37,371 nucleotides of DNA, taken from NCBI GenBank assembly GCA_945949045.1, contig CAMFDG010000020.1:1-37371 (forward strand). Reading direction: 5' to 3'. Numbering within the stretch: the stretch's first letter is position 1; each line of letters starts with the position of its first letter. Positions 1-37,371 of this stretch are shown in pieces. The position numbers and the translations under genes were made by a program. The notes under the pieces are model-generated. The model saw only the letters and a program-made list of their open reading frames with translations, was not told the origin of the DNA and did no database searches. This DNA is from an uncultured Lachnospiraceae bacterium (GTDB taxonomy: Bacteria > Bacillota > Clostridia > Lachnospirales > Lachnospiraceae).

Positions 1-26
1 GAAAACGAGTGAGGAGAGAGCAGGAA

Positions 27-134
27 TGGGCGACAGGGAAGGAAAAAGCCCTCAGTCGCCCAGAAAAGTGAGAAGGATGCGTGCGGGGAGTGTGAAAATG
101 GGCGATGGGGAGGAAATGAGCTACCGGACGCCCA
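27..134 (+). repeat. Two hairpin units, TGGGCG...CGCCCA family
   Basis: Two hairpin units lie at 27-62 and 99-134. Each runs from TGGGCG to CGCCCA over 36 bp, with start points 72 bp apart. In the first the stem extends to TGGGCGAC/GTCGCCCA. The interiors differ but both are purine-rich on the left. The same arm sequences and spacing recur near 8.7-9.0 kb and 19.4-20.0 kb, so these belong to a dispersed family. Frame 2 is open from the window edge to a stop at 176-178, so the tail of an upstream gene could overlap this stretch. Its translation is Arg/Lys-rich and unrecognised, so no gene is called. Confidence 0.6.
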
Positions 135-189
135 GAAGAAATTTGGGAAATCGCGTAAGAAGCTTCGAGAGAAGATGAATCCCGCAACA

Positions 190-345
190 GACAGAGATAC
201 AGATAAGATAGAGATAGAAAGTGAGACAGAAATTGAGATAGAAATTGAGACAGAAATTGAGACAGAGATTGGGATAGAAATTGAGACAGAAATTGAGACA
301 GAAATTAAGACAGAAATTGAGATAGAAATCGAGATAGGGATTGAG
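190..345 (+). repeat. Degenerate 6/12-bp tandem repeat
   Basis: About ten imperfect copies of a 12-bp unit resembling GAAATTGAGACA run up to the ribosome binding site of the DUF58 gene. On the plus strand an open frame encodes an alternating T/E/I string, and on the minus strand an N/F/C/L string. Both are the trivial product of the repeat and are not called as genes. The repeat fills the space where a MoxR-type ATPase gene would often end, so it may separate the DUF58 gene from its usual partner. Confidence 0.75.
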
Positions 346-364
346 AAGGGAGTGCCGGAAAATC

Positions 365-1399
365 ATGGGAAAACAGATTCGAAATATCATAGGATATCTG
401 ATCGTGGCATTCCTGCTGCTTCTCTGCGTGTTTTTTTACCGGCAGGCCTTTCTTGTGGTTCTTTTTCTTCTGGTTCTGCTGCTTCCTCCCGTGAGCTACG
501 TGTTGTGCCGCAGAAGCTTTGAGAAGCTCACTGCGGAGCTTGACTTTTCTGCGGCAGAGGCGGAAAAGAATCTGGAGGTGACACTGACCATCGGGTTTAC
601 GAATCCAACGAAATTTCCGCTGCTGCATGTGGAATGTCCCCTGCACATTTCCTCACCCTACTATGGGAGCAGACCGGATACCACCTACGTGCTGCCGGCT
701 CCGGCGGGGAGCGGGGACGCACTTTCCCTGCCTCTCAATTTTCACTACTGCGGGCTGTACCAGGCAGAAATGACCACCGTGAAGGCTTATGATCTGCTTC
801 ATTTTGTGGCCTTTTCCAAGGAGGTTGATCTCCGGACACAGACCATGGTGTTTCCCACGGAAAAGGTGGAGGTGTCCTACCATCCCTCCTTCTATGCGGA
901 GGGCTTTGATGAGTATGAGACCTCCCTGCAGACGGGAAACGTCTCCTCCAATGTGACGGATATCAGAGAATACCGGCCTGGTGACCGGCTGCAGAGGATC
1001 CATTGGAAGCTGTCCGCCAAAATTGACAAGCTGATGGTAAAGGAAAACGAGGCGGCGGCCTCCCACCAGTTTTATGTGCTTTTGGAGCTGTACCGGCCGG
1101 CGGAACATCCGGAATATCTGGACGCTGCGGTAAACTACGCTTATGGGGTGGGGGAGGAGCTTCTGGAGCATCGGGAGAATTCCTTCTTCGGCTTCTACAG
1201 CGGGGCCAGACGGGAATTCGTCTCTCACCCGGTAAGGAGCGAAGAAGATTTGAAGCAGGCACTTCGGGAGGCCTATTACGAGAAACCCTACACCACGGCG
1301 AATCTGGCTCTTCGGATGTATCAGGACAGCGGTATGCAGAAGGGAACACTGATTCAGGTTACCCATGAAGGAGTTATGGATGAAGTTTCGGACACATAA
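365..1399 (+). CDS. DUF58 domain-containing membrane protein
   Basis: A 344-residue protein of the DUF58 family, whose exact biochemical role is unknown. Family members are usually encoded with a MoxR AAA ATPase and a transglutaminase-like membrane protein. The N-terminus has two closely spaced hydrophobic segments (about residues 8-45). The family signature YRPGDRLQRIHWKLSA lies near residue 207, followed by the von Willebrand-like C-terminal half. The ATG at 365 is preferred over the TTG at 341 because AGGGAG sits about 12 nt upstream and the hydrophobic segment then starts directly. The 3' end overlaps the next gene by about 20 bp, indicating translational coupling. No intact MoxR gene is visible in the 340 bp upstream. 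Family is clear; function is inference from context. Confidence 0.88.
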   Translation: MGKQIRNIIGYLIVAFLLLLCVFFYRQAFLVVLFLLVLLLPPVSYVLCRRSFEKLTAELDFSAAEAEKNLEVTLTIGFTNPTKFPLLHVECPLHISSPYYGSRPDTTYVLPAPAGSGDALSLPLNFHYCGLYQAEMTTVKAYDLLHFVAFSKEVDLRTQTMVFPTEKVEVSYHPSFYAEGFDEYETSLQTGNVSSNVTDIREYRPGDRLQRIHWKLSAKIDKLMVKENEAAASHQFYVLLELYRPAEHPEYLDAAVNYAYGVGEELLEHRENSFFGFYSGARREFVSHPVRSEEDLKQALREAYYEKPYTTANLALRMYQDSGMQKGTLIQVTHEGVMDEVSDT

Positions 1400-4103
1400 A
1401 GAGGATCAGACCGGGAAAAATGAAAAGAGCTTTGGCTATACCATTACGGAGCCCTTCGGGGATTTCGACACGGGCAGGCTGGGAGTCTGCCTGTGGAAGG
1501 CCCTCCTCATGTTTGGCGCGGCCTTTGGGACGATCCTTGCCATTGTGTCGGCCTTTGACCTGCAGGTAAATCTGCCGGTGATCGTGGGAGCTTTTCTTCT
1601 TCTGGCTCTCATTCTGTCTTTCCTGCATTACAACCATGTGCTCTTTAATATTGGTTACCCGATTGCTTTTTTCCTGTTTGCCTTTTCGATTTTTCAGAAC
1701 CGGCGCTACGTCAACAGTGGCTATCAGGCCATCGTGAACCAGGTGAAGACCGATTACCGGGAATATTTTCAGTTGAATTACACCGGTGAAGCCTACGAGG
1801 CGGTGGACAACCGGTATCTGGCTATGACCTACGCCTTTCTCTACCTGGGCTTTTTTCTTATTGTACTTTTAAACATTGCAATTTCCAATTACATGAGCAT
1901 TCTTCTCACGATGCTCCTGACTTTTCCCTTCCTGCAGTTCGGACTTTATATCGAAAAAATGCCTTCCCTGCTGTCGGTCTTTCTGCTCCTTTTTGTCTAC
2001 GCAGGGGTTCTGTTTCTAAAGCGGAGCGGGCATTATTCCCTCAGCGAGAGACGGAAAAAGGACCAGGCCTTTGTGGTCCGGCGCAGTATATTTTCCTACA
2101 AGGGACAGGGAAAAGTCATGGGGCAGCTTCTGGGGTATGTCTTTGGTATCACCCTTGTATTTTCTCTGGCAGCGTATCCGCTGATGCATCTGGTGCTTCC
2201 GGGATCGGAGAAGACCAGCGCCTTAAAGGCAGCCACGGATACCACGATTCAGACGCTGGTGCAGAGCGGTTTTTCCAGTCTGTTCAACCGGTATGAGGCC
2301 ACGGGCGGCATTTCCGGCGGGCGGCTGGGCGGTGTCAACCGGATCAAGGCGGATTATGAAACGGATCTGGAGGTCACCTTCGTGCCAAACAGCTTACAGC
2401 CGGTCTATCTGAAGGCATACACAGGGGCCGAATACACCGGAGATCAGTGGAGGCGTCCGGCTTGTGATGAGGGCTGGGTGGCGTCCGGGAAATTTCATGA
2501 GGATTATGAGAACTTTACGGCCCGGATGGAAGCGAAGCGGCTGGCCCGTTTTTCCAAAGAAAAGGGATCTTCGGTCCAGTCCGGCAAAATGACCGTGAAA
2601 AATGTCGGTGCGGACAGTGATTATCTGTATCTGCCCTATTATTCCGCCAGTGAAACCGGAGCCCGGGCTTCGGCGGACCACAGTGTATTTTACGGGCAGG
2701 CTCCGGCGGGACAGACCTATTCTCTTTCCTATTATCCTTATACCCAGGATCTGACGGCCCTTACAACGGGGGAGGATCTTCTGCTGGCTGCCGACAAAAC
2801 GGACGTTTATGAGAAAAAATATATCAAAAGCTACAGCGAATTTTGTGAGGAGACTTACACGCAGATCCCTACGGATCTTTATCCGGAACTTGCAAAGGTG
2901 AGGGCGCAGATCGGAGAAGTGGAAGGCCCGGAGGCTGTGGTAGAGAAGATTCAGGAGTATCTTTCAGAAAATTACAGTTATTCTCTCAATCCGGGGGCAA
3001 CCCCGCCGGGACAGGATTTTGTCACATGGTTTCTGGAGCGCCAGAAAAAGGGTTTCTGCGCTCACTTCGCCACAGCGGGAACGCTGCTCTGCCGGGCTTA
3101 CGGCATTCCCGCCCGCTATGTGGAGGGGTACGTGATACAGGCGACGGATATCGCCGATGCGGAAATTAAGGAGGGGGAAGATCCTTCGGGCTGGTTCACG
3201 GGAACCAATGAGCTGGAGAAATCCGGTGTGGTGACGGTAGCTGTGCCGGATGCCAACGCCCATGCCTGGACGGAGATTTATCTGGAGGGCTTTGGCTGGA
3301 TCCCGGTGGATTTTACCCCGCCATCGGAGGATGTGGATGCAGCGGCAGAATACAGCTCGATTTTGCAGCTTTTCGCAGGGCTGTTTTCCGTATCCCAGGA
3401 GGAAGCGGGGGGAGATGTTTCGGACATGCAGCAGTCAGACGCGGCAAATGCAGTTGGGAATGCGTTAGGAAATCATTCCTTTGTGCTGATGCCTCTTGGT
3501 ATCCTGGTGGCTGTCATGCTTCTTTTGCTTCTTGGATGGCGATTGGGCATTATGATTTGGCCGCGGATTTTACGGGCGCGGGCGTATCACAGTGGGCATT
3601 ATGATGAGGCACTGGCTTACGATTTCCGACGAATGAAATCTGTGTTGGAACGGAAATTGGAACGTATGTCGGGCAGCCAGAGGGCTTCGGCTATGCAGGA
3701 AGCTTCGGCTATGCAGGAAGCTTCGGCCATGCAGGAAGCTTCAGCCATGCAGGAAGCTTCGGCCATGCAGGAAGCCTCGGCCGTGCAGGGAGCCTCGGTG
3801 ATGCAGGGAGCATATGCTCCGTCGGATTTTGGCGAACAGCGGAACGGAGATTTGAAAGCATTTGATATTTCAAAGACAGACACGGAAATGAAATTTCCGG
3901 TGCTTCCACAGGAAGTGTTTGCGCTGGTTTCCACTTTGGTTGGGGAAAAGACCGGGGAGACAATCACAGAAGCCGATTTACAGAGGGCCTGTGAGCTTCT
4001 GGAGAAGGGAATTTATGGAAACGGACAGCTTAGCAGGAAAGAAGCGGATTTTGTGATCCGGTGCATTTCTCTGTGCAGCAGGAAACTGAAAAATGGCTCT
4101 TGA
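1380..4103 (+). CDS. Transglutaminase-like membrane protein (TgpA-type)
   Basis: About 907 residues from the ATG at 1380, which has AAGGAG 7 nt upstream inside the DUF58 gene; an ATG at 1365 is possible. The N-terminal third has five or six transmembrane segments. A large extracytoplasmic region carries a transglutaminase-like domain with an apparent Cys-His-Asp triad: Cys560 in KKGFCAHFATAG, His628 in DANAHAWTEIY and Asp644 in WIPVDFTPP. One further membrane segment follows near residue 705, then a cytoplasmic tail. The layout matches TgpA-like proteins encoded beside DUF58 proteins. The tail holds seven copies of a 6-residue repeat (QEASAM) not expected in the family. Substrate unknown; protease or cross-linking activity at the envelope is inference from the fold. 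Confidence 0.87.
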   Translation: MKFRTHKEDQTGKNEKSFGYTITEPFGDFDTGRLGVCLWKALLMFGAAFGTILAIVSAFDLQVNLPVIVGAFLLLALILSFLHYNHVLFNIGYPIAFFLFAFSIFQNRRYVNSGYQAIVNQVKTDYREYFQLNYTGEAYEAVDNRYLAMTYAFLYLGFFLIVLLNIAISNYMSILLTMLLTFPFLQFGLYIEKMPSLLSVFLLLFVYAGVLFLKRSGHYSLSERRKKDQAFVVRRSIFSYKGQGKVMGQLLGYVFGITLVFSLAAYPLMHLVLPGSEKTSALKAATDTTIQTLVQSGFSSLFNRYEATGGISGGRLGGVNRIKADYETDLEVTFVPNSLQPVYLKAYTGAEYTGDQWRRPACDEGWVASGKFHEDYENFTARMEAKRLARFSKEKGSSVQSGKMTVKNVGADSDYLYLPYYSASETGARASADHSVFYGQAPAGQTYSLSYYPYTQDLTALTTGEDLLLAADKTDVYEKKYIKSYSEFCEETYTQIPTDLYPELAKVRAQIGEVEGPEAVVEKIQEYLSENYSYSLNPGATPPGQDFVTWFLERQKKGFCAHFATAGTLLCRAYGIPARYVEGYVIQATDIADAEIKEGEDPSGWFTGTNELEKSGVVTVAVPDANAHAWTEIYLEGFGWIPVDFTPPSEDVDAAAEYSSILQLFAGLFSVSQEEAGGDVSDMQQSDAANAVGNALGNHSFVLMPLGILVAVMLLLLLGWRLGIMIWPRILRARAYHSGHYDEALAYDFRRMKSVLERKLERMSGSQRASAMQEASAMQEASAMQEASAMQEASAMQEASAVQGASVMQGAYAPSDFGEQRNGDLKAFDISKTDTEMKFPVLPQEVFALVSTLVGEKTGETITEADLQRACELLEKGIYGNGQLSRKEADFVIRCISLCSRKLKNGS
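3684..3809 (+). repeat. 18-bp in-frame tandem repeat, 7 copies
   Basis: Seven consecutive 18-bp units based on GCTTCGGCYATGCAGGAA encode (ASAMQE)n in the cytoplasmic tail of the transglutaminase-like protein. The first five are nearly identical; the last two have diverged (V for A or A for V, and G for E). Because the period is a multiple of three, copy-number change keeps the frame. Near-identity suggests recent slippage. Confidence 0.95.
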
Positions 4104-4128
4104 TTTTTGACTGAAAATCGGGTATAAC
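4100..4128 (+). promoter_or_regulatory. Sigma-A-like promoter for the XRE gene
   Basis: TTGATT at 4100-4105 and TATAAC at 4123-4128 are separated by 17 bp. The -35 box overlaps the stop codon of the preceding gene, so the XRE gene probably has its own promoter. Confidence 0.55.
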
Positions 4129-4184
4129 TATAAGAACAAAGGAACTAATTGAACCTGTTTCATGAAGAAATGGAGGCAGTGATT

Positions 4185-4490
4185 ATGGATTATCCGGTGA
4201 TCGATATGAAGGCTACCGGTGCCAGAATTGTTGAGCTGCGCAAGAAGAACCACCTGCGGGTGGAGGATATCAGCCGGTTTATGGGTTTTGAGACCGGCCA
4301 GGCAGTTTACAAGTGGCAGCGGGGCGAGAGCCTTCCCAGTGTTGACAATCTGTTCGCGCTGAGCAGGTTGTTTGGAACATCAGTTGACGATATATTGTGT
4401 GGGAGAGAAGAGGACGAAATGTCCTCTTCTTTTTTGCCCATTTTTAAACTACCCGTTCATGTGACTCTGTGGAATCCTTTGCTAAAATGA
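4185..4490 (+). CDS. Small XRE-family helix-turn-helix regulator
   Basis: A 101-residue protein with one Cro/CI-type helix-turn-helix (about residues 8-65), including the motifs ARIVELRKK, QAVYKWQRGESLPSVDNL and SRLFGTSVDDIL. The ATG at 4185 is chosen over the upstream TTG at 4149 because GGAGG lies 8 nt before it and the family usually begins MDYPVIDMKATG or similar. Such small XRE proteins are common in Lachnospiraceae, often near mobile elements, and here conjugative-element debris follows. A strong intrinsic terminator hairpin lies inside the last quarter of the reading frame, so the tail after about residue 75 may be non-native. Target genes are unknown. Confidence 0.8.
   Translation: MDYPVIDMKATGARIVELRKKNHLRVEDISRFMGFETGQAVYKWQRGESLPSVDNLFALSRLFGTSVDDILCGREEDEMSSSFLPIFKLPVHVTLWNPLLK
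4408..4435 (+). terminator. Intrinsic terminator inside the XRE reading frame
   Basis: AAGAGGAC (4408-4415) pairs perfectly with GTCCTCTT (4421-4428) around a GAAAT loop, followed by C and six T. It ends about 55 bp before the stop codon of the XRE frame. Confidence 0.8.
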
Positions 4491-4529
4491 GAACATCAAA
4501 GGATGTGTAAGAAGGGGAGAAAACAGAGA

Positions 4530-4803
4530 TTGATTCTAAATCACAGCAAGGTGATGATCCATGAGCCTATGCTGGCTAACGGGGTGGGGGGGATCTGCCA
4601 CCTCCATCCGGAATATTTCCGAATCCATTCAGGAGACCAGGAGGGTGTTAAGCGGGATTCTGGCAGAGCATACAGGCAAATCCATGGAAGAAATCGAGGA
4701 GGCCACCGCCTATGACCATTATATGAATGCAAAGGAGGCCATCGCCTTTGGAATTTGTGATGCGATTCAGGGACCGCTGCACAAGGAGAGGAGGACCAAA
4801 TGA
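4530..4803 (+). pseudogene. ClpP-like protease fragment, truncated and frameshifted
   Basis: Two frames together give the C-terminal part of a ClpP-family serine protease. The first reads SKVMIHEPMLANGVGG up to a poly-G run near 4580. The second continues with SATSIRNISESIQETRRVL, then GKSMEEIEEAT and AKEAIAFGICDAI. The break falls at that G-run (ggggtggggggg), a likely slippage site. The N-terminal half with the catalytic Ser and His is absent. ClpP-like proteases occur among accessory genes of conjugative elements and phages, and the next fragment (VirD4-like) overlaps by the ATGA at 4800-4803, so both probably come from one lost element. Not functional as a protease. Confidence 0.75.
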
Positions 4804-5594
4804 AAGAAGAGAAGATGATTCTGGGAGAGAACAGGTATTACAGTATGGACTGTCATCAGACGCAGCTGAACAACAATGTGCTGGTGGTGGGGGCTTCCGG
4901 CGCAGGCAAGACCCGAAGCGTTGTGATTCCCAATATTCTGGAGGCGGCAGGAAGCTCTATCAGCTGCAGAGTCTGATTAGGGATGCGCAACATCTGGGAG
5001 ATCTGGAGAGGGATGTCTCGAAGCTGGATGTCCGCATGGATGAGCTGGGAAAAGCAAAGCCCGACAGTTATGCCTATGGAACTTATCAGCAGTACCGGGT
5101 GGCCGGCAACCGGACCCTGCGCTCGATTCTGATTACGGTAAATGCCAGGCTTTCTTCCATGAATACGCCGGAGATTTCCAGGCTGACCGCTTTTGACAAC
5201 GTGGATATCCGGGGGATCGCGAAGCGAAAGACGGCGCTTTTTGTGGTGGTCAGTGATACGGACCGCTCCATGGATACATTAGTCAATATCTTTTTCTCCC
5301 AGATCATGAATGAACTCTGACTTTTTGCAGACAGGGAGTGCCTAAACCAGTGCCTTCCGATTCCGGTCCGTTTTATTCTGGACGATTATTGCAAACTGCG
5401 ATACCTATGTGTATCTTGGGGGCAATGATCTGGAAACGGCGAAGTCTGTGGCCGCCCGCTGTGATATTCCGGTGAAAAAGATTCTGAATATGCCGGTGGG
5501 GACCAACTGGATTTTCCGGAGAGGACAGGAACCAATCAGCGGCAGAAATTTTGATCTTCGGACGCTGGTGCAGGAGCAGAGTGTGGAGATCTGA
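4800..5594 (+). pseudogene. VirD4/TraG-like coupling protein, multiply deleted
   Basis: Remnant of a type IV secretion coupling ATPase. The first 58 codons include a Walker A motif (NVLVVGASGAGKTR) and end at a stop near 4976. A second frame (to 5320) resembles the middle of VirD4/TraG: ILITVNARLSSM, then RKTALFVVVSDTDRSMDTLV and FFSQIMNEL. A third frame (to 5594) gives the C-terminal part: NCDTYVYLGGNDLETAKSVA and VGTNWIFRRGQEPISGR. Between ILDD (around 5380) and IIANCDTY a block is missing that normally carries the Walker B region and following sequence. At least two internal deletions plus frameshifts make this nonfunctional. It marks the scar of an integrative conjugative element; no relaxase, integrase or other transfer gene is seen nearby. 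Confidence 0.8.
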
Positions 5595-5618
5595 AGCCTT
5601 TTTCCGGGAAGGCATGGC

Positions 5619-5646
5619 TTGAAATCCCTGGAAAATCTGTTATACT
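5619..5646 (+). promoter_or_regulatory. Promoter for the HAD hydrolase gene
   Basis: TTGAAA at 5619-5624 and TATACT at 5641-5646, 16 bp apart, lie 38 bp before the start codon of the HAD gene. Confidence 0.6.
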
Positions 5647-5683
5647 ACTTGGAGACAGAAAACAGAATGGATAGGAGCATACT

Positions 5684-6469
5684 ATGCCAAAACTGATTTT
5701 TTTTGATATAGACGGAACTCTGTGGGACGAGCATATGCAGTTCCCGGAAAGCACGATCCCTTCCTTAAAAAAGCTGCAGGAGAAGGGACATAAGATTTTT
5801 CTCTGCAGCGGCAGGGCCAGAAGCAACATCAAGGATTCCAGACTTCTTTCCATCGGGTTCGACGGTATCGTGGGTGCCTGCGGAAACCACATCGAAGTGG
5901 AGGGCAAGGTGATCTATGAAAATATTCTTTCTCCGGAGCTGACGAGACGGGTGATTGACCTGCTGCGGGAATGCCATATGCCGGTGGTTCTGGAGGGACC
6001 CAGGTACCACTGGATCGAAAAGGATGGTTTTAAGGATGATCCCTTTGTGTTAAGTCTTTTCAAGGCCCTGGAGCAATCTGCGAAAGAACTGACGGAATAT
6101 GAGCCGGATATGCAGATCAATAAGTTTTCCGCGGATGTGCTGCCGGATACGGATTTTGACCGGATCAAGGCCGAGCTGGGAGAGGAGTTTGAGATTCTGG
6201 AGCATGAGGGAAATGTGGTGGAGTTTGTGCCCAAGGGCAGCTCTAAGGCCACGGGAATCCAGCGGGTCTGCAGCTATCTTGGGGTAGACCGGAAGGATAC
6301 CTATGCCGTGGGTGACAGTGTCAACGATCTGGATATGCTGGGCTATGTGGGACACGGAATCGCCATGGGCAATGCCTCAGCGCCTGCGAAGGCGGCGGCT
6401 GAGTACGTGACAACGGATATTCATGAGGACGGAATCATGCGTGCCATGGAACATTACCTGCTGATATAA
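5684..6469 (+). CDS. HAD superfamily hydrolase, Cof type (IIB)
   Basis: A 261-residue cytosolic phosphatase of the haloacid dehalogenase superfamily. Motif I is FFDIDGTLWDE with nucleophile Asp8 and Asp10, motif II is LCSGRA, and motif IV is GDSVNDLDML with the Mg-binding aspartates. The stretch between motifs II and III is a type IIB cap, as in Cof/YbjI-like sugar or nucleotide phosphatases. Length is typical. AGGAG about 8 nt before the ATG supports the start. It is monocistronic, with a promoter just upstream and a terminator at 6511-6551. The physiological substrate cannot be told from sequence. Confidence 0.9.
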   Translation: MPKLIFFDIDGTLWDEHMQFPESTIPSLKKLQEKGHKIFLCSGRARSNIKDSRLLSIGFDGIVGACGNHIEVEGKVIYENILSPELTRRVIDLLRECHMPVVLEGPRYHWIEKDGFKDDPFVLSLFKALEQSAKELTEYEPDMQINKFSADVLPDTDFDRIKAELGEEFEILEHEGNVVEFVPKGSSKATGIQRVCSYLGVDRKDTYAVGDSVNDLDMLGYVGHGIAMGNASAPAKAAAEYVTTDIHEDGIMRAMEHYLLI

Positions 6470-6510
6470 GGGCTATGAATAGCCTTTATAAAAAATATAT
6501 AAACTTTCAA

Positions 6511-6551
6511 TATCACTGTTGACAAGGGAAATCAACAGTGATATTTTATTT
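6511..6551 (+). terminator. Terminator of the HAD gene, overlapping the groESL promoter
   Basis: A perfect 12-bp stem, TATCACTGTTGA (6511-6522) with TCAACAGTGATA (6532-6543), around a 9-nt loop, followed by TTTTATTT. It lies 42 bp after the HAD stop. The same bases include the -35 and -10 boxes of the groESL promoter. Confidence 0.75.
6519..6547 (+). promoter_or_regulatory. groESL promoter (sigma-A type)
   Basis: TTGACA at 6519-6524, 17-bp spacer, TATTTT at 6542-6547. The expected transcript start near 6555 places the CIRCE operator at the very start of the message, the usual arrangement for HrcA control. Confidence 0.75.
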
Positions 6552-6561
6552 ACAGAACAAG

Positions 6562-6588
6562 TTAGCACTCAAACGAGATGAGTGCTAG
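6562..6588 (+). promoter_or_regulatory. CIRCE operator (HrcA binding site)
   Basis: TTAGCACTC, a 9-bp spacer, then GAGTGCTAG. This matches the CIRCE consensus TTAGCACTC-N9-GAGTGCTAA at 17 of 18 arm positions. HrcA repression of groESL, relieved on heat shock, is therefore expected; hrcA itself is not in the window. Confidence 0.95.
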
Positions 6589-6613
6589 TAAACTAAATAA
6601 GGAGGCTATTGCA

Positions 6614-6898
6614 ATGAAATTAGTACCATTGACAGACAGAGTTGTATTAAAGCAGTTAGAGGCAGAAGAGACGACACAGTCCGGCATCATTTTACCGGGT
6701 TCTGCACAGGAGAAGCCGCAGGAGGCTGAGGTGATCGCAGTCGGACCGGGTGGTGTGGTTGACGGTAAAGAGGTTGTGATGCAGGTGAAGGAAGGCCAGA
6801 AGGTGATTTACTCCAAGTATGCAGGCACAGAGGTTAAGCTGGAGGATGAGGAATACATCATCGTAAAGCAGAACGATATTCTTGCGATCGTTGAGTAG
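6614..6898 (+). CDS. groES: Co-chaperonin GroES (Cpn10)
   Basis: A 94-residue protein, the normal length for GroES, which forms the heptameric lid on GroEL and encloses folding substrates with ATP. It begins MKLVPLTDRVVLKQLEAEE and carries the mobile-loop region (TTQSGIILPGSAQEKPQ) and a conserved C-terminal strand (EEYIIVKQNDILAIVE). The ATG at 6614 with AAGGAGG 8 nt upstream is chosen over an in-frame upstream start at 6578 that would lie inside the CIRCE element. It is the first gene of the groES-groEL operon under CIRCE/HrcA control. The gap to groEL is 145 bp and holds a small hairpin (GGCAG/CTGCC) but no clear terminator. Confidence 0.97.
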   Translation: MKLVPLTDRVVLKQLEAEETTQSGIILPGSAQEKPQEAEVIAVGPGGVVDGKEVVMQVKEGQKVIYSKYAGTEVKLEDEEYIIVKQNDILAIVE

Positions 6899-7040
6899 TA
6901 TTTCCGGGACAGTCTTAGGCAGGAACTTCTGCCAGAAGATTTTTGCGGAGCGGTGTCGCAGGAAAGTCAGAAATTTTCCGAATTTTTTAAGATATATTTA
7001 TCAAACATATTTATCAGACAATTAAGAAAGAAGGATTTAA

Positions 7041-8663
<1,623 letters not shown>

Positions 8664-8667
8664 TATG

Positions 8668-8694
8668 TCGTATGCCAGCTTGTCTGGCGTACGA
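8668..8694 (+). other. Strong hairpin just after groEL
   Basis: TCGTATGCCAG (8668-8678) pairs with CTGGCGTACGA (8684-8694) around a CTTGT loop, with one G-U pair. It starts five bases after the groEL stop codon. No T-tract follows, so it is more likely a 3'-end stabilising or processing structure than a complete terminator. Confidence 0.6.
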
Positions 8695-8729
8695 CCTACG
8701 CACAGCGCCTGCGAACGAAGTGAATGTGT

Positions 8730-8979
8730 ATGGGCGGATTGGAGCATTTTACTTCTATGCGTCCACAGTTCAATCGTATATTTTGAAAATATAGCGTATT
8801 ATGGGCGATGGAGAGTATTTTTTCTCCATGCGCCCATTTTTTTGGGTCAGAAGTGGTTTTGCTTTGAAATTATGGGCGCATAGGAAAAAAATGGATTACA
8901 TCGCCCATTTTCCGGCCTTGAGGAGTATTTTAAAACGAAATCGTGGGCGCATAGGAAATTTTTGATTGATACCGCCCAT
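8730..8979 (+). repeat. Array of four hairpin units, 71-bp period
   Basis: Hairpin units with TGGGCG and CGCCCA arms start at 8731, 8802, 8873 and 8944, exactly 71 bp apart. Each unit spans 35 bp arm to arm, leaving spacers of 36 bp. The first has a C-to-T change in its right arm (CGTCCA), still pairable as G-U. Interiors and spacers are divergent. No convincing gene lies here; a 72-codon frame at 8665-8883 runs through these hairpins and is rejected. Confidence 0.85.
8801..8843 (+). terminator. Intrinsic terminator formed by a TGGGCG hairpin
   Basis: ATGGGCGATGGAGA (8801-8814) pairs with TCTCCAT-G-CGCCCAT (8823-8837) with a single bulged G, followed by six T (8838-8843). This is a very strong terminator shape and the likely main end of the groESL transcript. 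Confidence 0.8.
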
Positions 8980-9041
8980 ACACATTATTGTTCTTCCTTA
9001 TATTTTGGCGTTTCTATTATGGCTTTTTCACGGGCCCATGC

Positions 9042-9281
9042 CATAACATGATATAAGGGTCAAAAGTCAGAAATCGTTCCTGCTTGCAGGAAAAGAGTTC
9101 TGACTTAATGACCCGCACACACATGAGCACTGTCATCAATCTTTGATTGATGACCCTGTGATTTTCCCTGGAAGATCAACGGATTGCGAATGTGTGTAGA
9201 ATTGCGAGAGTTGCATTGCAACGAAGCAATTTGTATATCAAGTGAGTGGCAAAAGGACTTTTGACACTCACATCATAACAT
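9042..9281. mobile_element. MITE-like element with inverted ends and 8-bp flanking repeats
   Basis: CATAACAT occurs directly at 9042-9049 and 9274-9281. Inside these, imperfect terminal inverted repeats match at 18 of 21 positions (9048-9068 against 9256-9276), including a perfect core GTCAAAAGTC (9059-9068) and GACTTTTGAC (9256-9265). The 224-bp interior has no gene but is full of paired segments: GTCAGAA/TTCTGAC with TTCCTGC/GCAGGAA inside (9066-9104), GTCATCAATC/GATTGATGAC (9132-9154), ATTGC-GTTGC/GCAAC-GCAAT (9201-9230), and ACACACAT/ATGTGTGT (9117-9124 with 9190-9197). This fits a non-autonomous transposable element, although a structured RNA is an alternative. No transposase is in the window. 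Confidence 0.6.
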
Positions 9282-9390
9282 TACGGGGAATGTCCGGGCC
9301 TGTAAGACGGTCAACGGAAAAAAGTATTATGGATCGTGGAGTAAAGCCAAGTGCCACTCTGCAAATAATAGTATTCAAAACCACGTGTGA
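9265..9390 (+). pseudogene. C-terminal scrap of a surface/Fn3-like protein
   Basis: An open stretch ending at TGA 9388-9390 reads VRACKTVNGKKYYGSWSKAK. This resembles the end of fibronectin type III-like domains in secreted clostridial proteins (VRAYKTVNGKKYYGSWS). It has no start codon and is preceded by a stop at 9262-9264, where the MITE-like element ends. It is the last piece of a lost cell-surface gene, possibly interrupted by that element. A terminator follows directly, probably the original one of the lost gene. Confidence 0.6.
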
Positions 9391-9397
9391 TAGTCTT

Positions 9398-9434
9398 GAA
9401 AAGCCTTGATTTCTGGGCTTTTCTTTTGTTTTTG
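9398..9434 (+). terminator. Intrinsic terminator
   Basis: GAAAAGCC (9398-9405) pairs with GGGCTTTTC (9415-9423), followed by TTTTGTTTTTG. It lies eight bases after the stop of the surface-protein fragment. Confidence 0.75.
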
Positions 9435-9527
9435 TCTATGCTATACTAGAACACAACAAATATTCTGCTGCAACGAAACCGAAGCAGGGGAAACTGTAGT
9501 CAGGAGACGATACGCCTGCAATGCTGA

Positions 9528-9625
9528 TACTGAAATGACTGGTATGAAATGATTCGTATGAAATAATTCGTATGAAATAATTTCTACAAAATAATTCCTT
9601 TGAAATAATCAGTATCGAATGGTTC
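9528..9625 (+). repeat. 14-bp tandem repeat in the degV leader
   Basis: Six clear consecutive 14-bp units (9542-9625) based on GTATGAAATAATTC, preceded by one degenerate copy (9528-9541), sit directly upstream of the degV ribosome binding site. The downstream units are progressively diverged. A TATACT box at 9442-9447 upstream may be the -10 of the degV promoter, so the repeat would be part of the 5' untranslated region. Confidence 0.85.
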
Positions 9626-9658
9626 CTTCGGTACAGGCAGCATAGAAGTGGGGAAGAT

Positions 9659-10522
9659 ATGAGCAAAATTGTAATCGTAACAGACAGTAACAGTGGAATC
9701 TCACAGAAGCAGGCGAAGGAGTTTGGAGTTGAAGTTCTGCCGATGCCTTTTTATCTGAATGGACAGATACACTATGAGGACGTGGATTTTACCCAGGAGC
9801 ATTTTTACGGGATGCTGGCCCAGGGGGCGGAGATCAAGACATCCATGCCATTGGTGGGGGATGTGACGGATCTGTGGGACCGGCTGTTGAAGGAATATGA
9901 TGAGATTGTGCATATTCCCATGTCCTCAGGACTGAGTGGCTCCTGTGAGACTGCGATGATGCTGGCTCAGGATTATGAGGGAAAGGTACAAGTGGTCAAT
10001 AACCAGAGAATTTCTGTGACGATGCGTCAGTCGGTTCTGGATGCAAAGATGCTGGCGGATCGCGGGATGAGTGCCGCCGAGATCAAGGAGGTTCTTGAGA
10101 AGAACAAGTTTGAGTCCTCCATTTATATTATGGTGGACACACTGGAATATCTGAAAAAGGGTGGAAGGATTACCCCGGCTGCGGCTGCGCTTGGCACGCT
10201 CCTTAAGCTGAAGCCGGTACTTCAGATTCAGGGAGAGAAGCTGGACGCCTTCGCCAAGGCAAGGACGGTAAAGCAGGCCAAGTCCATCATGATCGATTCC
10301 ATGAAGAATGATTTTGCCAAGCGTTTCCAAAGTCCGGATGGTAAGAAGATGCATCTGGAAATGGCTTATACCTATGACAGAGAGGCGGCTGAGGAGTTTA
10401 AGGCTGAGGTGCAGGAAGAATTTCCGAACAATGAAATTGTGATGGATCCGCTGTCTCTCTCCGTTGCCTGCCACATCGGACCGGGAGCTTTAGCAATCGC
10501 CTGCTCAAAGGTGATAGAGTAA
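9659..10522 (+). CDS. DegV family fatty-acid-binding protein
   Basis: A 287-residue protein of the DegV family. Characterised members bind a fatty acid and several serve as FakB partners of the FakA kinase in fatty acid phosphorylation. The N-terminal signature IVIVTDSNSGIS, the central HIPMSSGLSGSCETA and the later VDTLEYLKKGGRITPAAAALG are all typical, and length is normal. Start ATG at 9659 with GGGGAAG upstream. It is a single gene between a repeat-rich leader and a terminator-like hairpin at 10588-10624. No fakA gene is nearby, so which kinase it serves is unknown. Confidence 0.93.
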   Translation: MSKIVIVTDSNSGISQKQAKEFGVEVLPMPFYLNGQIHYEDVDFTQEHFYGMLAQGAEIKTSMPLVGDVTDLWDRLLKEYDEIVHIPMSSGLSGSCETAMMLAQDYEGKVQVVNNQRISVTMRQSVLDAKMLADRGMSAAEIKEVLEKNKFESSIYIMVDTLEYLKKGGRITPAAAALGTLLKLKPVLQIQGEKLDAFAKARTVKQAKSIMIDSMKNDFAKRFQSPDGKKMHLEMAYTYDREAAEEFKAEVQEEFPNNEIVMDPLSLSVACHIGPGALAIACSKVIE

Positions 10523-10552
10523 TCACATGAACAAAGATTATTCAGTAATCAC

Positions 10553-10581
10553 TTGTTTTTTTAGAGAGAATCCATTATAAT
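10553..10581 (+). promoter_or_regulatory. Promoter upstream of purA
   Basis: TTGTTT at 10553-10558 and a consensus TATAAT at 10576-10581 with a 17-bp spacer. Transcription should start near 10588, exactly where the alternative hairpins begin. Confidence 0.65.
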
Positions 10582-10587
10582 CATTGA

Positions 10588-10624
10588 GTAAAAACGGAGA
10601 GGTTTTTACGCCTGTCCGTTTTTT
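10588..10624 (+). terminator. Terminator with a competing hairpin in the purA leader
   Basis: Two mutually exclusive hairpins share bases. GTAAAAAC (10588-10595) pairs perfectly with GTTTTTAC (10602-10609). Alternatively ACGGAGAGG (10594-10602) pairs with CCTGTCCGT (10611-10619, one mismatch), followed by a T-tract (10619-10624). The second is an intrinsic terminator. It may simply end degV transcription, but because it lies downstream of the TATAAT box it would also be transcribed first from the purA promoter. Confidence 0.6.
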
Positions 10625-10707
10625 GCTGTGTAACATTATGATATTTTATCGTCCACAGAAGGCCTGTGGATGGAATCACTGACAGATGCAAACAGGAGGA
10701 TGAAAGA

Positions 10708-12000
10708 ATGGTTAAAGCAGTTGTAGGCGCCAACTGGGGCGACGAAGGCAAGGGCAAGATTACAGATATGCTGGCTAAGCAGGCTGACATCATTGTTCGG
10801 TTTCAGGGAGGAGCGAATGCGGGACATACGATCGTAAACGATTACGGAAAGTTTGCACTGCACACCCTTCCCTCCGGTGTTTTTTACAGTCATACTACCA
10901 GCATTATCGGAAATGGCGTAGCTCTCAATATTCCGGTTCTGTTCAATGAAATCAAGTCCATTACCGACAGAAATGTGCCGATGCCGAAGATCCTGGTATC
11001 CAACCGGGCGCAGATTGTGATGCCGTACCATATCTTATTTGACCAGTACGAGGAGGAGCGTTTAGGGGGGAAATCCTTTGGTTCCACCAAGTCCGGAATT
11101 GCTCCTTTCTATTCTGATAAATATGCAAAGATTGGTTTCCAGGTCAGCGAGCTCTTTGATGACGAGCTGCTGGAGGAGAAGGTTGTCCGCATTGCGGAGC
11201 AGAAGAATGTGCTGTTAGAGCACCTGTATCACAAGCCTCTGCTGGATCCGAAGGAACTTCTTGCCACCCTGCATGAGTATCGGGATATGATCGCTCCGTA
11301 TGTATGTGATGTTTCCCTGTATCTGGATCAGGCCATCAAGGAGGGAAAGACGATTCTTCTTGAGGGACAGCTTGGAACCTTAAAGGATCCGGATCACGGC
11401 ATTTATCCCATGGTAACATCCTCATCCACACTGGCAGCCTATGGCGCCATCGGTGCAGGAATTCCACCATATGAGATTCAGCAGATCATCACGGTCTGCA
11501 AGGCATACTCTTCCGCAGTGGGGGCAGGTGCTTTCGTCAGCGAAATCTTCGGGGATGAGGCGGATGAACTTCGCCGCCGTGGTGGAGATGGCGGAGAGTT
11601 CGGTGCTACCACCGGCCGTCCGAGAAGAATGGGATGGTTTGACTGTGTGGCCAGCAAATATGGCTGCCGTCTGCAGGGAACCACGGATGTGGCCTTTACC
11701 GTTCTCGACGTACTGGGGTATCTGGATGAGATTCCGGTATGCGTCGGCTATGAGATTGATGGGGAGGTTACCACGGACTTCCCGGTAACCAGCAAACTGG
11801 AAAAGGCAAAGCCGGTGCTTAAAACCCTGCCGGGATGGAAATGTGATATCCGCGGTATTAAGAAGTATGAGGATTTGCCGGAGAACTGTCGCAGGTATGT
11901 GGAGTTCATCGAGAATGAGATCGGTTATCCGATTACCATGGTTTCCAATGGGCCGGGACGTGACGATATTATTTATCGTGAGTCCCCGTTGTCGAAATAG
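10708..12000 (+). CDS. purA: Adenylosuccinate synthetase
   Basis: A 430-residue enzyme that joins IMP and aspartate using GTP to give adenylosuccinate, the first committed step of AMP synthesis, in the cytosol. The P-loop-like motif WGDEGKGKITD (residues 10-20) contains catalytic Asp12, and NAGHTI carries catalytic His40. The GTP/IMP-binding segment TTGRPRRMGWFD is intact. Full length for the family. The ATG at 10708 with AGGAGG 9 nt upstream is chosen over an in-frame start at 10666, which gives a non-homologous extension. Monocistronic, with a clean terminator at 12020-12048 and a leader containing alternative hairpins. No purine riboswitch aptamer was recognised. Confidence 0.97.
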   Translation: MVKAVVGANWGDEGKGKITDMLAKQADIIVRFQGGANAGHTIVNDYGKFALHTLPSGVFYSHTTSIIGNGVALNIPVLFNEIKSITDRNVPMPKILVSNRAQIVMPYHILFDQYEEERLGGKSFGSTKSGIAPFYSDKYAKIGFQVSELFDDELLEEKVVRIAEQKNVLLEHLYHKPLLDPKELLATLHEYRDMIAPYVCDVSLYLDQAIKEGKTILLEGQLGTLKDPDHGIYPMVTSSSTLAAYGAIGAGIPPYEIQQIITVCKAYSSAVGAGAFVSEIFGDEADELRRRGGDGGEFGATTGRPRRMGWFDCVASKYGCRLQGTTDVAFTVLDVLGYLDEIPVCVGYEIDGEVTTDFPVTSKLEKAKPVLKTLPGWKCDIRGIKKYEDLPENCRRYVEFIENEIGYPITMVSNGPGRDDIIYRESPLSK

Positions 12001-12019
12001 AATTCAGAGCATTCAGTCA

Positions 12020-12048
12020 GGAGATGGAGAATTCCATCTCCTTTTTTT
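12020..12048 (+). terminator. Terminator of purA
   Basis: GGAGATGGA (12020-12028) pairs perfectly with TCCATCTCC (12033-12041) around a GAAT loop, followed by seven T. Confidence 0.9.
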
Positions 12049-12083
12049 ATTCTAACCTCCTGAGAAACGATTCAGACCCCCTT

Positions 12084-12123
12084 ATCTTATGTGTAAGATG
12101 GCTCAAATGGAGTTAAGCTCCAT
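12084..12123 (+). other. Two small hairpins before the ABC exporter genes
   Basis: ATCTTA/TAAGAT (12084-12099) and ATGGAG/CTCCAT (12107-12123) form adjacent short stems in the 238-bp gap between purA and the ABC ATPase gene. They could be operator sites or a leader structure. No consensus promoter was clear in this gap. Confidence 0.3.
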
Positions 12124-12238
12124 AAAGTGTCCGTCCGGCCAATGAACACAAAATTAACACAATTTCTACATAATATGCACACGTACTTTTTTTACACTTA
12201 TATCGTATATGAAAGAGAACGAAAGGTAGGAAAATACT

Positions 12239-13342
12239 GTGATTGAGATAAAGAATCTCGTAAAAAAGTATGGGGATCACGTGGCGGTAGATGATCTGTC
12301 ACTGACGGTAGAGCCGGGGAAAATATACGGATTTCTCGGACCCAACGGTGCCGGGAAATCCACGACCATGAATATCATCACCGGTTATCTCGCGGCTGAC
12401 AGCGGAGAGGTGATCATCAACGGTCACGATATCTTTAAGGAGCCGGAGGAAGCAAAGAAGTGCATCGGTTATCTTCCGGAGATTCCCCCGCTGTATTCGG
12501 ATATGACGGTCCGGGAGTATCTGGATTTTGCCGCTGAGCTGAAGAAATTGGAGAAAAAAGACCGGAAGCAGTTTGTGGCGGAGGCCATGGAAACCACCGG
12601 GGTGACGGAGGTGGCGGGACGCCTGATCCGCAACCTGTCTAAGGGGTATCGGCAGAGAGTCGGTTTTGCCCAGGCGCTTTTGGGTTATCCGGAGATCATC
12701 ATCCTGGATGAGCCGACAGTGGGATTGGATCCCAAGCAGATCATTGAGATCCGGGATTTGATCAAAAGGCTGGGGGAGAAGCACACGGTGATCCTCAGCT
12801 CCCATATTCTGACGGAAATCAGTGCAGTCTGTGATCACGTTTTTATTATTTCCAAGGGAAGGCTGGTGGCCAGTGACTCTACGAAGAATCTGGTTGGCAT
12901 GATGTCCGGGGCGCAGGAAATTCTGCTGACCCTTCGCGGGGATGGCCAGAAAGCCAGGGAACTTCTTGAGTATGTGGAAGACATCGAAAGGGTGGAGGAA
13001 TGCAATGAGCACGTGCAGGATATCGAAAGGGCGGAGGAATGCAATGAGCACGTGCAGGATATCGAAAGGGCGGAGAAGTACAATGAGAACGAAGAGGCAG
13101 GACCAGCCTCAGAAAAGGCTTCAATACAGCCGGTAATCACAGTGGAAACCGGTGTCCCCACGGAGATACCACAGGAAACCAGTATGAAAGTGTACGCGAA
13201 GAAAGACACCGATGTGCGGGAACGGGTGTTTCGCATCATGGCTGAGAATCAGATTCCGGTTTTGGAGATGCGTACGGTTACCAAATCTCTGGAGGATGTA
13301 TTCCTTGAGATTACAACGGATGGAGGGCAGAAAACATGTTAG
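12239..13342 (+). CDS. ABC exporter ATPase with an inserted repeat
   Basis: A 367-residue ABC ATPase that would energise the permease encoded next. Walker A is GPNGAGKST (residues 34-42), the signature is LSKGY (133-137) and Walker B is IIILDEP (153-159). The class is the Nod/GldA-like export type. Between the nucleotide-binding domain and a conserved C-terminal segment (VRERVFRIMAE to VTKSLEDVFLEIT) lies a charged insert with three copies of a 13-residue repeat (residues 245-283). The start is GTG at 12239 with AAAGGTAGG 8 nt upstream. The 3' end overlaps the permease gene by 7 bp, so the two are coupled. The exported substrate is unknown; related loci are linked to gliding-type GldAFG proteins, but gliding is not expected here. 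Confidence 0.9.
   Translation: MIEIKNLVKKYGDHVAVDDLSLTVEPGKIYGFLGPNGAGKSTTMNIITGYLAADSGEVIINGHDIFKEPEEAKKCIGYLPEIPPLYSDMTVREYLDFAAELKKLEKKDRKQFVAEAMETTGVTEVAGRLIRNLSKGYRQRVGFAQALLGYPEIIILDEPTVGLDPKQIIEIRDLIKRLGEKHTVILSSHILTEISAVCDHVFIISKGRLVASDSTKNLVGMMSGAQEILLTLRGDGQKARELLEYVEDIERVEECNEHVQDIERAEECNEHVQDIERAEKYNENEEAGPASEKASIQPVITVETGVPTEIPQETSMKVYAKKDTDVRERVFRIMAENQIPVLEMRTVTKSLEDVFLEITTDGGQKTC
12971..13087 (+). repeat. 39-bp in-frame repeat, 3 copies
   Basis: Three consecutive 39-bp units encode YVEDIERVEECNE, HVQDIERAEECNE and HVQDIERAEKYNE within the ABC ATPase. The second and third are nearly identical at DNA level, pointing to recent duplication. The predicted product is highly charged and probably helical or coiled-coil. 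Confidence 0.95.
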
Positions 13343-15459
13343 CGGTTTTTAAAAGAGAGTTTAAGTCCTATTTTCAGAGTGTGATCGGCTGGCTGTTTGT
13401 GGCAGCGTTCCTTGCAATGTTCGGACTGTATTTTTACATTTATAATCTGATGCAGGGGTATCCGTATGTCTATTATTCCTTAAGTGCCATCACGGTGGTG
13501 TTTCTGATCGCGGTACCGGTACTTACCATGCGAAGCTTTGCGGAGGAGAAAAAGAGCAAAACGGATCAGCTGCTTTTGACAGCGCCGGTTTCCCCGGGCA
13601 GGCTGGTTCTGGGCAAATACCTGGCAATGGTTGCGGTGCTTACGGTGGATATTGCAGTGTTTTGCGTGGCTCCGCTGATTCTTCGGGTGTTTGGCACAGT
13701 GCCCATGGGAGAGAGTTATATAGCAATCCTGGCCTTCTGGCTGTACGGAAGTGCATGTATTGCCGTGGGCATGTTTATTTCATCCCTGACGGAGAGTCAG
13801 GTGATTGCAGCAGTATTGACCTTTGGGGTGCTGTTTGTCAGCTACATGATGCAGATGATTACAGGCGTCATTTCCTCCGAGGGCAATCTGCTCACAAAAA
13901 TACTGGACTGTCTGGATCTCTATGCGCCTTTCGACAAATTTGCGGGCGGGTGTCTGGATCTGACGGCGATCGTTTATTATCTGACGGTGATTGTGTTAAT
14001 GAATTTTCTCACAGTGCAGTCCATCCAGAAGCGGCGTTACCGTGTAAGCAGAAGAAAGCTTTCGACGGCGGTATTTTCTGTTTCCTTTATCGCGGTCGCA
14101 GTGGCACTTTCCGTGGTAGTAAACCTGATCGTGAATGCGGTTCCTTCTGATAAGACAGCTATCGACTGCTCTTACTCGAAGCTTTATTCCATTACGGATG
14201 ATACGAAAACAGCACTGGGGAAGCTTAAGGAGGATGTGACAGTCTATGCCCTGGTGGCGGAAAACCGCAAGGATTCCCAGATCGACACGATTTTGAACCG
14301 TTATAAGGATCTGTCAAAGCATATTTCCGTAGAATATGTCAATCCTTCGAAAAAGCCTTATTTTTACAAGGATTATACCGATCAGGCTCCAACAACGAAC
14401 AGTCTGATCGTCGTGAGCGGCAAGCGGTCCAGAGTGATCGATTACTATGATATTTATCAGTATGAATCGTCTTATTATTCCTACAGCAGTGAGCTCAACG
14501 GCTTTGATGCGGAGGGGCAGCTGACCAGTGCCATTTTGTATGTCACGCTGGAAAATGACGAACTTCCGGTGGTTTATGAGATTACCGGCCATGGGGAGAG
14601 CAGCATAGGAAGCGAATTCCAGGATGTGATCGGCAAGGCAAATATGACCCTTACCGAACTGGAGCTTTTGAATGAGGAGAGCGTGCCGGAGGATGCGGCG
14701 GCGCTTATCATCAATGCTCCCCAACAGGATTTTAACCAGGCGGATGCGAAAAAGGTAACCGATTATCTGAAGGATGGTGGGAAGGCCATTGTGATCGGTT
14801 CCTACACGGAAAAGAGTCTGCCGAATTTTGAGTCTGTTCTAAAGGAATATGGTGTAAGCTTTACCGGCGGCATGGTAGCGGAGAATGATGCGCAGCATTA
14901 CTATCAGATGGGGGGCCCCTTCTATCTGCTTCCGGAGGTGAACGGCAGTGCCTATACCGGCAGCATCCAGGGCAGCTATGTCTATGTTCCGGCTGCCGTG
15001 GGAATTACCTATCCGGAAAGCACGGAGACGATCGTCTATACCTCCCTGATGGACACCTCGGATCAGGCAGTTTCCAAAAATGATCCTGACAACATGAAGG
15101 ATTATGGTTATGAAGAGGGCGATACCGAGGGACCGTTTTCCATCGGTCTGGCGGTGGAGGAATCGGTGGATGAGGATAAGACGACCCAGCTTCTGGTGTT
15201 TGCAAGTCCGTACCTTTTCAGTGATCAGGCCAGCCAGATGACGGCTAATAATGCCGTTTTGTTTTCCGATGTCATCAGTACGATCGTTCCGGACACGGAT
15301 TCGTCGGACAGTGTGATTCCGGTGAAGGAGTATACCCTTGATAATCTCACGGTCAATGCACTCTGGTCGATTCTTTTGGGGCTTCTGTTCACCATTTTTG
15401 CTCCACTCATTCTTGTGGGGACCGGAATTGTGATTTTTGCAATAAGGAGAAAAAAGTAA
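13336..15459 (+). CDS. Fused ABC-2 permease / GldG-like auxiliary protein
   Basis: A 707-residue membrane protein with two parts. Residues 1 to about 240 form an ABC-2 type permease with about six membrane segments, resembling GldF. A further segment near residues 245-275 (AVFSVSFIAVAVALSVVVNL) begins a GldG-like ABC auxiliary domain (extracytoplasmic, including VYEITGHGESSIG and DYLKDGGKAIVIGSYTEK). The C-terminus has one last membrane helix followed by RRKK. Such Gldg-family fusions commonly sit between an ABC ATPase and a DUF4340 protein, as here. The gene starts inside the ATPase gene (7-bp overlap) with GGAGG upstream. Transport substrate unknown. Confidence 0.88.
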   Translation: MLAVFKREFKSYFQSVIGWLFVAAFLAMFGLYFYIYNLMQGYPYVYYSLSAITVVFLIAVPVLTMRSFAEEKKSKTDQLLLTAPVSPGRLVLGKYLAMVAVLTVDIAVFCVAPLILRVFGTVPMGESYIAILAFWLYGSACIAVGMFISSLTESQVIAAVLTFGVLFVSYMMQMITGVISSEGNLLTKILDCLDLYAPFDKFAGGCLDLTAIVYYLTVIVLMNFLTVQSIQKRRYRVSRRKLSTAVFSVSFIAVAVALSVVVNLIVNAVPSDKTAIDCSYSKLYSITDDTKTALGKLKEDVTVYALVAENRKDSQIDTILNRYKDLSKHISVEYVNPSKKPYFYKDYTDQAPTTNSLIVVSGKRSRVIDYYDIYQYESSYYSYSSELNGFDAEGQLTSAILYVTLENDELPVVYEITGHGESSIGSEFQDVIGKANMTLTELELLNEESVPEDAAALIINAPQQDFNQADAKKVTDYLKDGGKAIVIGSYTEKSLPNFESVLKEYGVSFTGGMVAENDAQHYYQMGGPFYLLPEVNGSAYTGSIQGSYVYVPAAVGITYPESTETIVYTSLMDTSDQAVSKNDPDNMKDYGYEEGDTEGPFSIGLAVEESVDEDKTTQLLVFASPYLFSDQASQMTANNAVLFSDVISTIVPDTDSSDSVIPVKEYTLDNLTVNALWSILLGLLFTIFAPLILVGTGIVIFAIRRKK

Positions 15460-15836
15460 TGAAGCGGCAGGAGGAGAGTGAGGCTGAGAATCAGGTGATG
15501 GTAGCAAAGCTTGATGTGGACAGCATCGATTCCTTTTCCTATATGGTGGACGGAATTACGTATTCCTATCAGAAAAATGGGGAGGCCGAAGAGGCGCTTA
15601 CGGATTATGATGATCTTTCGGATTACGGTCTGGACAGTCCCCAGAACAGCATTACCGTAACCTGTGGAGAGACTTCAAAGACCTTTGCCATTGGAGATTA
15701 TAACGAGATGCTGGCAGAATACTATCTGAAGGTGGATGGGGATGACAGTGTCTACCTGGTAGATTCAACACTGATGAATGCATTTTCCAGGGAGCCGCAG
15801 AGTCTGGTGAAGGCAGAGGAAGATACAGAGGAATAA
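15459..15836 (+). CDS. Shortened DUF4340-like protein
   Basis: A 125-residue product matching pieces of DUF4340 proteins, which normally follow ABC ATPase and Gldg-family permease genes. Recognisable segments are DVDSIDSFSYMVDGITYSYQ, LSDYGLDSPQNSITV and YYLKVDGDDSVYLVDSTLM. Usual family members are several hundred residues long, with an N-terminal membrane anchor and two or more repeats of this unit. Here the anchor is absent and the stretch between the first and second segments is much shorter, so in-frame deletion is likely. The start overlaps the permease stop by one base (TAATG), keeping translational coupling. It may be a remnant or a minimal soluble version. Confidence 0.65.
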   Translation: MKRQEESEAENQVMVAKLDVDSIDSFSYMVDGITYSYQKNGEAEEALTDYDDLSDYGLDSPQNSITVTCGETSKTFAIGDYNEMLAEYYLKVDGDDSVYLVDSTLMNAFSREPQSLVKAEEDTEE

Positions 15837-15838
15837 AG

Positions 15839-15862
15839 CGGCAGGATTATTGTTTACTGCCG
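15839..15862. terminator. Possible convergent terminator
   Basis: CGGCAG (15839-15844) pairs with CTGCCG (15857-15862) across a 12-nt T/A-rich loop, between the converging DUF4340-like gene and the minus-strand membrane protein gene. The stem is short and no clean T-tract follows. Confidence 0.3.
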
Positions 15863-16101
15863 GAATTGGCTTTGTCCTCTTTGTCCTGTTTTTCTTTCTC
15901 CTCAGAATTTTTCCTGATCAGCCGGTAAATAAAACTGTAGGCCCAGATCAGCACCGGGATCACCACCGTGGCGAACACGGATGCCATAAACACCTGCATG
16001 GTAGCGGTATTGTCCGTGATGGCACAGATCAGTGTGATAAAATATAACGATACCAAAAGGATAATGCCTAGGATGGCAAGCACCTGTTTTACTTTCTTCA
16101 T
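15847..16101 (-). CDS. Small two-helix membrane protein
   Basis: An 84-residue protein with two hydrophobic segments: VLAILGIILLVSLYFITLI (about residues 7-26) and VFMASVFATVVIPVLIWAYS (about 37-57). A charged, Lys/Glu-rich C-terminal tail follows. It is not recognised as a named family, though similar small proteins are frequent in Lachnospiraceae. It is judged real because GGAGG lies just before the ATG and a near-consensus promoter (TTGACA-N17-TACAAT) lies 30-60 bp upstream on the same strand. It converges with the exporter genes and diverges from the SEC-C gene. Function unknown. Confidence 0.8.
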   Translation of the reverse strand: MKKVKQVLAILGIILLVSLYFITLICAITDNTATMQVFMASVFATVVIPVLIWAYSFIYRLIRKNSEEKEKQDKEDKANSGSKQ

Positions 16102-16131
16102 GGGAACCTCCTGTGTTTATTATCATGTATC

Positions 16132-16160
16132 ATTGTATCTTTCACTATGAAAATTGTCAA
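16132..16160 (-). promoter_or_regulatory. Minus-strand promoter of the small membrane protein
   Basis: Read on the minus strand, TTGACA (16160-16155), a 17-bp spacer and TACAAT (16137-16132). It stands back to back with the SEC-C promoter at 16183-16211. Confidence 0.75.
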
Positions 16161-16182
16161 ATGAAGCAGAGCAAAAAAGGTC

Positions 16183-16211
16183 TTGGAAAAATCCTCATTC
16201 TTTGGTATAAT
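16183..16211 (+). promoter_or_regulatory. Promoter of the SEC-C gene
   Basis: TTGGAA at 16183-16188, 17-bp spacer, TATAAT at 16206-16211, with an extended -10 TGG in front of TATAAT. Confidence 0.7.
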
Positions 16212-16263
16212 AGGCGTGCATGTGTAGAACGTGCAATTCCTAAGTGATAAAGGTGGTATAAAA

Positions 16264-16764
16264 ATGGCTATATTGCAAGAGTGGCAGAAGATTGCCTACA
16301 ATGAGAAAGCAAATCAGAAGGAGCTGCAGCAGTTCTGGCAGAGATATTTCCTGCTGGAGAAGGGGGTTTATGAGCAGCTTTTGACCAATCCGGACGAAGT
16401 GGTAGAGGGTACGGTGAAGGAGCTTGCGGACAAGTATCATTTGTCTATTCTCGAGATGGCAGGATTTTTGGATGGAATTAATGACAGTCTGATCGAGCCG
16501 AATCCAATCGATACGATGGAGGAGGATACGAAGGTAAGCCTTGCATTTGATAAAGAGAAGCTGTATAAGAATATGGTGGATGCCAAGGCTGACTGGCTGT
16601 ACGATCTGCCGATGTGGGATGATATTTTCGACAAGGAGACCAAGCACAGACTGTATCTGGAGCAGAAGAAGTCCGGAACGGTGGTTGTTGGCAAGAAGGT
16701 CGGACGGAATGATCCATGTCCATGTGGCAGCGGTAAGAAGTATAAGTACTGCTGTGGAAGATAA
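16264..16764 (+). CDS. SEC-C metal-binding domain protein
   Basis: A 166-residue cytosolic protein ending in a SEC-C zinc-binding motif ([19 protein letters not shown], residues about 147-165) like the one at the C-terminus of SecA. The rest is helical and charged, with no SecA ATPase motifs, so this is a stand-alone SEC-C protein of a type common in Clostridia. ATG at 16264 with AGGTGG upstream is preferred over an in-frame upstream start at 16231. It has its own promoter and no operon partner. Its role is unknown; binding to ribosomes or SecB-like partners is known for the SecA motif but is only inference here. Confidence 0.85.
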
Positions 16765-16792
16765 ATGAATTTCATTTTATTTTATTTTCCCC

Positions 16793-16820
16793 TTGCTTTT
16801 GTGAATAAAGAGCCTATAAT
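16793..16820 (+). promoter_or_regulatory. Promoter of the thrS T-box transcript
   Basis: TTGCTT at 16793-16798 and a consensus TATAAT at 16815-16820, 16 bp apart, about 25 bp before the T-box structure. Confidence 0.7.
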
Positions 16821-16844
16821 AGAGGTAAAGTAAATAACACAAAA

Positions 16845-17079
16845 TGCGTAGAAGAGAAGAGTAAGTATGTAGTATCTGCCAGAGAGGGCGGCCTCCGTAT
16901 GGAGTGGTGTAAGCTGCCTCAGTGATGACATGCCGAAGACCAGCTCTGAGTGACCCTAATCCGGTCCGGTGATTCCGTTATCATCATATGAGTGACCAGG
17001 CCGTTGCTGGCAGGGTAACCGGGGTGGAACCGCGAGTGATCGTCCCCGGCATCGAAGTTTTTCGATGCCGGGGATTTTT
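16845..17079 (+). ncRNA. T-box riboswitch, threonine specifier
   Basis: A tRNA-sensing leader. Stem I contains AGAGAG (16881-) and the distal GGTGTAAGCTGCC bulge region. The specifier loop GAAG-ACC-A places ACC (Thr) at 16939-16941. The T-box GGGGTGGAACCGCG is at 17021-17034. The terminator is CCCCGGCATCGAA (17044-17056) paired with TTCGATGCCGGGG (17061-17073), then ATTTTTG. CCGGGG (17019-17024) can instead pair with CCCCGG (17044-17049) as antiterminator. Uncharged tRNA-Thr should therefore allow read-through into the small membrane protein gene and thrS. Confidence 0.95.
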
Positions 17080-17099
17080 GTATTCGCCAGATCGTGTGC

Positions 17100-17144
17100 A
17101 AATGAAAATGCAAAAAATGAAATTGCAGAAAATGAAATTGCAGA
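17100..17144 (+). repeat. 15-bp tandem repeat, 3 copies
   Basis: Three 15-bp units of the form AAATGAAATTGCAGA lie between the T-box terminator and the next ribosome binding site. The last two are identical. Confidence 0.85.
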
Positions 17145-17168
17145 ACATAGAAAGGAGTAGAATTCATT

Positions 17169-17375
17169 ATGAAAAAAATCAAAAAATACCTGAAAACATT
17201 AGGGGAACCTGTCACCATGACCAGAAAGGAAAAGCTCATGACCGTTGCTCTGGCAGCTCTGGCCGGAATGGTACTGGGCATGCTGCTTTCTCCGAGAAAG
17301 ACCACCAGTATCTGCTGTGGTAACGACAATGGAAATTATTATACGCCTGATGGAGAAGAGGAGGAACAGGCGTAG
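17169..17375 (+). CDS. Small membrane protein in the thrS operon (YtxH-like)
   Basis: A 68-residue protein with a basic N-terminus, one membrane helix with small residues (TVALAALAGMVLGMLLSP, about residues 25-42) and an acidic C-terminus. The Ala/Gly-rich helix ending in LLSP recalls YtxH-like proteins, but the match is short. AGGAG lies 11 nt before the ATG. It sits downstream of the T-box terminator and 43 bp before thrS, so it is controlled by threonyl-tRNA charging. A CC pair (SICCG) after the helix could bind metal or be modified. Function unknown; its place in a threonine-responsive operon is the main clue. Confidence 0.75.
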   Translation: MKKIKKYLKTLGEPVTMTRKEKLMTVALAALAGMVLGMLLSPRKTTSICCGNDNGNYYTPDGEEEEQA

Positions 17376-17418
17376 CTGCTGAAAACGTTCAAAATATATT
17401 TATAAGGAGATAGATACC

Positions 17419-19386
17419 ATGAAAATTACATTGAAGGATGGCTCCGTCAAGGAGTACAGCGAGGCAAAATCAGTTTATGACATTGCAAAAGACATCAGTG
17501 AGGGACTGGCCCGGGTGGCTTGCGCCGGAGAACTGGACGGGGAGATCGTGGATCTGCGTACCATGATCGATAAGGACTGCAGCTTAAATATTGTAACGGC
17601 AGGTGACCCCGAGGGACTCCGTGTCATCCGACACACCGCATCCCATATTCTGGCAGAGGCGGTTAAGAGATTGTTCCCGGAAGCAAAGGTGACGATCGGA
17701 CCGGCCATTGACGACGGATTTTACTATGATTTTGATGCAGAGCCTTTTTCCAGAGAGGATCTGGATAAGCTTGAGGCAGAAATGAAGAAAATCATCAAGG
17801 AGGGGCATGAGATTACACGATTTACCCTTCCGAGAGCGGAGGCCATCAAGTTTATGCAGGAGCGAAACGAGCCATACAAGGTTGAACTGATCGAGGATCT
17901 TCCGGAGGATGCTGAGATATCCTTCTATGATCAGGGAGGCTTTGTGGATCTGTGTGCCGGACCGCATCTCATGAGTACCAAGGGGGTAAAGGCTTATAAG
18001 CTGATCTCCTCCTCCATGGCTTATTGGAGAGGGGATTCTGAGAAAGCTCGTCTCCAGAGAATTTATGGTACTGCCTTTAATAAAAAGGAGGAATTAAAAG
18101 AGCATCTGGATAAGCTGGCAGACGCAAAGCTTCGCGACCACAACAAGCTGGGTCGCGAAATGGGACTGTTCACCACTGTTGATGTGATTGGTCAGGGCCT
18201 GCCGCTGTTTACTCCGAAGGGAACTAAGATGATCATGAAGCTCCAGCGCTGGATCGAGGATCTGGAGGACAATGAGTGGGGCTATGTGAGAACAAGGACA
18301 CCTTTGATGGCAAAATCCGACCTCTATAAAATTTCCGGTCACTGGGATCATTACAAGGATGGGATGTTTGTTCTCGGTGACGAGGAGACGGACAAGGAAG
18401 TGTTTGCTCTCCGTCCAATGACCTGTCCATTCCAGTATTATGTATACAAAAACGAGCAGCACTCCTACAAGGATCTGCCATACCGCATGGGTGAGACTTC
18501 CACGCTGTTCCGGTGTGAGGATTCCGGTGAAATGCACGGACTGACCCGTGTTCGCCAGTTTACCATTTCCGAAGGACATCTGGTAATACGACCGGATCAG
18601 GCGGAGGCGGAACTTAAGAGCTGCTTTGATCTGGCTTACTATGTGCTTTCTGTTCTTGGATTGGAAAAAGATGTAACCTTCCGGCTGTCCAAATGGGATC
18701 CGGAGAATAAGAAGAAATACTTAGGGGATGATAATTATTGGAACTCGACTCAGCAGGCCCTCCGTGACGTGCTGGAAGAAAAGGGCGTTCCCTATGTGGA
18801 GGCTGACGGTGAGGCTGCTTTTTATGGTCCCAAAATTGATATTCAGGCAAAGAATGTCTACGGCAAGGAAGACACCATGATCACCATCCAGCTGGACTGC
18901 GCCATTACTGAGAATTTTGATATGTACTATATCGACCAGAACGGAGACAAGGTCCGCCCATACATCATCCACAGAACTTCTCTTGGCTGCTATGAGAGAA
19001 CCCTTGCATGGCTTATTGAAAAATATGCCGGTAAGTTCCCGACCTGGCTTTGTCCGGAGCAGGTGCGTGTGCTTCCAATCTCTGAGAAATACGCAGAGTA
19101 CGCAGGTAAGGTTGCTGCAGAGCTTAAGAAAAACGGGGTAGACGTCACTGTAGACGAGCGTTCCGAAAAGATCGGTTACAAGATTCGTGAAGCACGTATG
19201 GACAGACTTCCGTATATGTTGGTGGTCGGCGCCCAGGAGGAAGTCGATGGCACCGTATCTGTCAGAAGCCGTTTTGCCGGAGACGAGGGTGTGAAGCCTT
19301 TGGCTGAGTTTATCAACCAGATCTGCGAGGAAATCCGCACGAAGGCCATCCGCAAGGAAGAGAACACCGATGAGGCTGCAAAGTAA
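17419..19386 (+). CDS. thrS: Threonyl-tRNA synthetase
   Basis: A 655-residue class II aminoacyl-tRNA synthetase that charges tRNA-Thr in the cytosol. Domain order is an N-terminal TGS domain (residues 1 to about 62), an editing domain with HTASH (around residue 71) and CAGPHL, the catalytic core and the C-terminal anticodon-binding domain. The core shows the zinc-binding segment RPMTCPFQYYVY, motif 2 (GLTRVRQFTISEGH) and motif 3 (LGCYERTLAWLIEKY). Complete and of typical length. AAGGAGAT lies before the ATG. It is regulated by the T-box at 16845-17079, whose ACC specifier agrees with threonine. No T-tract terminator follows directly; AAAGGGACA/TGTCCTTT (19386-19427) can pair, and a strong terminator comes at 19631. 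Confidence 0.98.
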   Translation: MKITLKDGSVKEYSEAKSVYDIAKDISEGLARVACAGELDGEIVDLRTMIDKDCSLNIVTAGDPEGLRVIRHTASHILAEAVKRLFPEAKVTIGPAIDDGFYYDFDAEPFSREDLDKLEAEMKKIIKEGHEITRFTLPRAEAIKFMQERNEPYKVELIEDLPEDAEISFYDQGGFVDLCAGPHLMSTKGVKAYKLISSSMAYWRGDSEKARLQRIYGTAFNKKEELKEHLDKLADAKLRDHNKLGREMGLFTTVDVIGQGLPLFTPKGTKMIMKLQRWIEDLEDNEWGYVRTRTPLMAKSDLYKISGHWDHYKDGMFVLGDEETDKEVFALRPMTCPFQYYVYKNEQHSYKDLPYRMGETSTLFRCEDSGEMHGLTRVRQFTISEGHLVIRPDQAEAELKSCFDLAYYVLSVLGLEKDVTFRLSKWDPENKKKYLGDDNYWNSTQQALRDVLEEKGVPYVEADGEAAFYGPKIDIQAKNVYGKEDTMITIQLDCAITENFDMYYIDQNGDKVRPYIIHRTSLGCYERTLAWLIEKYAGKFPTWLCPEQVRVLPISEKYAEYAGKVAAELKKNGVDVTVDERSEKIGYKIREARMDRLPYMLVVGAQEEVDGTVSVRSRFAGDEGVKPLAEFINQICEEIRTKAIRKEENTDEAAK

Positions 19387-19436
19387 AAGGGACACCTTGG
19401 AATTACGTCAGGGGACTGTCCTTTAGGAATGGATCA

Positions 19437-19954
19437 TGGGCTGTGGAGCAGGATTTTTCTTTTACGCCCACAGAAGCATTCCGATAAATAAACATATGCA
19501 TATAAATTGGGCGGTAGAGAGATAATTTGCGCTATTCGCCCACAAAAAGTTCAATACAGTCGAGAAATTGGGCGGTAGAGGGGTAATTTGCACTATTCGC
19601 CCACAAAAAGTTTAATACAGCCAAAAAATTGGGCGGTAGAGGGGAAATATCCTTCTGCCGCCCTTTTTTTCATCGACAAGGATCTATTCAGAACCTATTC
19701 AGAACCTATTCAGAACCTCAAACCCCATGCAAGTCAGAGAAAAAGATTTGTCCTGCTTTTTGGTAGTTAGTTTTTTGATCGTGAAGTGATGCTTTGGGCG
19801 TGGAAACTAATAATTTGATTTATACATCCCGCTAAATGCCTAAAGTGTGGGCGTGGAGAGTAAGCAGTTGGGCTATACGCCCAATTGTGCTTTTTTAGGA
19901 TGTTATGATCATGGAAACTGGGATGTAGGAAACAATTTTTTTCTCATATGTCCA
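19437..19954 (+). repeat. Second hairpin array, 71/61-bp period
   Basis: TGGGCG...CGCCCA-type units start at 19437, 19508, 19569, 19630, 19848 and 19919. A degenerate left arm lies at 19795 and a lone right arm near 19971. Spacings are 71, 61 and 61 bp, then 53 bp (19795 to 19848) and 71 bp (19848 to 19919). Arm-to-arm length is 34-36 bp throughout. The units at 19508, 19569 and 19630 form a true 61-bp tandem repeat with similar spacers (CAAAAAGTTYAATACAG). This fills most of the roughly 800-bp gap after thrS; no gene is supported there. GAACCTATTCA is also repeated three times at 19688-19718. Confidence 0.85.
19631..19670 (+). terminator. Intrinsic terminator from a TGGGCG hairpin
   Basis: GGGCGGTAGAGG pairs with CCTTCTGCCGCCC (ending 19663) with wobble pairs, followed by seven T. 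It is the last unit of the 61-bp tandem group and the likely end of the thrS transcript. Confidence 0.8.
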
Positions 19955-20040
19955 TTTTAGGAAGTCTTCGCCCACTTCCCACCACAATGGAAAGAATGAA
20001 GTTCAAAAAAACAGACATACTATCTGAGAAACCGGAAGGA

Positions 20041-20158
20041 TTCAAAAAATGTGCCGGGTTACGAAGAAACCCGGCATGCAGCGTCGGCCCTACGCCGAAG
20101 GCGAATTCTCATGGGCCGATGTTCCAAAAAATGTGCCGGGTTACGAAGGAACCCGGCA
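20041..20158 (+). repeat. Duplicated hairpin upstream of the DUF1540 gene
   Basis: A near-identical 36-bp segment occurs at about 20041-20076 and 20123-20158, 82 bp apart. Each contains TGCCGGGTT paired with AACCCGGCA. Between them lies a third structure, CGGCCC (20085-20090) with GGGCCG (20113-20118) enclosing CGCC-GAA-GGCG (20093-20103). There is no T-tract. This forms a three-hairpin leader ending 25 bp before the DUF1540 start codon. Confidence 0.8.
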
Positions 20159-20183
20159 AAAGGAAGAAAGGCAGGTATGTCAA

Positions 20184-20501
20184 ATGACGAAATTAGACTG
20201 TAACGTGGTGAGCTGTTCCTATAATGAGGATAACTGCTGCAGAAGAGCGGACATTCAGGTGGAGGGAACAGATGCCCGGACCCCATCGGAAACAAGCTGT
20301 GGCAGCTTCGAACCGAGAGGATGCGGCTGTGCAAAGAATGAGACGGGGGTGCCGGCTAAGGCTACTGCCGTGGCTTGCGAAGCGGTAGAATGCCGATTCA
20401 ACCGGGAAAAAAAGTGTAGTGCCGACCATATCGGAATTGCCGGTGGTCACGCAGACAGCTTCAGAGAGACGGAATGTGGCAGTTTTTCCCACAACGAATA
20501 A
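20184..20501 (+). CDS. DUF1540 domain protein with two domains
   Basis: A 105-residue protein with two DUF1540 modules, short Cys-rich domains thought to bind metal and widespread in spore-forming Clostridia. Module 1 is LDCNVVSCSYNEDNCC to ETSCGSF, and module 2 is VACEAVECRFNREKKC to ETECGSF. The Cys spacing is the same in both. The ATG at 20184 is chosen although the frame is open upstream, because the upstream part is only translated hairpin repeat and the conserved module begins at MTKLDCNVVSC. A ribosome site AAAGGCAGG precedes it. Single gene with a good terminator at 20542. Function unknown. Confidence 0.88.
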   Translation: MTKLDCNVVSCSYNEDNCCRRADIQVEGTDARTPSETSCGSFEPRGCGCAKNETGVPAKATAVACEAVECRFNREKKCSADHIGIAGGHADSFRETECGSFSHNE

Positions 20502-20541
20502 ATGGGAATACTGTGATCTGTCCTGCAAAATGAATGCAAAT

Positions 20542-20573
20542 AACCGCTGTACCGTTTGGTACGGCGGTTTTTT
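20542..20573 (+). terminator. Terminator of the DUF1540 gene
   Basis: AACCGC-T-GTACC (20542-20553) pairs with GGTAC-G-GCGGTT (20558-20569) around GTTT, followed by a T-tract. Confidence 0.9.
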
Positions 20574-20684
20574 GCAGTAAATGGCTCTCAATCTCCCCGT
20601 GTTTTTTTATTTATAGTGGCTGTGAACAGGCGTACCACAAGATATTGTAGCCTTCGGAAGAAAGGCAAAAACTTTGAAAAAACC

Positions 20685-20713
20685 TTGATTTTTCGGCGTT
20701 TTGGGAGTATGAT
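20685..20713 (+). promoter_or_regulatory. Promoter of the dcw cluster (mraZ)
   Basis: TTGATT at 20685-20690, 17-bp spacer, TATGAT at 20708-20713. The 348-bp gap before mraZ otherwise holds the DUF1540 terminator, a small GCCTT/AAGGC hairpin near 20650 and the MraZ boxes. Confidence 0.65.
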
Positions 20714-20729
20714 GGTTACATGGTGGCGG

Positions 20730-20767
20730 AAAGTGGAGCGTTTATCCCATTAAGTGGTTTAAAGTGG
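20730..20767 (+). promoter_or_regulatory. Putative MraZ boxes
   Basis: Three direct repeats of (A/T)AAGTGG at 20730, 20751 and 20761, about two turns and one turn of helix apart. GTGG-type repeats upstream of mraZ are known binding sites of MraZ in other bacteria. Here they lie just downstream of the expected transcript start, fitting autorepression. Confidence 0.6.
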
Positions 20768-20849
20768 TGGATAAGTTGATAATTGTGTGGATAACCCACA
20801 GGCCGCCGATACAGGTTTTTAAGAACCGGGAAAGGAGGCAGGAACTGTC

Positions 20850-21281
20850 ATGTTCATGGGCGAATATAATCATTCCGTCGATGCTAAGGGACGGCTGATT
20901 GTTCCATCTAAGTTCAGAGAGCAGTTGGGCAATGAGTTTGTTGTGACCAAGGGACTGGACGGATGTTTGTTTGTGTATTCCCATGAAGAGTGGCAGCGTA
21001 TTGAAGACAGCCTCCGTGAGAAACCGCTTACCTCCAAGGATGCAAGAAAGTTTATGCGTTTCTTCTTCGCTGGAGCTGCAAACTGTGAGGTGGACAAGCA
21101 GGGAAGAATTCTTCTTCCGGCAAACCTCAGAGAATATGCGGGAATTGATAAGGAAGTCGTATCCGTAGGCGTGTTCAGCCGTGTTGAAATCTGGAGCAGA
21201 GAACGCTATCAGGAGAACAATGACTTCGATGATATGGATGAGATTGCAGAGCATATGGCAGAACTTGGGATTCAAATCTAG
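20850..21281 (+). CDS. mraZ: Division/cell wall cluster regulator MraZ
   Basis: A 143-residue DNA-binding protein with two AbrB-like SpoVT/MraZ domains; MraZ forms ring-shaped oligomers and represses its own dcw operon. The first domain starts [20 protein letters not shown] and the second has [20 protein letters not shown]. Length and the two DXXGR motifs are typical. AAAGGAGG lies before the ATG. First gene of the dcw cluster, with GTGG boxes in its leader. rsmH follows after 63 bp. Confidence 0.97.
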
Positions 21282-21344
21282 TATAACGGCAGGGTGATAC
21301 AGGAACCGTTATTTCTGAGAGAGGACGACAGGGAGGAATGAAGG

Positions 21345-22283
21345 ATGGCATTTGCGCATACCTCGGTGCTTTTGGAGGAGACAATTGAACAACTTCATAT
21401 CCGCCCGGACGGAATCTACGTGGATGGAACCCTGGGCGGCGGGGGACATTCCCTTGAGATCTGCAGACGGCTGACGACAGGAAGACTGATCGGGATCGAT
21501 CAGGATGCAGATGCCATTGCGGCGGCGGGAGAGCGCCTTAAGGATTACCAGGATAAGGTAACCATTGTAAGAAGCAACTACGCACAGATGATGCAGGTGC
21601 TGACGGAACTGGGGATTGAACGGGTGGATGGAATCCTTCTGGATCTGGGAGTTTCCTCCTATCAGCTGGATGCACCGGAGCGGGGCTTTACCTACCGCTG
21701 TGAGGACGCACCGCTCGATATGCGGATGGACAGGAGACAAAAGCTGACGGCCCACGACATTGTCAATGGCTATAGCGAGGCTGACCTTTTTCGAATCATC
21801 CGGGATTACGGGGAGGACCGGTTCGCAAAGAATATTGCAAAGCACATTGTACAGGCCAGGGAGAAAAAGCCCATTGATACCACGGGGGAATTAAATGCCA
21901 TCATTAAGGGGGCAATTCCCATGAAGGTCCAGGCGACCGGTGGACATCCTTCTAAGAGAACTTATCAGGCAATCCGCATCGAACTCAACCATGAGCTGGA
22001 TGTGCTGAGAGATCACTTGGATGAGATGATCGACCTGTTGGAGGATGAAGGAAGAATCTGCATTATTACCTTTCATTCCTTAGAGGATCGGATCGTGAAG
22101 TCAGCGTTTAAGAAGAATGAGAATCCGTGCACGTGTCCGAGTAATTTTCCGGTGTGTGTATGCGGGAAGAAGTCGAAAGGCAAAGTGGTTACGAGAAAAC
22201 CAATTTTACCGACGGATGAGGAGCTTAGTGCAAACAGCCGTTCAAAGAGTGCGAAACTCAGAGTGTTTGAACGGAAACGGTAA
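21345..22283 (+). CDS. rsmH: 16S rRNA m4C1402 methyltransferase RsmH
   Basis: A 312-residue SAM-dependent enzyme (formerly MraW) that N4-methylates C1402 of 16S rRNA. It begins [17 protein letters not shown] with the SAM motif [10 protein letters not shown] at residues 27-36. It also has the conserved GVSSYQLD and a C-terminal RNA-binding part ([10 protein letters not shown] to [21 protein letters not shown]). Complete, with GGGAGG before the start. It occupies its usual place after mraZ. Confidence 0.97.
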
Positions 22284-22337
22284 CTGCTCTGAATAGATTA
22301 GATATGAAATTAAAAGACAAAAAGGCAGGGATGCAGT

Positions 22338-22814
22338 ATGACAAGAAATTATTATGTAAACGGGAATACGGTAAGGGAGCTGGAGGCACCGGTCCGCAGA
22401 GAGGAAAGGGAAAGAAGCAGAGAGGAACTGGAGCGGATCAAACGCCGTAAACGCAGAAGAAGTGCGGCCAGAAGAAACCGTCAGAGAGAACTGCAGATGA
22501 GCCGTGGCTACGTGGTTTTTCTGACGGTATGTGTATTGATTACGGCTTTTTCCTCTGTGATGCTGGTAAAGATGCAGGCACAGATGACCAGCCGTATGAG
22601 AAGCGTGGCAAGTCTTGAGAGTCAGGTGATTGACCTGAAGGCAGACAATGATGCAAGGTACAAAAGCCTTACCACTTCCGTTGATTTGAACCATATCAAG
22701 GAAGTTGCCACAAAAAAGCTGGGAATGTCTTACCCAAAAGAGAAACAAGTGGTATACTACTCGGTAGAAAACACCAATTTTATGGATCAATACAGTGATA
22801 TACCGAAACAATAG
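22338..22814 (+). CDS. ftsL: FtsL-like cell division protein
   Basis: A 158-residue bitopic membrane protein. A long Arg/Lys/Glu-rich cytoplasmic N-terminus (residues 1-55) is followed by one membrane helix (about 57-79, GYVVFLTVCVLITAFSSVM). Next come an extracytoplasmic coiled-coil (SRMRSVASLESQVIDLKADN) and a short tail with AVATKKLGM-like EVATKKLGMSYP. FtsL sequences diverge strongly, so the call rests on topology and position between rsmH and the PBP gene. In the divisome it would pair with DivIC and activate the FtsW/PBP pair. Its stop overlaps the AGGAG of the next gene. Confidence 0.85.
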   Translation: MTRNYYVNGNTVRELEAPVRREERERSREELERIKRRKRRRSAARRNRQRELQMSRGYVVFLTVCVLITAFSSVMLVKMQAQMTSRMRSVASLESQVIDLKADNDARYKSLTTSVDLNHIKEVATKKLGMSYPKEKQVVYYSVENTNFMDQYSDIPKQ

Positions 22815-22823
22815 GAGTAAGCA

Positions 22824-24815
22824 TTGAGAAAAAGGAAGAAACCGGTCCGGAAGATGAACCGGACCATGAGAACCAAGCTGATTGTGCTTTTCAATGTCAT
22901 CGTGCTGGCCCTCTGTGGCCTGATCGGAAGACTGATGTACATTGAGCATTCCAGCGGCGACAAATATGAAAAAAAGGTTTTATCTATGCAGTCATACGAC
23001 AGCAAGACCATTCCGTACCAGAGGGGAGAGATCGTGGATTCCTCCGGTACGGTTCTTGCTACCAGTGTGGCTGTTTATAATGTCATCCTGGACTGTTCGG
23101 TGATGACCAGCAAGGAAGAGTATGTAGAGCCCACCATTGACGCTCTCACGAAGTGTTTTTCTGAGCTGAAGCGGGAGGATCTGGAAAAATACGCCAGCGA
23201 GAAAAAGAACAGCAAATATATCGTTCTGGCCAAGAAGCTGCCCTACGATGAGGTGCAGCCCTTCATCGAAATGCAGGATGCCGTGGATAAGGATGGAAAT
23301 AAAGTCAATCCCAATGTGAAGGGAGTCTGGTTTGAAAAGGAATACCAGAGACAGTATCCCTACAACTCTCTTGCGGCCTCTGTGATCGGTTTCACCTCCT
23401 CAGGTAACGTGGGAACCACCGGATTGGAGAATTACTATGACGACGTATTGAACGGTGTCAATGGAAGAGAGTACGGCTATCTGAATTCGGACAGCGATTT
23501 TGAAAAGACCGTAATTCCGGCTCAGGACGGCAATACGCTGGTCTGTTCCATCGATGCCAATATCCAGTCAATCGTAGAAAAGAAGATTGAACAATGGAAT
23601 AAGAAATACTCGGATAATTATTATGAGGGAGCAGGCAGTCTGAACACTGCGGTGCTTGTCATGAATCCGCAGAACGGTGAGATCCTTGCCATGGCGGACT
23701 ATCCGGAATTTGACCTGAACAATCCGAGAGACTTAAGCTCTCTTTACAGCAAAAAGGAGCTTGAGAGTATGACGGATGAGGAGAGCATGGATATCTTAAA
23801 CGGCCTCTGGCAGAACTACTGCGTGACGGCTACCTATGAGCCGGGCTCCGTGCAGAAGCCTTTTACCGTGGCCTGTGGCCTGGATACCGGAACAGTTACG
23901 GATGATATGAGCTTTCTGTGTGACGGCGGTGAACAGTTCGACCGGTGGGTCAGCTGTGTAAACCGCAACGGTCATGGCATGGAAACGGTGCGCACGACAC
24001 TCATGGATTCCTGTAATGACGCTATTATGCAGATGACTTACAGGATTGGAAAGGAAAATTTCCTTCAGTATCAGTCGGATTTTGGCTTTGGACAGAAGAC
24101 GGGCATTGATCTGCCGGGGGAGGCAAATACCTCGACTCTGGTTTACACCGCAGACAGCATGAAGCCCATTGATCTGGCAACCAATGCCTTTGGCCAGAAC
24201 TATAACTGTACGATGATCCAGATGGCCAGCGGCTTTAGTTCCCTGATCAACGGTGGTACCTATTATCAGCCCCATATCGTGACAAAAATCACGGACGCCT
24301 CCGGCAATACCGTGTCTACCATTGAGCCGAAGGCAGTCAAGCAGACCGTGTCGGAGAGCACCAGCAGACAGATCAAGGATTATCTCTACGATGTTGTCAC
24401 AAGTGGAACCGGTGGAACGGCCAAAGTGGACGGCTATTCCATGGGTGGTAAGACCGGAACGGCCCAGAAGCTTCCGCGAACCAGAAGAAAGCATCTGGTA
24501 TCCTTTATGGGCTTTGCGCCTTATGATGATCCGCAGCTTGTGATTTATTGTATTGTGGATGAGCCCAATGCACCGGATGACGCTCACAGCTATTTTGCCC
24601 AGAACATTGTCCGGGAAATCTTAGAGGAGGTTCTTCCCTATAAGAATATTTATCCGGATGAGAAGAAAACCGGACGAAACAAGGGCCTGGACGTGACCGG
24701 GGAAAATGCCCAGTATACAGGCGAGCACAATCCTGTTGCCAGGAGAGACAGCGACAAAAAGAAGACAGAGACGAAGGAAGAGGAAAACGAACCGGAAGAG
24801 GAAAAGCAGGAATAG
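22824..24815 (+). CDS. Class B penicillin-binding protein (FtsI/SpoVD type)
   Basis: A 663-residue membrane-anchored transpeptidase that cross-links septal peptidoglycan. One N-terminal helix (about residues 19-40) is followed by the dimerisation domain (PYQRGEIVDSSGTVLATS) and a transpeptidase domain. The active-site motifs are Ser342-Val-Gln-Lys345 (EPGSVQKPF), Ser396-Cys-Asn398 and Lys543-Thr-Gly545 (GGKTGTAQ). The start is TTG at 22824 with AGGAG 7 nt upstream; ATG at 22854 is the alternative but lacks a site. The tail is Lys/Glu-rich with no PASTA domain, so it resembles FtsI/PBP2b more than SpoVD with PASTA. It is immediately followed by a second class B PBP. Confidence 0.92.
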   Translation: MRKRKKPVRKMNRTMRTKLIVLFNVIVLALCGLIGRLMYIEHSSGDKYEKKVLSMQSYDSKTIPYQRGEIVDSSGTVLATSVAVYNVILDCSVMTSKEEYVEPTIDALTKCFSELKREDLEKYASEKKNSKYIVLAKKLPYDEVQPFIEMQDAVDKDGNKVNPNVKGVWFEKEYQRQYPYNSLAASVIGFTSSGNVGTTGLENYYDDVLNGVNGREYGYLNSDSDFEKTVIPAQDGNTLVCSIDANIQSIVEKKIEQWNKKYSDNYYEGAGSLNTAVLVMNPQNGEILAMADYPEFDLNNPRDLSSLYSKKELESMTDEESMDILNGLWQNYCVTATYEPGSVQKPFTVACGLDTGTVTDDMSFLCDGGEQFDRWVSCVNRNGHGMETVRTTLMDSCNDAIMQMTYRIGKENFLQYQSDFGFGQKTGIDLPGEANTSTLVYTADSMKPIDLATNAFGQNYNCTMIQMASGFSSLINGGTYYQPHIVTKITDASGNTVSTIEPKAVKQTVSESTSRQIKDYLYDVVTSGTGGTAKVDGYSMGGKTGTAQKLPRTRRKHLVSFMGFAPYDDPQLVIYCIVDEPNAPDDAHSYFAQNIVREILEEVLPYKNIYPDEKKTGRNKGLDVTGENAQYTGEHNPVARRDSDKKKTETKEEENEPEEEKQE

Positions 24816-24836
24816 CAGCATAAAGAGACAGAAAAC

Positions 24837-24861
24837 GGCGGATGTTCTAGCGGCATCCGCC
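24837..24861 (+). other. Hairpin between the two PBP genes
   Basis: GGCGGATG (24837-24844) pairs perfectly with CATCCGCC (24854-24861) across a 9-nt loop. No T-tract follows. It may set relative expression or mRNA stability of the two PBP genes rather than terminate. Confidence 0.5.
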
Positions 24862-24883
24862 CCTTCATATACTGTTAGGAAGA

Positions 24884-26638
24884 ATGGGTATAGGGAATTT
24901 CTGCTTTATGGAATGGAACAAAACCTATCACCGTCGCAAAATCTGTGTCATTTTTGCCGGCGTTGCTCTCTGCGGGATGGTGTTGCTTGGACGATTGGTA
25001 TATCTTATGCTTTTCCGCGGAGATTATTACTCCGGTCTGGCCACAGAATTACAGCAGAGAGAAAGAAAAATCAAGGCGGCAAGGGGAAAAATCCTGGACA
25101 GAAACGGCAAGGTGCTGGCAGGAAATAAATCCGTCTGTACCATTTCCGTGATCCATAACCAGATCAGGGAGCCGGAAAAAGTGATTCAAATGCTGGTGAA
25201 GGAGCTGGGACTGTCGGAGGAGAGTGTCAGAAAGCGGGTAGAAAAGCGCACTTCCATTGAGAAGATTAAAAGTAATGTGGATAAACAGATTGGAAACAGG
25301 ATCCTTTCTTACGGCTATGACGGGGTCAAGGTGGATGAGGATTACAAGAGGGATTATCCTTTTGATGATCTGGCCTCCAAGGTGTTAGGCTTTACCGGCG
25401 GTGACAATCAGGGCATTATCGGTCTGGAAAGCATTTACGATGAAAAGCTGGAGGGGGAGAACGGCCTGATTCTGACGACAACGGACGCCAGAGGCGTTGA
25501 GGCCGAGAATATTGGCGAGGAGCGGAAGGAACCGGTGGCCGGCAATAATCTTCGTATCACCATGGATGAAAACATCCAGCAGTTTGCCCAGCAGGCGGCA
25601 GCAAAGGCCTACATTCAAAAGGAGGCCGATTCCGTCAGCGTCATTGTGATGAATCCCTCCAACGGGGAACTGTACGCCATGGTAGATTACCCGGAATTTA
25701 ACCTGAATGATCCCTTTACCCTGACGGATGTTTTTCTGGAGGGGGAGGAGGAAGAAAACGCAGAGGGCGATGATCAGGATGCCCTAAACCGGATGTGGAG
25801 AAATCACTGTATCAACGATACCTATGAGCCGGGTTCCACCTTTAAGGTGATCACCGCCACGGCGGCATTAGAGGAGCATGTGGTATCCTTAGAGGACAGT
25901 TTTTACTGTCCCGGCTACATTGTGGTGGAAGACCGCCGGATCCGCTGCCACAAGACTACGGGTCACGGGGCGGAAACCTTCGTGCAGGGAATCGAAAATT
26001 CCTGCAACCCGGTTTTTATCAATGTGGGGTTAAGAATTGGTGCAGACCGGTTTTATGATTATTTTGAGCAGTTTGGACTTTTACAGAAGACAGGAATCGA
26101 TCTGCCGGGAGAAGCATCCACAATCATGCACAAGAGGGAAAATATCGGACTTGTGGAGCTGGCTACCATGTCCTTCGGGCAGTCCTTCCAGATTACACCG
26201 ATCCAGCTGGCGGCGACGGTGTCCTCCATCATCAACGGGGGCAATCGCATTACGCCCCACTTTGGCATGCAGGTGGAGGACGCTGAGGGCAATGTGGTTG
26301 AAAAGCTGACTTATGAGACGAGGGAGGGAATCTGCAGTGAAGAGACCTCAGAGACCATGCGTTATCTGCTGGAAAAGGTTGTCTCTGAGGGCGGTGGAAA
26401 CAAGGCTGCCATTGAGGGCTGCCGGATCGGCGGCAAGACGGCAACCTCCCAGACACTGCCCAGATCGGCAAACCGCTACATATCCTCTTTTTTGGGATTT
26501 GCGCCGGCAGACGATCCACAGGTGCTGGTGCTGGTGATCATCCGTAATCCCTCGGGGGTGTATTACGGCGGAACCATTGCTGCCCCGGTGGCAAAGGAAA
26601 TCTTTGAAAACATCCTGCCCTATCTTGAATTGAAATAG
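24884..26638 (+). CDS. Second class B penicillin-binding protein, KTA variant
   Basis: A 584-residue transpeptidase with an N-terminal membrane helix (about residues 22-41), a dimerisation domain (ARGKILDRNGKVLAGN) and a catalytic domain. Motifs are Ser318-Thr-Phe-Lys321 (EPGSTFKVITA) and Ser373-Cys-Asn375. The third motif is Lys518-Thr-Ala520 (GGKTATSQ), where class B PBPs normally have KTG. The start is uncertain: ATG 24884 has a close AGGA, while ATG 24908 has a weak site. It is a paralogue of the preceding PBP, ends bare after the catalytic domain and lacks PASTA. One of the two is probably the vegetative FtsI and the other a sporulation SpoVD-like enzyme; sequence alone does not say which. 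Confidence 0.9.
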   Translation: MGIGNFCFMEWNKTYHRRKICVIFAGVALCGMVLLGRLVYLMLFRGDYYSGLATELQQRERKIKAARGKILDRNGKVLAGNKSVCTISVIHNQIREPEKVIQMLVKELGLSEESVRKRVEKRTSIEKIKSNVDKQIGNRILSYGYDGVKVDEDYKRDYPFDDLASKVLGFTGGDNQGIIGLESIYDEKLEGENGLILTTTDARGVEAENIGEERKEPVAGNNLRITMDENIQQFAQQAAAKAYIQKEADSVSVIVMNPSNGELYAMVDYPEFNLNDPFTLTDVFLEGEEEENAEGDDQDALNRMWRNHCINDTYEPGSTFKVITATAALEEHVVSLEDSFYCPGYIVVEDRRIRCHKTTGHGAETFVQGIENSCNPVFINVGLRIGADRFYDYFEQFGLLQKTGIDLPGEASTIMHKRENIGLVELATMSFGQSFQITPIQLAATVSSIINGGNRITPHFGMQVEDAEGNVVEKLTYETREGICSEETSETMRYLLEKVVSEGGGNKAAIEGCRIGGKTATSQTLPRSANRYISSFLGFAPADDPQVLVLVIIRNPSGVYYGGTIAAPVAKEIFENILPYLELK

Positions 26639-26694
26639 TAAATAACGTATACTGTTTTGTGATAAAGTGTTAGAAACGGAGGTCAAAGGATCAG

Positions 26695-28056
26695 ATGAAG
26701 ATAGAAGATAAGAAGGTTCTTGTGGTTGGCACCGGCGTCAGCGGCATTGCGGCAGCAGAACTTCTGCTGGACAAAAAGGTGCCGGTTGTGCTCTACGACG
26801 GTAATCCGGACCTGGACCTTAAGAAGCTGTATGAGAAGGAGCCACAGCTTTCCGGTGTTCCGGTGATCCTGGGGGAACTGAAGGAAGAGCAGATGCGGGA
26901 TTTTGGCGTAGCTGTGTTAAGCCCGGGGGTGCCTACGGATCTGCCGATGGTGGAGAAGCTGCGGGCACAGAATGTGGCTGTCTGGGGCGAAATCGAGCTG
27001 GCTTATTATTTTGGAAAGGGGCGCGTCATTGCCATTACAGGAACGAATGGCAAGACAACGACCACGGCTCTCACCGGTGAGATCATGAAGAATTATTTTC
27101 AGGATGTGCGGGTAGTGGGAAATATCGGAATTCCCTATACCTCTGAGGCGGCCACGATGACGGAGGATACCGTTACGGTGGCGGAGATCAGCAGTTTTCA
27201 GCTGGAAACCATCCATGAATTCTGTCCGCAGGTATCGGCGATCTTAAACATCACGCCGGATCACCTGAACCGTCATCACACCATGGAATGCTATATTGAG
27301 ACCAAGGAGCGGATCACGGAAAACCAGACGAAGGATCAGGTCTGTGTCCTGAATTATGAGGACCCGGTGCTTCGGGAATTCGGGGAGAAGGCTCCGGCCA
27401 CGGTGGTATTTTTCAGCAGTGCGAGAGTGCTGAAGAACGGACTGTATTTACAGGGGGAGGACATCTGTTACGCCCATGAGGGAATGATTGAAAAGGTAAT
27501 CAACGTGAATGAACTGAACCTTCTGGGGCGGCACAATTATGAGAATGTCATGGCGGCGGTGGCCATGAGCTTAAGCTTTGGTGTGCCCATGGAAAAAATC
27601 GTGGAGGTTCTTAAGCGCTTTCAGGCAGTGGAGCACCGGATCGAGTACGTGACGGAAAAACGCGGCGTCCGTTATTACAATGATTCCAAGGGGACCAATC
27701 CGGATGCGGCGATCCAGGGAATCCGCGCCATGAATCGTCCCACCTGGCTGATCGGCGGCGGCTATGATAAGCAGTCGGAGTATGACGAGTGGATCGAGGC
27801 CTTTGACGGAAAGGTAAAGGGGCTGGTTCTGATCGGCCAGACAGCGGATAAGATCGAGGCCTGTGCTCACCGCCACGGCTTTATGGATACCGTGAAGTCT
27901 GGTACCTTTGAGGAGGCGGTGAACTACTGCTATGAGCATGCGCTTCCCGGAGATGCGGTGCTGCTGTCACCGGCCTGTGCCAGCTGGGGAATGTTCAAAA
28001 ACTACGAAGAGCGGGGCAGGATATTTAAGGATATTGTTCGAGGGTTAAAGGAGTAA
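26695..28056 (+). CDS. murD: UDP-N-acetylmuramoyl-L-alanine--D-glutamate ligase
   Basis: A 453-residue cytosolic Mur ligase that adds D-Glu to UDP-MurNAc-L-Ala with ATP. An N-terminal UDP-binding Rossmann domain (VLVVGTGVSGIAAAELLL) is followed by the ATP P-loop GTNGKTT (residues 116-122), the central domain (NITPDHLNRHHTMECY) and the C-terminal domain (YYNDSKGTNPDAA, then LLSPACASWGMFKNYEERG). Complete. The ribosome site GGAGG precedes ATG 26695. mraY and murF, which usually lie before murD, are absent from this cluster. Confidence 0.97.
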   Translation: MKIEDKKVLVVGTGVSGIAAAELLLDKKVPVVLYDGNPDLDLKKLYEKEPQLSGVPVILGELKEEQMRDFGVAVLSPGVPTDLPMVEKLRAQNVAVWGEIELAYYFGKGRVIAITGTNGKTTTTALTGEIMKNYFQDVRVVGNIGIPYTSEAATMTEDTVTVAEISSFQLETIHEFCPQVSAILNITPDHLNRHHTMECYIETKERITENQTKDQVCVLNYEDPVLREFGEKAPATVVFFSSARVLKNGLYLQGEDICYAHEGMIEKVINVNELNLLGRHNYENVMAAVAMSLSFGVPMEKIVEVLKRFQAVEHRIEYVTEKRGVRYYNDSKGTNPDAAIQGIRAMNRPTWLIGGGYDKQSEYDEWIEAFDGKVKGLVLIGQTADKIEACAHRHGFMDTVKSGTFEEAVNYCYEHALPGDAVLLSPACASWGMFKNYEERGRIFKDIVRGLKE

Positions 28057-28062
28057 TCATTC

Positions 28063-29202
28063 GTGTCGAAACAGAAAAGTAGACAAAAGGGAACTGCATA
28101 TTTTGATTATAATCTGCTTTTTATCATTATTTTTCTGCTGTGCTTCGGGCTGGTGATGCTGTATAGCTCCAGCTCCTACACATCGGCCAACAAGTACGGA
28201 GACAGCGCACATTATTTAAAACTGCAGGTGAGAAACATTCTGGTGGGAATGTTTCCGATGATTCTGCTGGCCAGAGTTGACTATCGCATCTGGCGGAAGC
28301 TGGGAGGCTTTGCCTATCTGGTTTCCTTCCTGCTCTGCGTACTGGTCATGCTGCCCATCCCGGGGCTGGTCAGAAGCTCCCATGGACAGTCCCGGTGGCT
28401 CAATCTCGGTCCCTTCAGCTTTCAGCCTTCGGAGCTTGCAAAGCTGGCGGTCATTATCTTTCTTGCGATGCTGATCGAGAAGATTCCAAAGAAGCTGGAT
28501 AAATTCACCAGTCTCCTTAAGGTGGGGCTTCTTTTGATCCCGCTATTGGGAGTGGTTGCCTACAGCAATCTGAGTACGGCGGTCATTATCTTCGGTATCG
28601 CCGTGTGCATGCTGTTTGTGGCAAGCCCCAAGTATGGACAGTTTATTATTGTGGGAATCTTAGGCGTGGCTTTTGTGATCGCTTTTATCTTTCTGGCCAG
28701 CTACCGAAGCACCCGTGTGGATGCATGGCGGCACCCGGAGACCGCGGGAGATGCAGGTTTCCAGACCCTGATGGGATTGTATGCCATCGGTTCCGGCAAG
28801 CTGTTCGGCAAGGGCCTGGGGCAGAGTCTGCAGAAGATGGGAAATGTCCCGGAGGCGCAGAATGATATGATCTTTTCCATCATCTGTGAGGAGCTGGGAC
28901 TGTTCGGTGCAGTCTGCGTGATCCTGCTGTTCATCCTTCTTCTCTGGAGAATGATGATCATTGCCAACAATGCGAGGGATCTCTACGGGGCACTTCTGGT
29001 GAGTGGCATTATGTCCCACATTGCCATTCAGGTAATTTTAAACATTGCGGTTGTAACAAATACGATTCCAAATACCGGAGTCATTCTTCCTTTCATCAGC
29101 TACGGAGGAACCTCTTTAGTCTTTCTCATGGGAGAGATGGGGCTGGTCTTAAGCGTGTCCCGGGGGATTCGGCTGGAATCCATGAAACAGGGTGAAACAT
29201 GA
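28063..29202 (+). CDS. ftsW: FtsW/SpoVE-type lipid II glycosyltransferase (SEDS)
   Basis: A 379-residue SEDS-family membrane protein with about ten membrane helices that polymerises lipid II with a class B PBP partner. Conserved features are GLVMLYSSSSYTS near the N-terminus, SRWLNLGPFSFQPSELAK in the second third, and FISYGGTSLVFLMGEMGLVLSV near the end. The start is GTG at 28063 with AAAGGAG about 9 nt upstream; the gap to murD is 6 bp. It overlaps divIB by 4 bp (ATGA). Position in the dcw cluster favours FtsW or SpoVE over RodA. Confidence 0.94.
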   Translation: MSKQKSRQKGTAYFDYNLLFIIIFLLCFGLVMLYSSSSYTSANKYGDSAHYLKLQVRNILVGMFPMILLARVDYRIWRKLGGFAYLVSFLLCVLVMLPIPGLVRSSHGQSRWLNLGPFSFQPSELAKLAVIIFLAMLIEKIPKKLDKFTSLLKVGLLLIPLLGVVAYSNLSTAVIIFGIAVCMLFVASPKYGQFIIVGILGVAFVIAFIFLASYRSTRVDAWRHPETAGDAGFQTLMGLYAIGSGKLFGKGLGQSLQKMGNVPEAQNDMIFSIICEELGLFGAVCVILLFILLLWRMMIIANNARDLYGALLVSGIMSHIAIQVILNIAVVTNTIPNTGVILPFISYGGTSLVFLMGEMGLVLSVSRGIRLESMKQGET

Positions 29203-29972
29203 TCAGAGAAGAACGAAAAAAAGCAAAACGAAGAAAGTCCATTCTGGGAACAATTGTTGGAATTATTCTTTTTCTGGCGCTGGCGTTTCTCATTGTGGTC
29301 AAGGTGTTCTGTGTCAAGAACATCGTGGTGGAGGGAAATAAGCTCTACGATGCCTCCGTGATTGAAAAGGCAGTGTTGAATGACAAGTATTCCTGGAATT
29401 CCCTGTATGTGGTCATGAAATACAAGTTTGTGGATACTAAGGAGATTCCCTTCATCGATACCATGGAAATCAGCTTAGAGAGTCCTACGACTCTTCATAT
29501 TAAGGTCTATGAGAAGGGCATGATGGGGTATCTCTATATCCCCTCCATCAGCGAGAATGCCTATTTCGATAAAAACGGGCTGGTGGTGGAGACCTCTAAG
29601 GAGGAAATTGACGGAATCCCGCAAATCTGCGGAATTGACTGTGATAAGGTTGTTTTGTACGAAAAGCTTCCGGTTGACAAACAGAGACTTCGGGAGATTC
29701 TGACGCTGACCCAGGCTTTAAAGCGTAATAAGCTGCTTCCGGATTCCATTACCTTCGGGGTGGAAAACGAGCCGGAGCTTGCCTACGGTGATATCCATGT
29801 GCTGATGGGCCCCATGGAGCTTCTGACCCAGAAGGTGGAGCGCCTGGCGAAGATCAAGCCGGAGCTTACCGGCATGAAGGGGACACTACATTTAGAAAAT
29901 TGGACGGAAGAAACAACAAATATTGTGTTTGACCGGAAGGACATTGGGAAAAAAGATAACAAAAAATCATAA
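29199..29972 (+). CDS. Cell division protein DivIB/FtsQ
   Basis: A 257-residue bitopic protein with a basic cytoplasmic N-terminus, one membrane helix (ILGTIVGIILFLALAFLIVV, about residues 15-35), then a POTRA domain (VFCVKNIVVEGNKLYDASVIEKA) and a FtsQ/DivIB beta domain. It belongs to the FtsL-DivIC-DivIB divisome subcomplex. Start ATG overlaps the ftsW stop (ATGA). The product ends in a Lys/Asp-rich tail. A roughly 230-bp gap with promoter and hairpin signals separates it from ftsZ. Confidence 0.9.
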   Translation: MIREERKKAKRRKSILGTIVGIILFLALAFLIVVKVFCVKNIVVEGNKLYDASVIEKAVLNDKYSWNSLYVVMKYKFVDTKEIPFIDTMEISLESPTTLHIKVYEKGMMGYLYIPSISENAYFDKNGLVVETSKEEIDGIPQICGIDCDKVVLYEKLPVDKQRLREILTLTQALKRNKLLPDSITFGVENEPELAYGDIHVLMGPMELLTQKVERLAKIKPELTGMKGTLHLENWTEETTNIVFDRKDIGKKDNKKS

Positions 29973-29979
29973 TTTTCTG

Positions 29980-30047
29980 TTGATTATTTATAAGAAAAAT
30001 TATATTATAGTTTATATGGATATTCATGAAACATTTTTTATGTTTCA
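29980..30047 (+). promoter_or_regulatory. ftsZ promoter and adjacent palindrome
   Basis: TTGATT at 29980-29985, 17-bp spacer, TATTAT at 30003-30008. Downstream, TGAAACAT (30027-30034) and ATGTTTCA (30040-30047) form a perfect 8-bp inverted repeat around TTTTT, placed like an operator or a leader hairpin. Further on, CAGTTCCC (near 30104) can pair with GGGAAACTG (near 30157), suggesting more structure in the leader. Confidence 0.5.
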
Positions 30048-30203
30048 CGGATTACATACAATATATCACTTTTTTATATGAAAATGAGAACTTAGATCGA
30101 GGAGCAGTTCCCGGTGGCGAGGATTGTTAACACCTTGTAAAATGCCGTTACAGAGGGGAAACTGTCAGAATAGAATAATTGGTTGAATAGAGGAGGAAGA
30201 ACC

Positions 30204-31421
30204 ATGCTGGAAATTCGCACACAGGAGACAGATACAAGTGCCAAGATTATTGTTATCGGTGTAGGCGGCGCCGGAAACAATGCTGTAAACCGCATGATTG
30301 ATGAAAATATAGGTGGAGTTGAGTTTATCGGAGTAAATACGGACAAGCAGGCCCTGCAGTTGTGCAAGGCACCATCGCTGATCCAGATCGGTGAGAAGCT
30401 GACCAAGGGACTCGGGGCCGGTGCACAGCCGGAGATCGGTGAGAAGGCTGCTGAGGAGAGTGCGGAGGAGTTAGCTTCCGCGGTGAAGGGGGCCGATATG
30501 GTGTTTGTCACCTGTGGAATGGGTGGCGGTACCGGTACCGGTGCAGCTCCGGTAGTTGCCAAGATTGCGAAGGAACAGGGAATCTTAACGGTTGGTGTTG
30601 TGACAAAGCCTTTCAAATTCGAGGCGAAGAAACGTATGATCAACGCGGTATCCGGTATTGAGAAGCTCAAGGAGAGTGTGGATACCCTGATTGTCATCCC
30701 TAATGACAAGCTTCTTGAGATCGTAGATCGCCGTACCTCTATGCCGGATGCGTTAAAGAAGGCGGATGAGGTTCTGCAGCAGGCTGTACAGGGAATTACA
30801 GACCTGATCAATCTGCCGGCTTTGATCAATCTGGATTTCGCAGATGTTCAGACAGTTATGAAGGACAAGGGTATGGCACACATCGGTATCGGCAGTGCCA
30901 AGGGTGATGAGAAGGCCATTGAGGCAGTGAAGCTTGCGGTCGCATCTCCGCTTCTGGAGACTACGATCAATGGTGCATCCCATGTCATTATCAATATTTC
31001 CGGAGATATTTCTCTTATGGATGCCAACGACGCTGCAAGCTACGTACAGGATCTTGCAGGGGATGATGCCAACATTATCTTCGGTGCCAAGTATGACGAG
31101 ACGATGACCGATGAGGCAACCATTACGGTGATCGCCACAGGTCTTGAGGACGTGAACAAGCAGCAGGCACCGGTTCAGACACCGACCGGCATCGGCGGAC
31201 GCATGGTTTATCCGAACACTGCATCAGCTGTGAGAAATGCCACCACGACAGGAATTGCAAGTTTTGCAAATACAAACCAGACAACAGCCAGACCGGCGAC
31301 TCCAAAGCCGGCACCGACAGCCTCCTCCTATTCCGGGATTCAGAGACCACCGAAGCCGGAGAGCACGGTAAAGCCTGTTGAGATCAATATTCCGGATTTC
31401 CTGAAAAACGCAAAGAGATAG
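30204..31421 (+). CDS. ftsZ: Cell division GTPase FtsZ
   Basis: A 405-residue tubulin-like GTPase that assembles the Z-ring at midcell and, in sporulation, at the polar septum. The N-terminal nucleotide-binding strand is [17 protein letters not shown], the tubulin signature GGGTGTG is at residues 107-113, and the catalytic T7 loop is [12 protein letters not shown] Thr/Pro/Ala-rich linker leads to a C-terminal peptide ([11 protein letters not shown]) of the kind that binds FtsA, SepF or ZapA partners. The ATG at 30204 with AGGAGG 7 nt upstream is chosen over the TTG at 30183. ftsA is not adjacent. Likely transcribed from its own promoter as well as by read-through from divIB. Confidence 0.98.
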
Positions 31422-31429
31422 AAATAGTC

Positions 31430-31436
31430 TGTCGAA
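31430..31436 (+). promoter_or_regulatory. Spo0A box upstream of spoIIGA
   Basis: TGTCGAA at 31430-31436 matches the core 0A box exactly. It lies about 40 bp before the putative -35 element of spoIIGA and just after the ftsZ stop codon. In Bacillus the spoIIG promoter is activated by phosphorylated Spo0A at such boxes. Confidence 0.6.
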
Positions 31437-31459
31437 TCCGGACAATAATTTTTGAATTA

Positions 31460-31522
31460 CAACCTCCTGTTTTTGCCAAAATACAGCGGAACTGTATTTT
31501 ATAATGGCAAAAGCAGGAGGTG
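31460..31522 (+). other. 25-bp inverted repeat burying the spoIIGA ribosome site
   Basis: Bases 31462-31477 (ACCTCCTGTTTTTGCC) pair with 31506-31521, which include AGGAGG, with a single T-G wobble. AAAATACAG (31478-31486) pairs with CTGTATTTT (31492-31500) around CGGAA. The only interruption is a 5-nt bulge, ATAAT (31501-31505). The full Shine-Dalgarno of spoIIGA is inside the right arm. In RNA reading through from ftsZ it would be fully double-stranded. Confidence 0.85.
31473..31505 (+). promoter_or_regulatory. Putative spoIIG promoter with long spacer
   Basis: TTGCCA at 31473-31478 and a consensus TATAAT at 31500-31505 are 21 bp apart. An over-long spacer is a known feature of the Bacillus spoIIG promoter, which needs Spo0A. 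A transcript start near 31512 would omit the left arm of the inverted repeat and leave the ribosome site free. Confidence 0.5.
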
Positions 31523-32344
31523 ATTTTTATTTATGTATTCTATGTGGATGTGTTCCTAGTTCAAAATTTTCTAATGAATCTGATTATTCTATCCCTTACC
31601 TGTGTGTTTTGGAAACGCTCTGTGAAATGGATGAAGCTTCGAATGGTATTTGCCGGGCTGATGGGGGCAGTACTGTCTGCCCTTTGCCTGATCGGATTGA
31701 AAACCTACCGGGGTACGATGGCCGTTATGGCCTTTTTTATTGTGCCGGCGATGCTGATTTTGGCCTTTGGCTGGCCCGGAGGACGGCAGTTTGTGTTTTG
31801 CGTGGGAACGAGCCTGCTGTCGGCGGTTATCTTAAATGGCGTGGCCCTTGCCTTTTACAATCTGACCGGAATCAAAACGATGCATTTATATGTCAGTATT
31901 GTAGTTCTTTTTGCTGCCCGTTTTCTTGTGAAAAGCCTGCTGGTGTCTGTCAGCCAGCAGAAAAGACAGATGAAGGTGACGCTGACCGGGCCCGGAGGCT
32001 GTGTATCCTGTATGGGGCTGTGCGACTCCGGAAATCTGCTCTGTATCCCGGGTACAAAGGAACCGGTACATATTATATCGCCTGAGCTTTTGCGCCGGAT
32101 TGCCGGTCAGGAGGGAACAGAAAGTTTAAAAGAGGAGACGGTTGCTTTCCGGGCCCTTGGAACAGGAGAAGGAAGCCTGAAGGTGTATCAGATTGGGGCG
32201 CTTCAGGTAAGTCAGGGGAAATGCTGCTGTCATATGAAACCGGCCTGGGTAGGCTGTGGAGATGAGGCCCTGATGAAGGGAAAAAGCTATCAGATCATAC
32301 TCAATGCAGCAATTATAGACGCATTGGGTGATTGCCCACCATAA
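31520..32344 (+). CDS. spoIIGA: Sigma-E processing peptidase SpoIIGA
   Basis: A membrane aspartic protease of about 270 residues that removes the pro-sequence of sigma-E in the mother cell after a forespore signal. The N-terminal half has about five membrane helices (YVFYVDVFLVQNFLMNLIIL onward). The C-terminal protease part has the catalytic DSGN motif (LCDSGNLL, Asp169) and a PAWVGCGDE region. The start is ambiguous: GTG 31520 overlaps the Shine-Dalgarno, while ATT 31529, 8 nt after GGAGG, gives (M)YVFYVDVFLVQNF and better spacing. No in-frame ATG lies nearby. sigE follows 24 bp later, as in other endospore formers. Confidence 0.88.
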   Translation: MIFIYVFYVDVFLVQNFLMNLIILSLTCVFWKRSVKWMKLRMVFAGLMGAVLSALCLIGLKTYRGTMAVMAFFIVPAMLILAFGWPGGRQFVFCVGTSLLSAVILNGVALAFYNLTGIKTMHLYVSIVVLFAARFLVKSLLVSVSQQKRQMKVTLTGPGGCVSCMGLCDSGNLLCIPGTKEPVHIISPELLRRIAGQEGTESLKEETVAFRALGTGEGSLKVYQIGALQVSQGKCCCHMKPAWVGCGDEALMKGKSYQIILNAAIIDALGDCPP

Positions 32345-32368
32345 ATTCATGGAAATGAGGAAAGAAAT

Positions 32369-33097
32369 ATGTTTGAAATCGTTGAGAAAGTGATACAGAA
32401 GATGCAGATATTTTTTGCCGAGAACGAGGTGTTTTACATAGGGGGAGCAGATGTGCTGCCGCCGCCTTTGGAAAAGGAGGAGGAAAAACAGTGCATCCTT
32501 GCCCTTTCAGAGGAAAGTGAAATGGAGGATTTTTCGCGGGAGGATGCAAGAAAAATGCTGATTGAGCATAATCTGCGGCTGGTGGTTTATCTTGCGAAGA
32601 AATTTGAAAATACCGGAATCTGTGTGGAGGACCTGATCTCTATCGGCACGATCGGACTGATCAAGGGGATCAATACCTTTAAGCCCTCCAAGAAAATTAA
32701 GCTGGCAACCTATGCGTCCCGCTGTATTGAAAACGAGATTTTAATGTATCTTCGCCGCAACAATAAAGTGAAGCTGGAGGTTTCCTTTGATGAACCATTA
32801 AATGTGGACTGGGATGGAAATGAACTGTTGCTTTCCGATATTCTGGGTACCGATGAGGATATCATATACCGCAACATGGAAAATGAGGAGGAGACCAGAC
32901 TTCTTAAGGCTGCGGTAGAAAAGCTGAATCCCAGGGAAAAACAGATCATCTGTTTGAGGTACGGTATCGGGCAGAAGGATGGCAGGGAGATGACCCAGAA
33001 GGAGGTGGCGGATCTGCTTGGGATTTCTCAGTCCTACATATCAAGACTGGAGAAAAAAATTATTATACGGCTGGGAAAGGAAATACGTAAAAATTAG
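32369..33097 (+). CDS. sigE: Sporulation sigma factor sigma-E precursor
   Basis: A 242-residue sigma-70 family factor for the early mother-cell programme. The N-terminal pro-sequence (residues 1 to about 23) ends at [14 protein letters not shown], matching the region where pro-sigma-E is cut beside Tyr in Bacillus. Region 2 ([52 protein letters not shown]) and region 4 ([13 protein letters not shown], with a helix-turn-helix at [19 protein letters not shown]) are intact. Preceded by spoIIGA, its protease, with GAGGAAAG before the ATG. Expected to be co-transcribed from the Spo0A-type promoter. Confidence 0.97.
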
Positions 33098-33119
33098 GTG
33101 GTGCGGTCTGCCCCTTCTA

Positions 33120-33128
33120 TGGTATAAT
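33120..33128 (+). promoter_or_regulatory. Extended -10 promoter of the metallo-hydrolase gene
   Basis: TGGTATAAT, an extended -10 element with no clear -35, lies 61 bp before the start of the beta-CASP gene. Confidence 0.5.
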
Positions 33129-33189
33129 ACGATTATCACATAGTTTCATAATAGCTAATAGGACATGGAACGGGAGAAGGGGTGTTACT

Positions 33190-34794
33190 ATGATTTTGGA
33201 GTTTTTGGGGGCGGACCGTGAGGTCACGGGAAGCTGTCACTATGTTTCATTTGCTGATAAGCATTTTCTGGTAGACTGTGGTATGGAGCAGGGGCCGGAC
33301 CTGTACGTGAATCAGGAGATTCCGGTAAATGCTGCAACCATCGATTATGTGTTGATCACACATGCCCACATTGATCATTCGGGCTTACTTCCGCTTTTGT
33401 ACAATCATGGATTTCGGGGGAAAATCTTTGCCACAAAGGCCACCTGTGAGCTCTGTAATATTATGCTTAAAGATTCGGCCCATATTCAGGAATTTGAGGC
33501 GGAATGGAAGAACCGTAAGGCGAAACGTGCCGGAAAGCCGGAGGTGACGCCGCTTTACACCATAGAGGATGCCGAGGGAGTGCTGGGGCACTTTGTGGCC
33601 TGTGATTACAGCGAGAAGGTGGAGATCTGCCAGGGGCTGACCATCCGCTTTATTGATGCAGGGCATCTGCTGGGATCTTCCTCCATTGAGATCTGGATTA
33701 CCGAGGAGGGGGAGACCAGAAAGCTGGTATTCTCCGGTGATATCGGGAATGGAAACCGGCCGCTCATCAAGGACCCGGAATACATAACGGATGCGGATTA
33801 CGTCATTATGGAATCTACCTACGGCAACCGCAATCACGATACACCGCCGGATTACGCGGTGGAGCTGGCGAAGGTGATGAATGCCACCTTCACAAAGGGT
33901 GGAAATCTGGTAATTCCCGCATTCTCTGTGGGACGTACCCAGGAGATGCTTTTTTATATGCGCCGGATTAAGACGGAAAATCTTCTGCCGGAATATCCCG
34001 GCTTTGAAGTTTACATCGACAGTCCGCTGGCAGTGGAGGCCACTACGGTCTTTAACAAAAATGTGGCAGAGTGTTTTGACGGAGAGGCATTAGAGCTTAT
34101 CAATTCCGGCGTGAACCCGATCCAGTTTCCGGGACTTAAGGTGGCGGTCACCAGCGAAGAATCCAAGATGATCAACTTTAATTCCAAGCCGAAGGTTATT
34201 ATTTCGGCCTCCGGAATGTGTGAGGCCGGACGAATCCGGCATCACCTGAAGCACAATCTGTGGAGAACGGATTCTACGATTCTCTTTGTGGGATACCAGG
34301 TACCCGGAACTTTGGGAAATGCCCTGTTAAACGGCGTAGACAAGGTAAAGCTGTTTGGCGAGGAAATCGAGGTAAAAGCCTCCATTGTAAACCTGCCGGG
34401 AATCAGCGGCCATGCGGACAGAGATCATCTGACGAAATGGATCTCGGCTTTTACAACACCGCCGAAGAAGGTCTTCGTGGTACACGGCGAGGAGAATACT
34501 GCTGTTAGCTTTGCAGAACATGTGAAGGCTGATGTGGGCTTTGATGCGGTGGCACCCTATAGCGGAGATTCTTATGATCTTCTCACCGGAAAGAAGCTTG
34601 CCGAGGGCAGCAGACAGCTGGTGGAAAAGAAGGAGAAGAAGCTGTATAAAGCCAGCTCCGGTGTATTTGACCGCCTTGTTATTGCAGGCGAGCGCCTGAT
34701 GGCGGTCATTCGAAAATGCCAGGGTATGGCTAACAAGGATTTAGCAAAGTTTGCGGACCAGATCAATTCCCTCTGTGACAAGTGGGATCGATAA
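33190..34794 (+). CDS. MBL-fold beta-CASP RNA metallo-hydrolase
   Basis: A 534-residue metallo-beta-lactamase-fold protein with a beta-CASP insert and RNA-specificity domain. Zinc ligands are HAHIDH (His58, His60, Asp62, His63), DAGHLLGSS and FSGDIGNGNR. The beta-CASP motifs include the Asp/Glu motif A (VIMESTYGNR), the His motif B (SASGMCEAGRIRHHL) and the His motif C (GISGHADRDHL). The family acts as RNA nucleases (CPSF-like/YsaH type) rather than lactamases. A C-terminal extension of about 60 residues (KLYKASSGVFDRLVIAGER) is less conserved. GAAGGGG lies before the ATG. Single gene with its own promoter and terminator. It splits sigE from sigG, which are adjacent in Bacillus. Exact substrate unknown. 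Confidence 0.93.
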   Translation: MILEFLGADREVTGSCHYVSFADKHFLVDCGMEQGPDLYVNQEIPVNAATIDYVLITHAHIDHSGLLPLLYNHGFRGKIFATKATCELCNIMLKDSAHIQEFEAEWKNRKAKRAGKPEVTPLYTIEDAEGVLGHFVACDYSEKVEICQGLTIRFIDAGHLLGSSSIEIWITEEGETRKLVFSGDIGNGNRPLIKDPEYITDADYVIMESTYGNRNHDTPPDYAVELAKVMNATFTKGGNLVIPAFSVGRTQEMLFYMRRIKTENLLPEYPGFEVYIDSPLAVEATTVFNKNVAECFDGEALELINSGVNPIQFPGLKVAVTSEESKMINFNSKPKVIISASGMCEAGRIRHHLKHNLWRTDSTILFVGYQVPGTLGNALLNGVDKVKLFGEEIEVKASIVNLPGISGHADRDHLTKWISAFTTPPKKVFVVHGEENTAVSFAEHVKADVGFDAVAPYSGDSYDLLTGKKLAEGSRQLVEKKEKKLYKASSGVFDRLVIAGERLMAVIRKCQGMANKDLAKFADQINSLCDKWDR

Positions 34795-34824
34795 TTTTTC
34801 GTGTCATACAAATTTCAACGTAAT

Positions 34825-34877
34825 TGGGCGTACAGATCAATTATCTATTCTGTACGCCCACTGTTTTATTATTTTTA
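34825..34877 (+). terminator. Terminator from a TGGGCG-family hairpin
   Basis: TGGGCGTACAGA (34825-34836) pairs perfectly over 12 bp with TCTGTACGCCCA (34849-34860), followed by CTGTTTTATTATTTTT. It is 30 bp after the metallo-hydrolase stop. The arms are those of the dispersed hairpin family, and the CGTACAG core is shared with the array downstream. Confidence 0.8.
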
Positions 34878-35005
34878 CAAAAATAAATGATTATGCCAAG
34901 TAAACCATGAGGAATGAAGGAATACCACAGTGGTGCCAGACACGCGTAACTTCTCGCTAAATGTGTTAAGCTCCGGTATGGGTGGAATTGAGGAATTTGG
35001 AGAAT

Positions 35006-35240
35006 CACCCGTACAACGAGCCGAAACTGTACGGGTGAAATTGAATATTATGAAAAAACACCCGTACGAAGAGTCGAAACTGTACGGGCGAAATTGAATA
35101 TTATGAAAAAACACCCGTACAGCGAGCCGAAACTGTACGGGCGAAATTAAATATTATGAAAAAACACCCGTACAGCGAGCCGAAACTGTACGGGTGAAAT
35201 TAAATATTATGAAAAAACACCCGTATAACGAGTCGAAGGG
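35006..35240 (+). repeat. 53-bp tandem hairpin array, about 4.5 copies
   Basis: Units start at 35006, 35059, 35112, 35166 and 35219. Each has CACCCGTACAG paired with CTGTACGGG(T/C)G around CGAGCCGAAA, then a conserved A/T-rich linker of about 21 bp (AAATTGAATATTATGAAAAAA). The fifth copy is cut off inside its loop near 35240. Right-arm T/C changes would preserve pairing (A-U or G-U) only in minus-strand RNA. No gene is supported here. Confidence 0.93.
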
Positions 35241-35460
35241 CCCCTCACAAGTATCTCAGATCCTCGAAATTTAGGCCCCAATATATTAAAAAGGTATTAT
35301 TCTCAAAAGGAGAAGAACAGTATGGAGATTTTGCATTAGTTATGTTGGCTGAGAAATATATGTGTCGGCAGCGCTGACACAAATTAGCTGAATTAACCAT
35401 TTGGTGATATTGTTGAAAGCAGCAATATGAAGGAAAAACATTCGTGCCGGATGAATAAGG
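35241..35460. other. Gene-free stretch with possible coding debris
   Basis: About 220 bp follow the truncated hairpin repeat. A short frame ending at the TGA at 35376-35378 (KKVLFSKGEEQYGDFALVML) looks protein-like but has no start and no recognised family. A small stem TGTGTC/GACACA (35361-35381) overlaps its end. AAAGGAG followed by ATG at 35322 would give only MEILH. This is probably the remnant of a lost gene. Confidence 0.3.
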
Positions 35461-35508
35461 TGGGTGATAAAGTAGGTGATAAAGCAGGGAATAAATAATT
35501 ATCGCCCA
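35461..35508 (+). repeat. Expanded TGGGCG-type hairpin
   Basis: TGGGTGATAA (35461-35470) pairs with TTATCGCCCA (35499-35508) with one wobble. The unit is 48 bp rather than 35 bp because its left half contains three tandem copies of a roughly 12-bp segment (GGTGATAAAGTA-like). Confidence 0.55.
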
Positions 35509-35549
35509 AGCAGCAGAAGGACTTAGAATTGGAATGATTCGGCCGGTTC

Positions 35550-36344
35550 TCAGCGGGAACCGGTCGAGTCATTTAGGTATTGGTACATACTTTTCAAAGC
35601 ATTTTTCTCCAGCCGTGACACCTGGGCCTGAGAGATGTGAATCTCATCCGCCACCTCCACCTGGGTCTTCCCTTCGAAAAAGCGCAGTCTGATGATGCGC
35701 TCATCCCGCTCATCCAGACGGGAAAGGGCGTCGCTTAAGGAGATATCCTCCACCCAGTTTTCCTCCTTATTTTTCTTGTCGGAGATCTGGTCCATGACAT
35801 AGAGGGTGTCGCCACCGTCGGTGTAGACGGGATCAAAGAGTGAGAGGGGTGTCTGGATGGCATCTAAGGCATAGACGATGTCCTCTTTGGGAATGCCGCT
35901 TTCTACAGAGATTTCGTCCAGAGTAGGCTCCTTCTGCTGGGTGGCAGCCAGATGCTCTTTGGCCTGCATGGCCTTGTAGGCGATGTCCCGAAGGGAGCGG
36001 GGGATGCGGTAACTGCTGTTGTCCCGCAAATACCGGCGGATTTCGCCGATGATCATAGGTACCGCGTAGGTACTGAATTTTACGCCTACCGTCACATCGA
36101 AATTATCGATGGCTTTCATCAGACCGATACAGCCAATCTGAAACAGGTCATCTACATTCTCGTTGTGATTATTAAAACGGCGGATGACAGACAGGACAAG
36201 CCTTAAATTGCCCTCAATGTAGGTCTCCCGGGCTTTTTTATCGCCGGCGTGGATACGTTCAAATAATGCCTCCTTTTCTTCCTCCTTTAAGATGGGAAGC
36301 TTTGCTGTGTTGACACCGCAGATTTCAACTTTATAAGAAGACAT
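35550..36344 (-). CDS. sigG: Sporulation forespore sigma factor sigma-G
   Basis: A 264-residue sigma-70 family factor for the late forespore programme. It begins MSSYKVEICGVNTAKLPIL, very close to other SigG proteins (KVEICGVDTSKLPVL). Region 2 is GNLRLVLSVIRRFNNHNENVDDL, QIGCIGLMKAIDNFDV and KFSTYAVPMIIGEIRRYLRD. Region 3 is IPRSLRDIAYKAMQAKEHL, and region 4 has DERIIRLRFFEGKTQVEVAD followed by ISQAQVSRLEK. The ATG at 36344 is used because GGAGG lies 8 nt upstream; the in-frame GTG at 36359 is the first base after that site. It is inverted relative to spoIIGA-sigE. Its end overlaps a CCGGTTC/GAACCGG stem (35543-35563) that may help termination. Confidence 0.97.
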   Translation of the reverse strand: MSSYKVEICGVNTAKLPILKEEEKEALFERIHAGDKKARETYIEGNLRLVLSVIRRFNNHNENVDDLFQIGCIGLMKAIDNFDVTVGVKFSTYAVPMIIGEIRRYLRDNSSYRIPRSLRDIAYKAMQAKEHLAATQQKEPTLDEISVESGIPKEDIVYALDAIQTPLSLFDPVYTDGGDTLYVMDQISDKKNKEENWVEDISLSDALSRLDERDERIIRLRFFEGKTQVEVADEIHISQAQVSRLEKNALKSMYQYLNDSTGSR

Positions 36345-36378
36345 TACCTTTTCCTCCACAATACGAATTTCTTAGTAA

Positions 36379-36409
36379 GAGGATGTTTCTTTTTTTGCAA
36401 TTTTATTCA
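36379..36409 (-). promoter_or_regulatory. Sigma-F/G-like promoter of sigG
   Basis: On the minus strand TGAATA (36409-36404), an 18-bp spacer, then CATCCTC (36385-36379). This matches the Bacillus sigma-G consensus TGAATA-N17/18-CATACTA at all -35 positions and five of seven -10 positions, fitting sigma-F activation and sigma-G autoregulation. Confidence 0.5.
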
Positions 36410-36523
36410 GTTCATGTTATACTTTTTTCTGTAATACGCACCGGAATGTCCATGCTGGATATTTCTGGGAAAAGGACATAGGGGATGGAAAGTATCAATG
36501 AAATGGAAAAGGAGGGTGCGCTT

Positions 36524-36658
36524 ATGGAAGAAAGAAAAACAGATATGAATGAGGAAGAGAAGAAGAACAAGGGGCCTGAGTCCGCGGAGTGGGCGACGGA
36601 GGCACTGGAGGAGATGGATGATTTTATCGAATCTCAGGGAATTTATATCAGACAGTGA
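36524..36658 (+). CDS. 44-residue acidic protein of unknown function
   Basis: A small gene: GGAGGG at 36511-36516, then ATG at 36524 and TGA at 36656-36658. The product is charged (MEERKTDMNEEEKKN...) with a helical, amphipathic-looking C-terminal half (AEWATEALEEMDDFIESQG). No family is recognised. Good ribosome binding site spacing, a strong terminator just downstream (36675-36736) and position divergent from sigG support a real gene. The in-frame ATG at 36485 is less likely. It could be a small regulator or spore-related peptide, but this is speculation. Confidence 0.6.
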   Translation: MEERKTDMNEEEKKNKGPESAEWATEALEEMDDFIESQGIYIRQ

Positions 36659-36674
36659 GATTTCATGGAAAAGA

Positions 36675-36736
36675 AAACCCCGGAGACTTGCGTGATGGTT
36701 CTGATGGAACGACGCGCAAATCTCCGGGGGTTTAGT
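36675..36736 (+). terminator. Long-stem terminator after the 44-aa gene
   Basis: AAACCCCGGAGA (36675-36686) pairs with TCTCCGGGGGTTT (36721-36733). TTGCG/CGCAA extends the stem and GTTC/GAAC forms an inner stem. TTTAGTTT follows. The A-rich 5' flank means it could also end minus-strand transcripts. Confidence 0.75.
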
Positions 36737-36780
36737 TTAAAACCAAGTCACGATTCAGAACCAAAATACAATTGTGGATA

Positions 36781-36809
36781 TTGTACACAAAACAAAATTA
36801 TGGTATATT
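36781..36809 (+). promoter_or_regulatory. Promoter of the decayed diguanylate cyclase gene
   Basis: TTGTAC at 36781-36786, 17-bp spacer, TATATT at 36804-36809 with an extended TGG. The promoter appears intact although the gene is broken. Confidence 0.6.
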
Positions 36810-36854
36810 AAGTATAAAAGAATGGGGGAATCAGGTATTTGAGGGGGGACTACT

Positions 36855-37295
36855 ATGGGGATGCAAAAGCGAACACCTACCATTGGATTATTAGTAAGCG
36901 GCATCACGGATATATTTACCGAATCGGTCTGTAAAGGAGTTCGGCATGCCGCCAGCAAAGCCGGAATGAACCTGGTTGTGCTGCCGGGGCGCTATCTGGA
37001 TCGTGATCTGACCCAGATGAGGGAGATTATGTATGAGTACCAATATAATACGATCTTTACATATGCCAACAAGGATAATCTGGATGCTTGGCGGTCCTGA
37101 TTCCAACACCGATGCCTTTGAACGCAAACAGGTTTATATGGATATGCTCAAAAAGAATAATCTGCCTCCGTGGGGACCTGCAATGTGCAGTGGGGGGACA
37201 GCTGCACGCTTGAAGAGGCGCTTGCAATGGCAGACGAAAAACTATACGAAGCAAAAAAGAACAGAATCAGGAGGGTTGCAAAGCCTGTAAAATAA
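36855..37295 (+). pseudogene. Decayed sensor/diguanylate cyclase (GGDEF) gene
   Basis: Three frames give parts of one protein. The first (36855-37100) reads as a LacI-like periplasmic-binding domain start: RTPTIGLLVSGITDIFTESV and LPGRYLDRDL. The second (around 37080-37170) reads LGGPDSNTDAFERKQVYMDM. The third (37200-37295) reads SCTLEEALAMADEKLYEAKK, the typical end of a GGDEF domain, then a stop. The central part, including the GGDEF motif, is deleted. The ancestor was probably a sugar-binding-domain/GGDEF fusion as seen in Lachnospiraceae. GAGGGGGG precedes the first ATG. Confidence 0.75.
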
Positions 37296-37316
37296 GGACT
37301 TTGCTTGAAAATAAAC

Positions 37317-37340
37317 CGAGTGTTCGAGACCTTCCACTCG
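37317..37340 (+). other. Short hairpin before the last gene
   Basis: CGAGTG (37317-37322) pairs with CACTCG (37335-37340) across 12 nt. No T-tract; possibly a leader structure of the gene that starts at 37364. Confidence 0.35.
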
Positions 37341-37363
37341 TAAAACAAAACTAAAGGAGACAA

Positions 37364-37371
37364 ATGAATAT
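37364..37371 (+). CDS. Start of a gene running out of the window
   Basis: AAGGAGA at 37354-37360 is followed by ATG at 37364 and two further codons partly in view (M-N-). Only the first residues are visible, so the product cannot be named. Confidence 0.45.

Follow-up and report, generated by a model that had tools for sequence, protein, structure and literature searches.

SpoIIGA activates sigma-E, so its stray synthesis in growing cells would be risky. The stretch of DNA analysed here (37,371 nucleotides from an uncultured Lachnospiraceae bacterium, hereafter the window) raises the question of how spoIIGA could be shielded from transcription arriving from ftsZ, the upstream gene, whose transcript would run into a long hairpin. 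We propose, on the strength of sequence comparison, that the palindrome encoding this hairpin acts as an insulator between the vegetative ftsZ transcript and spoIIGA and is bypassed by the spoIIG promoter, a reading to which we give a probability of about two in three. In addition, spoIIGA itself seems to begin with a very rare and weak start codon.

The features of the locus are collected in Table 1. Pfam domains around the palindrome identify FtsZ, SpoIIGA and two sigma factors; the gene following spoIIGA is taken to be sigE from its position and from the usual annotation. Beyond a metallo-hydrolase gene lies a sigma factor gene (35550-36359, minus strand), presumably sigG-like, and since it is on the strand opposite to spoIIGA-sigE, read-through from spoIIG to sigG as in B. 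subtilis is impossible here. The sole Rfam family over threshold in the window is a Clostridiales-1 RNA (RF01699, 99.2 bits) at 9049-9240 on the plus strand, and the same scan placed no Rfam family at gathering score over the palindrome.

Table 1. Positions of genes and of predicted regulatory elements at the ftsZ-spoIIGA locus, in window coordinates
Feature	Position	Strand	Basis and remarks
ftsZ	30204..31421	+	Pfam domains Tubulin and FtsZ_C in the translation from 30204; stop codon 31419-31421
TGTCGAA, Spo0A (0A) box	31430..31436	+	Sequence; 43 bp upstream of the -35, start to start
Base stem, left arm	31462..31478	+	Fold and column identity; the last six bases are the -35, TTGCCA (31473-31478)
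Upper stem-loop in promoter spacer	31479..31499	+	Fold; 8 pairs, loop 31487-31491; sequence varies between species
-10, TATAAT	31500..31505	+	Sits in the hairpin bulge; invariant in 12/12 hairpin loci
Base stem, right arm	31505..31521	+	Fold and conservation; holds the Shine-Dalgarno (SD) AGGAGG, 31515-31520
Predicted transcription start	31511..31513	+	About 7 nt after the -10; from promoter geometry
T run (GA, then TTTTT) directly behind stem	31524..31528	+	U-tract of a possible intrinsic terminator
spoIIGA (pro-sigma-E protease)	31529..32344	+	Pfam Peptidase_U4/SpoIIGA, 2.6e-39; ATT start by SD spacing and conservation
sigE (presumed), downstream in operon	32369..33097	+	Pfam Sigma70_r2 and Sigma70_r4
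beta-CASP/RMMBL metallo-hydrolase gene	33190-34794		Between spoIIGA-sigE and the sigG-like gene

Palindrome, promoter and their distribution

The inverted repeat at 31462-31521 folds as RNA into 25 pairs in two helices, a base stem of 17 pairs (31462-31478 with 31505-31521) and an upper stem of 8 pairs (31479-31486 with 31492-31499) closed by a 5-nt loop, with a 5-nt bulge (31500-31504) between them that is most of the -10 hexamer. An earlier interpretation of this DNA from its letters alone (the sequence-only reading) had described a 25-bp repeat that buries the AGGAGG of spoIIGA, and the fold returned the same coordinates and pairing. Its other elements are likewise in place, namely TTGCCA and TATAAT inside the repeat at 21-bp spacing (31473-31478 and 31500-31505), TGTCGAA upstream (31430-31436) and the run GATTTTTATTT at the hairpin. 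The predicted energy of the segment 31430-31560 is -42.3 kcal/mol, compared with -23.5 +/- 3.3 kcal/mol for shuffled sequences (z -5.7), none of 200 shuffles being as good. A survey of the 158 GGAGG sites on both strands of the window, which considered helices with sequence up to 150 nt upstream, gave the spoIIGA SD site the longest unbroken helix, with 17 pairs; the runners-up had 14 and 12. The first of these, at position 5992, was set aside, being inside a coding gene in a region that folds little better than shuffles (z -0.96), and the other is at position 36511.

The geometry of the promoter elements is conserved. The spacing between -35 and -10 is 21 bp in all 12 loci that carry the hairpin, and also in 29 of the 32 non-hairpin relatives with a recognised promoter (22 bp in the other 3); the search admitted only spacings of 20-22 bp with at most two mismatches in all, and 10 non-hairpin loci gave no call. 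An exact 0A box lies 43 bp upstream of the -35 in 7 hairpin loci, the window included, and is not at that position in the other 5; with one mismatch allowed, it occupies this position in 16 of the 32 non-hairpin relatives. A box 33 bp from the -35 occurs in one of the 12 hairpin loci and in 4 of the 32 others, and in several relatives another 0A-like motif follows the first box position by about 10 bp, as if in tandem (31430-31446 in the window). A generic promoter scan, limited to spacers of 16-18 bp, instead pairs TTGCCA with TATTTT at 31495-31500; the pair that is conserved among relatives is the 21-bp one, TTGCCA/TATAAT. Together, these data make a good phylogenetic case for a Spo0A-type spoIIG promoter, which would start RNA between the two arms of the palindrome, as predicted from the conserved -35/-10 geometry and the 0A box. 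The resemblance to the Bacillus spoIIG promoter, suggested previously for this site, is thereby strengthened. The B. subtilis promoter, served by Spo0A and sigma-A, likewise has a 0A box upstream, a wide -35/-10 spacing (22 bp) and a spoIIGA-sigE operon behind it, whereas the promoter described here has 21-bp spacing, a weak -35 (TTGCCA), a predicted leader of only about 17 nt and a hairpin laid over it. Binding of Spo0A, which we infer for this locus, has a counterpart in C. difficile, where the protein binds DNA upstream of spoIIGA with low affinity (PMC3485338).

The comparison set comprised 62 genomes of the genus, probably GTDB Agathobacter including Roseburia, of which 55 had a SpoIIGA match. 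Nine relatives are named, including Roseburia faecis M72 and two Agathobacter MAGs, and other labels read uncultured Lachnospiraceae, Blautia and Muribaculaceae. The hairpin is carried by 12 of the 55 loci (the window, L002-L007 and L032-L036); L035 and L036 are the same within it, which leaves 11 distinct hairpins, and L005 is identical around the hairpin to the R. faecis stretch L080. In a tree built from those SpoIIGA proteins that exceed 180 residues (43 of the 54 whose start region was placed), the 12 loci form one clade, which includes Roseburia faecis, with support 100/99. A covariance model of the element gave strong hits (81-100 bits) in exactly 12 of the 62 genus genomes, all at spoIIGA. 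In a family sample of 397 genomes, scored under strict filters, it gave none outside the genome of the window; 10 of the 396 others had weak matches (24-36 bits). Occurring in only 12 of the 55 genus genomes with spoIIGA, the hairpin is no general feature of the genus or family. The element is single-copy in its own genome, and on this, with the restriction of strong model hits to spoIIGA, we reject a repeat family or a mobile element.

Comparison of the repeat across Lachnospiraceae had been proposed as a check by the sequence-only reading, for which loss of the left arm in relatives would have been the adverse outcome. The left arm is in fact kept, as are the SD, the -10 and the 21-bp spacing, in all 12 loci of the clade, and in their alignment its mean column identity is 0.95, against 0.73 in the 14 columns just upstream. 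In the base stem, 95.9% of cells are paired, compared with 46-67% when the register is slid by 1-3, and only one of 500 shuffles reached this percentage. Three base-stem pairs have changes on both sides, and a measure of further pair types was not above shuffles (483 of 500 as high). Covariation thus rests on few pairs, since 8 of the 17 are invariant and the right arm is constrained by the SD and the left by the -35. The innermost pair was counted on a gap column with three unpaired cells; placed on the last -10 base, it is A-U in 12/12. The upper stem has drifted in sequence and re-pairs, reaching p of 0.01 or below against its own shuffles in 8 of the 12 loci, and is not clearly above shuffles in L002, L003, L006 and L034 (p 0.05-0.16).

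The start codon of spoIIGA

In the window, the in-frame codon 8 nt after the SD is the ATT at 31529. The ATG at 31533 lies in another reading frame, and the GTG at 31520, although in frame, overlaps the SD by its first base; neither makes a good start. The gene and its SD had been correctly named in the sequence-only reading, which missed that no canonical start codon of this gene is usable. Of the 55 genus loci, 54 allowed the N-terminus to be placed; L094 was dropped because the placing motif was not found. In most loci, the conserved part of SpoIIGA starts with the codon 8-9 nt behind the SD, and codon-like periodicity of variation starts at this SD-spaced codon, a pattern that the placing motif itself fixed in part. 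The codon is ATT in 19 loci, ATA in 15, ATC in 12, ACA in 3, and ACC, GAT, GAA, CGG and TTG in one each; it is thus AUU, AUA or AUC (AUH) in 46/54 and ATG in 0/54. On a separate tree of 36 rows, selected for having AT as the first two bases, the third base requires at least 11 changes and is G in no row, which makes a rough argument for avoidance of AUG.

Other start candidates are present in some of these genes. An in-frame GTG at -3, lying inside the SD, occurs in 24/54, 22 of them AUH; L027 has an ATG at -2 besides it, and of the 21 remaining AUH loci, 12 have no SD match for the GTG and 9 have an SD-like match of 4-6 nt upstream. L009 has a GTG at -7, L008, L010 and L043 have an ATG at -1, and L020, L029 and L090 have further, more distant candidates. 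If the AUH triplet were an ordinary isoleucine codon, translation would begin upstream, at the GTG (31520 in the window), or by some unusual route such as frameshifting from the out-of-frame ATG. The frequency of the -3 GTG and the upstream SD-like matches in 9 of 21 loci are in line with such a start, and a third base that is T, A or C and never G is what an isoleucine codon would show. Against this stand the 23 of 54 genes in which an AUH codon is preceded by no ATG, GTG or TTG back to the upstream in-frame stop; in 21 of them only two codons intervene, and the stop, TGA, is mostly part of the SD. The position of the GTG within the SD, and its want of an SD match in 12 of 21 loci, also speak against it. 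Frameshifting from the ATG at 31533 is ruled out by the absence of this ATG in L006, L009, L013 and L018, among others. We regard the isoleucine-codon explanation as decidedly unlikely, and weak initiation at AUH would be the better account of these genes.

Elsewhere in the family, 90 loci drawn from the listed matches (262 genomes had a match) were called as GTG in 34, TTG in 23, ATG in 17 and noncanonical in 8 (ATT 4, ACG 2, GTT 2), with 8 unresolved. Weak starts are thus general, and AUH as the rule is specific, in this sample, to the genus. Three loci of other family genera (L066, L172 and L176) combine an SD-spaced ATT with the lack of any canonical start served by an SD; further calls include ATT in L071 and ACG in L059 and L131. 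As a control, infC, whose AUU start is a known noncanonical start, was sought in 18 chosen relatives, the window genome's own copy being cut by a contig end, and was found in 17, all with ATT at SD spacing. An ATG follows four codons after the ATT in 16 of the 17 (L189 is the one that lacks it), so that the ATT reading there rests on SD spacing, L189 and known infC biology. A similar control with sigE was set aside, since start choice was unreliable and some canonical start exists in 41/41 rows, which says little. AUU can initiate translation in clostridia, as shown by protein secretion from AUU-started genes in engineered C. sporogenes and C. butyricum (PMC11040787).

A candidate insulator and competing explanations

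Terminators and ribosome access both bear on how the palindrome might act. Among the 31 non-hairpin loci whose ftsZ stop could be identified, 28 have a hairpin resembling a terminator that ends 55 nt or more upstream of the start; of these hairpins, 21 precede the predicted -35 and one (L012) overlaps it, and the other 6 are at loci with no promoter call. Of the remaining three, L018 and L040 show a hairpin by eye in folds that the script did not accept, and L020 has none. In L012, the ftsZ-side stem ends at -66 and the -35 lies at -87 from the start, with the 0A box still at 43 bp; this arrangement is perhaps an intermediate or an independent fusion of terminator and promoter. In the hairpin loci, the terminator scans found no comparable separate terminator apart from weak candidates, namely at least three upstream hairpin/T-run candidates in L006, two in L034, and a 5-pair site at 31427-31443 in the window. 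The spoIIGA hairpin itself has the sequence features of an intrinsic terminator, a stable stem with a U-rich run within 0-2 nt, and is reported by the scan in at least 11 of the 12 loci, that of L006 not being among the matches listed there; a simpler scan, limited to loops of 3-8, misses it. The 8 nt before the start contain 4-6 T in the 12 hairpin loci (6 in 11 of them) against 0-5 in the other 42 (Mann-Whitney p 1e-7, uncorrected for relatedness). Since most of the clade lacks a separate ftsZ terminator and a U-run follows the stem, termination is at least as likely as a ribosome block, in keeping with the earlier suggestion that the hairpin may also terminate ftsZ. We read the palindrome as an ftsZ terminator that would have moved onto the SD and promoter and become fused with the spoIIG promoter. 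In Bacillus mycoides, one study describes two predicted terminators that close the cluster after ftsZ, a spoIIGA RNA that begins in the spacer, a second 5' end inside the end of ftsZ in one of two strains, and no RNA found to span the whole of ftsZ and spoIIGA (PMC3762067).

The predicted cost of opening the SD in read-through RNA is 13.4-20.0 kcal/mol in all 12 hairpin loci, compared with 1.7-7.5 kcal/mol in their promoter-started RNA and 0.1-9.8 kcal/mol in the read-through RNA of the 42 non-hairpin relatives. Correspondingly, the predicted probability that GGAGG is unpaired is below 0.001 in read-through RNA (12/12) and 0.014-0.78 in promoter-started RNA, where the SD is mostly paired even so in L005 (0.014) and L034 (0.039). 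The sequence-only reading held that RNA starting near 31512 escapes the hairpin; the left arm is indeed absent from such RNA and opening is predicted to be much cheaper, but the SD of the window is unpaired with a probability of just 0.27. Among the non-hairpin relatives, L037, L038 and L042 have read-through/promoter costs of 8.5/2.3, 8.1/2.0 and 9.8/1.3 kcal/mol, perhaps weaker independent locks, and the leader of L020 folds into another long structure around the SD.

The insulator that we propose would work as follows. In RNA reading through from ftsZ, the 17-bp stem would form with the U-run behind it and the polymerase would probably terminate there, while any RNA continuing past the stem would carry a buried SD and be poorly translated. 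Phosphorylated Spo0A and the vegetative sigma factor would start RNA near 31512, inside the right arm, so that the left arm would be missing, no hairpin could form, the SD would be free and SpoIIGA would be made. Starting at AUU, or in most of the genus at one of AUU, AUA and AUC, would hold the yield of SpoIIGA down further. A broader version, in which a genus-wide AUH brake, never AUG, lets IF3 police SpoIIGA synthesis and ties entry into sporulation to the state of translation, with one clade adding the terminator/promoter/SD hairpin as a second brake, is possible but doubtful.

Part of the same evidence would also fit a simpler function, in which hairpin and T run are merely the ftsZ terminator moved into the promoter region and burial of the SD is a side effect. 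The terminator-like hairpins after ftsZ in 28 of the 31 non-hairpin loci, mostly without a separate counterpart in the hairpin clade, favour this explanation, as do the T run that replaces the T-poor spacer of relatives and the situation in B. mycoides, with its two predicted terminators and no spanning RNA found (PMC3762067). We nevertheless consider it unlikely: a separate terminator would fit into the roughly 40 nt that separate the left arm from the ftsZ stop, yet the stem lies on the SD in 12/12; the T run is set off from the stem by 2 nt, and L034 keeps the stem despite a poor U-tract (TGATCTTAT). The palindrome could instead be bound as DNA, as an operator or a second Spo0A site overlapping the -35, with no RNA hairpin involved; the left arm does overlap the -35, the -35 of relatives (TTTTGACAAAA) reads as a 0A-like box on the other strand, and a palindromic operator would likewise give paired changes. 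This is very unlikely. The non-Watson-Crick cells in the first 16 stem pairs are 19 U-G (9 in one column) and 5 mismatches (3 C-A, 2 A-A), each U-G cell would turn into an A-C mismatch if the opposite strand were transcribed, and the model scores about 81-100 bits on the plus strand and about 27-45 on the minus strand. Moreover, the upper stem re-pairs with different sequence in several species, and a DNA-binding site would give no reason for finding the SD in one arm and its complement in the other. That the palindrome is a functionless product of chance has next to no probability; although 8 of the 17 stem pairs are invariant and hence yield no covariation evidence, the fold energy (z -5.7), the conserved left arm and the persistence of the stem across 12 loci all contradict it, the SpoIIGA proteins of these loci being only 42-53% identical to that of the window (81% in one).

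If the insulator reading is true, one element of about 60 bp would solve the problem of insulation by serving as terminator, ribosome lock and promoter at once. Natural variants, with 12 loci that have the hairpin and 42 relatives that do not, make the lock directly testable. AUH starts would place a sporulation gene on the short list of genes with noncanonical starts, and would leave gene-calling programs that accept only ATG, GTG and TTG prone to put the spoIIGA start in the wrong place in a genus common in the human gut.

Relation to known systems

A lock of this kind has been proposed for sigG (spoIIIG) of B. subtilis, where a hairpin of 20 or more pairs would keep read-through RNA from being translated, is unable to form when the gene's own promoter starts the RNA, and is joined by a weak GTG start that adds damping (PMC5942855). 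On the reading proposed here, both systems would combine a read-through lock bypassed by the gene's own promoter with a weak start; sigG in B. subtilis directly follows the spoIIG operon. That lock guards sigG against read-through from the sporulation promoter spoIIG and has a GTG start, whereas the one proposed here would guard spoIIGA against vegetative read-through from ftsZ, with a hairpin that is also terminator-like and an AUH start. In phage T4, the SD and/or start codon of genes e, soc, 49 and I-TevI is buried in a helix; in gene e the helix forms in the long early RNA and cuts lysozyme synthesis 100-fold, while RNA from two late promoters located immediately before the ribosome site lacks the 5' portion (PMC3014915). 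The T4 promoters are viral late promoters, and the accessible text mentions no terminator role (PMC3014915), while the lock described here would be opened by a Spo0A-type cellular promoter whose -35 lies in one arm. From B. subtilis sigG and T4 gene e, the principle of the lock is already known.

What would be new is the site of the proposed lock at spoIIGA, the fusion of terminator and promoter, and the AUH starts. The open-licence literature, whose silence is weak evidence of absence, yielded no instance of a lock at spoIIGA, of an ftsZ terminator/Spo0A promoter fusion or of AUH starts of spoIIGA, no report on spoIIGA in Roseburia, and none relevant on noncanonical starts in Lachnospiraceae. 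For the start of spoIIGA, sigR of Streptomyces is the nearest natural precedent. Its annotated GTG lies inside AGGAGGTG, and the real start is a GTC repressed by IF3 (PMC5472188). In both cases, a noncanonical start follows AGGAGGTG with an internal GTG, and the gene controls a sigma-factor pathway; the spoIIGA genes differ in having AUU, AUA or AUC rather than GUC, and in encoding a protease that activates a sigma factor.
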